A stretch of 64,000 bases of DNA. Source: Mucilaginibacter arboris (GTDB lineage Bacteria > Bacteroidota > Bacteroidia > Sphingobacteriales > Sphingobacteriaceae). The notes beneath the pieces were generated by a model. The model had not been told where the DNA came from. It did no database searches and was given only the letters and a program-made list of their open reading frames with translations. Shown here in pieces: positions 1-64,000 of the stretch; the first letter of the stretch is position 1, and every line of letters starts with the position of its first letter. Location of the stretch: contig NZ_WPIK01000012.1 in assembly GCF_009754915.1 (NCBI RefSeq), forward strand, positions 1 through 64,000. Reading direction: 5' to 3'. Position numbers and translations under genes: made by a program.

Positions 1-333
1 TACGTTCATCCATTAAAAAGTCTTTCTTAGCTTTCAAAACCATTACATTAAACTATTACACCTATCTTATTACACCTAATCAAATTTTTTGAGGTTTAAT
101 TGTACCATTGACATTAAAAAAATCTACTGTTGTCTATTTGAAAGAATTTAATTGTTTAACCTAATAGCACCAACTTTTTTTTAAAATCTTGAGCTGTACC
201 TCTCTAAAATGCTATTGTATGCTCCTATTAATTGTTCATTGGGGATAAAACAAAATCTTTTAAAGTATAAAATATAACTATATTTTATACTGTTGCCTTT
301 TACTTAAATTAGCTTAATGGCTCCAAATTAAAT
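1..333. other. AT-rich intergenic stretch at the window edge
   Basis: No complete gene is visible. A leftward ATG at 41-43 (minus strand) opens a short frame that runs off the window edge after 14 codons (MVLKAKKDFLMDER). It could be the start of a truncated gene, but it is too short to judge. The rest is AT-rich without clear structure. Confidence 0.3.
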
Positions 334-372
334 AAAAAACCCCAATTTGCCGGTAGTCAGCTTATTAGGGGT
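333..372 (-). terminator. Terminator of the tRNA-Ser transcript
   Basis: On the minus strand, directly after the tRNA, an ACCCCTAAT arm pairs with ATTGGGGT around a loop of about 17 bases and is followed by a run of T. One base is bulged. This is the normal layout of an intrinsic terminator, and it lies 7 bases past the tRNA 3' CCA. Confidence 0.65.
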
Positions 373-378
373 AATACT

Positions 379-468
379 TGGCGGTGAGGGAGGGATTCGA
401 ACCCTCGGTACAGTTTCCCGTACGTCAGTTTAGCAAACTGATCCTTTCGGCCTCTCAGGCACCTCACC
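379..468 (-). tRNA. tRNA-Ser (anticodon GCT)
   Basis: Read on the minus strand, the acceptor stem GGTGAGG pairs with CCTCACC. The anticodon loop TTGCTAA gives anticodon GCT (serine, AGC/AGU codons). A long variable arm typical of serine tRNAs is present, followed by the T loop GGTTCGAATCC. The 3' end is discriminator G followed by an encoded CCA (381-379). The size of about 90 bases fits a class II tRNA. Confidence 0.95.
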
Positions 469-546
469 TTTTGCTTCTTTCGTAAAGCGTTGCTTTTTTA
501 AAGGAGTGCAAATATAGTAATTCACTTTTCTCAGCAAAAAAAATTA

Positions 547-2613
547 TTAATAATCAATCCGTACATGATAAATACTCATCAGCATCTTTTTAAAGATACT
601 TTTTACGGTTTCGATTTCTTTCAGCGTGATGTTGCTGTTTTTAAGCTGTCCCTGCTCCAGTTTATAATTTACGAGCCTGTCTACCAAATCGTTAATAGAT
701 TTAAAATTAGGTTCTTTTAATGCCCTTGATGCGGCTTCTACCGAATCGGCTAACATCAATACACCCGTTTCTTTTGAAAAAGGAATTGGCCCCGGATATT
801 TAAAAATATTTTCATCCACTAACTTTTCAGGGAAATTCTTTAAAAAAGACTGATAAAAGAAGTCTACCCGTGTATTTCCATGATGCGTGCGAATAAAATC
901 GACAATAATTTCCGGAAGGTTTTTTTTACGTGCAAGTTCTACACCTTTTTGTACATGCCGGATAATGACCCTTGCACTTTCTTCATACGACAGCTTATCA
1001 TGCGGATTAAAACCCTGGTTTTGGTTCTCGATAAAATACTGCGGGTTTTCGATCTTTCCAATATCATGATATAAAGCTCCTGCCCTAACCAGCAAGGCGT
1101 TGCCACCGATGGTATAGATGGCTGTTTCTGCAAGGTTGGCTACTTGTAAAGAATGCTGAAAAGTTCCCGGTGCATTAAAAGCCAGGTCGCGTAAAATGGA
1201 TGAATTGGTGTTGGTTAACTCAATTAAAGTAATATCCGAGGTAATACCGAACACTTTTTCGAAAGCATAAATTAAAGGATAAGCCAGCAGGGTCAACAAA
1301 ACGCTGACTACAAAAGGTAAAAAATCGTTCCAGTCAATTGAACTGAAACTTCCTTCACGGATAAAAGATATCCCCAAAAAAGAAACTAAATAGCAACTGG
1401 CAATTAACAAAGCAGAAATTAGAAACTGTTCCCGGCGGATCAGGTTTTTAATACTATAAATAGAAACCATACCAGCCGTTAGCTCATAAAAAGCAAATTC
1501 AAAACTGTTAGGCACAAAAAAACCGGCTATTAAAACTACCAATAAATGGATGTTTAGCGCCAGCCGTGTATCAAACAAAATGCGGATGATGATCGGGACA
1601 ATACAATAAGGAATATAATACAAATTTGGCAACTGAAAACGGATGGCCCACGAAAGGGTAACCAGCATTGAAGTGATCACCAGTAAAATCAGTCCCACCA
1701 GCCTGTTATCATTATAAATGTCCCTGCGGAAAAGGAACAAGAAAACGATCAGCAGGGTAATAATCAGGAAAACCAGTAAAAACTGGCCCAGCAAAACCAT
1801 TGTTTTATCGCCGGTTACATGTACATTATCTTCAAAAGCCTTTTTGTACGATTCTAATTTCTGGTAAACATCCTGGTTAATTACAGAACCTTTGGCTACA
1901 ATCAACTCTCCTTTTTGCACCATACCACGCGTTTGCGATAAGCCGTCGAGCGTTTCTTTCTCTAATTGCAGCGTTAAAGGGTTGTCGTAGTTGAGGTTGT
2001 ATTGTATGTGGTCCTGCAGCAAACCAATTAAAAACGATTTATCTGTTTCCTTGTGTTGTGTTAAAACCTGGTCGCAATAGCCAAGCGCCCGCTCTCGTGT
2101 AAACAGTTCAGACGTATTTTTATTTTGTGCAACCTTATTTTGTAATATCGTTACCTCATAATTTTCTCCGCCATGCTGAAACCTTTTGTTTAAGGCCAGT
2201 ACGCCTTTCTGATAAATAGCAGCAAGTAAATTAACGCCTAAACGCTGGTAAACATCCTTTTGCTTTTCGTTTAAGGATGCATTGTGCCACTTAATTTCAA
2301 AATCGTTTTTAAAGTTTTCCAGCTCCTGCTTCTCTATTTGAGGATCGTACTCGTAAATGGGGCTGATACTGCGCAAGGCAGCATCTTTATCAGCATCGAG
2401 TTCGGCATTGGTTTTTAAAATAGCAAAGTTATAGGGCGAAACCAGGTCTTTCTGGTTCCATATTCTTCCCTTTCCATATTCATAACGAAACTTTGCCTGT
2501 TTTGGCAAAGTGAATATAATCACAATTACTGCGGTAAACATCATCAGAAACTTGATGTTGATTGCGAATTTCCGCATTAATGCTTTCTGCCGGGATGAGT
2601 TAAATAAAGCCAT
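547..2613 (-). CDS. 7TM-HD family membrane protein (PgpH-like cyclic dinucleotide phosphodiesterase)
   Basis: About 688 residues. The order is a short N-terminal membrane anchor (about 20-40), a long extracytoplasmic domain (about 45-270), seven hydrophobic segments (about 275-455) and a C-terminal HD domain. The HD domain shows FQHSLQVANLAETA and the metal-binding pair in LYHDIGK. This is the 7TMR-HDED/7TM/HD architecture of PgpH, which hydrolyses cyclic di-AMP in Firmicutes; substrate here is inferred from the family only. The start is placed at the ATG giving MALFNSSRQ, because the open frame further upstream begins with TTG. It stands alone, facing away from the next gene. Confidence 0.85.
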   Translation of the reverse strand: MALFNSSRQKALMRKFAINIKFLMMFTAVIVIIFTLPKQAKFRYEYGKGRIWNQKDLVSPYNFAILKTNAELDADKDAALRSISPIYEYDPQIEKQELENFKNDFEIKWHNASLNEKQKDVYQRLGVNLLAAIYQKGVLALNKRFQHGGENYEVTILQNKVAQNKNTSELFTRERALGYCDQVLTQHKETDKSFLIGLLQDHIQYNLNYDNPLTLQLEKETLDGLSQTRGMVQKGELIVAKGSVINQDVYQKLESYKKAFEDNVHVTGDKTMVLLGQFLLVFLIITLLIVFLFLFRRDIYNDNRLVGLILLVITSMLVTLSWAIRFQLPNLYYIPYCIVPIIIRILFDTRLALNIHLLVVLIAGFFVPNSFEFAFYELTAGMVSIYSIKNLIRREQFLISALLIASCYLVSFLGISFIREGSFSSIDWNDFLPFVVSVLLTLLAYPLIYAFEKVFGITSDITLIELTNTNSSILRDLAFNAPGTFQHSLQVANLAETAIYTIGGNALLVRAGALYHDIGKIENPQYFIENQNQGFNPHDKLSYEESARVIIRHVQKGVELARKKNLPEIIVDFIRTHHGNTRVDFFYQSFLKNFPEKLVDENIFKYPGPIPFSKETGVLMLADSVEAASRALKEPNFKSINDLVDRLVNYKLEQGQLKNSNITLKEIETVKSIFKKMLMSIYHVRIDY

Positions 2614-2826
2614 TAAAAATCTAATACTGATCAAATTTAGAATAAGTTTCTGTTTAAAAGATTTTCCCTTGTACTAATTATTATTTGTAGTTGATAAGAT
2701 TATGGTATCAAAATAAATCTGGGAAAGCACAGAACTGAAAAAAATACGCTGTTAAAACGCCTTTTACAATTGTTGAAATTGTTTAAACTTTTAGAGCCTG
2801 TATAATTTATACAATAAAAAATATTA

Positions 2827-2918
2827 ATGCTTCTTTTACCCTATAAATTTGTTGTTTGCATCCACTTAAATGGACCAAAAACCAAATGCCCAACATTTTG
2901 GGCTGATAAAAGAAGCAT
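2827..2918. repeat. Dispersed motif ATGCTTCTTTTA, inverted pair
   Basis: ATGCTTCTTTTA at 2827-2838 and its reverse complement at 2907-2918 enclose a 68-base spacer. Both lie in the 571-base gap between two divergent genes, so here the pair cannot be acting as a gene-end terminator. The gap (2614-3184) holds no other gene. Confidence 0.8.
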
Positions 2919-3028
2919 CAACCCAAAAAAGAGAACCAAAAATAAGTTTGAACAACATCCTCAATAATCAATTATAATTTCTTAATGAAGAAATATTTAT
3001 TGTTCGTTCGCATGTTTTAATAGCTTTG

Positions 3029-3040
3029 ATGCTTCTTTTA
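3029..3040 (+). repeat. Dispersed motif ATGCTTCTTTTA, third copy in the same gap
   Basis: An exact copy of the 12-base motif, followed by ACCACACCAAAATT. This matches the loose extension seen at other copies (a few C/G-rich bases, then TAAAAATTT-like sequence). Confidence 0.8.
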
Positions 3041-3184
3041 CCACACCAAAATTGGGCTTGCCAGAATATTAATTAACGTTAACTCCTGGTTTAAAGTAGT
3101 TATGGCATTCAAATTTATTTGTGGTTTTATGCGGAGAACGGAATGTGGCGACAATTGTTAAAGCTGGAAATTATATTATAAATT

Positions 3185-3706
3185 ATGGCCTATCAATTAT
3201 TTTCATCTTTAAAAACAACCGAACTACGGATCAGAAGACATGGTTTACTTCAATCGTACTATGAATTAACAGACGAAAAATCAACGTTTGGCAAACTAAA
3301 ATTCGGAGGCTTGTTTTTAAGGCAGGCATCGGTAGAAACAGCACAGGGGACCTGGATTTTTAAACGCAAAAGCTTTTTCAGCAAAATTATCACCATTACC
3401 GATAACAAGGGTTTGCCGGTAGCACAGTTAGCTAAAAAATGGTTTAGCAAAAGTGTGCTGTTAACTATGGCCGATGGCACACGCAACTTGTTTTCGCACC
3501 CGTCCTTCTGGAAACGAAAATATACTTTTACAAACGATCGGGGCAAAGTAATGGAGTTTCAAAGCCGTTTTGCAGATAGGAACCCGGTTAAAATTATCCT
3601 GCCAAAAAACTTTCAGCCTAACAACCAAACCCTTTTAATGGCATTTACAGGGGCATATTTACTTTTAGTAATGCGGCGAGAGAAAGCAGCCGCAGCAGCA
3701 CACTAA
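3185..3706 (+). CDS. Conserved hypothetical protein, possible LURP-one/Tubby-C-like fold
   Basis: 173 residues, rich in basic and aromatic residues, with alternating short beta-like stretches such as GTWIFKRKSFFSKIITITD. The C-terminal 30 residues include a hydrophobic segment (LLMAFTGAYLLLVM) followed by basic residues and an alanine run, perhaps a tail anchor. The beta-rich pattern recalls LURP-one/scramblase-like proteins, but this is a weak impression and no catalytic motif is visible. A copy of the dispersed motif begins 12 bases after the stop. Confidence 0.6.
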   Translation: MAYQLFSSLKTTELRIRRHGLLQSYYELTDEKSTFGKLKFGGLFLRQASVETAQGTWIFKRKSFFSKIITITDNKGLPVAQLAKKWFSKSVLLTMADGTRNLFSHPSFWKRKYTFTNDRGKVMEFQSRFADRNPVKIILPKNFQPNNQTLLMAFTGAYLLLVMRREKAAAAAH

Positions 3707-3717
3707 TTTTTATGCCA

Positions 3718-3729
3718 TAAAAGAAGCAT
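3718..3729 (-). repeat. Dispersed motif after a stop codon
   Basis: Exact reverse-orientation copy (TAAAAGAAGCAT) preceded by CTAATTTTTATGCCA, the same extension as elsewhere in inverted order. Confidence 0.75.
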
Positions 3730-3881
3730 TCTTTTAAGCTTAAAGTGGAAATAGGAAATGTTTTCATTTTGGAAAAATTGAGAAGAAAACACGTTAATCT
3801 AAATTTAATCGTTTTACTGTTTATCAAAACGTTTAATTTGCAGCAATTGAAAGCAACAGCTATAAAAATGCTTCTGATAAT

Positions 3882-4805
3882 ATGAGAAAAAAGCTTGTCG
3901 GCTTATTGGTTTTTGTTTTTTTTACGGTTGCTGTATCTGCACAACAGCCGGAACAAAGCAGCAATCAAACTAAATTTAAAAATTATGAGGACAGCTTAAA
4001 AACGCTTGGCTCAACTTTTATCAATAACGAAAATGACCTGGAACGCAAAAATGCCAATTATCAGTTTATACGTACTTTAGTTAGCGCTTTAAAAATTCCG
4101 GGTTCCTATAATTATGCTTTTGATTCGTTAAAAGCAGTATCGTTACTTTATGCGCCCGATAATCAGTTCCGTTTGTTTACCTGGCATGTAATGAACGAAG
4201 ATGGCAGTTTTCGTTATTACGGAACGATACAATTAAACACCGGAGGAGCATTAAAAATGTTTCCGCTGACTGATTTTTCGCCATTTATTAAAAACCCCGA
4301 AGATTCTACTTTTACTGCACAGCATTGGTTAGGTGCACAGTATTATAAAATTATTAAAGAAGGCAAAGAAAGCCCTTATTATGTTTTGTTAGGCTGGAAA
4401 GGCAACAATGTTAAAACAACCAAAAAGGTAATAGAAGTTTTATCTTTTAAAAACAATGCACCCGTTTTCGGTTTGCCGGTGTTTGAAGGCAACCAGAAAA
4501 CACGAAAAAGGATTGTGTTTGAGTATAGCCGACAGGCATCTATGCTGCTGCGTTATGTGCCGGAAAAGCAATTGATTGTGTTTGACCACCTTGCTCCGCC
4601 AGACCCGAAAACAAAAGCAGATTTTAGTTTTTACGGTCCTGATTTAACTTATGACGGTTACCAGCTTAAAAACGGAAAATGGAATTTTGTAAGCAATTTA
4701 GACATGCGCAACATTCCGGAAAGCGGAGGTGATACGGAAATTGAAGACCCTAAAAAGCAAGCCTTGCGAGACAGGGCCTCTATACCGGTAAGAAGAAATA
4801 ATTAA
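3882..4805 (+). CDS. Exported conserved hypothetical protein
   Basis: 307 residues starting with a clear signal peptide (KKLVGLLVFVFFTVAVSAQQ; cleavage near residue 20). The mature part has no cysteine pairs, repeats or recognised catalytic motif. It is rich in aromatic residues with several short beta-strand-like blocks (for example YYVLLGWKGNN) and a charged C-terminus. I do not recognise a family. It is probably a periplasmic or surface protein of unknown role. It stands alone between unrelated genes on the same strand. Confidence 0.75.
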   Translation: MRKKLVGLLVFVFFTVAVSAQQPEQSSNQTKFKNYEDSLKTLGSTFINNENDLERKNANYQFIRTLVSALKIPGSYNYAFDSLKAVSLLYAPDNQFRLFTWHVMNEDGSFRYYGTIQLNTGGALKMFPLTDFSPFIKNPEDSTFTAQHWLGAQYYKIIKEGKESPYYVLLGWKGNNVKTTKKVIEVLSFKNNAPVFGLPVFEGNQKTRKRIVFEYSRQASMLLRYVPEKQLIVFDHLAPPDPKTKADFSFYGPDLTYDGYQLKNGKWNFVSNLDMRNIPESGGDTEIEDPKKQALRDRASIPVRRNN

Positions 4806-4922
4806 TATCTTTTAGATTTTTGTATTGCAAAGTACATTTAATAATAAGTGCAATATCTAACCGGCAAAATTTTATTTTGGCAGAATAATAGTATTTTCGG
4901 AAAAAATTAACCTTTTTATTTG

Positions 4923-6638
4923 ATGGAACCAGAAATAGCTGCTGTAGGTGCCGGACTTGTTGAAGTACCTGCAAAAAGCCATCCCAAGGGATTATATGTA
5001 TTATTTTCGACAGAGATGTGGGAACGCTTTAACTTTTATGGGATGCGTGCCTTGCTTACTTTATTTTTAGTTAGTGCCCTTGGTTTCTCTGATAAAGACT
5101 CAGCAATTATATATGGCGGTTTCCTGGGCTTATGTTACCTTACCCCAATGCTTGGCGGTTACATTGCAGACCAATATTTAGGTAACCGTACCTGTATCAT
5201 TTTGGGCGGTACAACAATGGGTATTGGCCAACTGCTCCTGTTTTTTAGTGGTTACAGCTATGCAGGCAATGTAGATTTTGCCAAAACAATTATGTGGGTT
5301 GCTTTAGGGGTGGTTATTCTGGGCAATGGCTTTTTCAAGCCTAATATTTCTTCTATGGTAGGGCAGCTTTACAAAAAGGGCGACGCCCGCCTCGATTCTG
5401 CCTTTACTATTTTTTACATGGGTATTAACGTTGGCGCTTTATTGGGTATGACCGTCTGTCCGCTGTTAGGCGATGTAAAACTTGGAGATACGCGCGTAGT
5501 AGAAGCTTTTAAATGGGGGTTTTTAGCAGCAGGTATAGCTATGTTTTTAGGTACGGCAGTTTTCATTTTTCTCAAAAATAAATTCATCATATCACCCGAT
5601 GGCGCTGATATCGGTATAAAACCAGATCCTGCCCGTTCATCTATAAGTCCAACTGGTGAAGCTGAAAAAGCAAACTTTTCTACCGTGGCCATTGGTTCCG
5701 TTGTTGGTTTAATGGTGATATTGTTTAGTGCATTTCATTATTTGTCTATTGATCCAAACCCGATCAAAAGCTGGGTCTATCCGTTTATTTATGCTTCTGG
5801 TATCAGTTTGGCGGTACTTATCCTAACAGATAAATCTATTACAAAAGTAGAACGCCAGCGTATCAGTGTAATTTATACTGTTGCCTTCTTTGTAATCTTC
5901 TTTTGGTCAGCTTTTGAACAAGCTGGTTCATCGCTAACTTTTGTGGCCGATAAACAAACCGATCTGAATGTATTTGGCACACAAATACCGCCAAGTTTAG
6001 TACAAAATGCCAATTCACTGTTCATTGTTATCTTTGCGTTGCCTTTTAGCTGGATGTGGCTAAAGCTGCAAAAACGAAACCTTGAACCTATCTCACCTGT
6101 AAAACAAGCATTAGGCTTATTATTACTGGCAATTGGTTATTATATTATTGCCTTACAGGTAAAAGATTTAGGGAACACAGAAAAAATTGCGGTAATCTGG
6201 CTCATCGTGATGTACCTTTTCCATACGCTTGGCGAATTATGCCTGTCGCCGATAGGCCTGTCATTAGTATCCAAACTGGCCCCTAAACGTTTTTCATCCT
6301 TATTAATGGGTGTTTGGTTTTTAAGCAATGCTGCCGGTTATGCACTTGCAGGCACATTAGGCGCTATATTACCCCCTACAGGAGATAAATTTACTTTTGC
6401 ATCTTCAAAAGGAATAGACTTAAAAGGTATTTTAGATGGTAAAGTTTCAGCCACAACTAATCAGCTTGTCATATTGGCTAAAGAAAAAATTGACGTGCAT
6501 TATCCTACTTTTGTTGGCTTTACTATTCATAACTTGTATGAGTTTTTTATGGTATTTGTAATACTATCAGGGGTAGCATCAATATTATTATTTTTAATAT
6601 CTGGGTTTTTGAAAAAAAGGATGCATGGTGTTAGGTAA
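4923..6638 (+). CDS. POT/PTR family proton-coupled peptide transporter
   Basis: 571 residues with about 14 hydrophobic segments. The N-terminus carries the family signature EMWERFNFYGMRALLTLFL (ExxERFxYYG-type), which couples proton and peptide movement in POT transporters. A second POT landmark, FFKPNISSMVGQLY, lies near residue 140. The family imports di- and tripeptides across the inner membrane. The start is taken at ATG 4923; the frame also opens with TTG three bases earlier. It is likely a single-gene unit. Confidence 0.9.
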   Translation: MEPEIAAVGAGLVEVPAKSHPKGLYVLFSTEMWERFNFYGMRALLTLFLVSALGFSDKDSAIIYGGFLGLCYLTPMLGGYIADQYLGNRTCIILGGTTMGIGQLLLFFSGYSYAGNVDFAKTIMWVALGVVILGNGFFKPNISSMVGQLYKKGDARLDSAFTIFYMGINVGALLGMTVCPLLGDVKLGDTRVVEAFKWGFLAAGIAMFLGTAVFIFLKNKFIISPDGADIGIKPDPARSSISPTGEAEKANFSTVAIGSVVGLMVILFSAFHYLSIDPNPIKSWVYPFIYASGISLAVLILTDKSITKVERQRISVIYTVAFFVIFFWSAFEQAGSSLTFVADKQTDLNVFGTQIPPSLVQNANSLFIVIFALPFSWMWLKLQKRNLEPISPVKQALGLLLLAIGYYIIALQVKDLGNTEKIAVIWLIVMYLFHTLGELCLSPIGLSLVSKLAPKRFSSLLMGVWFLSNAAGYALAGTLGAILPPTGDKFTFASSKGIDLKGILDGKVSATTNQLVILAKEKIDVHYPTFVGFTIHNLYEFFMVFVILSGVASILLFLISGFLKKRMHGVR

Positions 6639-6729
6639 TGCATAAAACATTATTTGTAAATTTTTAGATATTTGTTAGCCTGTAATATTCAGGCTGCTCT
6701 GTTTTATAATAAATTAATTGTAAATAGCC

Positions 6730-7497
6730 GTGCCCGATAGTCTTGTTATCATACCCACTTACAACGAGAAAGAAAACATAGAACGTATTTTGCATAAAGT
6801 GTTTTCCATCATGCATGATTTCCATGTGCTCGTTATGGACGATGGCTCGCCTGATGGTACGGCAGAAATTGTTAAAAACCTTCAGCTAATCTATCCTGAA
6901 ACTCTATTTATACACGAACGTGCCGGAAAGCAAGGCTTAGGCACTGCATATATTTTTGGTTTTAAATGGGCGACAGATAGGCATTATGATTTTATTTACG
7001 AGATGGATGCCGATTTTTCCCACAATCCTGATGACCTTTTACGCTTACGGCAGGCTTGTGTAGATGGTGCAGATGTGGCCGTTGGTTCCCGTTATATCAA
7101 TGGTGTAAATGTGATCAACTGGCCAATGAGCCGGGTGATGATGAGTTATTTTGCCTCTGTTTACGTTCGTTTTATCACTGGTATCGATATCCAGGATGCA
7201 ACTGCCGGTTTTAAGTGTTATCGCCGGAAAGTTTTAGAAACCATCCCTTTAAATAAAATCCAGTTTGTAGGTTACGCTTTCCAAATCGAAATGAAATTTA
7301 CAGCCTTAAAATATGGTTTTAAAGTAGTTGAAGTGCCTATTATTTTTACAGACCGCAGGCAAGGCGTTTCTAAAATGTCAACTAAAATATTTAAAGAAGC
7401 TTTTTTAGGCGTAATTAAAATGAAGATGAGCAGCTGGGTAAGAAAATATCCGAAAAGCCGCCCAGCCGAAAAATCAAAAACCATAGAAGATATTTAA
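6730..7497 (+). CDS. Polyprenol-phosphate mannosyltransferase (GT2, DPM1-like)
   Basis: 255 residues with a GTG start. N-terminal VIIPTYNEKENIERIL and DDGSPDGT are hallmarks of family GT2 dolichol-phosphate-mannose-type synthases; the metal-binding DAD lies in YEMDADFSHNPDD. The C-terminal half has VGSRYINGV and the conserved GFKCYRR and GYAFQIEM blocks, without the extra membrane domains of longer homologues. It would move a sugar from a GDP-sugar to a polyprenyl phosphate at the cytoplasmic face. The exact sugar cannot be told from sequence. Confidence 0.88.
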   Translation: MPDSLVIIPTYNEKENIERILHKVFSIMHDFHVLVMDDGSPDGTAEIVKNLQLIYPETLFIHERAGKQGLGTAYIFGFKWATDRHYDFIYEMDADFSHNPDDLLRLRQACVDGADVAVGSRYINGVNVINWPMSRVMMSYFASVYVRFITGIDIQDATAGFKCYRRKVLETIPLNKIQFVGYAFQIEMKFTALKYGFKVVEVPIIFTDRRQGVSKMSTKIFKEAFLGVIKMKMSSWVRKYPKSRPAEKSKTIEDI

Positions 7498-7529
7498 ATC
7501 CTGTTTCAATTTATACCTGACAATTTTTA

Positions 7530-7572
7530 ATGCTTCTTTTATGCCTGTATTTTTAGGCGATAAAAGAAGCAT
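7530..7572. terminator. Hairpin made of an inverted pair of the dispersed motif
   Basis: ATGCTTCTTTTAT-GCCT pairs with AGGCGATAAAAGAAGCAT around an eight-base T-rich loop, with one bulged base. It lies 33 bases after the stop of the mannosyltransferase gene and 140 before ruvB. It is the cleanest hairpin form of the repeat after the one at 8740-8785 and could serve as a terminator, though it lacks a trailing T run. Confidence 0.65.
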
Positions 7573-7711
7573 CAAAATAGATCGGACACAAGTAAACAGG
7601 TTACCAAAACTTGTATTTCTTTAAAAACTTCTCTCTTCGCTAAATCAGTTCTGCACAAAGTTTAGTGTCAGAGATTTTCCTTACCGGTAAATAATACTAA
7701 ATTTGTTGGTA

Positions 7712-8734
7712 ATGAATAAGCATATTGATCCTAATCCGGAACAGTTGTCCTCTGCCGAAAAGGAAATCGAAAAAGTATTGCGCCCACAGGCTTTTGAAGA
7801 TTTTACCGGACAGGAAAAAATACTGGAAAACCTGCGTGTTTTTGTTAAGGCAGCACGGATGCGCGGAGAAGCTTTAGACCATGTTTTACTACATGGCCCG
7901 CCGGGATTAGGCAAAACTACCCTTTCGCATATTATTGCCAATGAGATGGGTGCCGGTATCAAAATTACTTCTGGCCCGGTTTTGGACAAGCCCGGCGATC
8001 TGGCTGGTTTGCTAACCAACCTGGAAGAAGGCGATATTTTATTTATTGATGAGATCCATCGCCTTAGCCCGCTGGTAGAAGAATACCTCTACTCGGCAAT
8101 GGAAGATTACAAGATCGATATCATGCTTGAAACCGGCCCGAATGCGCGTTCGGTTCAAATCTCCCTAAACCCTTTTACGCTTATTGGTGCTACAACCCGC
8201 TCTGGTTTGCTTACAGCCCCTTTGCGTGCCCGTTTTGGTATCAATGCCCGTTTGCAGTATTATGATGCCAAATTGCTGACAACTATTGTGCTTCGATCGG
8301 CAGAGATTTTAAGGACACCAATTGCAGAAGAAGGCGCTTTTGAAATTGCAAGAAGAAGCCGTGGCACGCCGCGTATTGCCAATGCTTTGTTAAGAAGGAC
8401 ACGCGATTTTGCACAAATAAAAGGCAACGGCACCATCGATATTCCGATTGCCAAATTTGCTTTAAATGCTTTAAACGTTGATGAGCATGGTTTGGATGAA
8501 ATGGACAACAAAATCCTGACAACCATTATCGATAAATTTAAAGGCGGGCCGGTGGGTTTAAAAACCATTGCAACAGCCGTAAGCGAAGAAGAAGGCACGA
8601 TAGAAGAAGTTTACGAACCGTTTTTAATTCAGGAAGGTTATTTAATGCGTACTTCCCGCGGCCGGGAATGCACCGAAATTGCTTACAAACATTTGGGCAG
8701 GATCAAAAATAACGGCGGCCCGACTTTGTTTTGA
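7712..8734 (+). CDS. ruvB: Holliday junction branch migration ATPase RuvB
   Basis: 340 residues. The order is an N-terminal linker ([12 protein letters not shown]), Walker [11 protein letters not shown], Walker B FIDEIHRL, sensor I GATTRSG, the arginine-finger region RARFG, and a C-terminal winged-helix DNA-binding domain ending TEIAYKHLG. It forms hexameric rings that drive branch migration with RuvA. The start is placed at the ATG giving [11 protein letters not shown] and GTA codons precede it in frame. A possible promoter element, TAAATTTG, ends only 5 bases before the ATG, so the leader would be very short. Confidence 0.97.
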
Positions 8735-8739
8735 TCTAT

Positions 8740-8785
8740 ATTTTTAGGTGGTAAAAGAAGCATGCTTCTTTTACCACCTAAAAAT
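8740..8785. terminator. 46-base perfect palindrome, bidirectional terminator containing two copies of the motif
   Basis: The sequence is its own reverse complement for 46 bases, centred between 8762 and 8763. Each arm is ATTTTTAGGTGGTAAAAGAA followed by GCA. It sits between the convergent stops of ruvB (8734) and the AraC-like gene (8788), with a T run on the exit side in both directions. A terminator for both genes is the simplest reading. Confidence 0.8.
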
Positions 8786-8787
8786 CC

Positions 8788-9348
8788 TCAAAGCTCGTCC
8801 AGAGCTTTTCGTTTTGATTTTGAATTTCGATATTGCGAAGGCGAGAAACCTGTTATCTTTTTAAACTGTGCAGATAAATGCGCACTGCTGCTGTAGCCCA
8901 TTTTTAAAGCAATTTCGTTCAGGTTCAAATCGCCGTATTCCATCAGCTCTTTAATTTTCTCTACTTTTTGCTGAATGATGTAGTGCTCGATGGTATTTCC
9001 TTCCTGTTCAGAAAAAAGATTACTTAAATAAGGGTAAGGTTTTTGCAGCTTTTCGGTAAGCAAAGTAGAAAAATTGATATTCAGTTGGCTTAAATCAGAA
9101 TATTGAACAGTTTCTGTAATCAAATTCCTGACCTGCTCCACCAGTTTGGTTTTGTAATCATCAATCAGCTCAAAACCAACAACTTTAAAGGCAGAAGCAA
9201 TGGCATGTAATTGATCGGGATTTGGTTCCGGCCCTACTTCAACCCAACCTAAACCAATATTTTTTACATCAAAATTTAAAGCCTGCAAAGTTTGCCTTAC
9301 CACCAGCAGGCAACGGTTGCAAACCATATTTTTAACAGCTAATTTCAC
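8788..9348 (-). CDS. AraC-family regulator with an N-terminal HMA-like domain
   Basis: 186 residues. Residues 1-60 look like a heavy-metal-associated fold: a beta start (MKLAVKNMVC), a CNRC metal-binding-type pair near residue 10, and a closing region with GFELID. Residues about 100-180 form an AraC-type helix-turn-helix domain, with LNEIALKMGYSSSAHLSAQF and ITGFSPSQYR. The gene follows the HMA protein gene by 9 bases and is probably co-transcribed with it. It may sense a soft metal such as copper, but no ligand test is possible from sequence. Confidence 0.85.
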   Translation of the reverse strand: MKLAVKNMVCNRCLLVVRQTLQALNFDVKNIGLGWVEVGPEPNPDQLHAIASAFKVVGFELIDDYKTKLVEQVRNLITETVQYSDLSQLNINFSTLLTEKLQKPYPYLSNLFSEQEGNTIEHYIIQQKVEKIKELMEYGDLNLNEIALKMGYSSSAHLSAQFKKITGFSPSQYRNSKSKRKALDEL

Positions 9349-9357
9349 TTTTTAGAA

Positions 9358-9573
9358 TTAAGAAATACGTTCGGCCTTAAACCCGGCTTTTTCAAGTGCC
9401 GCAACTACTTTTGGAATAGCTGATTCTTCGGCATCAATGGTTAACGTTTTTTCTGCACCGCTAACATCTGCTTTCCAGCTTTTTACTTCTTTCAATGCAT
9501 TTAAACCGGGTGTAACTGCTGTTACGCAGCCATCGCATTTCATTGTGGTTTTAAACAAAATAGGTTTACTCAT
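9358..9573 (-). CDS. Heavy-metal-associated (HMA) domain protein, CopZ-like
   Basis: 71 residues forming a single HMA domain: beta strand FKTTMKCDGC with the metal-binding CxxC replaced by MKCDGC (C-D-G-C), then the helix TPGLNALKEV and the closing AALEKAGFKAERIS. The family binds Cu(I) or other soft metals. The frame is open further upstream, but the ATG at 9571-9573 gives the standard family start (MSKPILFK) and overlaps the end of the upstream gene, a sign of translational coupling. Confidence 0.88.
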   Translation of the reverse strand: MSKPILFKTTMKCDGCVTAVTPGLNALKEVKSWKADVSGAEKTLTIDAEESAIPKVVAALEKAGFKAERIS

Positions 9574-9814
9574 CCGCTGTTCCTCCCTGGTTATCAGAAT
9601 GGATATTTTTGCCGTCCTGGCCGCCGGTTTCATTTTGCGAGTTTTTTCCCTCTTTCTGATATTGAATATGATCGCCGCTGGTATGGTTTTCTTCATTCTC
9701 GCCAACACCAATCGGTTTGTCGGTTTTTGAAGTACTTTCGTGTGTATCATTGGCATCAGTTGTAGATTTTTGATGCTGGCCCTGGCTGAATTGATCTTGA
9801 TTTTGAACAGACAT
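9566..9814 (-). CDS. Small hydrophilic, probably disordered protein
   Basis: 82 residues with no hydrophobic core, rich in Q, N, D, S, T, G and K, with two similar acidic or amide-rich blocks (GENEENHTSGD and GKNSQNETGGQDGKN). Its stop lies inside the first codons of the HMA gene (8-base overlap), which supports a real, coupled gene rather than a chance frame. Function is unknown; the operon context suggests a link with metal handling or stress. Confidence is limited by the low-complexity composition. Confidence 0.55.
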   Translation of the reverse strand: MSVQNQDQFSQGQHQKSTTDANDTHESTSKTDKPIGVGENEENHTSGDHIQYQKEGKNSQNETGGQDGKNIHSDNQGGTADE

Positions 9815-9847
9815 GATATTTTAATTTAAGTTTTTTGATTAATTGTG

Positions 9848-9859
9848 ATGCTTCTTTTA
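9848..9859 (+). repeat. Dispersed motif ATGCTTCTTTTA
   Basis: Exact copy, 34 bases upstream of the start of the leftward metal-linked operon, in the 198-base gap before the dnaJ-type gene. Confidence 0.75.
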
Positions 9860-9960
9860 TGAAGGTAAAACTGCTAAAGGTTTAAAATGTTTAGGCAGAA
9901 GCTACCGGTTATTTAACAGCAATAAATGATCTTTTTCAAAAGTAAACCTAATTTTAAGGT

Positions 9961-9993
9961 TTTGTTTAATTTTGATGTCATAGGATAAATTTG
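9961..9993 (+). promoter_or_regulatory. Candidate promoter of the DnaJ-type gene
   Basis: TTTG at 9961-9964 and TAAATTTG at 9986-9993 match the Bacteroidota -33/-7 consensus (TTTG, TAnnTTTG), with a spacing of 21 bases. The -7 element ends 19 bases before the start codon at 10013. Confidence 0.4.
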
Positions 9994-10012
9994 AACAGCG
10001 TAAAAAATCAAA

Positions 10013-10957
10013 ATGGATTATAAAGATTATTATAAAATTCTGGGTGTAAGCAAAACAGCTACGCAGGACGAGATTAAAAAAGCTTACCGCAAGCTGGCTG
10101 TAAAATATCATCCAGATAAAAACCCGGGCGATAAAGTTGCCGAAAGTAAATTTAAAGAGGCAAACGAAGCAAACGAGGTTTTAAGCAAGCCCGATAAACG
10201 CAAGCAATATGATGAGCTTGGCGAAAACTGGCAAAGTTACCAGCAAGCAGGCGGTTATGCCAATCAGGGAGGCGGCAGGCCGGGCGGCAGCAGGCAGCAA
10301 TACGGCGGCGGCGGTTTTTCTACCGAAGATTTTTATGGAGGAGGCGGACAGTTTTCTGATTTTTTTGAAAGTATTTTCGGCGGCGGCGCAGGAGGAGGAC
10401 GTGGCAGCAGCGGACGAAGTACACGCCGTGCAACAACCGGGGAAGATTTACAGGCAGAAATGTCTATCACACTGGAAGAGGCTTTTCATGGTGCATCCCG
10501 CCAGGTAACCATCGGCGATTCTAAGGTAAACATGAAACTAAAGCCCGGCGTTAGCGAAGGCCAGGTTTTACGTTTAAAAGGCAAAGGCGAACCCGGACGA
10601 AATGGAGGAGCAAACGGCGACTTATTGATTACCATGCATATTTTACCAAACAACAAGTTTGAACGCAAGGAAAACGATTTGTATTTCGACCAGCAAATAG
10701 ATTTATATACGGCTGTTTTAGGCGGAAAAATTCCGGTACAAGGCATAGACAAAACCGTAAACATGCCGATCCCTGCCGGAACGGACAGCAATAAAACTTT
10801 CCGGTTAAAAGGTTTAGGCATGCCGCATTATAAAAATCCGGAGCAGCATGGCGATGCTTATGTACGTGTGGTTATCCAAACGCCAAAACATTTATCAGCA
10901 AAGGAAAAAGAACTTTTTGAACAGTTGGCAAATTTAAAGGCACAGCAAACGGCTTAG
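10013..10957 (+). CDS. DnaJ/CbpA-type co-chaperone
   Basis: 314 residues. An N-terminal J domain (1-70) carries the HPD tripeptide in [12 protein letters not shown] Gly/Phe-rich linker follows (about 80-145, many GGG runs), then the two C-terminal substrate-binding domains ([25 protein letters not shown]). There is no cysteine-rich zinc region, so it is the CbpA (type II) form rather than DnaJ proper. It would stimulate DnaK ATPase and deliver clients. No CbpM-like modulator gene is adjacent. Confidence 0.93.
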
Positions 10958-10998
10958 CAGATTTTAGTATTTTCGCCCACATTTCAACTGCTGATACC

Positions 10999-12642
10999 AT
11001 GCTTTTTACGCTGATTGCCCAATTGGTTAAAATTGAATTACAGGAAATTTATCCGGTAGAACTAACTGTTGAAGATGGATTGATCCGGTCCATCAAAAAA
11101 GTACCGGTAAAAGAAGCATCCAATCTTCCGTTCCTGGTTCCTGGTTTTGTGGATGCACATGTACATATTGAAAGTTCTATGCTGATCCCTTCTGAATTTG
11201 CAAGATTGGCTGTGGTACACGGAACGGTTGGAACAGTAAGCGATCCGCATGAAATTGCAAATGTTTGCGGACTGGCAGGCGTAGAATTTATGCTTGAAAA
11301 TGGCCGTACAGTTCCTTTTAAATTTAATTTTGGTGCGCCCAGTTGTGTTCCGGCAACTACTTTTGAAACTGCCGGTGCTGTTTTAAATGCAGATGAAGTT
11401 GATTTGCTTCTCTCCCGAAAAGAAATAAAATACTTAAGCGAGATGATGAACTTTCCGGGTGTGTTGAACCAGGACCCGGAAGTGATGCAGAAACTCAGAT
11501 CAGCAAAAAAACATCAAAAACCAATTGACGGACATGCGCCGGGTTTACGCGGAGAACTGGCCGAACAATATATCGCAGCTGGAATTAGCACAGACCACGA
11601 ATGTTTTACGGAAGAAGAAGCCTTAAACAAGCTTCGTTTAGGGATGAAAATCCTGATCCGCGAAGGAAGCGCCGCCAAAAACTTTGATGCTTTGATTAGT
11701 TTAATGAACGATTATCCAGACCAGATGATGTTTTGCAGCGATGATAAACATCCTGACAGTTTGGTTTCTGGTCATATTAATCAACTTTGTGCGCGTGCTG
11801 TTGCAGCAGGAGTTGATGTTTTTAAGGTGCTAAAAGCAGCATCGGTAAACCCGGTTTTGCATTATAAGTTGGAAATCGGACAGTTAAATTTGGGCGATGC
11901 AGCAGATTTTATTCTTTTAAAAGATTTGAAAGATTTTGAAGTGATCCAAACGTACATCAACGGAGAACTGGTTGCCGAAAATGGCGAAAGCAGGATTAAA
12001 ATGCAGCCTTCACAAACCATCAACAATTTTTCCTGCCTAAAAAAAGCACCGGAAGACTTTGCTTTTGCAGCAGCAATTCCTTCCGCAGCAAAACAAAAAG
12101 TTACGGTGATTGAAGCTTTGGACGGGCAACTGATCACCAACAAAATTGAAACAGCATTACCTGTAAAAAATGGTTTTTTAGTAAGCGATTTAGCAAACGA
12201 TGTATTAAAAATATGCGTGGTTAACCGTTACCGCGAAGCGCCGGTTGCAAAAGCATTCATCAAAAACTTTGGTTTAAAAGAAGGCGCAATTGCATCATCC
12301 GTTGCCCACGACAGCCATAATATTGTTGTAGTTGGCGCAGATGATGAAAGTATTTGCAAAGCTGTAAACCTGCTGATTAAAGCACAAGGCGGAATTAGTT
12401 GCATAAGTAATGAAAATGAACAGGTTTTGCCTTTACCAGTTGCAGGATTGATGAGTGCTGATGATGGTTACAAAGTTGCAGCAGCTTACACCCAAATCGA
12501 TGGCATGGCAAAAAGCTTGGGTTCTGCCCTCTCCGCTCCTTTTATGACTTTGAGTTTTATGGCTTTGTTAGTTATTCCTCACTTAAAATTAAGCGATCTG
12601 GGTTTGTTTGATGGTGATGGGTTTAAGCTGATAAATCAATAA
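10999..12642 (+). CDS. ade: Adenine deaminase (AdeC-type)
   Basis: 547 residues. The amidohydrolase domain carries the metal site [11 protein letters not shown] near residue 50, then DGHAPGLRG and [11 protein letters not shown], and [11 protein letters not shown] with a catalytic acid. The C-terminal part (about 350-547) has the beta-rich adenine deaminase domain with [15 protein letters not shown] and [17 protein letters not shown]. It converts adenine to hypoxanthine in purine salvage. An exact copy of the dispersed 12-mer falls inside the gene at 11108-11119, coding for VKEAS, probably by chance or by exaptation. It lies 41 bases after the chaperone gene and may be read through from it. 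Confidence 0.94.
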
Positions 12643-12651
12643 AAACACCGA

Positions 12652-12663
12652 TAAAAGAAGCAT
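12652..12663 (-). repeat. Dispersed motif after a stop codon
   Basis: Exact reverse-orientation copy starting 10 bases after the stop of the adenine deaminase gene. Confidence 0.75.
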
Positions 12664-12696
12664 TAGTGCTGTGCTTTTTGTCATTCAAAACGCATA

Positions 12697-12751
12697 GAGG
12701 AATCTTCATCAAAGAATATAAGTTCCTCAATTGCTTCGATGAAGATTCCTC
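12697..12751. repeat. Inverted repeat between convergent genes
   Basis: GAGGAATCTTCATC (12697-12710) is matched by GATGAAGATTCCTC (12738-12751), a perfect 14-base stem around a 27-base loop. The flank TTTTGTCATTCAAAACGCAT resembles the common Bacteroidota intergenic repeat that starts GTCATTC-GAACGCA; that resemblance is from memory. It may be a decayed mobile repeat that now ends the two convergent transcripts. Confidence 0.55.
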
Positions 12752-12785
12752 CTAAAGCCGGATAACAGTGCAATAATAACTGATC

Positions 12786-13769
12786 CTAATAATGCCCGCG
12801 GATAAAACTGCGGATTTCCTTATCGTACAATTTCCTTAATTCCTGATGGGTCAACGGCGCCAATGGCGGAAGTGCAGAAGCTTCGACATTACTTTTTACC
12901 TGCGAAACTTTGGAAGCGCCCGGAATAACGGTAGTAACTTCAGAATGATCTAAAATCCAGCGGATTGCCCATTGTGCCATACGTTCGTCGGGCAACAGCT
13001 TTTTAATTTCCTGCGAAAGCTTTACACCATGTTTAAACTCAATGCCCGAAAAAGTTTCGCCTGCATTAAAAGCTTCGCCGTCAGCATTAAAATTGCGATG
13101 GTCTTTCTCCTCAAAATGCGTGTTTTCATTAAACTTTCCGGTTAACAAACCACTTGCCAATGGTACGCGCACAATAATAGCCACACCTTTTGCTTTGGCT
13201 TTTTCAAAAATTTCATCTGCAACATGTTGCCGGAAAAGGTTAAAAATGATTTGGAGTGAAGCCAGTCCCTCCTGTTCCAGACAAATCAGCGCTTCTTCCG
13301 AAGTTTCTACACTTGCGCCCCAGTTCAAAATCAAACCTTCATCTTTTAAATGCGCCAGATATTTAAAAACTTTCCCAGAACGCATTTCTTCCGTTGGGAT
13401 GCAATGCAACTGCTCCAGAAACAAATGCGATTGCCCCAGATGGTTTAAAGAATCTTCCACCTGTTTCCGCATCAGATCATACGTAAAGTTTTGCGGCCAG
13501 CCATTCGGGGCATCAGACCGGCGGCCTAATTTGGTAGCAACATAAATTGGGTTTTTCTGCGTTTTCAAAAACTTCCCAATCATCTTTTCGCTGATGCCCA
13601 TGCCGTAAACATCTGCCGTATCTATAAAATTTCCGCCTGCATCTACATAAGTCTGCAAAATTTGCATGGCTTCTTCCTCGTCCACATTTCCCCAATCGGC
13701 ACTGCCTAATTGCCAGGTCCCTAAGCCAACTTCGGCTATTTGTATGTTTTTAAAAGCTCGGTATCTCAT
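12786..13769 (-). CDS. Aldo/keto reductase
   Basis: 327 residues in a TIM-barrel frame. Family landmarks include GLGTWQLGSADWGNVD, FIDTADVYGMG with the catalytic Asp and Tyr, and VATKLGRR with the catalytic Lys. The usual catalytic His position appears as LEQLHCIP, and the C-terminal NADPH pocket is VTTVIPGASKVSQV. It is a cytoplasmic NADPH-dependent reductase of unknown substrate, closest in layout to the AKR12-like general oxidoreductases. It is transcribed alone, leftward. Confidence 0.9.
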   Translation of the reverse strand: MRYRAFKNIQIAEVGLGTWQLGSADWGNVDEEEAMQILQTYVDAGGNFIDTADVYGMGISEKMIGKFLKTQKNPIYVATKLGRRSDAPNGWPQNFTYDLMRKQVEDSLNHLGQSHLFLEQLHCIPTEEMRSGKVFKYLAHLKDEGLILNWGASVETSEEALICLEQEGLASLQIIFNLFRQHVADEIFEKAKAKGVAIIVRVPLASGLLTGKFNENTHFEEKDHRNFNADGEAFNAGETFSGIEFKHGVKLSQEIKKLLPDERMAQWAIRWILDHSEVTTVIPGASKVSQVKSNVEASALPPLAPLTHQELRKLYDKEIRSFIRGHY

Positions 13770-13836
13770 AAAAGTTAAACAGTTTAATTTGATTTTGATT
13801 TGAAAGGATAAAGATAAGACCGGGATTTTTATCTGC

Positions 13837-13885
13837 TAAAAGAAGCATCGTTTATTTTTCAACGTTTTGCCTGATGCTTCTTTTA
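13837..13885. repeat. Inverted pair of the dispersed motif
   Basis: TAAAAGAAGCAT (13837-13848) and ATGCTTCTTTTA (13874-13885), each extended by one matching base (C/G), enclose a loop of about 25 bases. It lies between the methyltransferase stop and the reductase start on the minus strand. Confidence 0.75.
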
Positions 13886-13927
13886 CGGCACTAAAATTTA
13901 GATTAAATAAGAAAGCTTTTCTTGTTT

Positions 13928-14662
13928 TCAATCTGCTTTCCGGTAAAGTAAAAAATGCTGTATTGGTAAAAATTCGCTTCGCTGGTCGGGTTTAAAACCG
14001 TTTGCGGCAAGTTCTTTATTAGCTTGCGATACCGACATTTTGTGCAGTTCTTTAATTTCAATGGCTGGGTCTTCTGCCCGAAATTCCAGCAGCAGTAATT
14101 TGCCCCTGGGTTTTAACGCTTTGTACAAAGCCTGCAAAACTTCGTGCGGATAAAGCAGTTCGTGGTAAACATCAACCATAATGGCCAGATCAATGGAAGC
14201 ATCCGGAAGGTTTGGCGAAGTTTGACTTCCTTTAATAACCTGCACATTTTGCTGGCCCAGTTCCTTTTTCTTTTGGTTGAGGTAATTGATAAACTCCTGC
14301 TGCACTTCAACCGCGTAAACTTTTCCCTGAGGTACTTTTTTGGCGATGCGAAAAGTATAATAACCAGTACCTGCGCCAATATCTGCAACAACAGAATTAG
14401 CAGTTAAAGGCATTTTACTGATGGCAAGCGCCGTGTTTTCTTCCTGCTGCCGGTTGTTCCGCTCCAGCCAGTCTGCGCCTGCTGCGCCCATTACAGTTGC
14501 AATCTCTCTGCCAAAATATATTTTTCCGGTGCCGTCTGCCGTTGCAAGCCTGCTTTGATAAACCGGGTTTTGCTGTAGCGTTTTAGGCTGAGAACAGGCT
14601 GAAATTACCGTAAACAAAAACGGAAGTGCGAATGCTGTTTTTATCAGTGTTTTTTTGAACAT
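13928..14662 (-). CDS. Exported class I SAM-dependent methyltransferase
   Basis: 244 residues. The N-terminus is a signal peptide (FALPFLFTVISACSQ) with a possible lipobox, VISAC, so the protein is likely a lipoprotein or periplasmic. The mature part has the SAM-binding motif VVADIGAGTGYYTFRIA, a following acidic loop (VYAVEVQ), and the DLAIMVDVYHEL block. An exported methyltransferase is unusual because SAM is cytoplasmic, though this arrangement is known in Bacteroidota. The target is unknown. Confidence 0.85.
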   Translation of the reverse strand: MFKKTLIKTAFALPFLFTVISACSQPKTLQQNPVYQSRLATADGTGKIYFGREIATVMGAAGADWLERNNRQQEENTALAISKMPLTANSVVADIGAGTGYYTFRIAKKVPQGKVYAVEVQQEFINYLNQKKKELGQQNVQVIKGSQTSPNLPDASIDLAIMVDVYHELLYPHEVLQALYKALKPRGKLLLLEFRAEDPAIEIKELHKMSVSQANKELAANGFKPDQRSEFLPIQHFLLYRKAD

Positions 14663-15113
14663 ATTACTTAAACAAGCAAATATCTTGTTTGTGAGGAGAA
14701 CTTATCAAAGAAAAATAAAGGTGTTGTTCTTATCATAAAACAGCCTTTCCTGTAAATCCATCTTCCGCAAAAAACCAAAACACTTAAAATTAACCGGCTT
14801 CCTTTGAATATTCATTCACTATTAAAAATCCTGCTTATTAAATTACTAATTATTTAATAAATACTTCTATTAATATTACATACGATAGCTAATTTAAGTT
14901 TTTTTTGATAAAAATTGAAAGATTTGTATTATTTATAATAAATTGCGCAATAAAAAGATCCTTGTTTATGCAGATGCTTCAAAATCTAATACTTTTAACC
15001 CAAAACTGAAATGGATTATACAAAAAGTGTTCTTCTTGATAGCTCCATTAACACCGTCCTGCATTTTAAATCCACCTCTCCTTATATTTCTAACTAAACA
15101 AAAACTTCCTGAA
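14663..15113. other. Leader region upstream of the ammonium transporter gene
   Basis: 451 bases, very AT-rich between 14810 and 14940. The transporter frame stays open back to 14943, but that extension has no signal or family match and starts from TTG, so I treat it as non-coding. No riboswitch or clear hairpin was recognised. Confidence 0.4.
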
Positions 15114-16421
15114 ATGAAAAAATCATTACCATTTATTCTGCTGCTCATTGTAATGGTAGTTGCCCTGTTTTTTAGTTCTGTTGATTTAACCATGGTTAAA
15201 AACAGTAAAATTGATACCGGCGATACGGCCTGGATGCTTATTTCTACCGCCCTGGTATTGGTGATGACGCCGGGGCTGGCGTTTTTTTACGGCGGAATGG
15301 TCCGTAAAAAGAACATGATTTCTACCATGCTGCAAAGTTTGGTTTGTATGGGAATGATAACGGTGATCTGGGTGGTATTTGGGTTCAGCCTTGCTTTCGG
15401 GACTGATTTTCATGGCATTATTGGCAACCCGGCAACTTTCTTCCTGATGAAAGGAACACTTGGAAACAGTACCTGGCCTTTAATGCCAACTATTCCGATT
15501 ATTTTATTTGCCATGTTCCAACTTAAATTTGCGGTTATTACCCCAGCTTTAATTACCGGCGCATTTGCAGAACGGATCCGTTTTAACTCCTATCTTATCT
15601 TTTTATGCCTTTTTATCGTTTTTATTTACGCACCGCTTGCCCATGCTACCTGGCATCCGGATGGCTTAATGTTTAAAGCAGGTGTTTTAGATTTTGCAGG
15701 CGGAACAGTTGTACACATGTCTGCCGGCTGGGCAGCCCTTGCTTCGGCCTTGTATTTAAAACAGCGTAATTCTCCGGACCACACCCCTGCCAGGATCAGC
15801 TACGTAATATTAGGAACAGGTTTATTATGGTTCGGCTGGTTTGGTTTCAATGCAGGTTCTGCAGGCGGTGCTAACATCCTTGCTGCTACTGCCTTGGCCA
15901 CTACCACTACTGCTTCTGCGGCAGCCGCCATGACCTGGCTGTTTTTTGATATGCTGAGAGGGAAAAAACCTTCTGCAATGGGTGCCTGCATTGGCGCAGT
16001 TGTAGGGCTGGTAGCTATTACGCCTGCTGCGGGTTATGTTACCGTTGCGCATTCTTTAGTTATTGGTATTGTATCTTCTGTTGTAAGCAACCTGATCGTG
16101 ATCTGGCGTACCGGCACCAGTATTGATGATACACTGGATGTTTTTCCATGTCACGGTGTTGGTGGGATGATGGGTATGCTGCTAACAGGCGTTTTTGCCA
16201 ACACAGCTGTAAATAGTGGCAATACTACAGGCAATGGACTTTTTTATGGAGAAACACACTTATTTTTTATACACCTGATTGCCCTAATTGCTGTTTCTGC
16301 TTTTGCTTTCTTTGGATCGATGATTTTATTAAGGGTAACTAACCTGATCAGCCCGTTAAGGGTAAGCCTGGATGAAGAAATTGCAGGTTTAGATCAAAGC
16401 CAGCACGATGAAGAGCTTTAA
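15114..16421 (+). CDS. amt: Ammonium transporter (Amt/MEP/Rh family)
   Basis: 435 residues with a leading hydrophobic segment followed by eleven membrane spans. Amt landmarks are DTAWMLISTALVLVMTPGLA, the first pore His region in APLAHATWHPDG, DFAGGTVVHMSAGWAAL, and GTGLLWFGWFGFNAGS. The second pore His lies in DVFPCHGVGGMMGMLL. The start is ATG 15114 (MKKSLPFIL). The pairing with a glutamine synthetase gene 297 bases downstream fits uptake plus assimilation of ammonium. Confidence 0.94.
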   Translation: MKKSLPFILLLIVMVVALFFSSVDLTMVKNSKIDTGDTAWMLISTALVLVMTPGLAFFYGGMVRKKNMISTMLQSLVCMGMITVIWVVFGFSLAFGTDFHGIIGNPATFFLMKGTLGNSTWPLMPTIPIILFAMFQLKFAVITPALITGAFAERIRFNSYLIFLCLFIVFIYAPLAHATWHPDGLMFKAGVLDFAGGTVVHMSAGWAALASALYLKQRNSPDHTPARISYVILGTGLLWFGWFGFNAGSAGGANILAATALATTTTASAAAAMTWLFFDMLRGKKPSAMGACIGAVVGLVAITPAAGYVTVAHSLVIGIVSSVVSNLIVIWRTGTSIDDTLDVFPCHGVGGMMGMLLTGVFANTAVNSGNTTGNGLFYGETHLFFIHLIALIAVSAFAFFGSMILLRVTNLISPLRVSLDEEIAGLDQSQHDEEL

Positions 16422-16640
16422 AATCCTATATACTTCTTTTATCATATAAAAATTAATCAAAACCGATAATTTTAAGATAAAATATCATGCTTAAAACTAT
16501 TTTATTTAATATGTTAAGCAATTTTATTTTATCAATTTCTTAAAAAAGCCAATTTTTAAGAAGTAAAAAACATGATAAATTTAAAAAATAACACATTTAA
16601 TAAAATGTTTTTCAAAAATTAATAAATATAACAATATAAA

Positions 16641-16671
16641 TTTAATTTTTTATTCATATCTGCTATATTTG
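16641..16671 (+). promoter_or_regulatory. Candidate promoter of the glutamine synthetase gene
   Basis: TATATTTG (16664-16671) fits the -7 element TAnnTTTG. A weak -33 element, TTTA, lies 19 bases upstream. The gap between amt and glnA (16422-16718) is extremely AT-rich and holds no gene, so glnA probably has its own promoter. Confidence 0.4.
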
Positions 16672-16718
16672 GATATAGAATTAATGAAAATTAAAAATAC
16701 AAACAGGATTAATTAACA

Positions 16719-17768
16719 ATGGCAGCAAAACTTGAATACATCTGGCTGGATGGCTACAAACCGACCCAAAGCCTGCGTAGCAAAACTAAAATTGAAAAAG
16801 ACTTCAGCGGCAAATTAGAAGATTGTCCGGAATGGAGCTTTGATGGTTCTTCCACCGAGCAAGCTCCCGGAGGTTCATCAGATTGTATCCTGAAACCTGT
16901 TTTCATTTGTAAAGATCCGCAAAGAAGAAACGGGTATCTGGTGATGTGTGAAGTATTAACTTCAGACGGAAACGCCCATCCAACCAATGGCCGTGCCATG
17001 ATTGATGATGACGATAACGATTTTTGGTTCGGTTTTGAGCAGGAGTATTTTCTTTGGAACCCTGAAACTAACAAACCGCTTGGTTTCCCTGTAAATGGTT
17101 ACCCTGCACCGCAAGGCCAGTATTATTGTTCTGTAGGCGCAAAAAATGCTTTCGGCAGAAATATTGTTGAGGAACATTTAGACGTTTGTTTAGATGCCGG
17201 GTTAAATGTAGAAGGTATTAATGCAGAAGTAGCTGCCGGACAGTGGGAATTCCAGATTTTTGCAAAAGGCGCCAAAGAAGCTGGCGATCAGATATGGATT
17301 GCTCGTTATCTGTTAGAAAGGATCGGCGAAAAATCTGGTGTTTCTATCAACTGGCACTGCAAGCCTTTAGGCGCCTTAGATTGGAACGGTTCTGGTATGC
17401 ACGCCAATTTCTCTAACTCTGCTTTAAGAACAGCGGGTAAAAAAGAAATTTATGATACTATTTGCGAAGCTTTCCGCCCGGTTGTTGCAGAACATATTAA
17501 AGTTTATGGTGCAGATAACGAACTGCGGTTAACTGGTAAACACGAAACTGCGTCGATTTATGATTTCAGCTACGGTATTTCCGATCGTGGCGCTTCTATC
17601 CGTATCCCGCTGGCAACTGTAGAAAGAGGCTGGTACGGTTATTTGGAAGACCGACGTCCAAACTCTGCCGCCGACCCGTACAAAGTGGCTGCACGTATCG
17701 TTAAAACAGTAAAATCAGCAGTGGTTGACGAAAAAGTATCTGCTTTTGTTGAATCAGAATTAGCGTAA
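16719..17768 (+). CDS. glnA: Glutamine synthetase, eukaryotic-like type II (GSII)
   Basis: 349 residues, shorter than the usual GSI of about 470. The N-terminal beta-grasp domain contains EWSFDGSSTEQAPG. The catalytic domain carries WFGFEQEYFLW (metal-binding glutamates), INAEVAAGQWEFQI, the ATP-binding NWHCKPLG, and the glutamate flap region GSGMHANFS. It makes glutamine from glutamate and ammonia. No adenylylation loop typical of GSI is present, as expected for GSII. A strong terminator follows. Confidence 0.93.
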   Translation: MAAKLEYIWLDGYKPTQSLRSKTKIEKDFSGKLEDCPEWSFDGSSTEQAPGGSSDCILKPVFICKDPQRRNGYLVMCEVLTSDGNAHPTNGRAMIDDDDNDFWFGFEQEYFLWNPETNKPLGFPVNGYPAPQGQYYCSVGAKNAFGRNIVEEHLDVCLDAGLNVEGINAEVAAGQWEFQIFAKGAKEAGDQIWIARYLLERIGEKSGVSINWHCKPLGALDWNGSGMHANFSNSALRTAGKKEIYDTICEAFRPVVAEHIKVYGADNELRLTGKHETASIYDFSYGISDRGASIRIPLATVERGWYGYLEDRRPNSAADPYKVAARIVKTVKSAVVDEKVSAFVESELA

Positions 17769-17797
17769 ATAATAATTCTGTTTCTTTTTATAGAATT

Positions 17798-17834
17798 AAA
17801 AGAGGTGTAAGTTTAAAGCTTACGCCTCTTTTTA
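17798..17834 (+). terminator. Terminator of glnA
   Basis: AAAGAGGTGTAAG and CTTACGCCTCTTT form a stem with one G-T pair and a loop of about 7 bases (TTTAAAG), followed by a T run. It lies 30 bases after the glnA stop. Confidence 0.85.
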
Positions 17835-17842
17835 TTTGGTAA

Positions 17843-17971
17843 TTATTCTACCCCAAATAAACGCGAACGTAAAACGATAGCCATTCTTTCCCGGTTAAAA
17901 TAGCTAAAGACCGCTTTTAAAAGTTCAAAATCCCGACGAGAAAAGGCAATTTCTCCATGAGAAAGAGCAGA
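17843..17971 (-). pseudogene. Gene fragment, 42 codons, family not identified
   Basis: On the minus strand a frame reads SALSHGEIAFSRRD, continues through FELLKAVFSYFNRERMAIVL, and ends RSRLFGVE before a stop. The composition is strongly protein-like, but it has no start and an in-frame stop just upstream. It looks like the C-terminal end of a lost gene. I do not recognise the parent family. Confidence 0.35.
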
Positions 17972-17997
17972 TTAAGGACAGCTAAATTTTATGCTTG

Positions 17998-18009
17998 TAA
18001 AAGAAGCAT
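17998..18009 (-). repeat. Dispersed motif upstream of GH30
   Basis: Exact reverse-orientation copy preceded by GCTAAATTTTATGCTTG, the usual extension. It lies 96 bases before the GH30 start. Confidence 0.7.
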
Positions 18010-18105
18010 AGATTTTCAAAAACAGTGGGATTAAAAGTCCAAAGTTCAAAAGGACAGGATTGTAAATATTGCAATCACGACCAGCAGGAATATGTAATTT
18101 TGTAA

Positions 18106-19668
18106 ATGATGAAACAAAAAATAGTTGTTCTGATTGCTTTTTTCTTCCTAACCAATTCAGTTGTCTATAGCCAGTCTGTAACCTTTACCATCAACATAAA
18201 AAACAGGGTACAAACAATTGATAATATTGGCGCTTCCGGTGCCTGGTTTTCTGAAGGAATTGGAAAATATTGGCCGGCAGACAAAAAAGAACGAATGGCC
18301 CAACTGCTTTTTAGCAAAGCTTTTGATAAAGCCGGAAATCCTTTAGGTATCGGGCTTTCTGCCTGGCGTTTTAATATTGGCGGCGGCACTGCTGAACAGG
18401 GCGACAGTAGTGGTATCAGCAATCCTATAAAACGTGTGGAATGTTTTCTTTCACCAAACGGAACATACGATTGGAATAAACAACAAGGCTATTTATGGTT
18501 TGTAAAAAAAGCTGCATCGTATGGTGTAGAAAACTTAATCGCTTTTAGTAATACGCCTCCTGTACAATTCACCAAAAACGGATTGGGCTTTAAAACAGAA
18601 AAAAACTTTGAATCCAATTTAAGAGAAGATAAATACAAAGATTACGCAGATTTTTTAGCAACTGTTATCCGTCATTTTAATCAGGAAGGGATTCATTTTA
18701 ATTATGTAAGTCCCGTAAATGAACCGCAGTGGGATTGGTCAAACAAGTTTGGTCACATGAGCCAGGAAGGTTCTCCCTGGGGAAACAAAGATATTTATAA
18801 GTTAACGCGTTGCCTCGACAGTACTTTGCAGGCTAATAAGCTTTCCACTAAAATTATCGTTGCAGAAGCTGGTATTCTTACTGCGCTTTACGAAGGAAAT
18901 GGCAAGGCTACCAAACAAATACAACACTTTTATTCTAAAAACAGCCCTTATTATATTGGAAATTTAAACCACGTAGAGCATATTATTGAAGGACATAGTT
19001 ATTTTACTGATTCCGGCGATTCAGACATGGTAAAAGTACGAAAACGGCTAAGAGATACGGCTTTTAAATACCAAGTACCTTTCTGGCAATCAGAATATAG
19101 TATGCTTGGCAACGGATATAAAGAAGGTGCAAAAGGTAAAATCAGTGCGATTGATTGTGCACTTTTTCTTTCTAAGATGATTTATCATGATCTTGCTGTT
19201 GCCAATGCAACGGCCTGGCATTTATGGAATTCCTGGGAACCGAGCAATGCAGATTTTGACACGCGTTATTGCCTGCTTGCATTAAAAATCAATGCTGCAA
19301 ACACGGAAGGAGATTTTACAATTACCAAAAACTTGTGGGCGCTTGGACATTACAGCAGATTTATAAGGCCGGGAATGCAGCGTATTGTTATTGAAAGAAG
19401 TGACGGTTTAAATGATATACAAGCTGCTCAAAACATCATGTTAAGTGCATTTACCGATCAGCAAAAAATAGTGGTTGTTGCTGTAAATTATACACAAGCA
19501 AGCAAAGAACTCAATTTAGAAATACCAGGCGTAAAAAAAGTTAAAAGCATCAGGCAATATGTTACAACAGCAAAAGCTGATGATAATATGAAACCTTATG
19601 TTTTAAGTTCAATTAAAAAAGTTGTCTTGCAACCAAGATCAATAGTTACAATTGTTGTTGAACATTAG
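18106..19668 (+). CDS. Secreted GH30 glycoside hydrolase, endo-beta-1,6-galactanase-like
   Basis: 520 residues with a signal peptide (VLIAFFFLTNSVVYSQS). The barrel starts with the GH30 feature IDNIGASGAWFSEGIG. The acid/base Glu is in YVSPVNEPQWDW and the nucleophile Glu in PFWQSEYSMLG. A short C-terminal beta domain ends at QPRSIVTIVV. The layout resembles GH30 endo-beta-1,6-galactanases, which cut side chains of arabinogalactan; other GH30 specificities (glucosidase, xylanase) cannot be ruled out. The nearby arabinan and pectin genes support a plant cell wall substrate. Confidence 0.82.
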   Translation: MMKQKIVVLIAFFFLTNSVVYSQSVTFTINIKNRVQTIDNIGASGAWFSEGIGKYWPADKKERMAQLLFSKAFDKAGNPLGIGLSAWRFNIGGGTAEQGDSSGISNPIKRVECFLSPNGTYDWNKQQGYLWFVKKAASYGVENLIAFSNTPPVQFTKNGLGFKTEKNFESNLREDKYKDYADFLATVIRHFNQEGIHFNYVSPVNEPQWDWSNKFGHMSQEGSPWGNKDIYKLTRCLDSTLQANKLSTKIIVAEAGILTALYEGNGKATKQIQHFYSKNSPYYIGNLNHVEHIIEGHSYFTDSGDSDMVKVRKRLRDTAFKYQVPFWQSEYSMLGNGYKEGAKGKISAIDCALFLSKMIYHDLAVANATAWHLWNSWEPSNADFDTRYCLLALKINAANTEGDFTITKNLWALGHYSRFIRPGMQRIVIERSDGLNDIQAAQNIMLSAFTDQQKIVVVAVNYTQASKELNLEIPGVKKVKSIRQYVTTAKADDNMKPYVLSSIKKVVLQPRSIVTIVVEH

Positions 19669-19726
19669 ACTTTAAATTAAAAGAATAAACTGCCTAAAAC
19701 TTACAAGGGTAGTTCTCAGTCAGGAT

Positions 19727-20185
19727 TTACTGTTTGAAAAACGGCAGTTCTTTCGTTTTAATAAGAATTATAGGATATGCCATTAACAGCAATCCGGTCA
19801 AAACCGAAAGCAACAACAGCTTAGTTGGAACACCTATTAAGATCGCTGCCCTAAAAGCCTCTATGCCAACTGGTAGGAATAGTATAAGTGCAGTAATTAA
19901 TCCCGGAGAGAATTTCTTTGTGATAATGGTTGGCAGAACATGGAAGAATATTGCGTTGATTAACATTAACGCCGGAAAAGCTAAAGCAAAGGCAGGGTAA
20001 TTCCAACCAACAGAAGCGCAAGCTACACCCATGAACAATACCACTGTATTAACAACATAAAAGCCATTCCACTCGACTTGAAGTTTTAATACATTTCGCG
20101 CCCATGATTTCCAGTCATAAAAAAACTCTTCGAGTATATGTATGGCGTAGCATAAAAGTGCAACCCAAAATATAATATTGCCCAT
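19727..20185 (-). CDS. HXXEE domain membrane protein
   Basis: 152 residues with about five hydrophobic segments. Near residue 18 is the defining motif HILEE (HXXEE), followed by FFYDWKSW. The family is widespread and of unknown role; the motif suggests metal binding or a membrane enzyme. It stands alone between the GH30 gene and a small hypothetical gene and may be part of the accessory material that starts here. Confidence 0.75.
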   Translation of the reverse strand: MGNIIFWVALLCYAIHILEEFFYDWKSWARNVLKLQVEWNGFYVVNTVVLFMGVACASVGWNYPAFALAFPALMLINAIFFHVLPTIITKKFSPGLITALILFLPVGIEAFRAAILIGVPTKLLLLSVLTGLLLMAYPIILIKTKELPFFKQ

Positions 20186-20309
20186 CTTCTTATCCTTTTA
20201 AAATTATGATTAAACCTATCAATTTACAAAATTAGTCAACGCGATAAAACTTTTAATGATTCGACCCTAACTGGGATACTATTCAAAAAAGGCTTTAAGG
20301 CTTCTTTGT

Positions 20310-20714
20310 TTAAATTGCTTTCATCTTGTTGTTCTTTGCATCGTGGGTAACTTCTGCAAACCCGAGCTTTTCCATAAGCGGCGGAATATACATTCCAAAT
20401 CTTCCGCGAAGCCCTTTTTTAAGGCCGTACCAACCGCCAACCGGATTAGTTTCCGAACGGCCCCAGGCTTCAACAGATCCTTCTTTTGCCGGCTTTTGCT
20501 CGTCTGCACTTCCAAGTTCAACCCAATCGCCTTTTTCCTGCAACATTTTATGCAAGTCGTCTAAACATCGGTAATCGTATAGCAATGTTGTTTTACCCAC
20601 AACACAAACGATTACTTCTTTGCCATCTTTTTCATCTTTGTACATTTCGTAATCAGATGATAATGGTGGTGTTTTTAATTTCCATGGGGTTTCTTTTGTT
20701 CCTTCGGTTGCCAT
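20310..20714 (-). CDS. Small conserved cytoplasmic protein of unknown function
   Basis: 134 residues without signal or membrane segments. It begins MATEGTKETPWKLKTPPLSS and has a mixed alpha/beta pattern with VIVCVVGKTTLLYDYRCLDD, and a Gly-rich stretch NPVGGWYGLKKGLRGRFGMY near the C-terminus. I know similar proteins only as uncharacterised single-domain proteins. The leftward frame has good codon use, and the rightward frames over it are shadows. Confidence 0.65.
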   Translation of the reverse strand: MATEGTKETPWKLKTPPLSSDYEMYKDEKDGKEVIVCVVGKTTLLYDYRCLDDLHKMLQEKGDWVELGSADEQKPAKEGSVEAWGRSETNPVGGWYGLKKGLRGRFGMYIPPLMEKLGFAEVTHDAKNNKMKAI

Positions 20715-20861
20715 AATTTTATTGCTGTTTTTATAAACTATTTTTCAAGAAATTATTACTTAAAAATACAACTTATCGTTGAATTAAAATCTAAGTTCAA
20801 AAAGGGCTGAATTGCAAATTTGGATCAGCAGGTTTTTCAACGTTAAATTTTAATGAAACCT

Positions 20862-20873
20862 GCGCTTCTTTTA
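20862..20873 (+). repeat. Divergent copy of the dispersed motif
   Basis: GCGCTTCTTTTA followed by TCACCATAAATCTTTT; two changes from the consensus. Confidence 0.5.
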
Positions 20874-21006
20874 TCACCATAAATCTTTTAGTCATGTTAT
20901 TTATGATTTCAAAATCATAATCCCTATTATTAATTCTCGTATTTTAAATTCTATCATTAAAATTCAGTTCCTTTTGTTTGTATATTTGAATATAAACTCT
21001 CCGTCT

Positions 21007-21231
21007 ATGGAACGTATTGTGATTGAAGTAGATGAAAAATCTGCAAAAAAATGGCGATATGCCTCTTCCGAAAAAAAAGAACGACTTGCAAAAAGTATTG
21101 AAATACTTATTGAAAAAACGTATTCTGAAGATGAAGATGGTTTTTGGGAATTTGTGGAAAAAATAAGCCAGAAAGCTGCGGAGAAAGGCCTTACAGAAGA
21201 AGAGCTAAACCGTATTCTAAATGAAGGCTAA
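21007..21231 (+). CDS. Antitoxin of a PIN-type toxin-antitoxin pair
   Basis: 74 residues from ATG 21007 (MERIVIEVDEKSAKKW). An upstream in-frame codon at 20974 would add 11 residues but has no support. The protein is short, charged and mostly helical. It starts with a beta-like strand as in ribbon-helix-helix antitoxins and ends with an acidic helix (TEEELNRILNEG). Its stop overlaps the toxin start by 11 bases, typical of coupled toxin-antitoxin pairs. DNA-binding autoregulation is expected but not shown. Confidence 0.75.
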   Translation: MERIVIEVDEKSAKKWRYASSEKKERLAKSIEILIEKTYSEDEDGFWEFVEKISQKAAEKGLTEEELNRILNEG

Positions 21232-21634
21232 ATCTTGTTTTGTATTCGATACCAATTCTCTAATCAGCGTAGCCTTACTTCCTTTATCAATAAATAAACA
21301 GGCTTTACAAAAAGCAGAACGTTTAGGTAATGTTATTTTTTCGGATGAAACCTTAACAGAGCTAACAGCGGTTTTATTACGACCAAAGTTCGACAAGTAT
21401 TTATCTGTAGAAGAACGTTTGGAATTTATCATCCGAATTGAAACAAGATATGAAAAAGTAAAAACCATAAGTTCCTTTACTGATTGCCGTGATTCAAAAG
21501 ATAATATCTTTCTTAATTTAGCTGTTGATGCAAATGCCAGTTGTTTAATTTCAGGTGATAAAGATTTACTTGCACTTCATCCCTTTCATAATATTCCAAT
21601 TGTTAATGCAAGGGAGTTTTTGGACTTGTTTTAG
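21221..21634 (+). CDS. PIN-domain toxin (COG1569-like putative RNase)
   Basis: 137 residues. PIN-domain acidic residues appear at the N-terminus (CFVFDTNSLISVAL), in the middle (SDETLTELTAVL) and near the end (DCRDSKDNIFLNLAVD; LISGDKDLLAL). These quartet positions bind Mg2+ or Mn2+ in VapC-like RNases. It overlaps the antitoxin gene. It is the only rightward pair of the three in this island. Target RNA is unknown. Confidence 0.85.
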   Translation: MKAKSCFVFDTNSLISVALLPLSINKQALQKAERLGNVIFSDETLTELTAVLLRPKFDKYLSVEERLEFIIRIETRYEKVKTISSFTDCRDSKDNIFLNLAVDANASCLISGDKDLLALHPFHNIPIVNAREFLDLF

Positions 21635-21765
21635 GTAAAATAAAATTACAAAGCTAATTTTAAAGCTATCGTTCATTAGCTTCTTTCCGGTTAAATTTAA
21701 CCACATGTATAAATAGACAAGGTCGTAAAAGAAACTGCTTTACTTTGGGATTGTTCGGCTACTCC

Positions 21766-21870
21766 TTAATTTTTCTCAAAAGCAATCACTTCAATTTGTT
21801 TACCGATATAGGCTTCTGGAAGTGTTAATGAAATTGTTTTTTCACTTAGTGTTATAATCGTTAGTATAAT
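21766..21870 (-). pseudogene. Remnant of a short antitoxin gene
   Basis: The minus strand reads LTIITLSEKTISLTLPEAY and then IGKQIEVIAFEKN before a stop. A short strand of this kind ending in an EVIAF-type motif is familiar from small Bacteroidota antitoxins paired with PIN toxins. No ATG precedes it in frame and no toxin follows, so it looks like a decayed copy. Confidence 0.35.
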
Positions 21871-21928
21871 AGCAAGTTTATTTAATTCATACAACTACAG
21901 AAATTTAATAAAAATTTCTAATAATCTT

Positions 21929-21940
21929 ATGCTTTTTTTA
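21929..21940 (+). repeat. Motif copy with one change
   Basis: ATGCTTTTTTTA followed by TCATAAAAAT; one substitution from the consensus and the usual extension. It sits in the gene-poor stretch 21635-22003. Confidence 0.5.
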
Positions 21941-22003
21941 TCATAAAAATCTTCCTGGTGTTGCTTGTTATCATTAATGGAAAATCTAAAGCATTATTAA
22001 TTC

Positions 22004-22441
22004 TTACAAAAGGTTGCCGAAATTACTCCAACCTTTTATAATGTCTTCATCAGAGTTGATATTTCTATTAAAATGAATTTTGTCAACATCTTCTTCTAAA
22101 AGTCCTCTTGCAATTAAAAACGAAAATGTTTCTACATCAACTTTTTCATCTTGATTCTTATACTTTTCTTGATTCCTTTCTGCCCAAAAATATTTTATAT
22201 AATAACTGTCTTGCTCTTTAATTAATAGTGCCTTATAAACTCCAAATCCTGTCCATGAGCGATGAAAATAAAGCCAATCATTTTCAAAATAGATAAACCA
22301 CTTATCTTCCATCTCTCGAGGAATAAGTCCTTTTATTAATTTTGAAAATTGTTCATCATTAAATTTCAAAGAAATTTTTAATTGAATTGGTTTATCAATT
22401 GGTATATTGTTCCATGATGTTGATTTAGCTATTTTTTCCAT
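22004..22441 (-). CDS. Hypothetical protein in the accessory island
   Basis: 145 residues, no signal or membrane segment. A central aromatic block, KWFIYFENDWLYFHRSWTG, stands out; blocks of this kind occur in uncharacterised cytoplasmic proteins, but I cannot name a family. It is acidic at the C-terminus. AT content is higher than in the flanking genes, which suggests recent acquisition. It lies 59 bases downstream of the next gene on the same strand and may form a pair with it. Confidence 0.6.
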   Translation of the reverse strand: MEKIAKSTSWNNIPIDKPIQLKISLKFNDEQFSKLIKGLIPREMEDKWFIYFENDWLYFHRSWTGFGVYKALLIKEQDSYYIKYFWAERNQEKYKNQDEKVDVETFSFLIARGLLEEDVDKIHFNRNINSDEDIIKGWSNFGNLL

Positions 22442-22500
22442 TTATAAAAATACCGTACTTTAATATTTATTTCTTGTTGTGATTCTGAATTAAAAACCCA

Positions 22501-23112
22501 TTACTTGTAATTCTCCAGTACTTTATTAAAATCTAAATTTTTAATATTTAACGTTTCCCAAATACTTTCAACCCAATCCTTATCAAAGCCTCTACTTGAA
22601 TAATGACGGTGATAAATAATTGAGGTATTAGTAAAGTGTCTCTGAAAATATTCCTTGAAAAGTTTACCCGTAATACTTTCTTCTGTTCCTAAAACAATGA
22701 AACATGTTTCGGTTGAAACTTTCAGATCATTCATTTCTTGAACAAAACCTAAAACATTTTCTTCTATGACATCCGTTTTGTCTTTTATAAATTTATAAAA
22801 ATCATTAGATTTTGGATTTATAATATTTTTAAATAAATCAGTCATATATGATCCTTTTAATGACGAATCATTAAAAGCATATTTTAATTTCCTATCATGC
22901 TTACCACCTCTGAAATTTCCCCAAGTTCCAATTTCATTAGAGATATTTAATCCAACAAAAACATATCTACTATTTAATATATTTAAATTTTCATTAATGC
23001 AATCAACTGATTTTTCTTTGATTTTATTTTTGGAGTAATTCCAAACTGCCCAACTTGCATATTTGCCGTGCTTTTCTTTTATGTTTTCAAATTCTGTTTT
23101 AGTAAAAGTCAT
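22501..23112 (-). CDS. Hypothetical protein, possibly uracil-DNA-glycosylase-like fold
   Basis: 203 residues. The block SRYVFVGLNIS near residue 50, followed by FRGGKHDRKLKYAF, GSYMTDLFK and later ETCFIVLGTEESI, recalls the layout of DUF1643 and uracil-DNA-glycosylase superfamily proteins: a strand with a turn motif, then a distal strand ending in a possible active loop (IYHRHYSSRG). This is a fold-level guess without a matching catalytic motif. High AT content and its position among toxin-antitoxin genes suggest an accessory, perhaps defence-related, role. Confidence 0.5.
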   Translation of the reverse strand: MTFTKTEFENIKEKHGKYASWAVWNYSKNKIKEKSVDCINENLNILNSRYVFVGLNISNEIGTWGNFRGGKHDRKLKYAFNDSSLKGSYMTDLFKNIINPKSNDFYKFIKDKTDVIEENVLGFVQEMNDLKVSTETCFIVLGTEESITGKLFKEYFQRHFTNTSIIYHRHYSSRGFDKDWVESIWETLNIKNLDFNKVLENYK

Positions 23113-23250
23113 AAATTAAATTTTAAAGTAATTATTTTGTTTAAACTTATAATATAAATATAGCTTTTGTTGTGTACGAATATTGAATGCCTTAAATCAT
23201 ATTCAAATGGAATTATTATATTACAAATTTGATTTTTAAAAAATTAGTGA

Positions 23251-23262
23251 ATACTTCTTTTA
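23251..23262 (+). repeat. Motif variant ATACTTCTTTTA at the outer GH51 tail
   Basis: This copy lies exactly 3 bases beyond the stop codon of the tail remnant, the same spacing as at 24151 and 24965. Confidence 0.75.
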
Positions 23263-23265
23263 CCC

Positions 23266-23331
23266 CTACTTTTTCAACCTCAAAACCACAACACCTAATG
23301 TGAGCAAATTTGCTCCTGCTTACAACCAATT
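23266..23331 (-). pseudogene. Outer remnant of the GH51 3' end (22 codons)
   Basis: In the frame of the intact gene the minus strand reads NWL, stop, AGANLLTLGVVVLRLKK, stop. It corresponds to the intact C-terminus [18 protein letters not shown]. An internal stop and several changes make it the more decayed of two copies. The toxin stop of the next module is 16 bases away. Confidence 0.65.
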
Positions 23332-23347
23332 TCAATCCTAAAAAGCC

Positions 23348-23809
23348 CTATTCACCTGCATCATTTAAAATCTGTTGAACAAGATTTTTAGATATTCTAA
23401 AATTAGTTTGCTGAAGCGCGTCCAAGTATGGCAAAAGAAAAGGAATTATACCTTTTATTTTAGCGGTTAATAGAACTCCTAATGTTCCTTTAACTTTTAA
23501 CCCTTTCTGCTCAGCAAAATATCTTGCTTTTAAATCATCTAAAATCAGATAGTCATGATTTATTTCATTGGCTAAGGCAATTGCGCTTGCTTCACCTACA
23601 TCTAAATGCAGTTTGAGGCTTTCAAATGTTACTTCATTAGTTACAGTCATTATTTTTACCCAAACTGGCAAAGGATAACCAAACTCGGTTGCTATTTGTG
23701 GGGTAGTAATAACCGAAGTAAATAAATTCTGTAACAAATGGATAGCGTTAAGCTTTTGAAGGATGATAAAACAACTCGCATCGGTAATAATTATCTTAGC
23801 TTCTGGCAT
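23348..23809 (-). CDS. DUF3368 family PIN-like toxin
   Basis: 153 residues. PIN-type layout: IIITDASCFIILQKL with the first acidic residue, a middle acidic region (LHLDVGEASAIALANEI), LILDDLKARYFAE, and a C-terminal GVLLTAKIKG helix. DUF3368 proteins are the usual partners of UPF0175 antitoxins and are presumed RNases. The start overlaps the antitoxin end by 14 bases, so the two are coupled. Confidence 0.85.
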   Translation of the reverse strand: MPEAKIIITDASCFIILQKLNAIHLLQNLFTSVITTPQIATEFGYPLPVWVKIMTVTNEVTFESLKLHLDVGEASAIALANEINHDYLILDDLKARYFAEQKGLKVKGTLGVLLTAKIKGIIPFLLPYLDALQQTNFRISKNLVQQILNDAGE

Positions 23810-24020
23810 CCCTTATTGCTGCTGCGGCACTTGGATCAAGATAATGAACGCCGTATTGTATTAATACTTCTGCAAAATCCCATTTTTTCATACCTGCAGT
23901 TTCTGCTGCCTCGCCTAAAGTTAACTTTCCGGATTCGTATAGCTTGGCCGCAATAAAGCAAATTGTATCGTTTTGATGCTCAAGCAAACTATCCGGAACC
24001 TGAAGCGTGATTTTTGTCAT
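23796..24020 (-). CDS. UPF0175 family antitoxin
   Basis: 74 residues: KITLQVPDSLL, then AAKLYESGKLTLGEAAETAG and MKKWDFAEVLIQYGV, the characteristic helix-turn-helix-like block of UPF0175. It lies upstream of and overlaps the DUF3368 toxin gene. It neutralises the toxin and probably represses the operon (family knowledge). Confidence 0.88.
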   Translation of the reverse strand: MTKITLQVPDSLLEHQNDTICFIAAKLYESGKLTLGEAAETAGMKKWDFAEVLIQYGVHYLDPSAAAAIRDARS

Positions 24021-24150
24021 AACACAAATTTTTAATTATATAAAGATAAGCATTAGAATAAAACAGAATGCGAACATCTTATTTGTTAAATGATGATCCA
24101 GTTTTAATTAATAATAGCCCATTACAAGTAAACAGATTAAATGAAACGCA

Positions 24151-24162
24151 ATACTTCTTTTA
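24151..24162 (+). repeat. Motif variant ATACTTCTTTTA at the inner GH51 tail
   Basis: It ends 3 bases from the stop of the inner tail remnant, as at the intact gene. Confidence 0.8.
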
Positions 24163-24165
24163 CCT

Positions 24166-24261
24166 CTACTTTTTCAACGTCAAAACCACAACACTTAGCG
24201 GAGGCAGCTCTGCAACTAACTGATTTCCCTGCTTTTTTGAACCGTTAAAAACAGCAGGTTT
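24166..24261 (-). pseudogene. Inner remnant of the GH51 3' end (31 codons)
   Basis: The minus strand reads [20 protein letters not shown] then [11 protein letters not shown] and a stop. The last 31 residues of the intact GH51 protein are [20 protein letters not shown] then [11 protein letters not shown], so 26 of 31 residues match with no frame change. Homology stops abruptly about 10 bases before the RelE-like toxin stop. Confidence 0.85.
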
Positions 24262-24273
24262 AAATTTCCCTAC

Positions 24274-24600
24274 TTATCCAATTTGCTTAAAAATATCTTT
24301 AAGTTCTTTATCTGTTATCGTACTTCTTTCAGATTTATCATAAATAGAGGCAAGAAAAACAGTAGTACCCATAATTTTTATATAAGTAATAATCCTTGCG
24401 CCACCTGATTTTCCTTTGCCTTTTGAAAGTATAGGCAAACGAATTTTGTAAAAGTTGTTGCCAAGCGCTGTTCCTTGTATAGGTTTTTCGGCAAGGCTTT
24501 CCAAAAGTTCTGTCAAGTCCTCCTTCAATGACGGATATTTCTTGGAAAGCCTTTTAGCTTGTTTATCAAAAAGCGGTATAGAAGAAACATTATAACTCAT
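24274..24600 (-). CDS. RelE/ParE family toxin
   Basis: 108 residues with the RelE-like pattern: IPLFDKQAKRLSKKYPSLKED, then NNFYKIRLPILSKGKGKSGGAR, IITYIKI, TTVFLASIYDKSERS and an end helix LKDIFKQIG. The basic loop and the SIYDKSE strand are family landmarks. It is probably a ribosome-dependent mRNase or gyrase poison. The start overlaps the antitoxin gene by 11 bases. Confidence 0.87.
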   Translation of the reverse strand: MSYNVSSIPLFDKQAKRLSKKYPSLKEDLTELLESLAEKPIQGTALGNNFYKIRLPILSKGKGKSGGARIITYIKIMGTTVFLASIYDKSERSTITDKELKDIFKQIG

Positions 24601-24823
24601 CCAACAAGGCTTTTGCGGGGCGGGCTTTTAACTTTCCCTGTTCAATTAAATTTAACTCGTTTACAGCTTCTTTCAATTCCTGCAAAAGTTGTTCTTTGCT
24701 TGGTTGTACATATTCTAAAGTTTCCAGCTCTTTGTATTGTTTTTTAAGTTCCTTCCAATCCTGAATAGGAATAAAAATCCCTGTAGCTTCACCTTTACTG
24801 TCTTCTATGATCTGGACTTTCAT
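24590..24823 (-). CDS. Antitoxin partner of the RelE/ParE toxin
   Basis: 77 residues. MKVQIIEDSKGEATGIFIP is a Phd/RelB-like N-terminal strand, followed by IQDWKELKKQYKELE and a long helix to the end (PAKALLDEL). It lies upstream of and overlaps the toxin gene, in the usual order for a type II pair. Confidence 0.8.
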   Translation of the reverse strand: MKVQIIEDSKGEATGIFIPIQDWKELKKQYKELETLEYVQPSKEQLLQELKEAVNELNLIEQGKLKARPAKALLDEL

Positions 24824-24964
24824 ATTTAAAATTCTTTATTACTGTGCTGATGCTTCCCGAAGTCAATTAGAATAGCTGAACAAACAATTGATGCCAGAAA
24901 TTTCATTTAAATACGAATATAAAGCCTATTTATGATAAAAGTAAAGCCAACCCTTTTTAACACA

Positions 24965-24976
24965 ATACTTCTTTTA
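24965..24976 (+). repeat. Motif variant ATACTTCTTTTA at the intact GH51 end
   Basis: It ends 3 bases from the stop of the intact GH51 gene. Together with 23251 and 24151 it forms a series spaced 900 and 814 bases. Confidence 0.8.
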
Positions 24977-24979
24977 CCC

Positions 24980-26524
24980 CTACTTTCTCAACGTCAAAAC
25001 CACAACACTCAAAGGCGGCAATTCCGCAACCAACTGATTTCCCTGTTTTTTTGCACTGGTAAAAACAGTAGGTTTAATTTTATTGGGCTGATCAAAAGAA
25101 TTGTAATCATTAAACTTGGAAGAAGTAAGAATCCGGCCTTGCACGGTTTTATAATTTACATCCTGTAAAACAGTACTTACGGTAATTTTTTTAGTTGCAT
25201 TTAAGTTGACAAAAGAAATATGCACCACGCCGCTGCTATCTCTGGAAGCCGAAGCATTTACCGAAGGAATGGTTACATCATCCACGGTATAATCCGGAGA
25301 TTTGATTGTAATAGGCAGCAAAGTTGCATCCTGGTGCACCTGGTACAAATCAAAAACATGATAAGTTGGCGTCAGGATCATTTTATCCTTTTGCGTTAAC
25401 ACTAAAGATTGCAGCACATTTACAGCTTGTGCCAGGTTAGCCATCTTTACCCGTTCTGCGTGGTTTTGAAAAATGTTTAAAGTGCTTCCGGCAATCAAAG
25501 CATCACGCATACTGTTTTGCTGAAATAAAAATCCAGGGTTGGTTCCTGGTTCTACATCCGTCCAGATTCCCCATTCATCAACCACCAGCGCAACTTTCTT
25601 TTCCGGATCGTATTTATCCATAATTGCCGAATGTTTAGTAACCAGTTCTTCCATTTTTAAACAGTTGCGCATGGTTTTAGCATATTCAATTTCATTAAAA
25701 TTAGTTGCCGAACCCTTTTTGCTCCAGTTGCCGGTAGGCAGCGTATAGTAATGCAAAGAAAGCCCCCACATGCGTGTTCCTATTTTTTTCATGGCCACTT
25801 CTGTCCAGTTGTAATCGAAATCGCTTGCGCCGCTGGCAATTTTTTTCAGTTTTGTTCCCGGATAATCTCTGGCATAAGTAGCATACCGCCTGTACTGATC
25901 TGAATAAAAATCAGGTGTCATTGTGCCACCGCAACCCCAGCTTTCGTTTCCTACACCCCAAAAACTAACTTTATAAGGTGCAGGATGGCCGTTTTGTGCA
26001 CGTAAGGTAGCCATCGGACTAATACCATCAAAATTCAAATATTCTACCCATTTAGACATTTCTTCTACCGTTCCGCTGCCCACATTTGCAGAAACATAAG
26101 GTTCGCAGCCGATCATTCCGCATAATTCCAGAAACTCGTGGGTGCCGAAACTATTATCTTCTGTAACGCCTCCCCAATTGGTATTTACCATTTTCGGGCG
26201 TTGTGGCCGTGGGCCAATTCCGTCGCGCCAATGATATTCATCCGCGAAACAACCGCCTGGCCAGCGCAGGTTTGGAACATGTATTTTCTTTAATGCTTCT
26301 ACAATATCCATACGTATCCGGCCTTTGTTTGGAATGTTCGATCCTTCAGGGACCCAGAAACCATCATAAATACTTCGGCCTAAATGCTCTGCAAATTGTC
26401 CGTAAATCTGTCTGCTGATTTGCGTTTTTGCATCTTTGCCGTTAACAGTTGCCTGTGCTGTTTGCTGGCTGAAAGCTTGCGTGAATACAAGAAAAAATAA
26501 TGAAAGTACAGTTAACTGCTTCAT
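24980..26524 (-). CDS. Secreted GH51 alpha-L-arabinofuranosidase
   Basis: 514 residues with a signal peptide ([18 protein letters not shown]). The barrel carries [20 protein letters not shown], the acid/base Glu in [12 protein letters not shown], and the nucleophile Glu in [12 protein letters not shown]-terminal beta sandwich ends [14 protein letters not shown]. The enzyme removes terminal L-arabinofuranose from arabinan or arabinoxylan. It is apart from the main arabinan operon. Its 3' end is copied twice downstream (24166 and 23266). Confidence 0.93.
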
Positions 26525-26543
26525 AGGATTGGTTTAGGGTTAG

Positions 26544-26555
26544 ATGCTTCTTTTA
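26544..26555 (+). repeat. Dispersed motif upstream of GH51
   Basis: Exact copy (GATGCTTCTTTTATG) 19 bases upstream of the leftward GH51 start. The gap 26525-26741 also holds a hairpin. Confidence 0.7.
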
Positions 26556-26674
26556 TGAATGTTTTTTATGGGCGATCTGCTTTTAGGAAAAGCTAATCTT
26601 TCGCCTAAAATAGTAATTTTTATTTTTGATGTGCTGCCATTTCCAATCGGTACAAATTACTTTTAGCTGATAAC

Positions 26675-26707
26675 AACAAGAGGGGCCAAAACCTGGCCCC
26701 TCTTGTT
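26675..26707. terminator. Strong hairpin after the M1 peptidase gene
   Basis: AACAAGAGGGGCCA and TGGCCCCTCTTGTT form a perfect 14-base GC-rich stem with a 5-base loop, 35 bases past the peptidase stop on the minus strand. No strong T run follows, so termination is likely but unproven. Confidence 0.65.
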
Positions 26708-26741
26708 AGGTCAAAATACTGATGCTGTTTTTACCGGCATT

Positions 26742-29336
26742 TTATTGGAACATACTGTTGGCAAGGTTACTGTTTACTTTTACATCGGTAACTTTCAATT
26801 CTATAGGCTGGCCAAAAACGGCGGTTTTGGTACTATAAGGCATTTTAATACCATTGCCAGCATCGCGGTAATCGCTAAAATCTGCTGTTACAATTTGTCC
26901 TTGTACTGTTTTTACCTCCCTTAATTTAAAACCTGTTGCCATATCGTAATAGTTTCTGGTCGAATTTCCATTCGCGCCATTTACCGTAACCATATAAGCA
27001 GGCTGGTTATTTACCAGTTTTACATCGGATGAAAGCAAAGTGTTGCTGTAGTTTAATTCCGGAAAAATAACGGCCGATTGTTTTACGAGTGCCTTATCTG
27101 ATGGTGTAAGCGGGACACTTTGATTGTTTTGCAACCTTTTTACGCTATCGCCATTAACAACCGTGCGTATCAATGCATTGTAAGCAGGAATGCTAAGGTC
27201 CTGCAAGGATTGAGAAGGCATTTTGTATTTACTGGTTATCTGTACTTGAAGGCCTTGGACCTGACCTGTGGAAGTAATGCTTACATCTTTCAGGTTTCTT
27301 AATTTATCTGCCCCTCCAACTGCATCTAAATATTTTTTGATAACGCTTGCAGCAGTTGTTCCGGCAGGCATCGTAATTCCTGTAAATGTATTGTTATCTG
27401 GTTCTACATCCGGTAAAACATGTTCCGGGTCGAGCACTACCAAAGCTATTTTTGAGGTAGAAGGATAACTGAACGTCCAGCTACCGCCGCGCTGCCAAAT
27501 TTCGGCAGGCAGTTTCACGGTGTTGGTATTTCCGTTTTCTTCTTTAACCATTACCGTAGCCGGTAAAGCCATCTCGCCAAGGTTTTCTATGGTGATGAGT
27601 GCTCCTTTTGCGGCATCATTTTCAATATAAGTAACCCCTTTTACCGCCTGGTCTAATTTCCAGGTGGTAAAAAACCATTCCCGCCAGAACCAGCTCAAAT
27701 CTTCGCCTGCTGCATTGTCTATTGTATGGAAAAAATCCCAGGGCGTTGGATGTTTAAAAGCCCAGCGTTTAATGTAGGTTTTGAAAGCGTAATCAAAGCG
27801 TTGTTCGCCTAAAATTTGTTCCCTTAAAATTTTAAGTCCGAGTGCTGGCTTGTTATAAGCAGCTTCGCCTAAATAAGAAGCCTGTATCACATCTGGCGTA
27901 GTTACAATTGGTTCTGCATTCAATCCGAAAGCACTTTGGGCATTTGCTTCTGCATCAGGTTTTGTATAATATTCGCCTTTGTTAAAAAGTTTGGCATCAA
28001 TCTGATTGATAAACGTGTTAAAACCTTCATCCATCCAACCATACTTGCGTTCGTTAGAACCAACAATCATCGGGAACCAGTTGTGCCCAAACTCGTGATT
28101 GGTTACATCCCATAACTCGCCCCCGCGACTGGTTGCATCACAAAAAACAATACCCGGATATTCCATCCCGGTAACAATACCGCCCACGTTGGTTGCTGTA
28201 GGATAAGTAAATTCAAACCACTGCCTGGAATCCATTTCGATGCTGGCCTTCACATATTCTGTTGACCGTCCCCAAGCCGCGTGCCCACCACTTTGTATCG
28301 GGTAAACAGATTGTGCCAATATTTTTTTTCCGCTTGGTAAGTTAATACGTGCGGCATCCCAAACAAAAGCATTGGAAGCAGCCCAGGCAACATCGCGGGT
28401 ATTTTTACACAAGAAATGCCAGGTTAAAGTTGGTTTTTTAAAGGATGGGGTTTGGTTGACTACCTCAGCAGAATCACGGATGGTAACTGTTTGTTCGCTT
28501 GCTTTAGCTTTGGCCAGCCTGCTTAATGTTACAGGTGATAACACTTCTGTCGGGTTCAACAATTCCCCGGAACCGACAACAATCAGGTTTGCAGGTGCAG
28601 TAATCGTATAATTTATATCGCCGTATTCCAGATAAAACTCGGAAGCGCCTAAATAGGGAATGGTATTCCAACCAGTTACATCATCATACACTTCCATCCG
28701 TGGGTACCATTGGGCTATTTCGTAAATCCAGCCATGATTGGTCCTTAAACGGCCCATCCTGTCGGTTCCGTTTTCTGGGATTTCAAACTGATAATCAATT
28801 TTAATCTGGATTTTACTGCCCAACGCTTTTAAAGAATCTTTTAGTTTGATCTGCATCCGCGTATCGGTAACCAGATAATTTGCAGGTTCTGCTTTTCCAT
28901 TCCTGATCAGGGTAACCGATTTTATAACGTCGCCCTGTGTAAAAGCTTTATTGGCAAATCGGCCGCCCGTTACCGGCGTTGTTGCTTCCGCACGGGAATC
29001 CTGCCGGTAAATATTCTGGTCTAACTGCAACCATAAGAAAGGCAGCCCATCCGGACTGTTATTGGTGTAAGTAATGGTTGTACTGCCGGAAACTTGTTTT
29101 TTAAGTGTATCTAATGCAACGTTAATTTGGTAATCGGCCCGGTTTTGCCAGTACCTGTTTGTTGGTGCACCTCCTGCTGTGCGAAACTGGTTGCCTTTAT
29201 CGGTATAAAACATTGGATCGAACACTTTATGCTGATCGTATTTACTGCCGGGAACAGGAGTTGTTTGTGCTTTAACCGTTTGAAATCCGCTTACTGCTAC
29301 TAAAATTGCAGTAAAAGCAGTATTAATTTTATTCAT
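26742..29336 (-). CDS. Secreted M1 family metallopeptidase
   Basis: 864 residues with an N-terminal signal segment ([17 protein letters not shown]). The catalytic zinc motif HEFGHNW (HExxH) with the downstream Glu in [12 protein letters not shown] is clear. The aminopeptidase N-like N-terminal beta domain precedes it. The C-terminal about 200 residues (after the proline-rich [14 protein letters not shown]) form an extra beta-rich domain with [14 protein letters not shown], as in outer-membrane-lipoprotein-like sequences. It cleaves peptides in the periplasm or outside. It is not obviously linked to the sugar genes. Confidence 0.9.
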
Positions 29337-29384
29337 ATTGAAGATAGCTGTTGAAGTCAGACTAAAGGTAAATTTTTACCTGAT

Positions 29385-29396
29385 AAAAGAAGTACC
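29385..29396 (-). repeat. Divergent motif copy upstream of the M1 peptidase
   Basis: TAAAAGAAGTAC; two changes from the consensus. It is preceded by TAAATTTTTACCTGA. Confidence 0.5.
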
Positions 29397-29449
29397 ACAC
29401 TAAAATTTATCTGACTTATAGAATAAAAATATTACAAACCGGTTTTTAT

Positions 29450-30643
29450 TTACTGCTGAATGTTCCATTTTTTTGCCCAGGCTGGATAACTGTCTATTGC
29501 TTTTTGCGGTGCATAAGTGTACCAGCCGTAACCGTCGCGGCGCTCACGGTCAACTTCTGCTAAACTATAAACTACTTTGCTGTCGCGGTTGCAAAACAAG
29601 GGTTTGTGTGTTTTTAATTCATAATAACGTGTCCAGATGGGTGGTGCAGTCGGGTCTGTTTCTACCACTTTATCTGTTCTGCTCACCCTGAATTTAGTTT
29701 GCATGGTTGGCGCCTGTACTGTTTTTATCCTTGTATTTTGTATAGCTGATGCTTTAAACCAGGCCACCGCATTTTTTATAGCATGGATGATTTGTGGTGT
29801 TGGATGATCGATCGACATTAAAAACAATACAATGCCAGAACTTTCGCCGTCGCAAATACTTGGCGGTTCAAAAGCCCTTGCCCAGGCTGGTTGTAACGTA
29901 ACTTCATCATGCTGCTGGCACCAGGCCGTAGGTACGCCGTTATCTACAATTTGTGTTTTTAAAATACAATCTAAACCTTTTTGATACGATAGCAGCAGCT
30001 TTTGCCTCCGTTTCTGATCTACAAAAGCATACTGCGGTTCGTTGTCTGCAATTGCTTTCAGTTCAGAAATTATGCCTTCAAAAACACCATCGTTATAAGT
30101 AATATGCCTGCTGTAATTATTTTCCAAAGGATAATATTGCGGCCAGCCACCGTTAGTATATTGGGCATTCATTATAAAATCCAACCCTTTTAAAGCAGCC
30201 AGCTTATATTTTTCGATGTGAGTGGCAGTATAAACATCAGCCAGACAAGCAACGTGAGTGTAAGTAGTGCCATTATCAAAAGTAGTGTTTAAGATGTTTT
30301 TTGCTTTGATCAGGCTGTCCTTCTGCGGCTCTGTCAATATCGCCATGATATCGTAATTCTTGGGCCAGCCACCATTATTTTTCTGATAAAGCAGGATGTT
30401 ATCTGCTACGGGTACAATATCGGTAGGTTTGTATTTTTGCTGGTTTGGTTTTGGGTTGATGATGTTGCTTGGTTCTGCTATACCGTACCAGTGCCTGCTG
30501 TCATCGCCAAAAGCTTCCGTATCAATTTTGGTTATTTTTGCCTGTTGTGCCTGTGCTGCAAGTTGTATCAGCAGGAAATAAAAAAGCAGCAATAACTTCC
30601 GTTTCTGCAATTGCTGCAGCTTGGCCAGGTACAAAGTATTCAT
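29450..30643 (-). CDS. pelA: Secreted PL10 pectate lyase (PelA-type)
   Basis: 397 residues with a signal peptide (LLLLFYFLLIQLAAQAQQ). PL10 landmarks are QKNNGGWPKNYD, TTFDNGTTYTHV, and NAQYTNGGWPQYYPL followed by YSRHITYNDG. The later PTAWCQQHDE and AFEPPSICDGES carry the conserved acidic and arginine-rich active-site region. The enzyme cuts polygalacturonate by beta-elimination, giving unsaturated products for KduI/KduD. It lies downstream of kduI, after a terminator, with its own possible operator. Confidence 0.92.
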   Translation of the reverse strand: MNTLYLAKLQQLQKRKLLLLFYFLLIQLAAQAQQAKITKIDTEAFGDDSRHWYGIAEPSNIINPKPNQQKYKPTDIVPVADNILLYQKNNGGWPKNYDIMAILTEPQKDSLIKAKNILNTTFDNGTTYTHVACLADVYTATHIEKYKLAALKGLDFIMNAQYTNGGWPQYYPLENNYSRHITYNDGVFEGIISELKAIADNEPQYAFVDQKRRQKLLLSYQKGLDCILKTQIVDNGVPTAWCQQHDEVTLQPAWARAFEPPSICDGESSGIVLFLMSIDHPTPQIIHAIKNAVAWFKASAIQNTRIKTVQAPTMQTKFRVSRTDKVVETDPTAPPIWTRYYELKTHKPLFCNRDSKVVYSLAEVDRERRDGYGWYTYAPQKAIDSYPAWAKKWNIQQ

Positions 30644-30670
30644 GAAATAGGTTTTATAATGAAAGCGTAA

Positions 30671-30705
30671 ATTACATTTTATTTGTGCCTTTTAAAAAAT
30701 GTAAT
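30671..30705. promoter_or_regulatory. Candidate operator upstream of pelA
   Basis: ATTACATTTT (30671-30680) and AAAATGTAAT (30696-30705) form a perfect 10-base inverted repeat with a 15-base spacer, 28 bases upstream of the leftward pelA start. The half-site equals that found upstream of kduD (32475-32495), so both may answer to one regulator. Confidence 0.45.
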
Positions 30706-30741
30706 CAAGATGATACAACCGGTAAAAACGGAAGCAAATAA

Positions 30742-30774
30742 AAAAGTTCCGGCTATAGGTTAACCGGAACTTTT
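30742..30774 (-). terminator. Terminator after kduI
   Basis: AAAAGTTCCGG and CCGGAACTTTT form an 11-base perfect stem with an 11-base loop. It lies 35 bases past the kduI stop on the minus strand. Confidence 0.8.
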
Positions 30775-30808
30775 ATATGCTAAAAACAGTATGAAAAACC
30801 TTACCTGG

Positions 30809-31639
30809 TTACCTGATCCCGCTGATCGGAACAGCATCCATATCACTGTAAACCAAATTCTCGCCAGCCATCCCCCAGATAAAACCATAACTTGCCGTAC
30901 CACAACCGGAATGGATAGACCATGGCGGAGAAATAATAGCTTCCTGATTGGCAACCAGCAAGTGGCGGGTTTCCTGCGGCTCTCCCATAAAATGAACTAC
31001 CCGGTGCTCTTCCGGTACATCAAAATAGAAGTACGCTTCCATTCTGCGGGTGTGCGTATGTGCAGGCATCGTGTTCCAAACACTTCCTGTATTTAAAATA
31101 GTTAAACCCATTACCAGTTGGCAACTTTTTAGGCCGTCTAAATGAATGTAACGGTAAATAGTTCTTTGATTAGCAGTTTCCTGCGCGCCCATTGTTCCCG
31201 GTGAAGCTTCGTCCTTTGTCATTCGGGCAGCAGGATACGTTTGGTGCGCCGGTGCAGAAAGCAGGTAAAAAACAGCAGGATCAGCCAGGCTATTACTTTT
31301 AAAAGTAACATCCTTAGTACCTTTTCCCAGGTAAACACAGCTCAGTTTTTCCAGGTCGAAAGTTTGTCCGTCTGCTTCTACTTGCCCGGTTCCGCCAACA
31401 TTGATAATGCCGATTTCCCTTCTTTCCAGAAAATATTCTGCCCTCAATTCCGGATGGTTTTCCAGTTTTAATGGTTTTGTTACCGGTTTTGCCCCGCCGA
31501 TGATGACGCGGTCGTAATGAGAGTAAACCAGCTTTACTTCATCGTTTACCAAGAGGTTTTGTACCAGAAAGTTTGAACGCAGTTCCTGAGTGTTCATCTG
31601 GCTTGTTTCTTTCGGACTATTTTGAAATCTTATTTCCAT
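30809..31639 (-). CDS. kduI: 5-dehydro-4-deoxy-D-glucuronate isomerase
   Basis: 276 residues of the KduI cupin-like family. The zinc ligands are visible in NTMPAHTHTRRMEAYFYFD and near the C-terminus in SPPWSIHSGCGTASYGFIWG. It turns 5-keto-4-deoxyuronate from pectin into 3-deoxy-D-glycero-2,5-hexodiulosonate. It follows kduD by 27 bases in one transcript, with a motif copy in the gap. Confidence 0.95.
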   Translation of the reverse strand: MEIRFQNSPKETSQMNTQELRSNFLVQNLLVNDEVKLVYSHYDRVIIGGAKPVTKPLKLENHPELRAEYFLERREIGIINVGGTGQVEADGQTFDLEKLSCVYLGKGTKDVTFKSNSLADPAVFYLLSAPAHQTYPAARMTKDEASPGTMGAQETANQRTIYRYIHLDGLKSCQLVMGLTILNTGSVWNTMPAHTHTRRMEAYFYFDVPEEHRVVHFMGEPQETRHLLVANQEAIISPPWSIHSGCGTASYGFIWGMAGENLVYSDMDAVPISGIR

Positions 31640-31643
31640 TTTG

Positions 31644-31655
31644 ATACTTCTTTTA
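31644..31655 (+). repeat. Motif variant between kduD and kduI
   Basis: ATACTTCTTTTA, placed in the short gap between two co-transcribed genes, so not a terminator in any simple sense. Confidence 0.65.
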
Positions 31656-31666
31656 TCGGTAAAAAA

Positions 31667-32437
31667 TCAGCGGCCCATCCAGCCGCCATCAACAGTTAAA
31701 ATTGTTCCATGAACATAATTGGCAGCATCAGAAGCGAGAAACACAGCCGGGCCTTTAAAATCTTCCGGTTCCCCCCAACGGTTTGCCGGGATGCGTGATA
31801 AAATCGATGCGCTTCTTTCCGGGTCATTTCTTAAAGCTTCGGTATTATCCGTGGCGATATAACCCGGCGCAATACCATTTACATTTACACCTTTTGATGC
31901 CCATTCGTTGGATAAAGCTTTGATTAAACTGCCCAAAGCCGCCTTGCTTGCCGCATAGCCCGGAACGTTGATGCCGCCTTGAAAAGTAAGCAAAGAACAG
32001 GTAAAAATAATTTTTCCGGAACCTTGTTCCAGCATTTTTTTACCAACTTCTCTTGCTAAAATAAAAGGCGCATCCAGGTTTACGGCCATTACTTTGTCCC
32101 ACATTTCATCAGGATGTTCTGCTGCTGGTTTTCGGAGGATCATCCCGGCGTTATTAATGAGAATATCAATCTGAGGGTTTTCGCTGAAAGCTTTTTCCAG
32201 GAACTCATACAATTTCTGACGATCAGAAAAATCAGCCTGATAAGCTTTAAATTTTCGGCCTAAAGCTGTAATTTCTTTTTCTACTGCGCTGCCTTCGAGT
32301 TCCAGCGAAGCGGAAACACCAATTACATCTGCACCAGCTTCGGCCATGGCAACCGCCATTGCTTTACCAATTCCCCGGTTACAGCCGGTTGCCAAAACAA
32401 CCTTGCCGGTCAGATCAAATAAATTCTGATTACTCAT
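31667..32437 (-). CDS. kduD: 2-deoxy-D-gluconate 3-dehydrogenase (SDR family)
   Basis: 256 residues, classical short-chain dehydrogenase. It has the NAD-binding TGCNRGIGKAMA, DILINNAGMILRKPA, catalytic Ser in FTCSLLTFQGG, and YAASKAAL with the Tyr and Lys. KduD reduces the KduI product to 2-keto-3-deoxygluconate. Assignment from SDR alone would be weak; the neighbouring kduI and pelA make it firm. Confidence 0.92.
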   Translation of the reverse strand: MSNQNLFDLTGKVVLATGCNRGIGKAMAVAMAEAGADVIGVSASLELEGSAVEKEITALGRKFKAYQADFSDRQKLYEFLEKAFSENPQIDILINNAGMILRKPAAEHPDEMWDKVMAVNLDAPFILAREVGKKMLEQGSGKIIFTCSLLTFQGGINVPGYAASKAALGSLIKALSNEWASKGVNVNGIAPGYIATDNTEALRNDPERSASILSRIPANRWGEPEDFKGPAVFLASDAANYVHGTILTVDGGWMGR

Positions 32438-32451
32438 TTATACAGGTATAA

Positions 32452-32459
32452 CAAAGTTA
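32452..32459 (-). promoter_or_regulatory. -7 element of the kdu operon
   Basis: TAACTTTG on the minus strand exactly matches the consensus TAnnTTTG, 14 bases upstream of the start codon. The -33 region coincides with the operator at 32475-32495 and has no clear TTTG. Confidence 0.45.
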
Positions 32460-32474
32460 TTGTCAAAATCAACT

Positions 32475-32495
32475 TTACATTTACTTAAAATGTAA
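32475..32495. promoter_or_regulatory. Palindromic operator upstream of kduD
   Basis: TTACATTT-ACTTA-AAATGTAA is a perfect 8-base inverted repeat with a 5-base centre. It starts 15 bases upstream of the -7 element, overlapping the -33 position. Its arms match those at pelA. Confidence 0.5.
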
Positions 32496-32669
32496 TTTGG
32501 TCAAAGCTGTTGAAAATTGATTAATAATCAAAACCAAAAATTGCCTGATTAATAAAGTTAAATTTTGCAGGAGCGGATTCTGCTGACAACATTCTGCATA
32601 TAAAACCTTGCATTTTTTACTTGTTAATTATTAATTAATTATTTATCTTTGTTATAAACTTTCATTATT

Positions 32670-33200
32670 ATGAAACTGTTTTTATCAATCATATTCATAA
32701 TTCTCCCAAAGCTTTCCTTGTTTGCGCAGCAAGATACTATTTACTTAAAGAAAAAAATATCTGAAACTAGGAAAATTGTTACTGACAGAACTCCGCAAGC
32801 AGTTTACTTTCAATTTGGAGGATCCGGGCCAATATTATCTGTTAATTACGACACACGATTTAGGAAAAAGGTAAACGGGGCAGGTTTTACTGCTGGTTTA
32901 GGCTTTTTTGGAGGAAGCGGTGATGCTATTGTTTCCGTTCCTGTTTCTGTAAATTATTTGTTTGGAAGAAAATCAGATTTTGCTGAAATAGCGGGAGGCG
33001 CAACGTTTATAGCAGGCTCCACTTCTAACATTTTCTCTGAAAATTCAAATTCCAGTACTTTTTTTTACCATCTAAATGCGGGTTACCGTCATCAATCAGC
33101 TACAAAAGGATTCTTTTTTAGGGGAGGCGTTAGTCCTCTTTTTTTAGGAAGTGGTGAATTTGTAACATGGTTCTACCTCGGGGCTGGCTACAATTTTTAA
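32670..33200 (+). CDS. Exported outer-membrane-like hypothetical protein
   Basis: 176 residues with a signal peptide (LFLSIIFIILPKLSLFAQQ). The mature part alternates polar and hydrophobic residues in beta strands, with FTAGLGFFGGSGDAIVSVPV and ends in FYLGAGYNF, a terminal Phe as in outer-membrane beta-barrels. It is a small barrel-like protein of unknown role. It is the only rightward gene in this leftward region. Confidence 0.7.
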   Translation: MKLFLSIIFIILPKLSLFAQQDTIYLKKKISETRKIVTDRTPQAVYFQFGGSGPILSVNYDTRFRKKVNGAGFTAGLGFFGGSGDAIVSVPVSVNYLFGRKSDFAEIAGGATFIAGSTSNIFSENSNSSTFFYHLNAGYRHQSATKGFFFRGGVSPLFLGSGEFVTWFYLGAGYNF

Positions 33201-33213
33201 CAGCTTAAAAGCC

Positions 33214-34227
33214 TCACTCTACTACTGGCCAGCCATTTTTATCCCAGTTCAGTTTTTCTATCCTTAATTTCGAGATGCCGCGATCAGATGCATCATAACC
33301 GTGGAAAACGATGTAATCGGTTTTTTGATCGGTAAAAACAGCATTGTGGCCAACGCCATACCAGTTTTTATCTCCCTGCAATAAAATCGTTCCGCCACCT
33401 TTTGCCATTGGCATTCCACCTTCGTCCAGATATGGCCCTTGTACGTTTTTTGATCTTCCGATAATCATTTTATAAGTGCTTTTCGGGCCTTTGCAACAAT
33501 AATCAATGGAAGCAAACAAGTAATAGTAATTATTTTTTTTGAAGATGAAAGCTCCTTCAATAGCATTTCCGCCTGCATCAACCGGATTGTTATCAACTGC
33601 AGGAAGATTCCCGGAAGGATCAGAAACCTTTTTCCGGCTGGCTATTGTTGGCAGGTTATCAATACTTTCTGCCACACTTAACCGGTCTTTGTTTAATTTT
33701 ACCAGCTTCAATCCATCCCAAAAAGAACCGAAAGCGAGGTAAGATGTTCCGTTTTTATCGGTAATGAGGTTTGGGTCAATCGCATTCCAGTTTGTTTTTC
33801 CGGGGATAGACTGGATCACTTTTCCGTGATCAACCCAAAGATAATTCGGATCATCAGTATGCAAAGTTTTATTGGTAGCAACACCGATGGCAGAAGTATT
33901 TTTGCCGAAAGCAGAAACAGAATAATACAAGTAATAAAGTCCGTTATAATAAGAAATATCCGGCGCCCAGATATGGCCTCTAAATCCTGGAATTGCCTCG
34001 ACTGCCCATTTCGGCGCTTCTTCAAAAACAGGTTTTTCCCGTTTCCAATGAACCATATCTTTGGACGACCAATCTGCAATTCCCATTCCGGTACAGAAAA
34101 TATAATAAAGGCTATCCTGTTTTATAATAACCGGATCATGAACAGAAATATTGGTTTGCAATTCCTGCGCATACAAGTTTTTGCCTGCTAAAAACAGTAT
34201 GACAATCAGCATAAATATTATGTTCAT
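33214..34227 (-). CDS. abnA: Secreted GH43 arabinan endo-1,5-alpha-L-arabinosidase
   Basis: 337 residues with a signal peptide (MLIVILFLAGKNLYAQEL). The five-bladed propeller has the catalytic base Asp in SVHDPVIIKQD, the pKa-modulating Asp in AIDPNLIT, and the acid Glu in AIEGAFIFKK. Conserved GHIWAPDISYYNGLYYLYYS and YCCKG features are typical of arabinanases. It cuts the alpha-1,5-linked arabinan backbone. It is the last gene of the leftward operon, 8 bases after the preceding GH43 gene. Confidence 0.9.
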   Translation of the reverse strand: MNIIFMLIVILFLAGKNLYAQELQTNISVHDPVIIKQDSLYYIFCTGMGIADWSSKDMVHWKREKPVFEEAPKWAVEAIPGFRGHIWAPDISYYNGLYYLYYSVSAFGKNTSAIGVATNKTLHTDDPNYLWVDHGKVIQSIPGKTNWNAIDPNLITDKNGTSYLAFGSFWDGLKLVKLNKDRLSVAESIDNLPTIASRKKVSDPSGNLPAVDNNPVDAGGNAIEGAFIFKKNNYYYLFASIDYCCKGPKSTYKMIIGRSKNVQGPYLDEGGMPMAKGGGTILLQGDKNWYGVGHNAVFTDQKTDYIVFHGYDASDRGISKLRIEKLNWDKNGWPVVE

Positions 34228-34235
34228 GGTTTTAA

Positions 34236-35234
34236 TTATTTAGCGGGTTTAACACCTTCACTCGTCATGATTACCCGTTTAATGGTTCCATCAGGATTGT
34301 AGTATAAATAATCAATACAAACCGAACGATGGTAACCGCCTTCATTTGCAGCTAAAGCGCCGTTATGGTAAACAAAATAAGATTTTCCTTTAAAATCAAT
34401 AATTGCCTGATGGTTGGTGTTTGAATTACCCGCAAGTTCATTGATGATACCTTTATAAACCCACGGGCCGTTAATGCTCTTGCTCATTGCATAAGCAATT
34501 TTTTCGGGGAAACCTGTAGCGTAAGAAAGATAATACCAGCCGTTACGTTTATGAATCCAGGGCGCTTCTGTATATTCTGGTAGCTTTATCGTTTTGATCG
34601 GCCCTTCCAGTTCAATCATGTTCTTTTTTAACTTGGCGTAATAACAGGCGGTATTTCCCCAGATCAAATAAGCCTGGCCATCATCATCAATCATTACAGT
34701 TGGATCAATATCGTCCCAGGGAATTGACGCCGCTTTCGTCATATCGTTAGTAACCAAAGCGGAACTACGTGCATCTTTAAAAGGTCCGGTTGGACTATCA
34801 GAAACGGCAACACCAATTGCTTTTCCGCGGACTGTTCCATGTTCTATTGCTACATACCAATAAAATTTTCCATCCCGCTCAATTACCTGGGAAGCCCAGG
34901 CATCATCTTTTGCCCAAGCGAAAGTTTTTACATTTAATGGAGAAGGGTGTTCTGTCCAGTTAACCATATCCGGAGAAGAAAAACACAACCATTCGTGCAT
35001 TTCGTAGTTTGGTTTATTTGGCGGGGCTACGTCGTGTCCGGTGTACAAATAAACTTTATCCTTGTAAACCATTGCAGCAGGGTCTGCTGTGAATTTATGT
35101 TTGATAACCGGATTGCTGCTGGAATGAAAGGTAGTATCTGTAAGAAAAAACTCAGTAACAGGAGTTGCCGCCGGAACACCAGAAATGGCAGCTATATAAA
35201 TGATTGCAACTGAAAGACTTTTTTTAATAAACAT
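34236..35234 (-). CDS. Secreted GH43 exo-acting hydrolase (arabinofuranosidase/xylosidase type)
   Basis: 332 residues with a signal peptide. The catalytic base is in KHKFTADPAAMVYKDK, the second Asp in DDIDPTVMIDDDG, and the acid Glu in YTEAPWIHKRNGW. The NHQAIIDFKGKSYFVYH block near the C-terminus is common in GH43 exo-enzymes acting on arabinose or xylose side chains. In this arabinan operon, arabinofuranosidase action is the likely role. The substrate cannot be decided by sequence alone. Confidence 0.85.
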   Translation of the reverse strand: MFIKKSLSVAIIYIAAISGVPAATPVTEFFLTDTTFHSSSNPVIKHKFTADPAAMVYKDKVYLYTGHDVAPPNKPNYEMHEWLCFSSPDMVNWTEHPSPLNVKTFAWAKDDAWASQVIERDGKFYWYVAIEHGTVRGKAIGVAVSDSPTGPFKDARSSALVTNDMTKAASIPWDDIDPTVMIDDDGQAYLIWGNTACYYAKLKKNMIELEGPIKTIKLPEYTEAPWIHKRNGWYYLSYATGFPEKIAYAMSKSINGPWVYKGIINELAGNSNTNHQAIIDFKGKSYFVYHNGALAANEGGYHRSVCIDYLYYNPDGTIKRVIMTSEGVKPAK

Positions 35235-35264
35235 CCTGATCTATTTTTATTTTTAGAAAAAACT

Positions 35265-35296
35265 GATGCTATTTTTATCGGCATAAAAACAGCATC
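35265..35296. repeat. Hairpin of the GATGCTGTTTTTA variant
   Basis: GATGCTATTTTTAT pairs with ATAAAAACAGCATC (one mismatch) around a 4-base loop, CGGC. It occupies the 68-base gap between the GH51 stop and the next GH43 start inside the operon, so it may attenuate or process the transcript. Confidence 0.6.
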
Positions 35297-35302
35297 AAGT
35301 AA

Positions 35303-37288
35303 TTATGCCTTTTTTATCCGTATCACATTTAACGAATACGGTTTAAGCTCAAATTGCAGCTTCTGATTTCGCAGGTCCACTTCCTGGATTTTTGGGCTAA
35401 CTGCTGAAGGATTATCAAAAGAATTAACCTGTTCCAGATTTTCATTTGTTAAAACTGTAATATTTGCTTTAGCCTTTAATTTCGCCCCATCAATTACAAA
35501 ATCTGCGTTTTGTGCTTTGGCAGAAGTATTTACCACTTTTAAAATAATCTCGTTTGTTGCTTTATCCAAAGCTGCACAGGCATAAAATCCGTCTTTACCC
35601 TCAACCGCTTTATTATCCAGCAGAATTGGTACTTCCTGTGTCCCTTTATTTGTTGAAAACAACTTTTGCACCTGATAATCCGTCGTGCCATAAGAACGGA
35701 GGTTATCTACCCAAATCAGATCAGGCGTCCATTGCCAACCATCAACGTGGGCAAAAAGCGGTGCGTACGATGCCATCGAAACAACATCAGCGTTTCTTTC
35801 CAAGCCAGTCATAAATGCGGCTTCCGACATCGCCGTTTTCCAGTTATTTTTATTGTTAACACTTACCGTTTTATCACTTTGGGCCGCATATTCTCCTGCA
35901 AATATTTTGGAGCCATTGCGCGGATAATTATCATACCGATTGGCATTTTCAAGAAACCATTCCGGACGGCGGTAATAATGCTCGTCGATCAGATCCGCAT
36001 TCATTTTACGCAAAGCAGTATTTAGATAATCAAAACGATCACCGTTAGGATCAGTTCCGGAACTGTTTACCAATTTGATATTTGGATATTTAGCTTTGAT
36101 TGCTTTCGTAAAAATCCTTAACCTTTCCAGATATTGCGGTCCCCAGTTTTCATTTCCTACACCCATCATCTTTAGGTTAAAGGGTTTAGGATGTCCCATA
36201 TCGGCCCTTACTTTTCCCCAACGTGTATTTACTCCTCCGTTTGCAAACTCAATCAAATCCAAAGCATCCTGCACATAGGGATCAAGTTCATCTAACGCTA
36301 CAACTTCTGCCGAATTAAATTGACAGGCCATACCGGCATTTAAAATTGGAAGTGGTTCTGCACCTATATCTTCCGCTAATTGGAAGTATTCAAAAAAGCC
36401 AAGTCCGAAAGTCTGGAAATAATCCGGTGTCTGTTTATTTGCAAATTCTGTATTCCAGCGATTCATAATCAATTGTCTTTGCTCAATCGGGCCAATTGTT
36501 TTTTTCCACTGATAACGGTTTGCCAAATCGCGTCCTTCCACAATGCAACCACCCGGAAAACGAATGAAACCAGGTTTCATATCTGCCAATAATTGGATCA
36601 TGTCTGCACGCATTCCACCTGGCCTGCGTTTCCAGGTATCTTCCGGAAAGAGGGAAATCATATCCAGATCGATCATTCCGTTTCCTTCAAACCAGATATT
36701 TAACTTAGCTTTTTGCTCGGTTGCTGTTGCATTAAAACTTACAGCTTGTTTGTGCCAATCGCTGCCTGTTTCGGTAGGTATTAATAAACCTGTTCCGATA
36801 ATTTCCCCTTTCGGGTTTACCAGTTCCAGGTGCAATTTTAAGTGTGCTGTTTTCTGACGATACATGACCGAGAAATCATAACGCAAACCTTTTTTAATGC
36901 CCATTCCGCGGAAACCTTCGTTTGTTAAGCTGATGCTTCCTTTATCGGCATTATTTACGTTTACCTGGATATATCTTGGATTAGCTGTGTTAATCTCCTT
37001 TCGGTTTAACACCAATACATCACCTTCTTTAACAGATTTTCCGCTAACTGTCCATCCCATTAAAGGCGTATAGAATTCGAACGAACGGTTTTTTACCAAC
37101 TCAGCATAAATACCGCCATCAGCGCCCATATTAATATCTTCAAAGAAAATACCCCACATAGTTGGCTGTATTTCTGCTTTTATTTGGTTGGCTTGTACTT
37201 TAAAAACTTTTGTTTGTGCATAACTAGTACTGAAACACAAAATACTTAGTATAAAAACAGCACTAAAAACGAATAACTTTTTTTTCAT
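35303..37288 (-). CDS. Secreted GH51 alpha-L-arabinofuranosidase with N-terminal carbohydrate-binding-like domain
   Basis: 661 residues with a signal peptide (FVFSAVFILSILCFSTSYAQ). An N-terminal beta domain (about 30-220) resembles the CBM4-type module often found in this subfamily. The barrel shows FIRFPGGCIVEGRD, the acid/base Glu in GVGNENWGPQYLER and the nucleophile in FAGEYAAQ. The C-terminal beta sandwich ends LKPYSLNVIRIKKA. Together with the GH43 enzymes it debranches and trims arabinan. It follows the GH43 lipoprotein gene by 27 bases. Confidence 0.92.
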   Translation of the reverse strand: MKKKLFVFSAVFILSILCFSTSYAQTKVFKVQANQIKAEIQPTMWGIFFEDINMGADGGIYAELVKNRSFEFYTPLMGWTVSGKSVKEGDVLVLNRKEINTANPRYIQVNVNNADKGSISLTNEGFRGMGIKKGLRYDFSVMYRQKTAHLKLHLELVNPKGEIIGTGLLIPTETGSDWHKQAVSFNATATEQKAKLNIWFEGNGMIDLDMISLFPEDTWKRRPGGMRADMIQLLADMKPGFIRFPGGCIVEGRDLANRYQWKKTIGPIEQRQLIMNRWNTEFANKQTPDYFQTFGLGFFEYFQLAEDIGAEPLPILNAGMACQFNSAEVVALDELDPYVQDALDLIEFANGGVNTRWGKVRADMGHPKPFNLKMMGVGNENWGPQYLERLRIFTKAIKAKYPNIKLVNSSGTDPNGDRFDYLNTALRKMNADLIDEHYYRRPEWFLENANRYDNYPRNGSKIFAGEYAAQSDKTVSVNNKNNWKTAMSEAAFMTGLERNADVVSMASYAPLFAHVDGWQWTPDLIWVDNLRSYGTTDYQVQKLFSTNKGTQEVPILLDNKAVEGKDGFYACAALDKATNEIILKVVNTSAKAQNADFVIDGAKLKAKANITVLTNENLEQVNSFDNPSAVSPKIQEVDLRNQKLQFELKPYSLNVIRIKKA

Positions 37289-37315
37289 TTATAAAAGAAG
37301 CTTTTTAAAATTTGA

Positions 37316-38812
37316 TTACTTTTTCTTTCCCCAGATAGCCGTTCCTACATTATTCAATCCTGTAAAAACTAATGTTGAAGCTACTTTATTTTCCCAGTCT
37401 CTTTCTCTGGAAACATAAACTTTACTTGTAGTTCCATCTGCCATTTTTAGCTGTAGCCATGGCGCGGTATAAGTCCAGGTACTGTTTGCATCCGAATTAA
37501 CTTTACCATCAGCACTTAAAGTCAGGGTAGTTGCAACCTGTAAATTAGGGTTTGTTTGTTCTGTTGCATAACCCGGAACAACGGTGTAACCTAAAATAAT
37601 TTGTTCCCAAGTTCCAGCTAAGTCTGATGCAGCAATATCAGTTTGTGAAACATTAGCATAACGTTCCGGCGAAACTATCGGCCAGCCATCGGAATTCCAA
37701 AACATTTTCCGCACATGTAAATCCATAAAATAAGAATCTACGCTTGGCCTGCCTTGATGCGCCATGTAATACTGTCCGTTTCCATCATCAAAAACAGCAC
37801 AATGAGCAGTTCCTTGCCATCCTCCATGTCCCATAAATTGATAAGGAGCCACAATCATTGGCCCGTGATCTTCATTTAAGTTGATATTATGTCCGTTAAA
37901 GTCATAAAAAGGGCCCTGCGGATTATCACCTTTAGCTACCCTAACATTGTATTTGGTTTGAAGCCAATCATAAGAAATAAACAAATAATATTTATTTAAT
38001 GCGGCATTATAAATTACTTCTGCACCTTCAATATTACCATTATAAGCGCCATTAGTGAAGCCGCGATTAGCAATCCGGGTACCCTTGTTGCCATCAGAAG
38101 CAGCTAAACCTGTGCTTGCATTTAACTGCAAGGCGTATATTCCATCCCAGGCGGATCCATAGTACATCCATTGATCTCCCGCAGGTGTAGTTACCACAGT
38201 AGGATCTATTGCATTGGTTTGTGTAGTATTATCATTTGCTGAAGTTACTACCAAACCTTTTTCGGTCCATGGCCCTTCCGGCGAAGAAGCAGTTGCTAAG
38301 CCAATTACACTTAGCCTTGCCGTGGCAGAAGATAGCGAATAATACAGACGATATTCACTGCCAACTTTCATTACATAAGGCGCCCATAATGCATCATAAG
38401 GTGTTCCTCCTTTTGATTTGATGTATGCTGCTCCTTGTGCAGGCAATGATGAAAATACCCAGCCGACATATTCCCATTGCACCAGATCTTTTGACTTTCG
38501 TATTTGTATGCCTGAACGTACCGTAATGCCATAACCAACATCTGTACTGTAACAGTAATAATAATCACCAAATTTTTTGATGGAAGGATCATGAACATTA
38601 TAAACAGTCCATTTTGGATAATAAGTAAAAGGAGCAATATCTGCATAAGTATCTGTAATGGAGCTAACATCAAAAGTGGTAGTTGTGGTGGTAGTGCCAG
38701 TTCCGGTAGTACTTCCACCAGAAGTATTTCCCGAAGTTTCTGACCCTTTTTTACATGAAGTAATTATGGATGCTATAGCTGCAATAAGCAGAAAATATTT
38801 ACCTTTTCTCAT
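37316..38812 (-). CDS. GH43 endo-arabinanase lipoprotein
   Basis: 498 residues with a lipoprotein signal (AAIASIITSCKKGSE) and a Gly/Thr-rich linker of about 25 residues (GTGTTTTTT). GH43 landmarks are VHDPSIKKFGDYYYCYS, NAIDPTVV, IEGAEVIY and HGGWQGTAHCAVFDD. The extra C-terminal domain of about 110 residues (AASDLAGTWEQIILG onward) is the beta-barrel found in large bacterial arabinanases. It is probably surface-anchored and starts arabinan breakdown outside the cell. Confidence 0.9.
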   Translation of the reverse strand: MRKGKYFLLIAAIASIITSCKKGSETSGNTSGGSTTGTGTTTTTTTFDVSSITDTYADIAPFTYYPKWTVYNVHDPSIKKFGDYYYCYSTDVGYGITVRSGIQIRKSKDLVQWEYVGWVFSSLPAQGAAYIKSKGGTPYDALWAPYVMKVGSEYRLYYSLSSATARLSVIGLATASSPEGPWTEKGLVVTSANDNTTQTNAIDPTVVTTPAGDQWMYYGSAWDGIYALQLNASTGLAASDGNKGTRIANRGFTNGAYNGNIEGAEVIYNAALNKYYLFISYDWLQTKYNVRVAKGDNPQGPFYDFNGHNINLNEDHGPMIVAPYQFMGHGGWQGTAHCAVFDDGNGQYYMAHQGRPSVDSYFMDLHVRKMFWNSDGWPIVSPERYANVSQTDIAASDLAGTWEQIILGYTVVPGYATEQTNPNLQVATTLTLSADGKVNSDANSTWTYTAPWLQLKMADGTTSKVYVSRERDWENKVASTLVFTGLNNVGTAIWGKKK

Positions 38813-38887
38813 AAGCTATTAAGGTTTTAATTTAGTTTAATTGCAAATACAGCTATCTATACTGCCTTTTTTTATAAAATGCGTTAT

Positions 38888-38914
38888 CCCGCCGGCAATT
38901 TTGCAGTCGGCGGG
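38888..38914 (-). terminator. GC-rich hairpin between susD and the enzyme genes
   Basis: CCCGCCG and CGGCGGG form a perfect 7-base GC stem with a 13-base loop, in the 128-base gap after susD. No strong T run follows. It could be a partial terminator that lowers enzyme mRNA relative to susCD, or an mRNA stabiliser. Confidence 0.5.
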
Positions 38915-38940
38915 AAAAACAGGTTCAAAAACTACTGTTG

Positions 38941-40500
38941 TTAATAAGTTGTATTTTGTGTAACGTTTGCATTGGTTTGAATTTCGGTAAGGGGTATTGG
39001 AAGATACTCACGACCTGGAACATAAGAATTAAATTCAGGGTCTCTTGCCTTTAACATTGCAAGTTTAGTAGCATCCTGTAACCATCCCCAACGGCGAATA
39101 TCATCAAAACGATGGCCTTCCAAACCAAATTCCAGGAATCTTTCATGTGCGAGCTGATCACGCATTTGTGCCTGTGACATACCTGGTTTTGTTGTTGCTA
39201 AATCAGGCAAGCCAACACGGCTGCGTACTTGTTGAATGTAAGAGTATGCTTGTGTCGTGTTTCCCAATTCGTTTAAACATTCTGCATACATTAGCAACAC
39301 GTCTGCATAACGCATTAGCCTTTCATTGATACCAGATCTCCAATCGTATTCATTTGTTTGGCCGGTATCTCCATTTTCATATTTATGGCACCATAAAGCA
39401 TTTAAAGATGAACTTCCGGCATAAGCAGTTGCAAAGCTAACTCCATACAGTTTTTCTCCGGGCTTGTTATAATACATTGTTACATCTAAACGTGGATCAA
39501 CAGCACCGGCAGTGGTTTTTTCCTGTAAAAATTCATTGTATAATGCTGTAGAAGGCTGCACATCGCCAAAACCAAAGCTGGCTGCACCAAACGTTACGGC
39601 CCTTGCGGAAGTGCGGCCCCATCCTGATGAAGGATCGCCGCCCCAACCTAAATCTGTACCTCCTGCGTCTCTTGAAAACTGGACTTCAAATACAGATTCC
39701 TGGTTATTTTCCGCATTTAAAAAGAAATTATCGTAATAATTAGGCATTAAACTATAAGTGCCCTGATCAATTACTGCTTTAAATTGTGTGGAAGCATTTG
39801 TATAGTCTTTTATAAAAAGATAGGTTTTACCAAGATAAGCCATTGCTGCGCCTTTAGTAGCCCTTCCAATTTGATTATCTACCGAATTCAGGCTTGTATA
39901 GCTTATTGGTAGCATATCTTTTGCTTTTGTAAAATCGCTAATTACCTGTTGCCAAACCTGGTCTTGAGGTACTTGCTTTGCAAAATAATCTGCACTTGAT
40001 TCTGCAGGCGTTAAAGGCATTGGCACATTTTTATAGAAATCCGCCAGGTGAAAATAAAATAAGCCACGTAAAAAATATGCCTGACCAAGAACCCTTGTTT
40101 TAAGGGCATCATCCATAGTGATAGCTGGCACATATTGTAGTACTTCATTAGCACGCAATATTCCCTGATAGTAAGCGGTCCAGGAAAATAAAACGCCATC
40201 ACCACTGCTTGCCATATTAAATTTCCCCATATTATATATTTGATCCCATGGGCTGTTGCTTACACAGTCATCGCCTCTGGTGTTCTGTACTACAGGTGTA
40301 AAACGCATATAAGAACCATCGATAATTAAACTTCCGTAAACCGCATTTATACCTTTAACTGCATCGTCGGATGTTTTCCAAAATGTTTCTGTGGTTTGTG
40401 CATTTGGGTTAACTGTATCTAAGGCAGATTTTTTACAGCTTATGGTAATAACAGATAGCGTTATACCTACTGCTGCTGCTTTTTTAAATATATTTTTCAT
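38941..40500 (-). CDS. susD: SusD/RagB-like surface glycan-binding lipoprotein
   Basis: 519 residues with a lipoprotein signal (VGITLSVITISCKKSA). The SusD fold is seen in WKTSDDAVKGINAVYG, LGQAYFLRGLFYFHLADFY, the tetratricopeptide-like helices, and the C-terminal LAHERFLEFGLEGHRFDDIRR. It forms the lid of the SusC transporter and binds the arabino-oligosaccharide. The gene begins 26 bases after susC. Confidence 0.95.
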   Translation of the reverse strand: MKNIFKKAAAVGITLSVITISCKKSALDTVNPNAQTTETFWKTSDDAVKGINAVYGSLIIDGSYMRFTPVVQNTRGDDCVSNSPWDQIYNMGKFNMASSGDGVLFSWTAYYQGILRANEVLQYVPAITMDDALKTRVLGQAYFLRGLFYFHLADFYKNVPMPLTPAESSADYFAKQVPQDQVWQQVISDFTKAKDMLPISYTSLNSVDNQIGRATKGAAMAYLGKTYLFIKDYTNASTQFKAVIDQGTYSLMPNYYDNFFLNAENNQESVFEVQFSRDAGGTDLGWGGDPSSGWGRTSARAVTFGAASFGFGDVQPSTALYNEFLQEKTTAGAVDPRLDVTMYYNKPGEKLYGVSFATAYAGSSSLNALWCHKYENGDTGQTNEYDWRSGINERLMRYADVLLMYAECLNELGNTTQAYSYIQQVRSRVGLPDLATTKPGMSQAQMRDQLAHERFLEFGLEGHRFDDIRRWGWLQDATKLAMLKARDPEFNSYVPGREYLPIPLTEIQTNANVTQNTTY

Positions 40501-40526
40501 TATTCTACTTATTAATCTGTTAATAA

Positions 40527-43500
40527 TTATAAACCAACTTGTACACCTAATAAGAAAGTGCGCGGATTAGGGAACGATCCATAATCAAATCCACGGTTAA
40601 GAGTTCCATCATTACCAAAATCAGGGTCGTAACCTTTATATCCTGTTATGGTAGCCAAGTTTTGGCCTGATAAGTAAACCCTGAAAGTTTTAAAAACATG
40701 AGTTCGGTTTAACAAGGCAGTAGGAATAGTATATCCGAGTTGTGCTGTTTGTAAACGGGAAAACCCTCCACTCTGGATAAATCTGTCGGAGTTTCTGCCG
40801 TTTCCGTTAGGATCACCAATTATTGGGCGAGGTACATTGGTGTTAGTATTAGTTGGAGTCCAATAATTTAGCTCATCTGTACTTTGGTTGCCGTACTGGC
40901 CTGTCATTAATGCCTGATAAACTCCATTAGCTATTTTGCTGCCATAATTTCCCTGGATAAAGAGAGTTGCATCGAAGTTTTTGTAAGCAAGATTAATGTT
41001 AAACCCATAATAAAGTTTAGGAATTGCCGAACCTAAATAAGTTCTGTCAGCATCAGTAATAGTGCCATCGCCGTTTAAATCTTTAAATTTAATATCGCCA
41101 ACAGCAGCATTTGGCTGAGTTGCATGATTTTTAATATCAGTTGTATTTTGGAAAATACCTTCTGTAACATAACCAAACAACTGTCCAACCTCGCCTCCTA
41201 CAGCAGTTTTACTGAAAGCGCCGTAAATTGGGTTATTACCCGTTCCTAATGACAACACTCTGTTTTTTAATGTTGAGGCATTGGCGCTTATATCATAATG
41301 AAAAGAACCCCTACTTTTGCTGTGATAGGTTACCGAAAACTCCAAACCTTTATTAGTAAATGAGGCTGCATTTACGGTAGGCGTGTTAATTGCACCAACT
41401 GAAATAGGAATAGGCACGGCTAGCAGAATACCATCAATTTTATTATTGTAATATTCTCCTGTAAAAGACAACTGATCATGGAACAAGCTTAGATCTATAC
41501 CGAGATTGGTAGATTTTTTCTGCTCCCATTTATTGGTTTGATCGAATACCTGGGTTTGCGTAGTACCGGGAGCCAGTGTATTACCAAATACATAACTGGC
41601 GTTCGCGTTTACGATAGTTTGGTAAGGATACCAACTTGTTAAAGAATTGATATTGCCTTGCACACCATAACCTGCTCTAAGCTTTAAGTTTGATATAGTT
41701 TCCGGAAGATGCAGAAAACTTTCTTTATTCAGATTCCAACCAATCGAAGCACCGGCAAAATTACCATATCTGTTTTCCGGACGCAATTGCGAAGAGCCGT
41801 CTCTTCTGAAATTAGCTGTTAACAGGTACTTTCCATCGTAGTCATAATTTACCCTGCCAAATATGGGCGAATAGAATTTACGTTCTCCCGAATTGCCAAA
41901 CAAAGAAGTGTTACTTTGATTGCTAACATTATCAAAGGAATAACTGTAAGGCTGGGTCAGATTATTAGCTGTACCTGTGATATTGTTAGCTTCATCCCTG
42001 CGATAGGATGTACCTGCAAGTAATTCAACATTATGCTTTTCTACTGAAAATTTATAACTTAAAGTATTTTCCACCAGTGCAGTATAAGCTTCTCCGCGGG
42101 CATCACTATGGTAAGCTGCAATACTTGGATAGAACCATCCCAAATCATACGTTGGCTCAAAATAAAAATTGCGGAAATCGGTTCTGTCAAAAGTTACATT
42201 CAGGCGGTATTTAAAGTTTTTGAAAAATTCAAGCTCAGCCCAGGTAGCACCTAAAAAGCGGTCATGCTGACTGTTATTCTGAATCAAGTTATTGACCCCT
42301 ATTACGTTTAATGATATTGCCCTTTGTGTATTTTGATCTACACCGCCATATCCACCTTCGCGTTTTGGATCATACACTGGCATGGTTGGTATTGCTGTAA
42401 TCATATCAATAACCTCATTACCTGTACCATGTAATCGTGGATACGCTAAGTTCCTGTAATAGGCTTCCGTAAAAGCCATTTTAGCCCCAAAAGAAAAAAT
42501 ACCTTTTTTACCTTGCAAATTACCACTCATGTTGTAACGTTCGTAATTAGGTCCGGCAGTTACTGTTCCAGTTTGATTATAGTAGCCAAAAGCCAAATTA
42601 TAGGTAGTAGCATCAGTACCTCCAGAAAAACTAAGCTCGTGATTTTGGGTAGTACCTGTTTTAAAGTTTTCTTTTTGCCAATCGGTATTAACATTTTTAA
42701 TAAATAAACTGGATGTAGGATCATTTCCTGGTGCTAAAGATAGGCCGGCATTTGTTTCAGCAGCATCCGCAATTTTCTGATATCCTATCCTATCTGTAAC
42801 AGATAGTTTTTTAGGGTTATACTGCCTGCCGTAATAACCATTATAATTAATTTTCAACGGTCCGGCCTTGCCTTTTTTAGTGGTGATCAGTACTACGCCA
42901 TTTGCACCTTGAAAACCATAAATTGCACCAGCTGAACCATCTTTAATTATTTGTATACTCTCAATATCGCCTACAGGAAAATCATAAGGTGTTTGAGTTT
43001 GTACTCCATCTATAATATAAAGAGGGTTATTATTAGTTAAAGAACTAACACCACGAATACGGATGGATACACCTTCACCTGGTACACCTGAACCATTAAC
43101 TTGCACACCAGCAACTTGTCCTTGTAAAGCACGTGCAACATCATTCGTAACACGTTTACCTGCGTCAGCCACATTAACCACTGCTACAGAACCTGTCAGG
43201 TTTTCTTTCTTTTGGGTTCCGTACCCCACAACTACAACTTCATTAAGAGAGTTATACTGCGCTTTTAATGCTATAGCTAAATTTTGTTGATCACCCACTA
43301 CAACCTCTTGTGTATTATAACCAATAAACTTAATTACAAGCGTTGTACCGTTTGTTGCGTTAATTGCGAAATCGCCGTTAAGGCCAGTTGCTACTGCGAT
43401 TGCAGTCCCTTTTACTGTTACTGAAGCACCGGGCAGCGGTTTACCACTTTCGTCCTTTACTACTCCTTTAATCAAATTGCTTTGTGCTTTAAGATTAGTA

Positions 43501-43577
43501 GAAAATAATATTAACAAAAAAACAGGAACAGCTAAAAGCCGATACCTGATTAAAAATTTTAGTCTAAATAGGTTCAT
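40527..43577 (-). CDS. susC: SusC/RagA-like TonB-dependent transporter
   Basis: About 1016 residues from the ATG giving MNLFRLKFLIRYRLL; the frame is open further upstream but includes no better start. The signal segment ends near LKAQS. A carboxypeptidase-regulatory-like domain (GVVKDESGKPLPGASVTVKG) is followed by the TonB box region VVVGYGTQKKENLTGS, the plug, and a 22-strand barrel ending in LLGVQVGL. It imports arabinan oligosaccharides across the outer membrane. It is the first gene of the leftward operon, which diverges from araR. Confidence 0.96.
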   Translation of the reverse strand: MNLFRLKFLIRYRLLAVPVFLLILFSTNLKAQSNLIKGVVKDESGKPLPGASVTVKGTAIAVATGLNGDFAINATNGTTLVIKFIGYNTQEVVVGDQQNLAIALKAQYNSLNEVVVVGYGTQKKENLTGSVAVVNVADAGKRVTNDVARALQGQVAGVQVNGSGVPGEGVSIRIRGVSSLTNNNPLYIIDGVQTQTPYDFPVGDIESIQIIKDGSAGAIYGFQGANGVVLITTKKGKAGPLKINYNGYYGRQYNPKKLSVTDRIGYQKIADAAETNAGLSLAPGNDPTSSLFIKNVNTDWQKENFKTGTTQNHELSFSGGTDATTYNLAFGYYNQTGTVTAGPNYERYNMSGNLQGKKGIFSFGAKMAFTEAYYRNLAYPRLHGTGNEVIDMITAIPTMPVYDPKREGGYGGVDQNTQRAISLNVIGVNNLIQNNSQHDRFLGATWAELEFFKNFKYRLNVTFDRTDFRNFYFEPTYDLGWFYPSIAAYHSDARGEAYTALVENTLSYKFSVEKHNVELLAGTSYRRDEANNITGTANNLTQPYSYSFDNVSNQSNTSLFGNSGERKFYSPIFGRVNYDYDGKYLLTANFRRDGSSQLRPENRYGNFAGASIGWNLNKESFLHLPETISNLKLRAGYGVQGNINSLTSWYPYQTIVNANASYVFGNTLAPGTTQTQVFDQTNKWEQKKSTNLGIDLSLFHDQLSFTGEYYNNKIDGILLAVPIPISVGAINTPTVNAASFTNKGLEFSVTYHSKSRGSFHYDISANASTLKNRVLSLGTGNNPIYGAFSKTAVGGEVGQLFGYVTEGIFQNTTDIKNHATQPNAAVGDIKFKDLNGDGTITDADRTYLGSAIPKLYYGFNINLAYKNFDATLFIQGNYGSKIANGVYQALMTGQYGNQSTDELNYWTPTNTNTNVPRPIIGDPNGNGRNSDRFIQSGGFSRLQTAQLGYTIPTALLNRTHVFKTFRVYLSGQNLATITGYKGYDPDFGNDGTLNRGFDYGSFPNPRTFLLGVQVGL

Positions 43578-43620
43578 AATTAATTTAATTAAAAGTTCAC
43601 AATTGGAGGGTTTCGAGAAT

Positions 43621-43649
43621 CTAAGGTATGAAAATTTTTTAAATGTCAA
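43621..43649 (-). promoter_or_regulatory. Candidate promoter of the susC operon
   Basis: On the minus strand TTGA (43649-43646) and TACCTTAG (43628-43621), spaced 17 bases, approximate the -33/-7 consensus. The start codon lies 43 bases downstream. Confidence 0.4.
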
Positions 43650-43659
43650 GAGTACATTT
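43641..43659. promoter_or_regulatory. Candidate operator between susC and araR
   Basis: AAATGT-CAAGAGT-ACATTT is an inverted repeat whose left half overlaps the -33 element of susC; the flanks extend the symmetry (TTTT and AAAA). It lies in the 172-base gap that separates the two divergent operons, the natural site for AraR control. Whether AraR or another regulator binds it is unknown. Confidence 0.45.
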
Positions 43660-43749
43660 AAAATTATTTTTCTTTTATACACTTAATAATTTCTATTGAT
43701 TTTACTTTAAACTATTATAATATTGTATATAATTTATATCTTAACCTGT

Positions 43750-44457
43750 ATGATCAGATACTCCGGTCAAACCCGTGTTCTTGTTGCCGTTGATTGTATT
43801 ATTTTCGGTTTCGACGGTGACCATTTAAAGATTTTATTAATACAAAGAGGTTTTGAACCTGAAATAAAGAAATGGAGCTTAATGGGTGGTTTTATCCAGC
43901 CTGAAGAAAGCCTTGACCAGGCAGCAAACCGGATACTAAAGCAACTAACCGGTTTAGAAGGGGTTTACCTGGAACAAATGCAGGCTTTTGGCGATCCAAA
44001 GCGAGACCCGCTGGAAAGAACTATTGGAATTGTTTATTTTGCCTTGATCGATATCCACCAATACGAAAAGCAGATCAGTCATGAATATCACGCCGAGTGG
44101 TTTCTGCTTGATCTGGCGCCAAACCTGATCTTCGACCATGCAGAAATGGTGGCAATGGCCAAGCAGAAGTTGCGTTATAAAGCCGCTCTCCACCCTATTT
44201 TATTCGAACTCCTTCCTGAAAAATTTACCGTTCCGCAATTACAAAACCTGTACGAAGGCATTTACGGCGCTTCTTTTGATAAGAGAAATTTTAGCAGGAA
44301 ATTGCTTTCTACTGGTTTGTTGATCAGGCAAAAAGAAAAAGATAAAGAAAATTCCAAAAAGGGTGCTTTCTATTATATCCTTGATAAAGAGCGGTATAAA
44401 AATAATTTCCAGGCATTTTTTAACTTTGTCCCTAATCCGGAAAACCTTATTCTGTAA
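43750..44457 (+). CDS. araR: Nudix-domain arabinose regulator (AraR/NrtR family)
   Basis: 235 residues from ATG 43750 (MIRYSGQTRVLVAVDCIIFG). Residues 8-140 form a Nudix domain whose box is degenerate: GFIQPEESLDQAANRILKQL keeps the first Gly and Glu but has Ile, Gln and Leu where catalytic Glu residues belong, so it is likely a sensor rather than an enzyme. The C-terminus is a winged helix (KFTVPQLQNLYEGIYG; DKRNFSRKLLSTGLL). Related Nudix-type AraR proteins control arabinose genes in Bacteroides. It opens the ara operon, 74 bases before araB. Confidence 0.88.
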   Translation: MIRYSGQTRVLVAVDCIIFGFDGDHLKILLIQRGFEPEIKKWSLMGGFIQPEESLDQAANRILKQLTGLEGVYLEQMQAFGDPKRDPLERTIGIVYFALIDIHQYEKQISHEYHAEWFLLDLAPNLIFDHAEMVAMAKQKLRYKAALHPILFELLPEKFTVPQLQNLYEGIYGASFDKRNFSRKLLSTGLLIRQKEKDKENSKKGAFYYILDKERYKNNFQAFFNFVPNPENLIL

Positions 44458-44505
44458 AAAAGTTTTTCATTTATAACCTTGCTGCTTTTATTTTTAAATT
44501 TTTAA

Positions 44506-44520
44506 GTGTTAATTAGACAC
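44506..44520. promoter_or_regulatory. Possible operator upstream of araB
   Basis: GTGTTAATTAGACAC is an imperfect palindrome 11 bases before araB. The half TTAAGTGT (44503-44510) also occurs reversed near 43680 in the araR-susC gap. It is a weak candidate for AraR binding. Confidence 0.3.
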
Positions 44521-44531
44521 CAATTAAACCT

Positions 44532-46220
44532 ATGGAAAAAGATCAATTTGTAATTGGTGTGGATTACGGTACCGACTCGGTGAGGTCAGTAATTGTAAAT
44601 GCAGCAAACGGACAGGAAATGGCAGCGTCAGTTTTCAATTACCCCCGCTGGCAGCAGGCGTTGTATTGTGATGCACCTTTAAATCAATTTAGGCAACACC
44701 CTTTAGATTATGTGGAAGGTTTGGAGTTTACTATAAAAGACTGCCTGAAGAAAGCAGCCGGAAAAATTAACCCGGAATCTATTAAAGCAATTTCTATCGA
44801 TACAACCGGTTCTTCTCCGGTTGCCGTTGATGAAACCGGAACTCCATTAGCTCTTCTTTCGCAGTTTGCAGATAATCCAAACGCGATGTTTGTGTTATGG
44901 AAAGATCATACTTCCTTAAAAGAAGCAGCTGAACTGAACGAACATGCCCAAAAATCGGAAATCAATTATTTACAGTTTGTAGGCGGAATTTATTCATCCG
45001 AATGGTTTTGGGCAAAATTACTGCACATTTTAAGGGTAGATGAAAAAGTACGGGAAGCATGCTATTCCTGGGTAGAGCATTGCGACTGGATTCCGTTTTT
45101 ACTCTCCGGAGGAAAAAACGTTACTAATATGAAACGCAGCGTTTGTGCAGCCGGACATAAAGCTTTATGGGCAGAAGAATACGATGGCTTACCGCCGGAT
45201 GAATTTTTCTCGTCCTGGGACCCGCTTTTGAAAGGGTTTACTTCCCGGTTGTTTAAAGACACTTACACTTCCGACAAAACTGCCGGAAAATTAAGCGCAG
45301 AATGGGCAGAAAAATTAGGTTTAACCACTGATGTACTAATTGGTGTAGGCGCTTTTGATGCACACATGGGCGCTGTTGGCGGGCAGATCGAGCCTTATCA
45401 TTTAAGTAAAGTAATGGGTACTTCTACCTGCGATATGCTGGTTGCGCCAACGGCGGAAGTAGAAGGAACACTTGTAAAAGGTATTTGCGGACAAGTTCCG
45501 GGATCGATCATTCCCGGAATGATGGGCATGGAAGCAGGCCAGTCTGCTTTTGGCGATTCTTATGCCTGGTTCCGCAGTATTCTGGTTTGGCCAATGAAAG
45601 AGCTTCTTTTATCAACTAAAATTATCGATCAGGCAACTGCAGGAAATTTAATGCAGGAAATGATTGATAAAATGATCCCGGAACTAAGCAAAGAAGCAGC
45701 TAAAATCCCCTTAAATGAAAAAAGCGAACTGGCTGTAGATTGGTTAAACGGCCGGCGTACGCCAGATGCTAACCAGGAATTAAAAGGTGTCATAGCAAAT
45801 TTAGGTTTGGGCAGTAACGCGCCTTCCATCTTTCGCGCTGTGGCCGAAGCTACTTGTTTTGGCGCTAAAAGCATTGTTGACCGGTTTAATAAAGAAGGCG
45901 TTGCAGTAAAAGGACTAATTGGTTTAGGCGGCGTGGCAAAAAAATCTCCTTTTATTATGCAGATGATGGCAGATGTAATGAATATGCCGATCCGTATCCA
46001 TAAATCAGAACAAACCTGTGCTATTGGCGCTGCTATGTTTGCTGCAACGGTTGCAGGCATTTACGAAAAGGTGGAAGATGCAATGGCGGCAATGGGACAA
46101 GGTTTTGATGCCGAATATCAGCCTAATCCAGAAAATGTTGCCATTTATGCAAAGCGATATAAAAGTTATATCAGCTTAGGAAAAGCCATCGAAACAGAAA
46201 CGATGAAAATTACCTTATAA
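44532..46220 (+). CDS. araB: L-ribulokinase
   Basis: 562 residues of the FGGY kinase family. The N-terminal phosphate loop GVDYGTDSVRSVIV, AISIDTTGSSPV, GAFDAHMGAVGGQ, and MGTSTCDMLVAP are typical of AraB, and GLGGVAKKSPFIMQMMADV forms the C-terminal ATP site. It phosphorylates L-ribulose to L-ribulose 5-phosphate. It is followed by araD after 17 bases, with a variant motif copy in the gap. Confidence 0.96.
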   Translation: MEKDQFVIGVDYGTDSVRSVIVNAANGQEMAASVFNYPRWQQALYCDAPLNQFRQHPLDYVEGLEFTIKDCLKKAAGKINPESIKAISIDTTGSSPVAVDETGTPLALLSQFADNPNAMFVLWKDHTSLKEAAELNEHAQKSEINYLQFVGGIYSSEWFWAKLLHILRVDEKVREACYSWVEHCDWIPFLLSGGKNVTNMKRSVCAAGHKALWAEEYDGLPPDEFFSSWDPLLKGFTSRLFKDTYTSDKTAGKLSAEWAEKLGLTTDVLIGVGAFDAHMGAVGGQIEPYHLSKVMGTSTCDMLVAPTAEVEGTLVKGICGQVPGSIIPGMMGMEAGQSAFGDSYAWFRSILVWPMKELLLSTKIIDQATAGNLMQEMIDKMIPELSKEAAKIPLNEKSELAVDWLNGRRTPDANQELKGVIANLGLGSNAPSIFRAVAEATCFGAKSIVDRFNKEGVAVKGLIGLGGVAKKSPFIMQMMADVMNMPIRIHKSEQTCAIGAAMFAATVAGIYEKVEDAMAAMGQGFDAEYQPNPENVAIYAKRYKSYISLGKAIETETMKITL

Positions 46221-46229
46221 AAACAGCAT
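46218..46229 (-). repeat. Variant motif TAAAAACAGCAT at the araB stop
   Basis: It overlaps the araB stop codon and precedes araD. It belongs to the GATGCTGTTTTTA variant of the dispersed repeat. Confidence 0.5.
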
Positions 46230-46237
46230 TCATAAAA

Positions 46238-46936
46238 ATGAGTAAATACGATTTGATCCGGCAAAGCGCTTACGAAGCGAACATGCAGTTGCCGAAATTG
46301 GGCCTGGTGCTTTTTACTTTCGGTAATGTAAGCGCTGCTGAACGCGAACAAGGCGTTTTCGCTATTAAACCAAGCGGCGTTCCTTACGATCAGCTTTCGC
46401 CGGAAAATATGGTGATCGTTGATTTTGAAGGTAAAACAGTAGAAGGAACACACAGGCCATCATCAGATACCCAAACGCACGCTGTTCTCTATAAATACTG
46501 GAAAACCATTGGCGGAATTGTTCACACCCATTCTACTTATGGTACTGCGTGGGCACAGGCGCAGCGCGATGTTCCAATTTACGGAACTACTCATGCCGAT
46601 CATAATACAATGGATATTCCTTGTGCGCCACCAATGGACGATCTAATGATACAGGGAAATTACGAGTACCAAACCGGTTTTCAGATTATGAATTGCTTGC
46701 AGGAAAAAGGAATGACTTATCAGGAAATGGAAATGATTTTAGTTGGAAACCATGCTCCTTTTACCTGGGGAAAAACAGCGGAAAAAGCAGTTTATAACAG
46801 TGCGGTTTTGGAAGAAGTTGCCCGAATGGCTTATCTTACCGAACAAATCAACCCGCAGGTTGCACGGCTCAAACCTGCGTTAATCCAGAAGCATTACGAA
46901 AGAAAGCACGGAAAAGATGCTTATTACGGGCAGTAA
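46238..46936 (+). CDS. araD: L-ribulose-5-phosphate 4-epimerase
   Basis: 232 residues, class II aldolase fold. Zinc ligands lie in GGIVHTHSTYGTAWAQ, the second His region in THADHNTMDIPC, and HAPFTWG carries the third. The N-terminal GNVSAAEREQGVFAIKPSGV holds the phosphate-binding loop. It makes D-xylulose 5-phosphate for the pentose phosphate pathway. It is co-transcribed with araB. Confidence 0.95.
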   Translation: MSKYDLIRQSAYEANMQLPKLGLVLFTFGNVSAAEREQGVFAIKPSGVPYDQLSPENMVIVDFEGKTVEGTHRPSSDTQTHAVLYKYWKTIGGIVHTHSTYGTAWAQAQRDVPIYGTTHADHNTMDIPCAPPMDDLMIQGNYEYQTGFQIMNCLQEKGMTYQEMEMILVGNHAPFTWGKTAEKAVYNSAVLEEVARMAYLTEQINPQVARLKPALIQKHYERKHGKDAYYGQ

Positions 46937-46945
46937 GCTATTTTA

Positions 46946-46957
46946 ATACTTCTTTTA
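46946..46957 (+). repeat. Motif variant directly before the GH27 start
   Basis: ATACTTCTTTTA ends 3 bases before the GH27 ATG at 46961, in place of a typical ribosome binding site. Confidence 0.65.
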
Positions 46958-46960
46958 TCG

Positions 46961-48310
46961 ATGAAAAATCTGCTTTTTGCTTTCGTACTTATTCTTCTTT
47001 GCTCTGCTGGAAATACATTTTCCCAGCAAAAGGATTTCTACCAATGGGCCGCAACTCCACCTATGGGATGGAACAGCTGGGATTGTTATGGGCCAACAGT
47101 AACCGAAGCCGAAGTAAAAGCGAACGCAGATTACATGGCAAAAAACCTTAGAAAAGTAGGTTGGGAATATATCGTGGTCGATATCCGATGGTATGTTGGC
47201 AACGATAAAGCGCATGGTTATAACCAAACCAATCCGGATTATGTATTGGACCAATATGGCCGTTTTCAGCCTGCTGTCAACCGTTTTCCTTCGGCTACAA
47301 ATGGAAAAGGCTTTAAACCGCTTGCAGATTACATCCACAGTAAAGGTTTAAAGTTTGGTATTCACATCATGCGAGGCATTCCGGTAGAAGCTGTAAAACG
47401 GAACCTACCGATATTAGGAAGTAAAGCAACAGCAAAAGATATTTACAGCACAGAGCTGCAATGCGAATGGCTGAAAGATATGTACACAGTAGTTGCCGAA
47501 CGTCTTGGTGCACAGGAATATTACAATTCGGTCTTCAAACTCTACGCTTCCTGGGGGTTGGATTTTGTTAAGGTTGATGATTTATCGCGCCCTTATCATA
47601 CCAAGGAAGTGGAAATGATCCGAAAAGCAATCGATCAATGCGGACGAAAAATAGTTCTAAGTACTTCTCCCGGAGAAACGCCTGTAGCAGATGCAGAACA
47701 TGTAGCAGATCATGCTAACATGTGGCGCACTGTTGATGATTTCTGGGATAATTGGAAAATGCTGAAAGACCATTTTGACGTTTTTGAAAGATGGAATCCG
47801 TACCGAAAAGAAGGTGCGTGGCCAGACGGTGATATGTTACCTTTAGGAAGAATCGGGATACGTGCCGAAAGAGGCAATAACCGGATGACGGCTTTTACAA
47901 AAGATGAACAATATACCTTAATGACTTTATGGTGCATTTTCCGTTCGCCTTTGATGTTTGGCGGAGATTTGCCTTCTAACGATGCTTTTACGCTTTCTTT
48001 AATCAACAATACAGAAGTATTAAAGGTGCTTAAAAACAGCACCAACAATAAACAATTGTTTAGAACAGAACAGGCTGTTGCTTGGGTAGCTGATGATCCG
48101 AAAACAGGCGATAAATTTCTGGCTGTTTTTAACCCAACAGATCAAGCAGAAGCAGCAAAAATTCCGGTAACCTTAAATCAACTTGGAATAAATTCAACTT
48201 GTAAAATCAATGATTTATGGAGCCACCAGAGTTTAGGAACCTTTTCAAGAGAATTTACGCCACAAATTAATCCGCACGGAGCAGGTTTATATCGAATTTC
48301 TAAACAATAA
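46961..48310 (+). CDS. Secreted GH27 hydrolase, possible beta-L-arabinopyranosidase
   Basis: 449 residues with a signal peptide (LLFAFVLILLCSAGNTFSQ). GH27 landmarks are PPMGWNSWDCYGP, LKFGIHIMRGIP, the nucleophile Asp in GLDFVKVDDLSRPY, and the acid Asp region MWRTVDDFWDNW. The usual alpha-galactosidase DDCW motif reads VVDIRW here, so the second acidic substrate-binding residue is Ile. Changes at this position are known to alter specificity toward beta-L-arabinopyranose. The place between araD and araA supports that, but alpha-galactosidase activity remains possible. Confidence 0.82.
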   Translation: MKNLLFAFVLILLCSAGNTFSQQKDFYQWAATPPMGWNSWDCYGPTVTEAEVKANADYMAKNLRKVGWEYIVVDIRWYVGNDKAHGYNQTNPDYVLDQYGRFQPAVNRFPSATNGKGFKPLADYIHSKGLKFGIHIMRGIPVEAVKRNLPILGSKATAKDIYSTELQCEWLKDMYTVVAERLGAQEYYNSVFKLYASWGLDFVKVDDLSRPYHTKEVEMIRKAIDQCGRKIVLSTSPGETPVADAEHVADHANMWRTVDDFWDNWKMLKDHFDVFERWNPYRKEGAWPDGDMLPLGRIGIRAERGNNRMTAFTKDEQYTLMTLWCIFRSPLMFGGDLPSNDAFTLSLINNTEVLKVLKNSTNNKQLFRTEQAVAWVADDPKTGDKFLAVFNPTDQAEAAKIPVTLNQLGINSTCKINDLWSHQSLGTFSREFTPQINPHGAGLYRISKQ

Positions 48311-48326
48311 ACAATCACCCCATTAC

Positions 48327-48372
48327 AAAATCACTGAATCAAAATATCACTCAATCAAAATATCACTAAAAC
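48327..48372 (+). repeat. 16-base tandem repeat upstream of araA
   Basis: Three near-identical units: AAAATCACTGAATC, AAAATATCACTCAATC and AAAATATCACTAAAAC. They fill most of the gap between GH27 and araA (start 48380). Confidence 0.75.
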
Positions 48373-48379
48373 TATCAAT

Positions 48380-49876
48380 ATGATCAATTTAAAAGAACTG
48401 GAAGTTTGGTTTGTAACCGGCAGCCAGCACCTATATGGCGAAGAAACTTTAAACCAGGTAGCAGAACATTCTAAACAAATTGCTGCTACTTTGGATGCAT
48501 CAAAAGAAATCCCGGTAAAAGTAGTATTCCAGCCGACAGTTAAAACGACAGAAGAAATTTATCAGATTTGCCAGCAAGCCAATACGGCGAAAAATTGCAT
48601 TGGCATTATTGCCTGGATGCATACTTTTTCTCCTGCTAAAATGTGGATTAACGGCTTAAAAGTCCTGCAAAAACCATTGCTCCATTTACATACTCAATTT
48701 AATCGTGATATTCCCTGGGCTACCATGGACATGGATTTTATGAACCTGAACCAAAGTGCACACGGCGACCGTGAATTTGGTTTTATCGTATCCCGGATGC
48801 GCATTAACAGAAAAGTTGTAGTTGGCCATTTTGAAGATGAAGAAGCACAAAAAGAAATTGCAGCCTGGACCCGTGCTGCTGCCGGCTGGTACGATTGGCA
48901 AGGCGCAAAATTTGCCCGTTTTGGTGATAACATGCGTTTTGTAGCGGTAACAGATGGCGATAAAGTTGAAGCAGAATTAAAATTTGGTTTCTCGGTAAAT
49001 ACTTACGGAATTGGTGATCTGGTGCAGGTAATTAACGCAACATCCGACTCAGCGATTGACCAATTAACTGAAGAATATAACGATACTTATACTTTAGCTG
49101 AAGGTTTGCGTAAAGGCGGCGCACAATTTTCATCGCTAAAAGAAGCAGCCAAAATTGAAATTGGTATGCGCACTTTCCTGCAACAAGGCGGTTTTAAAGG
49201 TTTCAGCGATACATTTGAAGATCTGCATGGAATGGCTCAATTGCCCGGAATTGCCGTACAACGTTTAATGGCCGAAGGTTATGGTTTTGCCGGAGAAGGC
49301 GACTGGAAAACAGCAGCTTTAGTACGCGCGATGAAAGTTATGGGAAGCGGCCTGCCGGGTGGAAATGCTTTTATGGAAGATTACACCTATCATTTTGATC
49401 CTTCCAATCCATTGGTTTTAGGTTCGCACATGCTGGAAGTTGACCCGATATTGGCTAACGGAAAACCAAGTTGCGAAATTCATCCTTTAGGCATTGGCGG
49501 CAAAGCCGATCCTGTTCGTTTGGTGTTTAACGCTGGCGGAGGACCAGCTTTAAATGCTTCTCTAATAGATATGGGCAACCGTTTCCGCTTATTGGTTAAT
49601 ACCGTAGAAGCCGTAGAACCCCAGCACGATTTACCAAAACTACCTGTAGCGCGTGTGTTATGGAAACCAATGCCAAATATGAAAACCGGCTGCGCAGCTT
49701 GGATTTATGCTGGTGGCGCGCATCATACTTGTTTCAGCCAGAATTTAACTTCTGAACACCTGCAGGATTTTGCAGCTATTGCTGGTATTGAATGTGTGAT
49801 GATCGATCACGACACTAAATTGAACCAACTGCGTAATGAGTTGCGTTGGAGTGAAGCTGCTTATTGCCAATTTTAG
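48380..49876 (+). CDS. araA: L-arabinose isomerase
   Basis: 498 residues. Family blocks are [45 protein letters not shown], and [20 protein letters not shown] with a metal-binding Glu; GSHMLEVDP carries the second Glu and GAHHTCFSQ a His. It converts L-arabinose to L-ribulose. It closes the rightward ara set. Confidence 0.97.
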
Positions 49877-49881
49877 GATGG

Positions 49882-49893
49882 TAAAAGAAGCAT
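49882..49893 (-). repeat. Dispersed motif after araA
   Basis: Exact reverse-orientation copy, 6 bases past the stop, preceded by TTAGGATGG. Confidence 0.7.
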
Positions 49894-49928
49894 GACCGTT
49901 TGAAGAAAAGGCCGTTACTAGATTGAAT

Positions 49929-49959
49929 AACCTTTAAGGTTTGTAAAACCTTAAAGGTT
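49929..49959. repeat. Left hairpin of a REP-like element
   Basis: AACCTTTAAGGTTT and AAACCTTAAAGGTT are perfect 14-base inverted arms with a 3-base loop. The core ACCT..AAGGTTT is close to that of the right-hand hairpin at 50614. Confidence 0.75.
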
Positions 49960-50009
49960 CATTTTAGTAGGTTTAGATTAGTAGTAATAAGCTTCGTTCA
50001 AAAAAAGCA

Positions 50010-50540
50010 GATGACAATATACCACCAACCACTTTAACCGGCGATACGTACCATCTCTTTTCAAGAGCTGTTGGCAGTGAAAGTTGTTTGTATGTAAAGA
50101 CAATTACCTTTTTTTTCTTCAAAAACTTAAACAGCATGCCGCAGGAGTTTGTCAATTGTATGGTTATGCTTTGATTCTTAATCATTTTCATCTGGTAGCG
50201 AGAATAAAAGGGGAAGAACAGATTATTCAATATTTTGAAGATGTAAAAAATCAGTTATGATCCCCTTAAGCATGATTTATCAGATTTTATCATGGAACGA
50301 TTCAGCAATTTTTTAAATAGTTATACTAAAGCTTTTAATAAAATTTATCAAAGTAAAGGGTCTATATTTAAAGTAAAGGGTCTATATTTATGGATTACCT
50401 AACGAGAAGCAAGGTGAAAGAAGACAGCGGCTTGACGGCTTACATCTGGTATATCCATAAAAACCCTGTGCACAATATCAATTAACCAGAGCTATCGGTG
50501 ATTGGAAAACTGTGTCTACCAAAATAAATATTCAAGATTT
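50010..50540 (+). pseudogene. Decayed REP-associated Y1 transposase (RAYT)
   Basis: Pieces of one protein lie in three frames: LTGDTYHLFSRAVGSE; then LYGYALILNHFHLVARIKGE with the HUH-type HFH motif (50183-50191); then FSNFLNSYTKAFNKIYQSKG, carrying a candidate catalytic Tyr; then YIWYIHKNPVHNIN; and a final GDWKTVSTK. These blocks match in order the Y1_Tnp/TnpA_REP family. Frameshifts, stops and a 20-base tandem duplication show it is dead. Perfect hairpins flank it on both sides. Confidence 0.8.
50351..50390 (+). repeat. 20-base tandem duplication in the transposase remnant
   Basis: AAGTAAAGGGTCTATATTTA occurs twice in direct succession with no mismatch, a recent slippage event. Confidence 0.9.
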
Positions 50541-50613
50541 ATAGGGATTTGTATCTATATAGTTTTTGAAAAACTCATGGATATAACATCGGGATTCAGA
50601 CCTATAATATAAT

Positions 50614-50653
50614 TTTAGACCTATAAGGTTTTTGGAAACCTTATAGGTCTAAA
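50614..50653. repeat. Right hairpin of the REP-like element
   Basis: TTTAGACCTATAAGGTTT and AAACCTTATAGGTCTAAA form a perfect 18-base stem with a 4-base loop, ending 3 bases before the HAD gene stop. It may also act as that gene's terminator. A lone half-site, AGACCTATAA, lies at 50598-50607. Confidence 0.8.
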
Positions 50654-50656
50654 TCC

Positions 50657-51334
50657 TTATTTCTTCAGCAATTCCAACACTCGCTCATCCCTATAATCCT
50701 TAATAAAATACAACACATTATCGTGTTCTTTAAAATCGGCTTCTTCGTGAGCGGTTGTTAAGGCAACACATTTCATTCCTGCATTTTTGGCTGCTTCCAC
50801 GCCTTTGGGCGCATCTTCAAAAACGATGCAATCTTCCGGTTTCGCACCCAATGCTTCCGCGGCTTTTAAAAATGTTTCGGGGTTGGGTTTGCTCTTGTCT
50901 ACATCATCTGCACTTATTATCGCTTTAAAATAATTGCGCGAATGGGTATGATCTAACAAATAATCAATATTAAAAGGGATGGCTGCAGAAGCAATCGCCA
51001 TTGGTATTTGTTGTTCATCAGCCTTTTTTAAAAAATCCTCCAAACCATCAATCAGCTTTAAATGCGGCTTAAACCTCGATTGGTAATCTTTTTCCTTTTT
51101 CATGGAATACTCGTCCATTTCTTGCTGGCTGAATTTTCCTTTTCCAAAGATCCGTTCTAAAACTTCCGGATTTTTGCCGTACATTTCTTTTTTAACTTCT
51201 TCTTTGGTTAAACCGGCACCTAAATCGTCATTTAATATATCAAACCAGGCTTCTGCATGAAATTTCATATTATCGGCCATGGTTCCGTCCATATCAAATA
51301 AAAAAGCCTTATCGGGTTGCTGATTGTTATCCAT
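50657..51334 (-). CDS. HAD-superfamily phosphatase (beta-phosphoglucomutase-like)
   Basis: 225 residues from ATG (MDNNQQPDKAFLFDMDGTMA). HAD motif I is FDMDGTMADN, motif II is PMAIASAA, and motif III plus IV are seen in SKPNPETFLKAAEALG and CIVFEDAPKGVEAAKNAGM. The cap is helical and inserted after motif I, subfamily IA. It is a small-molecule phosphatase or phosphomutase; the substrate is unknown. Confidence 0.9.
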   Translation of the reverse strand: MDNNQQPDKAFLFDMDGTMADNMKFHAEAWFDILNDDLGAGLTKEEVKKEMYGKNPEVLERIFGKGKFSQQEMDEYSMKKEKDYQSRFKPHLKLIDGLEDFLKKADEQQIPMAIASAAIPFNIDYLLDHTHSRNYFKAIISADDVDKSKPNPETFLKAAEALGAKPEDCIVFEDAPKGVEAAKNAGMKCVALTTAHEEADFKEHDNVLYFIKDYRDERVLELLKK

Positions 51335-51461
51335 ACTTAGATTACAATTGTTGCCCACAAAGGTTGCTTAGAACAGGAGATAAATTCTATTGATCGATTG
51401 ACAATTGATCTGCGCCCGCAAATAAAAAACAAAAGTCTGCTACCTTTTGCCTTTCCGCCTT

Positions 51462-51938
51462 TTACCTTTCCGCCTTTTTCTGCTTCAAAGCCTGTTCTGC
51501 AAAAGCCATCAGATCGTTTGGGTTCATAAAACCCATTGTTCCTAAAACAGGTTTTGTATTTTCATCAAAAATAATTAAGGTTGGATAAGCTTGTAATCTC
51601 CATTGTTGCGCTAAAGCCGGACCTTGTCCTTTTTCCATATCAATAGAAACATTCACAAAGTTTTGATTAAAAAAATCAGCAACACGTTTATTGGTAAAAG
51701 TGCGCATTTTCAACATTTTGCAAGGGCCGCACCATGTGGCGTAGCAATCTACAAAAATGAACTTTTTTTGCGCCGATGCTTTTTTTACCGCTGCATTCCA
51801 ATCATTTTCAATAAAAGTAATTTTATCTGCGGAAGTTGCTTTTATTTCGGTAGAAGTTTTGGCAGGAACACTTGTTTTAAAGGAAGCTACCGAAAAAAGT
51901 ATTGGTAAAAGAAGCATTCCAAAATATTTCATACTCAT
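51462..51938 (-). CDS. Exported thioredoxin-like protein
   Basis: 158 residues. A signal segment (MLLLPILFSVASFKTS) is followed by a thioredoxin fold with the active site CYATWCGPCKMLKM (WCGPC) and the cis-proline region LQAYPTLIIFD. It is a periplasmic thiol-disulfide protein. The start is taken at MSMKYFG; the frame opens one codon earlier with TTG. An exact copy of the dispersed 12-mer (51906-51917) falls in the signal sequence and codes MLLL. Confidence 0.88.
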   Translation of the reverse strand: MSMKYFGMLLLPILFSVASFKTSVPAKTSTEIKATSADKITFIENDWNAAVKKASAQKKFIFVDCYATWCGPCKMLKMRTFTNKRVADFFNQNFVNVSIDMEKGQGPALAQQWRLQAYPTLIIFDENTKPVLGTMGFMNPNDLMAFAEQALKQKKAER

Positions 51939-52034
51939 CAAATTTATGTTTAAAGAAAGATAACATTCTGCTGCTCAATTGTAACATTGATTTTTAGAAC
52001 TTTGTAAAATATAAAATCTTTTCTTACTTCTAAG

Positions 52035-52337
52035 TTACAATTTTATTGATATTTCAAGGTGTCCGCCCAGTCCTTCAGAAATAATACGTTGCAAGGTAGA
52101 AAAACGAATGTCCTTCAAATCCTTCTCCAGTTTTGAAATGTAAGATTTATTTGTGCCAGAAAGTTCTGCAACCTGTTCTTGTGTCAAACCCTTTTCTTGT
52201 CTTGCTTGTTGGATAAGTACACCTAGTTTAAATGCCTCAAAACCTTTATCAAACTCATCACGCTTTTTTGTCCCTTTAGGTCCAACTTCTTCATCTATAA
52301 ATTCATTAAGGCTTGTCAAATTTTTTTTCTTCATCAT
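52035..52337 (-). CDS. XRE-family antitoxin (HigA-like)
   Basis: 100 residues from the ATG giving MMKKKNLTSLNEFIDEE; a longer frame adds an unlikely lysine-rich leader. A helix-turn-helix domain occupies the C-terminal half: GLTQEQVAELSGTNKSYISK. It follows and overlaps the toxin gene, the HigBA order with toxin first. It should bind its own promoter and neutralise the toxin. Confidence 0.83.
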   Translation of the reverse strand: MMKKKNLTSLNEFIDEEVGPKGTKKRDEFDKGFEAFKLGVLIQQARQEKGLTQEQVAELSGTNKSYISKLEKDLKDIRFSTLQRIISEGLGGHLEISIKL

Positions 52338-52659
52338 ATTCCCTTTTAATTTTTTCAGCTTTTTCAATTTCGCTTATTGGCGTCTTTTGTGTTTTCTTTT
52401 GAAATCCTTGCCCAACTACAACTAAGTTATTGTTGTCGAAGAAGCAAAAGATGCGAAATATATTGTTGCCAACCTGTACTCTTATTTCATAAAGGCCATC
52501 GGTATTTTCAAGATGTTTAAAGTAGTTTTCAGGAATTCTGTCAACGGTTTCAATTATATTTAACGTCCAAAGTATTTTCTTTTGTACTTTCCAAGTCTGC
52601 TGCTGATAAAATTCCCTGAAATAATCTTTAAAGAAAAAAAGCGCACGTTTGTTATTCAC
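52306..52659 (-). CDS. HigB/RelE-like toxin (phage Gp49-like family)
   Basis: 117 residues from a GTG start. RelE-superfamily pattern: FFKDYFREFYQQQTWKVQKK, then GLYEIRVQVGNNIFRIFCFF, LVVVGQGFQKKTQKTP and an end helix SEIEKAEKIKREYDE. The GLYEIRV...FRIFCF strands and GFQKKT...P are typical of the Gp49/HigB toxins that cleave mRNA on the ribosome. Confidence 0.85.
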   Translation of the reverse strand: MNNKRALFFFKDYFREFYQQQTWKVQKKILWTLNIIETVDRIPENYFKHLENTDGLYEIRVQVGNNIFRIFCFFDNNNLVVVGQGFQKKTQKTPISEIEKAEKIKREYDEEKKFDKP

Positions 52660-52768
52660 GAAACAAAAATAACAAAAGTAGTCCTATTAGACCACTTATT
52701 TAAAATTTAACTTAAAAGCATTACAGATAATTATTAAATATACGAAACAGCATATTTATAGTTCAAGC

Positions 52769-53914
52769 TTATTTTACAAAAGTTACAACGTTTAAAAAGC
52801 GTTCAACAGTATAAGTTGCTAATTGTCCGCTTGGCCCGTTTAAATTGTAATCGCAACCATGCGTTGCCCAAGGTAAGCTCAGAAAAAAGTGTTTTACTTT
52901 TAGCTGGTTTAACTTCGCATTTAAACGAACGCTGTGCTGGTAAGAAACCAAAACATCGTTTTTACCGTGAATAAGCAAGGTTGGAACAGATTGCGCATCT
53001 ACTTGTAAAATTGGAGAACTTGCTGCATACCTTACGGGAACTTGCTGATAAGTTCCGCCCAGATAATCTTCCATTACCTGGCGCGAATTTAAAACTAATG
53101 GATTTGACGGAACAGCATATCCCCAAATCATATCTGCCGGGCCATAATAACTGATTACGCCTTTTATGCCTTCATTTTTTAAAGTATAAGCCGCAAGCAA
53201 GGCAATTTGTGCACCTGCTGATCTTCCTAACAAAACAAAGTTATTCGTATCAATTTGTAATTTTTCTGCATTTGCTTTTAAATAACTGATCGCACTTTTA
53301 ACATCTTCTACCGGAGAAGGATTTTGATATTCTGGCGCTAAACGATAATCGATAGAAGCAACCTGGTAACCTCTTCGAGACAAATAACTGTTCAATTCGG
53401 GCAATTGCTTGTCGTCTCCGCCGCTCCAGGAACCGCCATGTACAACAATAACACAGGGTTTTTTAGATGCTGTTTTTACCGGATAAAAATCCAAACTTAA
53501 ACTAATGCCGGGATAAGTTTTGTAGGTGAAAGTTTGAAACGGAACAGCTTTTCCATCGATACCCGAAAACATGGAAAAGAAAGAAAAAGGTGTTTTAAGA
53601 TGAGGGACTTCTAAGTTTGAAGCCCGGTTTCCAAAAGTGGCAGCAAGTTGACCGGGAAGTTTCGAAGCAATTCGTTCAGCCCTAAAAACAGGTGATAAAA
53701 ACAGCATCAACGCAATTAATGCAAATAGATTTCCCACCTTTTTATACCAAATGTTCCTGCTTTTTAGCAGAAACACGATGAGCAGCACGACAATAAAAAT
53801 ATAGGAAAACTCGGTAACCAGAATAGCGAGTATCCAAAGATGGTAAGTTGGCGCCGGAAAAACCGCCAATAAAGACGCCAGGAATAAAAGAAAGATCAGG
53901 ATAAAGCGAACCAT
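52769..53914 (-). CDS. Membrane-anchored alpha/beta hydrolase (esterase-like)
   Basis: 381 residues. Three hydrophobic segments fill residues 1-90. The hydrolase domain has the oxyanion block IVVHGGSWSGGD, the nucleophile elbow LLGRSAGAQIAL (GxSxG), the acid Asp in IHGKNDVLV, and the catalytic His in PWATHGCDYN. It acts on carboxyl esters outside or in the periplasm; the substrate is unknown. The gene also contains two copies of the GATGCTGTTTTTA variant in codons (53466, 53696). Confidence 0.87.
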   Translation of the reverse strand: MVRFILIFLLFLASLLAVFPAPTYHLWILAILVTEFSYIFIVVLLIVFLLKSRNIWYKKVGNLFALIALMLFLSPVFRAERIASKLPGQLAATFGNRASNLEVPHLKTPFSFFSMFSGIDGKAVPFQTFTYKTYPGISLSLDFYPVKTASKKPCVIVVHGGSWSGGDDKQLPELNSYLSRRGYQVASIDYRLAPEYQNPSPVEDVKSAISYLKANAEKLQIDTNNFVLLGRSAGAQIALLAAYTLKNEGIKGVISYYGPADMIWGYAVPSNPLVLNSRQVMEDYLGGTYQQVPVRYAASSPILQVDAQSVPTLLIHGKNDVLVSYQHSVRLNAKLNQLKVKHFFLSLPWATHGCDYNLNGPSGQLATYTVERFLNVVTFVK

Positions 53915-53962
53915 CGGTTAAGTTAGATGAATAAATTTCAGACAGTTCTTTTACGCCTCCAA

Positions 53963-54691
53963 TTATATTTTTCTCAGCCTGATGATCCGTAAATGGTGCA
54001 TCAGTTTTATCACCGGAAAAGTTGGATCAACCTCAAACCATTTTTTAGCAAAATTAGCATCGTTTGGTTTTTTGTGATGATTGTTCTGGAAAAGTTCGCC
54101 TAACATTAAAAAATCCAATGGCAGCATATTTTTACTATGATCTTGGTTATCGAAATTGGAATAACCGTATTTATGCCCGCACCAATTCACAATCGCTCCA
54201 TGCAATGGTCCCATTAAAAAATGGATTGGCAGCAATAAAAACATCCACCAATGGGTGGCAAAAGCAACATAAAAAGCAATGTAAAACAAGCCAAAGGCAA
54301 TACGACTTGCCCAACTATCGCCTATTTGATCAATAAAATTCCAAATTGGATAACGATCTCTAAAAGCTGGTTCAGGTTCGATCTTATGCTTTTGGTAATC
54401 CATGTAGATATTTTTTGTTTTGATCATCAATCCCCAAACATCTTTTACAAAATGAGGCGAATGCGGGTCTTTTTCTGTATCGCTGTACGTATGGTGCATC
54501 CGATGTAAAATGGCATAAGCACGCGGGTTTAAAAAAGATGAACCCTGAAAAACATAAGTCATCAGGTAAAATGTTTTTTCCCAGAAAGGGCTTAGTTTAA
54601 ACATTTTATGCGAAGCATAACGATGAAGAAAGAAAGTTTGAAAAAACAAAGAAAGAAACCAGTGGGACAAAAAGAAAATAAGGATAATCAT
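53963..54691 (-). CDS. Acyl-CoA desaturase (membrane fatty acid desaturase)
   Basis: 242 residues with four hydrophobic segments. The three histidine clusters of membrane desaturases are present: FLHRYASHKMF, LHRMHHTYSDTEKDPHSP, and LGELFQNNHHKKPN. These bind a di-iron centre that introduces a double bond, most likely at delta-9, adjusting membrane fluidity. It is a single gene, with a long AT-rich gap upstream. Confidence 0.9.
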   Translation of the reverse strand: MIILIFFLSHWFLSLFFQTFFLHRYASHKMFKLSPFWEKTFYLMTYVFQGSSFLNPRAYAILHRMHHTYSDTEKDPHSPHFVKDVWGLMIKTKNIYMDYQKHKIEPEPAFRDRYPIWNFIDQIGDSWASRIAFGLFYIAFYVAFATHWWMFLLLPIHFLMGPLHGAIVNWCGHKYGYSNFDNQDHSKNMLPLDFLMLGELFQNNHHKKPNDANFAKKWFEVDPTFPVIKLMHHLRIIRLRKI

Positions 54692-55117
54692 CTAAAAATT
54701 ATTGGGGCCTAATTTATTAACGGTAAAATAAAGGCATTAGTTTTGCTTGTATTAATTGCATTGCGAAAATAAGCCTAATTAACGTTTGAAACAAAAATGC
54801 AGGATACAGTAGCAGGAATTAAGTTTATTGCAGTTTTAAAGAACTTATTTAACTAATTTTATATATACTAACCCTAATCACACTAAATAATTTCGTTTTT
54901 GACTAAAACAGCAAACAAAACATTAAAAACATACCCTATTATAATATATACAGGGTAAAATATACAAAAACTGTTAATATCTTAATTGGAATTTTACTTT
55001 TTTAGCTTTTATTAATTTGAAATCAACCAAAAAAATTGATTTTAAAACAAAAAAAGATAGAAAAAACATCAAAAACAGAAAATAAATTTTCATTACATTA
55101 ATATTACAAAAAAATAT
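54692..55117. other. Gene-free AT-rich gap
   Basis: No frame longer than a few tens of codons with plausible coding character was seen. It is low in G+C, with short poly-A and poly-T tracts. The candidate promoter of a small RNA follows at 55118. Confidence 0.5.
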
Positions 55118-55148
55118 TTTGTTTTTTAAGAAGATAGTGTTACCTTTA
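55118..55148 (+). promoter_or_regulatory. Promoter of a candidate small RNA
   Basis: TTTG (55118-55121), exactly 19 bases, then TACCTTTA (55141-55148): nearly the full Bacteroidota consensus TTTG-N19-TAnnTTTG. GATAGTGT (55133-55140) and ACACTATC (55148-55155) make a palindrome over the -7 box, a likely repressor or activator site. No gene follows within range. Confidence 0.6.
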
Positions 55149-55154
55149 CACTAT

Positions 55155-55258
55155 CAAAAAGAAAGAAAAAAATTCTTTTTATTTTAAATAGTCTTCTCAT
55201 AATTTAGGTTTATAATTGGTTAGTAAAAGCTCCTGCCCATCAGGAGCTTTACTTTTTT
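55155..55258 (+). ncRNA. Candidate orphan small RNA, about 100 bases
   Basis: Between the promoter at 55118 and an intrinsic terminator (55223-55252) there is no frame with a start and good composition. The 5' half is A-rich and may be unstructured; the 3' end is a strong hairpin with a T run. Layout suggests a regulatory small RNA, but it could be a remnant of a gene or an untranslated leader. Confidence 0.45.
55223..55258 (+). terminator. Intrinsic terminator of the candidate small RNA
   Basis: GTAAAAGCTCCTG and CAGGAGCTTTAC pair (one extra A) around CCCAT, then CTTTTTT. It is rightward, with no upstream coding gene in that direction for 530 bases or more. Confidence 0.8.
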
Positions 55259-55319
55259 AACAAAAAAAAGCCGGACTAAACGCTTGTTTAACCCGGACCA
55301 AAAATATAATTGTAATTAC

Positions 55320-55493
55320 TTAATTACTTCTTCCTCTAAAAAGCGAAATTAGCCAGATAAGTACCAGTATTACTACAACTACGGCTATAATACCAACAGC
55401 AGCGCCTGCTTTAAAAATTCCGCCAACAACAGAACAACTGCTTAGCACCATAATTAGTGCTACAACAAGTATAGAAAGGTTTACTTTTTTCAT
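55320..55493 (-). CDS. Small lipoprotein-like membrane protein A
   Basis: 57 residues. A lipobox-like LVVALIMVLSSC precedes SVVGGIFKAGAAVG, then a second hydrophobic span (IIAVVVVILVLIWLISLF) and a basic end (RGRSN). It lies too short for standard calling but has a good start and stop. It is a twin of the next gene and of unknown role; stress-related small membrane proteins have similar form. Confidence 0.7.
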   Translation of the reverse strand: MKKVNLSILVVALIMVLSSCSVVGGIFKAGAAVGIIAVVVVILVLIWLISLFRGRSN

Positions 55494-55560
55494 TTTGCTT
55501 TATGTTTAAGTTATGAAGCTAACAGGATGGTTTAAGTATTGTTTTGTACACAGACTGCTG

Positions 55561-55572
55561 ATGCTTCTTTTA
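55561..55572 (+). repeat. Dispersed motif after twin B
   Basis: Exact copy in the gap between the two twin genes, followed by GCACCTGTTTTTTG. Confidence 0.7.
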
Positions 55573-55586
55573 GCACCTGTTTTTTG

Positions 55587-55754
55587 TCATCTGCGGTTAG
55601 ACCTTTTAGAAATTACCCAAACAATTAATCCCACAAAAATTAATACGGAATAAATACCCATTTTAAAACCGGCCCTGAAAACTCCACCAACTACCATACA
55701 ACTTTGAAATGTAGTTGTTAAACTAAATAAGCCAAACAGAAACCATTTTTTCAT
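55587..55754 (-). CDS. Small lipoprotein-like membrane protein B
   Basis: 55 residues, a twin of the neighbour at 55320. A leader LFGLFSLTTTFQSC is followed by MVVGGVFRAGFKMG, where the twin has SVVGGIFKAGAAVG, then a hydrophobic span and a basic end SKRSNRR. The shared VVGG-F-AG core after the lipobox Cys suggests duplication. Function is unknown. Confidence 0.7.
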   Translation of the reverse strand: MKKWFLFGLFSLTTTFQSCMVVGGVFRAGFKMGIYSVLIFVGLIVWVISKRSNRR

Positions 55755-55900
55755 GCTGTAATATTATCAATTTTGAATGGTTTAAAACCTACCTATTTAC
55801 ACTATTCATTTTGGCAGGTTTTTATTCTGGATATTGCCCACTAAAAACAATCAATCTTTGCGCTTTCTTGTTCTTGCACAACAACCAAAACATAATTACT

Positions 55901-56437
55901 ATGAAAAATAAAACAGGAATATTTTTAAATGAATTAGGAACGGCTATTGGCATTGGCGTAATGGCCGGAATTGTTGGAACTGCCGCTATCACCATTTCGC
56001 AAATGATTGAAATGAAAATTGATGGCCGCGAACCAAGTTCTGCACCGGCTGATGCAGCTTCTAAAGTGCTTGACATGCAGCCTGCAAATGAAGAAAAAAA
56101 ATCAAAAGTATCCCAGCAAATCCATTGGGCTTATGGTACATCTTGGGGAATTGCACGCGGATTAATTTCGTTAACCGGATTAAAAGGATGGAAAGCTACT
56201 TTAGTACATTTTGCAGCGATCTGGGGAACAGCAAATGTAATGTTGCCTGCATTAGAAGTTGCTCCGCCGGCAACCGAGGAAGATGCTAAAACCATTTCTG
56301 TAGATGGTTTGCACCATGCGGTTTATGCTGTTGCTGCAGGTTTAGCTTTTGATGCGATCGCTGAGAAAACTTCTGAAACCGCTTTACATAGAGAATGGGT
56401 CTCTGCAAAAAAGTATTTCAAAAAAAAATTAGCATAA
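55901..56437 (+). CDS. Small membrane-associated protein (DUF1440-like)
   Basis: 178 residues from ATG 55901 (MKNKTGIFLNELGTAIGIGV). A glycine-rich hydrophobic segment near the start, a QIHWAYGTSWGIARGLI block, and a second region GWKATLVHFAAIWGTAN suggest a membrane protein resembling DUF1440 (YagU-type) proteins. The longer frame upstream is not supported. It diverges from the twin small genes. Confidence 0.65.
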   Translation: MKNKTGIFLNELGTAIGIGVMAGIVGTAAITISQMIEMKIDGREPSSAPADAASKVLDMQPANEEKKSKVSQQIHWAYGTSWGIARGLISLTGLKGWKATLVHFAAIWGTANVMLPALEVAPPATEEDAKTISVDGLHHAVYAVAAGLAFDAIAEKTSETALHREWVSAKKYFKKKLA

Positions 56438-56451
56438 GAAATTTATCCAAT

Positions 56452-56488
56452 AAAAAGAGCTTCAGAAAAATTCCCTGAAGCTCTTTTT
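56452..56488. terminator. Bidirectional terminator
   Basis: AAAAAGAGCTTCAG and CTGAAGCTCTTTTT form a perfect 14-base stem with a 9-base loop. It separates two convergent genes and carries T runs in both directions. Confidence 0.88.
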
Positions 56489-56512
56489 GTTTTGGTAGCA
56501 ATTGTTGTTGCT

Positions 56513-56752
56513 TTAACCTGCCTGCTCCAAAATCTGCTTTCCTAAATGCTGAATTTCTTCTGCACTTAATATTAAAGCTTCATGTCCATTTGGTTCATAA
56601 ATCCAGATACCATTTTCGTTATCCATCATACATCCACACTCCTGATTGTTATAATATAAACTATACGTTGGCCTTGATTCCGTTTCCACTTTTTCTATTC
56701 CAACTTTCATTGTGTGATCTTTTCTCGGTATATCAACACTAAATTGACTCAT
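56513..56752 (-). CDS. Small hypothetical protein
   Basis: 79 residues, no signal. MSQFSVDIPRKDHTMKVGIE and QECGCMMDNENGIWIYEPNG suggest a small beta-rich domain; the C-terminus is helical (AEEIQHLGKQILEQAG). I do not recognise a family. A variant motif hairpin lies just upstream (56783-56813). Confidence 0.6.
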   Translation of the reverse strand: MSQFSVDIPRKDHTMKVGIEKVETESRPTYSLYYNNQECGCMMDNENGIWIYEPNGHEALILSAEEIQHLGKQILEQAG

Positions 56753-56782
56753 AATTACTTTTTTTAAATTTTTATTTTTTTT

Positions 56783-56813
56783 GATGCTGATTTTTATCCG
56801 GTAAAAACAGCAT
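56783..56813. repeat. Hairpin of the GATGCTGTTTTTA variant
   Basis: GATGCTG-A-TTTTTA pairs with TAAAAACAGCAT around CCGG. It lies between two leftward genes, 24 bases past the stop of the MRJP-like gene. Confidence 0.6.
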
Positions 56814-56837
56814 TCATTGTAAACTCGGTACTTCTTT

Positions 56838-58028
56838 TTAAGGAAGTTTTAATCTGTAAATAGCATAAGGCGTAGTGCGCTTGTTTACACCTGCATTATG
56901 TTCAGGCGTTTTTTGAATTTGAGAACAGCTTACATACAAATAACCATCTTTAGAAACAGAATAACTATCGGGCCAAATTAAACGTGCATCTTTAACAACA
57001 GTAGTCATTTTTAAATTAGGAGAAATTTTTACAATTGATGAATTTTGCACATCACCTAAATACAGGTTTCCCTTTTTATCAAATTCCATTCCATCTGTAA
57101 CCGCATATTTTCCTAAATCTTCAACATAACCTTTCAGCTTTTGTCCGGGTAAAGTATCATTTCTTAAAAACTCTGTTTTAATACGATACAGTTTAGTATC
57201 AGTTAAAGGTTTGTAATACAACCAATCGCCATCCGGAGATAAGGCAATACCATCAGAATCAAATTTAACCGGCTGTCCGTCCTGCTTCAATTCTTTTCCA
57301 TCAATAATAAATTTAAAATCTTTATCGGTATGAACAGAATAATGGTTTTGCAAAACTTGCCGGGCTTTTCCTGATTTTAAATCAACCACAACAATTCCGC
57401 CTGTTCCTGAATTAGTTATATAAGCAAACTGTCTTTTTGTATCTACACGCACATCATTTAAATAACTATGCTCATCGGCAATGCCGCCATCAAAAGTATA
57501 AGTCCGCTCAACTTTGTTGGTGTTCATGTTAATTTTAACAAGTTTAAAGCTTTGCTGGTAAACTTTGTCCAACTTTGGTGCAGCAGGATCAATTACCCAC
57601 ATTGCATCTTGATCGTCTATATAAACAGCTTGTACGCAAACCCATTTGTTTTTACCGCTTTCACCTGGTTTCCAACTGTTCATCGTTTCATCAGGATAAG
57701 GCTTAACTTTATTACCAGGCAAAACTTCAACTAAAGCATATTTATAAATAGCAGGCGTCCATAAAGGATAATCTGTAAACAATCTTCCTTTTGCAGAAAT
57801 GGCTACGCCAGTTAACTGATAAGTTGGATCTGAAAAAACCTGTTCAAGTTTTACAGAAGAATTTCCGTTAGGGTTATCTGCAGCTTTATGCCCTGCATTG
57901 TTGCCGGTGGTAGCATCGCTGTTTTTATTCGCATCACTGGCAGAAGGCTGGTTGCCGGTTTTATTGTTGTTACAGGAAGCAAAACCAGCAGCCAGTACAA
58001 CCATGATGTAAGTTAGTATTTTTTTCAT
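56838..58028 (-). CDS. MRJP/yellow-like beta-propeller lipoprotein
   Basis: 396 residues from ATG (MKKILTYIMVVLAAGFASCN), a lipobox FASC. After a low-complexity linker (Asn- and Ser-rich) comes a beta-propeller with VWVIDPAAPK-like blades (MWVIDPAAPKLDK), GGIVVVDLKSGKARQVL, GIALSPDGDWLYYKPL and DGMEFDKKGNLYLGDV. The family (L-dopachrome tautomerase-related, major royal jelly protein) binds small ligands; activity is unknown. The frame is open further upstream but that part looks non-coding. Confidence 0.85.
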   Translation of the reverse strand: MKKILTYIMVVLAAGFASCNNNKTGNQPSASDANKNSDATTGNNAGHKAADNPNGNSSVKLEQVFSDPTYQLTGVAISAKGRLFTDYPLWTPAIYKYALVEVLPGNKVKPYPDETMNSWKPGESGKNKWVCVQAVYIDDQDAMWVIDPAAPKLDKVYQQSFKLVKINMNTNKVERTYTFDGGIADEHSYLNDVRVDTKRQFAYITNSGTGGIVVVDLKSGKARQVLQNHYSVHTDKDFKFIIDGKELKQDGQPVKFDSDGIALSPDGDWLYYKPLTDTKLYRIKTEFLRNDTLPGQKLKGYVEDLGKYAVTDGMEFDKKGNLYLGDVQNSSIVKISPNLKMTTVVKDARLIWPDSYSVSKDGYLYVSCSQIQKTPEHNAGVNKRTTPYAIYRLKLP

Positions 58029-58107
58029 GATGACTAAACCTGATTTATGACGAAAAGGTTTAGAAATTTCGTGATGAAAGGTTTCAATACTTACCAAAAT
58101 TACCTTA

Positions 58108-58119
58108 TAAAAGAAGCAT
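58108..58119 (-). repeat. Dispersed motif
   Basis: Exact reverse-orientation copy between the LysE stop and the MRJP-like start. Confidence 0.7.
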
Positions 58120-58153
58120 GTACAAGTAGCTGTAATTTCAATGCCAGCGATAT

Positions 58154-58783
58154 TTAATGGTGATGTTTAAAAAATACCAGATAAATTTGTTTGATAATAT
58201 GATAAGCGGCAAAGCTCCAGAATAAAATAGCAATACTTTTATTGATTATTTTACTGCTGAGTGCAAATTTATTTTTGATGTAATTAGCAGACTTTGCATA
58301 GATATATAAACATAAAAATGCGCCAAGCGCAGAACCTAAACTAAAAATAATCAGTTCAAAACCAGAAGCTTCTATCCATTCGTGAGTAATTAAATAAGTG
58401 CCGGTAATTAACCAGAACGGAATTTGCATTGGGTTTAAAAAACCCAGGATAATGCCATATTTAATACTGTCTTTATCTGAATAATTTTGGCTTGGTTCTT
58501 CATTTCTGTTGCGCCAGGTTACAAATCCGAGAACACTAAACAATACCACCATTACCCAATCAATAATAGTAGATAAATTCATTTGTTGCGAAAGCCAGCT
58601 GGCGCCCTGCATAATCAGCAAAGTGAAAAAAAACTCGATAACCGAAAATGCAGAAATAAAATAAATCCCTTGCCTTAAACCGCGATTTATAGTGATTTGT
58701 ACAAGCGTTAAATTGATATTTCCGGGAGGAACATAGCCAATAAAATTACAGAATATGCCCAAAAAAAATGTTAGAAAAATCAT
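58154..58783 (-). CDS. LysE family translocator
   Basis: 209 residues with about six hydrophobic segments. GYVPPGNINLTLVQITINRG near residue 16 is the conserved N-terminal block (PPGP-like). The family exports amino acids such as lysine, arginine or homoserine lactones. Substrate unknown. It follows the yceI gene with a terminator between, so it is probably a separate unit. Confidence 0.85.
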   Translation of the reverse strand: MIFLTFFLGIFCNFIGYVPPGNINLTLVQITINRGLRQGIYFISAFSVIEFFFTLLIMQGASWLSQQMNLSTIIDWVMVVLFSVLGFVTWRNRNEEPSQNYSDKDSIKYGIILGFLNPMQIPFWLITGTYLITHEWIEASGFELIIFSLGSALGAFLCLYIYAKSANYIKNKFALSSKIINKSIAILFWSFAAYHIIKQIYLVFFKHHH

Positions 58784-58864
58784 GTAGCAAAAGTAATCAG
58801 GTTTTTTAAAACAGAAAGTTTATTAGGTTTTGATTATAGCAAGCATATTACAATTTTTAGTGTA

Positions 58865-58876
58865 TAAAAGAAGCAT
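58865..58876 (-). repeat. Dispersed motif
   Basis: Exact reverse-orientation copy, 15 bases from a terminator stem. Confidence 0.7.
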
Positions 58877-58890
58877 ATTTATAAAAAAGA

Positions 58891-58917
58891 AAAAACCGCT
58901 CTGTTTAAGCGGTTTTT
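58891..58917. terminator. Terminator of yceI
   Basis: AAAAACCGCT and AGCGGTTTTT are perfect 10-base arms with a 7-base loop, 25 bases past the yceI stop on the minus strand, with a T run. Confidence 0.85.
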
Positions 58918-58941
58918 CTTTTTTATAATATTCTAAAACAG

Positions 58942-59478
58942 TTATGCCTGTTTAGCAAACTGCGCGTTGATGATCAGTTTTATATCTTCTCCAACTACTA
59001 TAGATCCGGCTTCTGTAATACCGTCCCAGGTTAAGCCAAAATCTTTACGGTTAATTTTGCCGCTTACTTCAAAACCAGCTTTTAAATTTCCATAAAAATC
59101 AGTTGCAGAACCACCTAATTCAACCTTTAAAGTAACCGGTTTGGTTACATCTTTTATGGTCAAATTTCCGGTCAGGTTATATTCATCATCATCAACTTTG
59201 GTAAAAGAAGTTGATTTAAATGTGATTTTCGGATATTTTTCAGCATCAAAAAAATCAGCAGATTTTAAGTGTGTATCGCGTGCTTCCTGTGTAGTATCAA
59301 TACTATCTACATCTAAAGTAAAATCAATTTCTGCGTTTTCAAAACTATCTTCAGGGGCTTCGCAGCTCCCTTCAAATTTTCTAAAAAATCCTGTTACCGT
59401 AGAAATTACCAGGTGTTTAACTTTAAACTGAACTTCGGAGTGTAATGGGTCTAAGACCCATTTAGTTGCTGTTGCCAT
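58942..59478 (-). CDS. YceI family lipocalin-like protein
   Basis: 178 residues, no signal peptide. WVLDPLHSEVQFKVKHLVIS, GSCEAPEDSFENAEIDFTLD, HLKSADFFDAEKYPKITFKS and INRKDFGLTW are family signatures of the YceI isoprenoid-binding beta-barrel. Unlike E. coli YceI it lacks a leader, so it is likely cytoplasmic. Role: polyisoprenoid binding or stress. Confidence 0.92.
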   Translation of the reverse strand: MATATKWVLDPLHSEVQFKVKHLVISTVTGFFRKFEGSCEAPEDSFENAEIDFTLDVDSIDTTQEARDTHLKSADFFDAEKYPKITFKSTSFTKVDDDEYNLTGNLTIKDVTKPVTLKVELGGSATDFYGNLKAGFEVSGKINRKDFGLTWDGITEAGSIVVGEDIKLIINAQFAKQA

Positions 59479-59575
59479 TTTATTATTTTTTAAAGGATTA
59501 AATATTACTTACAAAGGAAATAAAAATGATTGTTTAAACATCTTATTTTAAAACAATAAAATTATTATTTGAATG

Positions 59576-62407
59576 TCAAATAGTTACCGGCTTTAACCGT
59601 TCTTTTAAAAATTTTCCGGTGTAAGATTTTTTATCTTTTATCAATTTATCCGGCAGCCCTTCAAAAACCAGGTTTCCGCCCCGGTCTCCGCCTTCCGGCC
59701 CAATATCAATTACCCAGTCTGCACATTTAATTACATCCATATTGTGCTCAATTACTACAATGGTATTTCCCTGTTCCAATAAAGCATTAAAAGATTTCAA
59801 CAGTTTTTTAATATCGTGAAAATGAAGCCCGGTAGTTGGTTCATCAAAAACAAACATGGTTTTACTGGCATTATTTCCTTTAATCAGGAAAGAAGCCAAT
59901 TTAATGCGTTGCGCTTCTCCGCCAGAAAGTGTGTTTGATGATTGCCCCAATTGCACATAACCCAAACCAACTTCTACCAAAGGTTTTATTTTGTTGAGGA
60001 TTTTGGTTTCTTTTTCAAAGAATATCTGCGCTTCATCAATTGTCATTTGTAAAATATCAGCAACATTTTTATCCTGATAGGTTATATCCAGCACATGTTG
60101 CTTAAAACGTTTTCCGCCACAAGCTTCGCAAGGCAGAAAAATATCAGCCATAAATTGCATTTCTATTTTTACTTCGCCTTCTCCCTGACAAACATCGCAA
60201 CGTCCGCCTTCTACATTAAAACTAAAAGCTGCCGGTTTTAAGCCCGCTGCTTTGGCTGCCGGCAATGCTGCAAATAAATTTCGGATATCGTCCCAGGCTT
60301 TAATATAAGTAACCGGATTAGAACGCGAAGAACGGCCAATCGGGTTTTGGTCTACCATTTCTATTTGTTCTATTTTGTTGATATCGCCTTCAATCCCATC
60401 GTAGCCACCTGTTTTTTCTCCCGAATAATTGCCCAGGCTTTTTTGCAAAGCAGGATATAAAATCCGTTTAACCAAACTCGTTTTCCCCGAACCGGAAACG
60501 CCGGTAACAACTGTAAGCACACCAAGCGGAAATTTTACATCAATGTTTTTCAGGTTGTTTTCGCGTGCTCCTTTTATCAGTATAAAATCGTTCCAGCTTC
60601 TGCGTTGTGTTGGCACCGGAATTTCTTCACGCCTGCTTAAATATTTTCCAGTTAAGCTAATCTCATCCGTTAATATTTCATCGTAAGTTCCCGCAAAAAC
60701 CAACTCTCCTCCGTGTGTTCCAGCTTCCGGCCCAATATCAATCAAATGATCTGCAGCTTGCATAATTTCTTCTTCGTGTTCTACTACTAAAACAGTGTTC
60801 CCCACATCTCGCAAAGATTTTAAAACGGTAATTAAGCGTTGTGTATCACGAGGATGCAAACCAATACTTGGCTCATCCAAAACATAAACAGAACCAACCA
60901 AACTGCTGCCTAAAGAAGTTGCAAGATTAATTCGCTGTGATTCTCCTCCGGATAAAGTATTAGAAAGCCGGTTTAAGGTGAGATAACTTAAACCAACATC
61001 ATTTAAAAACTGTAAACGATTGATGATTTCCAACAATAAACGTTTTGCAATTTTTTCATCCTGCTGATTTAAAGTTAGGTTTTGGAAGAAACCTAAGCAC
61101 TCGTCCATCGGCATCAAAACAATATCTGTAATGGACTTAGAATTTATCTTGACAAAAGAAGCATCCTGCCGCAAACGGCTGCCTTTGCATTCCGGACAAG
61201 TTGTTTTTCCGCGGTAACGCGATAACATTACACGGTACTGGATTTTGTAGGTTTGCTCTTCCAGCTCTTTAAAATAAGCGTCCAGTCCGCGGAAGTATTT
61301 ATTGCCGCTCCAAACCAATTGCTGCTGTTTTGCAGTTAACTGACTATAAGCACGATGGATAGGAAAATCAAACTTAATGGCATTGGTAACCAAAGCATCG
61401 TTCCATTCCTTCATTTTTTCGCTTCGCCAGGGCGCAATTGCGCCATCATAAATGGTTTTGCTTTTATCGGGAATCACCAAATCTTCATCAATACCAATTG
61501 TTTTGCCGTAACCTTCGCATCTTTTGCAAGCACCATAAGGATTGTTAAAGCTGAAAAAATTAGGTGAAGGTTCCTCAAAACGAATCCCGTCCAACTCAAA
61601 ACGATCACAAAAAAACTGGTCTGTTTCCGGTTCTTCTTCTGTTGGTTTATAGCGGAGGTAACAATCGCCCCGGCCTTCAAAAAAAGCAGTTTGAACAGAA
61701 TCTGCAATCCGGCTTAAAGTTTCTTCTTCGGAATTGATAATCACGCGGTCAACTACAATAAAAACCTGATGATCTTCCTTTAATTGTGCATCTTTTACGT
61801 TGGTATCTTCCAGGATTTGTTCTATCCGCGAAACCTTTCCTTCAAACAAAACCCTTTGAAAACCTTTTTGCAGCAAAACAGCCAGTTCTTCTTTTAATGT
61901 TCTGTTATTGTGCGGATGCAAAGGGCAATAAACGGTAACAGCCGTATCATTTGGTAACGCGGCTGCAAAATTTACGACATCGGTTACGGTATCTTTTTTA
62001 ACAACTTGTCCTGATTTTGGCGAAATTGTTTTTCCTATCCGGGAGAAAAGCAATTTCAGGTAATCATAAATTTCGGTAGAAGTGCCAACGGTAGAGCGCG
62101 GGTTAGATGTAATTACTTTTTGCTCGATGGCAATAGCGGGCGCAATGCCACGGATGTAATCAACGTCCGGTTTGTTCATCCGGCCTAAAAACTGACGGGC
62201 ATACGAAGAAAGGCTTTCTACATATCTGCGCTGGCCTTCGGCATAAAGCGTATCAAAAGCAAGCGATGATTTACCCGAACCAGACATGCCTGTAATTACG
62301 ACCAGTTTATTTTTGGGAATGGCCACGGTAAGGTTTTTAAGGTTATGCACCCTTGCACCTGCTATTAAGATATGGTTTTTTGAATCGGTATCTGTTTCTA
62401 TATTCAT
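59576..62407 (-). CDS. uvrA: Excinuclease ABC subunit A
   Basis: 943 residues with two ABC ATPase halves: Walker [14 protein letters not shown] and [13 protein letters not shown], signatures [13 protein letters not shown] and [13 protein letters not shown], and zinc modules CPECKGSRL and [10 protein letters not shown] with CEACGGKRF. It recognises bulky DNA lesions with UvrB. It is a full-length UvrA. Upstream are a motif copy and a pair of 19-base direct repeats. Confidence 0.97.
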
Positions 62408-62424
62408 TTAATAATTATCTATGG

Positions 62425-62436
62425 TAAAAGAAGCAT
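62425..62436 (-). repeat. Dispersed motif upstream of uvrA
   Basis: Exact reverse-orientation copy 18 bases upstream of the uvrA start. Confidence 0.75.
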
Positions 62437-62473
62437 CGGGCTAAAACTGTTTATAAAAAAACAAAAATACCGT

Positions 62474-62513
62474 TTCATTGATATAAAATACCTCTTCATC
62501 GATACAATATACC
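62474..62513 (+). repeat. Two 19-base direct repeats upstream of uvrA
   Basis: TTCATTGATATAAAATACC and TTCATCGATACAATATACC, 3 mismatches, period 21 bases (two turns of DNA). They lie 67-106 bases upstream of the leftward uvrA and 172 upstream of the sigma factor. Confidence 0.6.
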
Positions 62514-62684
62514 GATAGATTAATAGAAGCAGGTATTTTTAATTTAATATTTGATTTGTTTTATAATAAAAATTTTATTTTATTTGATATTGTATTTGTT
62601 TAAACTCCTTTTAAAAACGGACTATCGATAGAACTCTACTATTTCAAATTTTTTTCACTTAAAAAGAATAAGGTAGGCAGGTCT

Positions 62685-63269
62685 ATGGAGTTTAGAGAGA
62701 CGAGTGATCAGGAGTTGATCAATCTGTACATTTCTGGTAACGAAGCTGGGTTAACAGAACTCATCCGAAGGTACCAATCAAAAATATATACATCTATTTA
62801 TTTATTAGTAAAAGACGAATATCTGGCCGAAGATATTTTTCAGGATACTTTTATTAAAGTTATTAATACACTTAAAGCAGGTAAATATAACGAAGAAGGT
62901 AAATTTTTACCCTGGGTAGCCCGTATTGCACATAATTTAGTAATCGACCATTTCCGAAGGGAGAAAAGAACACCTTTGGTTAACAATGGAGAGGACTTTG
63001 ACATTTTTGAAGTTTTGGGCCAGTATGATGAAAGCGCAGAAGACAAAATGGTACGCGAACAAACCTATATTGATTTAAAAAAACTGATCCATTTGCTGCC
63101 ATCAGAACAGAAAGAAGTTTTGATTATGCGCCATTACGGCGACCTTAGTTTTAAACAGATTGCCGATATTACCGATGTTAGCATTAATACAGCTTTAGGC
63201 CGCATGCGTTACGCTTTAAATAATTTAAGAAGGATGATGTTAAGCAAGGAATTGTTACTGAAAGATTAG
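62685..63269 (+). CDS. ECF-type RNA polymerase sigma factor
   Basis: 194 residues. Region 2 has LTELIRRYQSKIYTSIYLLV, YLAEDIFQDTFIKVINTL and FLPWVARIAHNLVIDHFRRE; region 4 has LLPSEQKEVLIMRHYGDLSF and IADITDVSINTALGRMRYAL. No anti-sigma factor with a membrane segment follows; the next small gene is soluble. Target genes are unknown. Confidence 0.92.
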   Translation: MEFRETSDQELINLYISGNEAGLTELIRRYQSKIYTSIYLLVKDEYLAEDIFQDTFIKVINTLKAGKYNEEGKFLPWVARIAHNLVIDHFRREKRTPLVNNGEDFDIFEVLGQYDESAEDKMVREQTYIDLKKLIHLLPSEQKEVLIMRHYGDLSFKQIADITDVSINTALGRMRYALNNLRRMMLSKELLLKD

Positions 63270-63346
63270 TATAATTTTTACACTTTATAATATTTTTTTT
63301 GGGTTTCCGTTCAAATGCTAACAGACTTTAAAATCTCTACAAGCTT

Positions 63347-63553
63347 ATGACCGAAACCTCTACAAAAAACAATGTAAACCCTGTTAGCAACAACGGTTGT
63401 GTAACCGAAGACATGGATGATTTTCCGGATGAATTAGATGCCAAGCACCAGCAGTTGTATTTAACGATAGCAACACATTTAAGCCTGATTCAAATTCATC
63501 CGAAAGAAGAAACTGTTCTTAAAATCATTAGCTACTCCAGGGCAAAAAAATAA
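63347..63553 (+). CDS. Small acidic hypothetical protein after the sigma factor
   Basis: 68 residues, no membrane segment. MDDFPDELDAKHQQLYLTIA and HPKEETVLKIISYSRAKK form two probable helices. It starts 77 bases after the sigma factor gene, is followed by a terminator and probably shares its transcript, so a partner or modulator role is possible but unproven. Confidence 0.6.
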   Translation: MTETSTKNNVNPVSNNGCVTEDMDDFPDELDAKHQQLYLTIATHLSLIQIHPKEETVLKIISYSRAKK

Positions 63554-63568
63554 TTTTTCATACAAAAC

Positions 63569-63602
63569 AAAGCCTGTTTCTTTAAAAAATGAACCGGGCT
63601 TT
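63569..63602 (+). terminator. Terminator of the sigma factor unit
   Basis: AAAGCCTGTTTC and GAACCGGGCTTT pair with two mismatched positions around a 10-base A/T loop, then TTG. Confidence 0.65.
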
Positions 63603-63608
63603 GTTGCT

Positions 63609-63620
63609 ATGCTTCTTTTA
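63609..63620 (+). repeat. Dispersed motif upstream of nth
   Basis: Exact copy followed by TGGCATAAAAATTT, the best example of the extended form. It lies 66 bases before the nth start. Confidence 0.75.
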
Positions 63621-63686
63621 TGGCATAAAAATTTAAATGAAATTTGTATGGAAATTGGAAGGCTAAAATTTATTTAGGTTTGTAAC

Positions 63687-64000
63687 ATGCTTAAAACAGA
63701 TCGTTATAAAGCTTTTGTTGCTTATTTTTCTGCCCATCAACCTAATCCTGTTACAGAACTTCATTACAATTCGCCTTATGAATTATTGGTTGCCGTTATC
63801 CTTTCGGCGCAATGTACAGACAAGCGTATCAACCAGGTTACACCCGCCCTTTTTGCCCGTTTTCCAACACCGGAAAGTTTGGCAGCAGCAACAGTTGAGG
63901 AGGTTTATACTTACATCAAAAGTGTAAGCTACCCGAACAACAAAGCCAAACATTTGGTTGGAATGGCTAAAATATTAGTTGCAGAATTTAATGGAATTGT
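63687..64000 (+). CDS. nth: Endonuclease III, N-terminal part (runs off the window)
   Basis: The frame from ATG 63687 reads MLKTDRYKAFVAYFSAHQPN, then ELLVAVILSAQCTDKRINQV and SYPNNKAKHLVGMA. These are the N-terminal blocks of Nth, the base-excision DNA glycosylase/AP lyase. LSAQCTD with the helix-turn family spacing is diagnostic. The helix-hairpin-helix, catalytic Lys and iron-sulfur cluster lie beyond the window. Confidence 0.92.
   Translation, partial: MLKTDRYKAFVAYFSAHQPNPVTELHYNSPYELLVAVILSAQCTDKRINQVTPALFARFPTPESLAAATVEEVYTYIKSVSYPNNKAKHLVGMAKILVAEFNGI

Follow-up and report, generated by a model that had tools for sequence, protein, structure and literature searches.

A dead transposase gene of Mucilaginibacter arboris, bracketed by two perfect DNA palindromes, is best read as a degenerate REP-RAYT-REP unit, or REPtron, and we put the probability of this reading at about 0.8. 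It holds that the gene has decayed while its palindrome population survives, and that the clade of the gene carries palindromes of its own with the same build.

A decayed transposase gene between two perfect palindromes

The locus lies in a 64-kb window, which is the whole stretch of DNA that was analysed. Its parts are as follows.

49929..49959, no strand: left (upstream) palindrome, 14-nt arms and 3-nt loop, 100% complementary
50013..50482, + strand: dead RAYT/TnpA-REP-type transposase gene, with frameshifts, stops and eroded N- and C-terminal regions
about 50180-50191, + strand: HuH motif of the dead gene
50350..50389, + strand: 20-bp tandem duplication within the dead gene, one inactivating lesion
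about 50450-50470, + strand: YIHKNPV motif of the dead gene
50614..50653, no strand: right (downstream) palindrome, 18-nt arms and 4-nt loop, 100% complementary

An earlier, sequence-only reading of this DNA had picked out the two perfect hairpins and an AAGGTTT-type core common to both. Both observations held, as the arms are fully complementary and AAGGTTT-N-AAACCTT occurs in the window only at these two sites (0.04 expected). Folding as single-stranded DNA gave -12.2 kcal/mol for the left hairpin (z -5.6) and -16.5 kcal/mol for the right one (z -8.7), and no shuffled sequence equalled either. Searching Rfam with the hairpin returned chance matches only.

The protein pieces, which occupy two frames and are interrupted by several frameshifts and 10 in-frame stops, had been attributed to a Y1/RAYT transposase. 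The NHFH and YIHKNPV blocks are indeed both encoded, but the catalytic Tyr is expected in YIHKNPV and not in NSYTKAFNK, where it had been placed. The comparison with a Y1_Tnp profile, proposed at the same time, gave a divided answer: the frameshifted pieces did not reach Pfam Y1_Tnp, and the Pfam search yielded nothing useful, whereas the read-through translation matched NCBIfam NF047646 (REP-associated tyrosine transposase) weakly (E 5e-4, 19.9 bits, cut-off 80). All 8 intact relatives tested also scored under the Pfam cut-off. Against NF047646 these relatives obtained 48-80 bits and one reached the 80-bit cut-off, which is a database threshold and not a biological feature, the dead gene and most tested relatives lying under it.

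That gene and palindromes form one unit is supported by the nearest intact relatives. In the tree, the dead gene groups with a gene of G019, from another genus of the same family (support 100/98), and with the Ferruginibacter gene L176 (100/99). Both of these closest relatives, the former with 62% identity, are bracketed by the CCTATAAGG palindrome, as is the dead gene. Among the congeners compared, the RAYT locus is specific to M. arboris; both congeners have unrelated DNA in the interval from araA to the phosphatase gene, so neither offers a clean empty site.

Near-identical palindromes dispersed between genes

The suggestion that the palindromes might recur elsewhere in the genome proved correct. 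Pattern searches, together with sampled genome stretches, located the 29-nt core ACCTNNAAGGTTT-N-AAACCTTNNAGGT at 41 sites in the 4.16-Mb genome, and a reversed control pattern at none. All 41 copies are extragenic, with none inside an ORF of at least 100 aa. The inner core of the right palindrome matches this dispersed family and differs only at the centre; away from the dead gene, 34 of 39 copies are identical across the 29 nt.

Exact copies of the core numbered zero in the two sister species, which lack the gene. Because mismatch-tolerant searches found 5 copies in 400 kb of M. arboris, one in 800 kb of G002 and none in 393 kb of G001, most of the expansion is lineage-specific. The G002 copy carries two mismatches and sits at a position corresponding to that of a copy in M. 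arboris. It is probably an ancestral (orthologous) copy in decay, the alternative being that an insertion occurred twice at this position.

A larger fold-back element around the dispersed copies

While the palindromes next to the dead gene are naked, 39 of the 41 copies lie within a longer palindrome with the form (T)CACTAAAG-core-CTTTAGTG(A), or a form derived from that one. Its forms include TCACTAAAG-core-CTTTAGTGA, with TCACTAACTG, TCACTACCTG, TCACTAATTG and others as variants. The arms covary, with pairing above that of shuffles at positions 2-9, and this is partly a one-base register shift. Most of the longer palindromes are in turn located inside a fold-back element of 260-300 bp, which ends in GAAGTTGTTTAAACTTTTT and includes the 12-base motif TAAAAGAAGCAT. 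The element is built of concentric inverted repeats (GAAGTTGTTTAAACTTTTT...TGCTTCTTTTA...centre...TAAAAGAAGCAT...AAAAAGTTTAAACAACTTC) and is present in many copies, some of them nested or truncated (L003-L017, L032-L085). In the window, TAAAAGAAGCAT has 38 matches at up to one mismatch, including the one at 49882-49893, for 1.2 expected.

An unrelated transposase could have spread the copies as the centre of this fold-back (MITE-like) element, with the RAYT palindrome captured once and hitchhiking ever since. Such a course is suggested by the recurrent flanks that most copies share, and by copies of the element lacking the core, which exist in M. arboris and have relatives in G001. Comparing a filled junction (GATC-CACTAAAG[29]CTTTAGT-GATTAAATG) with an empty one (GATYGATTAAATG) revealed a 44-nt insertion with no target duplication; this junction is common to several copies and may represent a single event. 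Against hitchhiking, the outer flanks of several copies (L006, L039, L040, L041, L042 and L051) lie beyond the element on one side or both, and this unrelated sequence on at least one side means that the unit also occurs outside it. Conservation is much higher in the core than in the adjoining parts of the element (98% pairwise identity versus 73%, the latter over distinct flanks only), the G002 copy is probably older than the expansion, and many other Bacteroidota have gene-bracketing palindromes with no such element in view. We consider hitchhiking a genuine possibility but lean against it. Since the copies are nearly all inside longer palindromes, and mostly in the larger element, their mobilisation by the RAYT enzyme is putative, and the fold-back element may have driven the spread of the dispersed copies.

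Other Y1 genes in the genome

The sequence-only reading had also thought it possible that the genome has an active transposase, which found no support: a genome-wide search for an intact copy of the dead transposase or an active cognate RAYT found none. The genome has only two intact Y1 genes, one IS200-like and the other a WQ-motif RAYT, each with different palindromes nearby. The IS200-like gene (L001, G000:C56:196866-197277) carries the motif YIANQETHH, in which it resembles Quentin subclass 1.2, a subclass reported without REPs. It adjoins a CACGGCCTNNAGGCCGTG palindrome, and there are 41 palindromes of this type in the genome, many of them in doublets about 115 bp apart. As for the suggestion that the 12-base motif TAAAAGAAGCAT might flank a RAYT gene, the motif was seen near the IS200-like gene, but its abundance in the window means that this says little, and it was dropped as a candidate REP of that gene for being too common. 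The WQ-type RAYT (L002, G000:C83:25402-26179) scores 115 bits against NF047646. All three genomic copies of TCGGGATTNNNAATCCCGA flank it, this palindrome family not being dispersed, and a second stretch downstream repeats the last part of the gene.

A transposase clade across the Bacteroidota

A profile built from 8 intact relatives was used to search 396 genomes of the same class. A homologue was present in 163 genomes at E <= 1e-10, and in about 79 at E <= 1e-25. When a named collection was scanned separately, 80 loci were obtained, almost all of them from Bacteroidota (Chryseobacterium, Flavobacterium, Algoriphagus, Pontibacter, Reichenbachiella, Niabella, Sediminibacterium and others). Four residues (H57, H59, Y140 and N144) are invariant in 34 intact relatives, the motifs are mostly NHFH, LF[Q] and YIHxNP, and the length is typically 190-225 aa. 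The WQ-motif RAYTs form a separate clade in the tree, with 100/100 support.

The family profile matched the TnpA-REP protein 4er8 at the sequence level (E 1e-8). An intact relative was modelled with AlphaFold2 (pLDDT 93.8), and the top PDB match of the model was the same 4er8, a RAYT in complex with a REP hairpin (probability 1.00, TM 0.66 by target length), and the IS608 and ISDra2 transposases ranked below it. The fold predicted for this intact relative, rather than for the dead gene itself, is that of TnpA-REP. An ordinary IS200/IS605 insertion sequence that has decayed, and that once moved as one unit together with its subterminal hairpins, would share the Y1 fold and the bracketing of the gene by hairpins, and the restriction of the locus to M. 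arboris within the genus would suit it. However, the Tyr motif is Y-x-x-x-N-P (class 2, RAYT-like; here YIHKNP) and not Y-x-x-x-Q, the best structural match is the RAYT 4er8 and not IS608, and the genome has about 40 palindromes but a single, dead copy of the gene. We regard an IS200/IS605 origin as extremely improbable.

Palindromes accompany the RAYT-type genes of the clade

Perfect or near-perfect hairpins were found in a flank of 103 of 152 non-redundant genes, and on both sides of 57; for about 30% of the homologues no flanking palindrome was detected. Among the 80 named homologues, 61 have a hairpin no more than 300 nt away and 35 have one on both sides. In the controls, hairpins were seen in 18 of 256 flanks belonging to other ORFs of these loci, and in none of 800 shuffled flanks. 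Similarly, hairpins were present at 47 of 78 genes in the first homologue set, versus 2 of 32 flanks of WQ-type RAYTs. The arms differ by 6% between the two sides of one gene and by 43% across genes (permutation p < 2e-4), and palindrome distance tracks protein distance (Mantel rho 0.30, p <= 0.0005). At one locus (L189), the flanking hairpins are very long (scores 26 and 35); half of a CCTGTCAGG palindrome lies outermost and another inverted repeat lies further in, which makes this one more nested palindrome.

These data also bear on a reading of the hairpins as ordinary bidirectional terminators of transcription, flanking a pseudogene by chance. Both hairpins of the dead gene are at gene ends and were detected by a terminator scan, and the genes around the core copies are convergent in 13 of the 41 cases, as terminators would have it; in 17 cases the neighbours are tandem, and in 8 cases, which speak against terminators, they are divergent. 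Moreover, many genera have palindromes on either side of their transposase genes and in frame within them, the palindrome sequence is gene-specific instead of generic, and other genes of these loci have far fewer hairpins in their flanks. A role as chance terminators is, to our mind, very unlikely.

The association of palindrome with RAYT-type gene was also apparent at the level of whole genomes. Palindromes of the CCTNNNAGG type occur in 41 of 79 gene-carrying genomes and in 38 of 317 others (OR 7.9, p 3e-13, relatedness ignored), and the presence of at least 10 copies was associated with the gene across the 396 genomes with an OR of 18; the pattern covers CCTNNNAGG-type cores only and so undercounts palindromes in gene-positive genomes. 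Such palindromes were also found without a detected clade gene in G344 (75 copies), G045, G285, G321 and G159, which, like the homologues with no flanking palindrome, speaks against the REPtron reading. The last four were still gene-negative when searched again at E <= 0.01, and G344, which is 91% complete in 1670 contigs, had one weak match. In other palindrome-rich genomes that were gene-negative at first, the matches were weak or of the other (WQ) RAYT type. Possibly, the palindromes of gene-negative genomes are orphan populations left after gene loss, or those of another enzyme.

A compact double palindrome that keeps the reading frame

The commonest palindrome unit (74 of 163 units) measures 33 nt and consists of a 15-nt arm, a 3-nt spacer and the inverted 15-nt arm. 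Each arm is itself palindromic, with 4.64 of 6 outer pairs matching versus 1.67 in shuffles, and forms a mini-hairpin of 6 bp with a 3-nt loop; in effect, the unit is two inverted mini-REPs fused. The stable fold is the long hairpin (-12.7 kcal/mol for AAACCTATAAGGTTTCGAAAACCTTATAGGTTT, compared with -3.1 for a lone arm). No enrichment of GT[AG]G was observed at the hairpin foot (15 of 326 feet, 4.6% versus 3.7% background).

Palindromes were also present inside unbroken transposase ORFs, in 29 of 78 genes of the first set and 21 of 80 of the named set. As 33 nt amount to 11 codons, the frame is kept on insertion, and the internal palindromes are read in different frames (NLQGFQNLEGL, FPKFETLEKL and NFSKVSNFGKV). 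In the first set, 24 of 32 internal hairpins are located at codons 63-97, a region between HuH and Tyr that in the predicted structure includes the loop between helices 67-78 and 86-111. We propose, as an idea with about as much for it as against it, that a Bacteroidota-wide TnpA-REP clade, not yet described as REP-associated, recognises a self-nested 33-nt double palindrome that has no guide tetranucleotide at the foot and can insert into genes in frame, often into a loop of its own transposase gene.

Relation to known REP systems

Like the TnpA-REP/RAYT proteins that go with REP, BIME and REPIN sequences (Nunvar 2010, PMC2817692; Bertels and Rainey 2011, PMC3116915; Quentin 2018, PMC6006769), the clade combines HUH with Y-x-x-x-N-P. 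It shares with RAYT/REP systems the low-copy gene, the bracketing palindromes dispersed between genes and the coevolution of protein and palindrome (PMC2817692, PMC3116915, PMC6006769). Unlike classical REPs, its palindrome has no GT[AG]G foot and is a compact, near-perfect double palindrome of ~33 nt, the classical form being an imperfect REP hairpin or a spaced REP pair; the protein has an LF motif where known RAYTs have WQ or WE.

Three published subclasses come close, in a comparison made by published motifs rather than the authors' HMMs or REP table, so that some members may already be listed in PMC6006769. Subclass 2.6 (Bertels group 5) belongs to the Bacteroidetes and has NH[LIV]H, WQ, YIH[QN]NP and about 179 aa; its secondary structures are atypical, and its palindromes without GT[AG]G were found by hand (PMC6006769). 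Phylum and absence of GT[AG]G are common to both, but identity with this subclass was rejected, given mostly NHFH, LF[x] and 190-225 aa here and the separate clade (100/100) of proteins with 2.6 motifs. Perfect palindromes were detected in only 2 of 32 flanks of the 2.6-type (WQ) genes. Subclass 2.4 (Bertels group 4), with single or double GT[AG]G feet and a WQ motif, has in-frame palindromes between HuH and Y (PMC6006769), and the clade resembles it in these insertions within the transposase gene but not in the feet or in WQ. Finally, subclass 2.1 (Bertels group 1), or TIRYT, has C-terminal HTH-type extensions, a median of 238 aa and no reported REP-like structures (PMC6006769). Its NH[YF]H, FQ-like and YIHLNP motifs resemble those of the clade; it was discarded as a match, as the clade has palindromes and a typical length of 190-225 aa, and the 2.1 reference proteins (234-295 aa) fall outside it.

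The compact palindrome type of the clade is not described in the RAYT/REP literature compared (PMC2817692, PMC3116915, PMC6006769). The arrangement of a gene with its palindromes is already known from RAYT/REP; the wider new point is a compact non-GTAG system across the Bacteroidota.

A possible mechanism and its implications

With the biochemistry of TnpA-REP as a model for binding, cutting and rejoining at a palindrome (PMC8266576), the product of the dead gene would once have been a TnpA-REP-type HUH/Y1 endonuclease acting on single-stranded DNA. An enzyme of this type would bind the REP hairpin in that single-stranded form, cut next to the hairpin by means of the Tyr of Y-x-x-x-N-P, and rejoin the strands. 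In this way, enzymes of the clade may have cut and mobilised their palindromes, which would spread to further intergenic sites with no target duplication.

M. arboris offers a natural experiment, in that its gene is dead and two congeners lack the gene, while about 40 near-identical palindromes persist in M. arboris and the sole copy found in a congener appears to have started to decay. Most work on REPs and RAYTs concerns Proteobacteria, in which cutting is guided by the GTAG foot. A REP type that lacks this foot raises the question of how such enzymes locate their cut site, and the clade supplies many enzyme-palindrome pairs for comparison.
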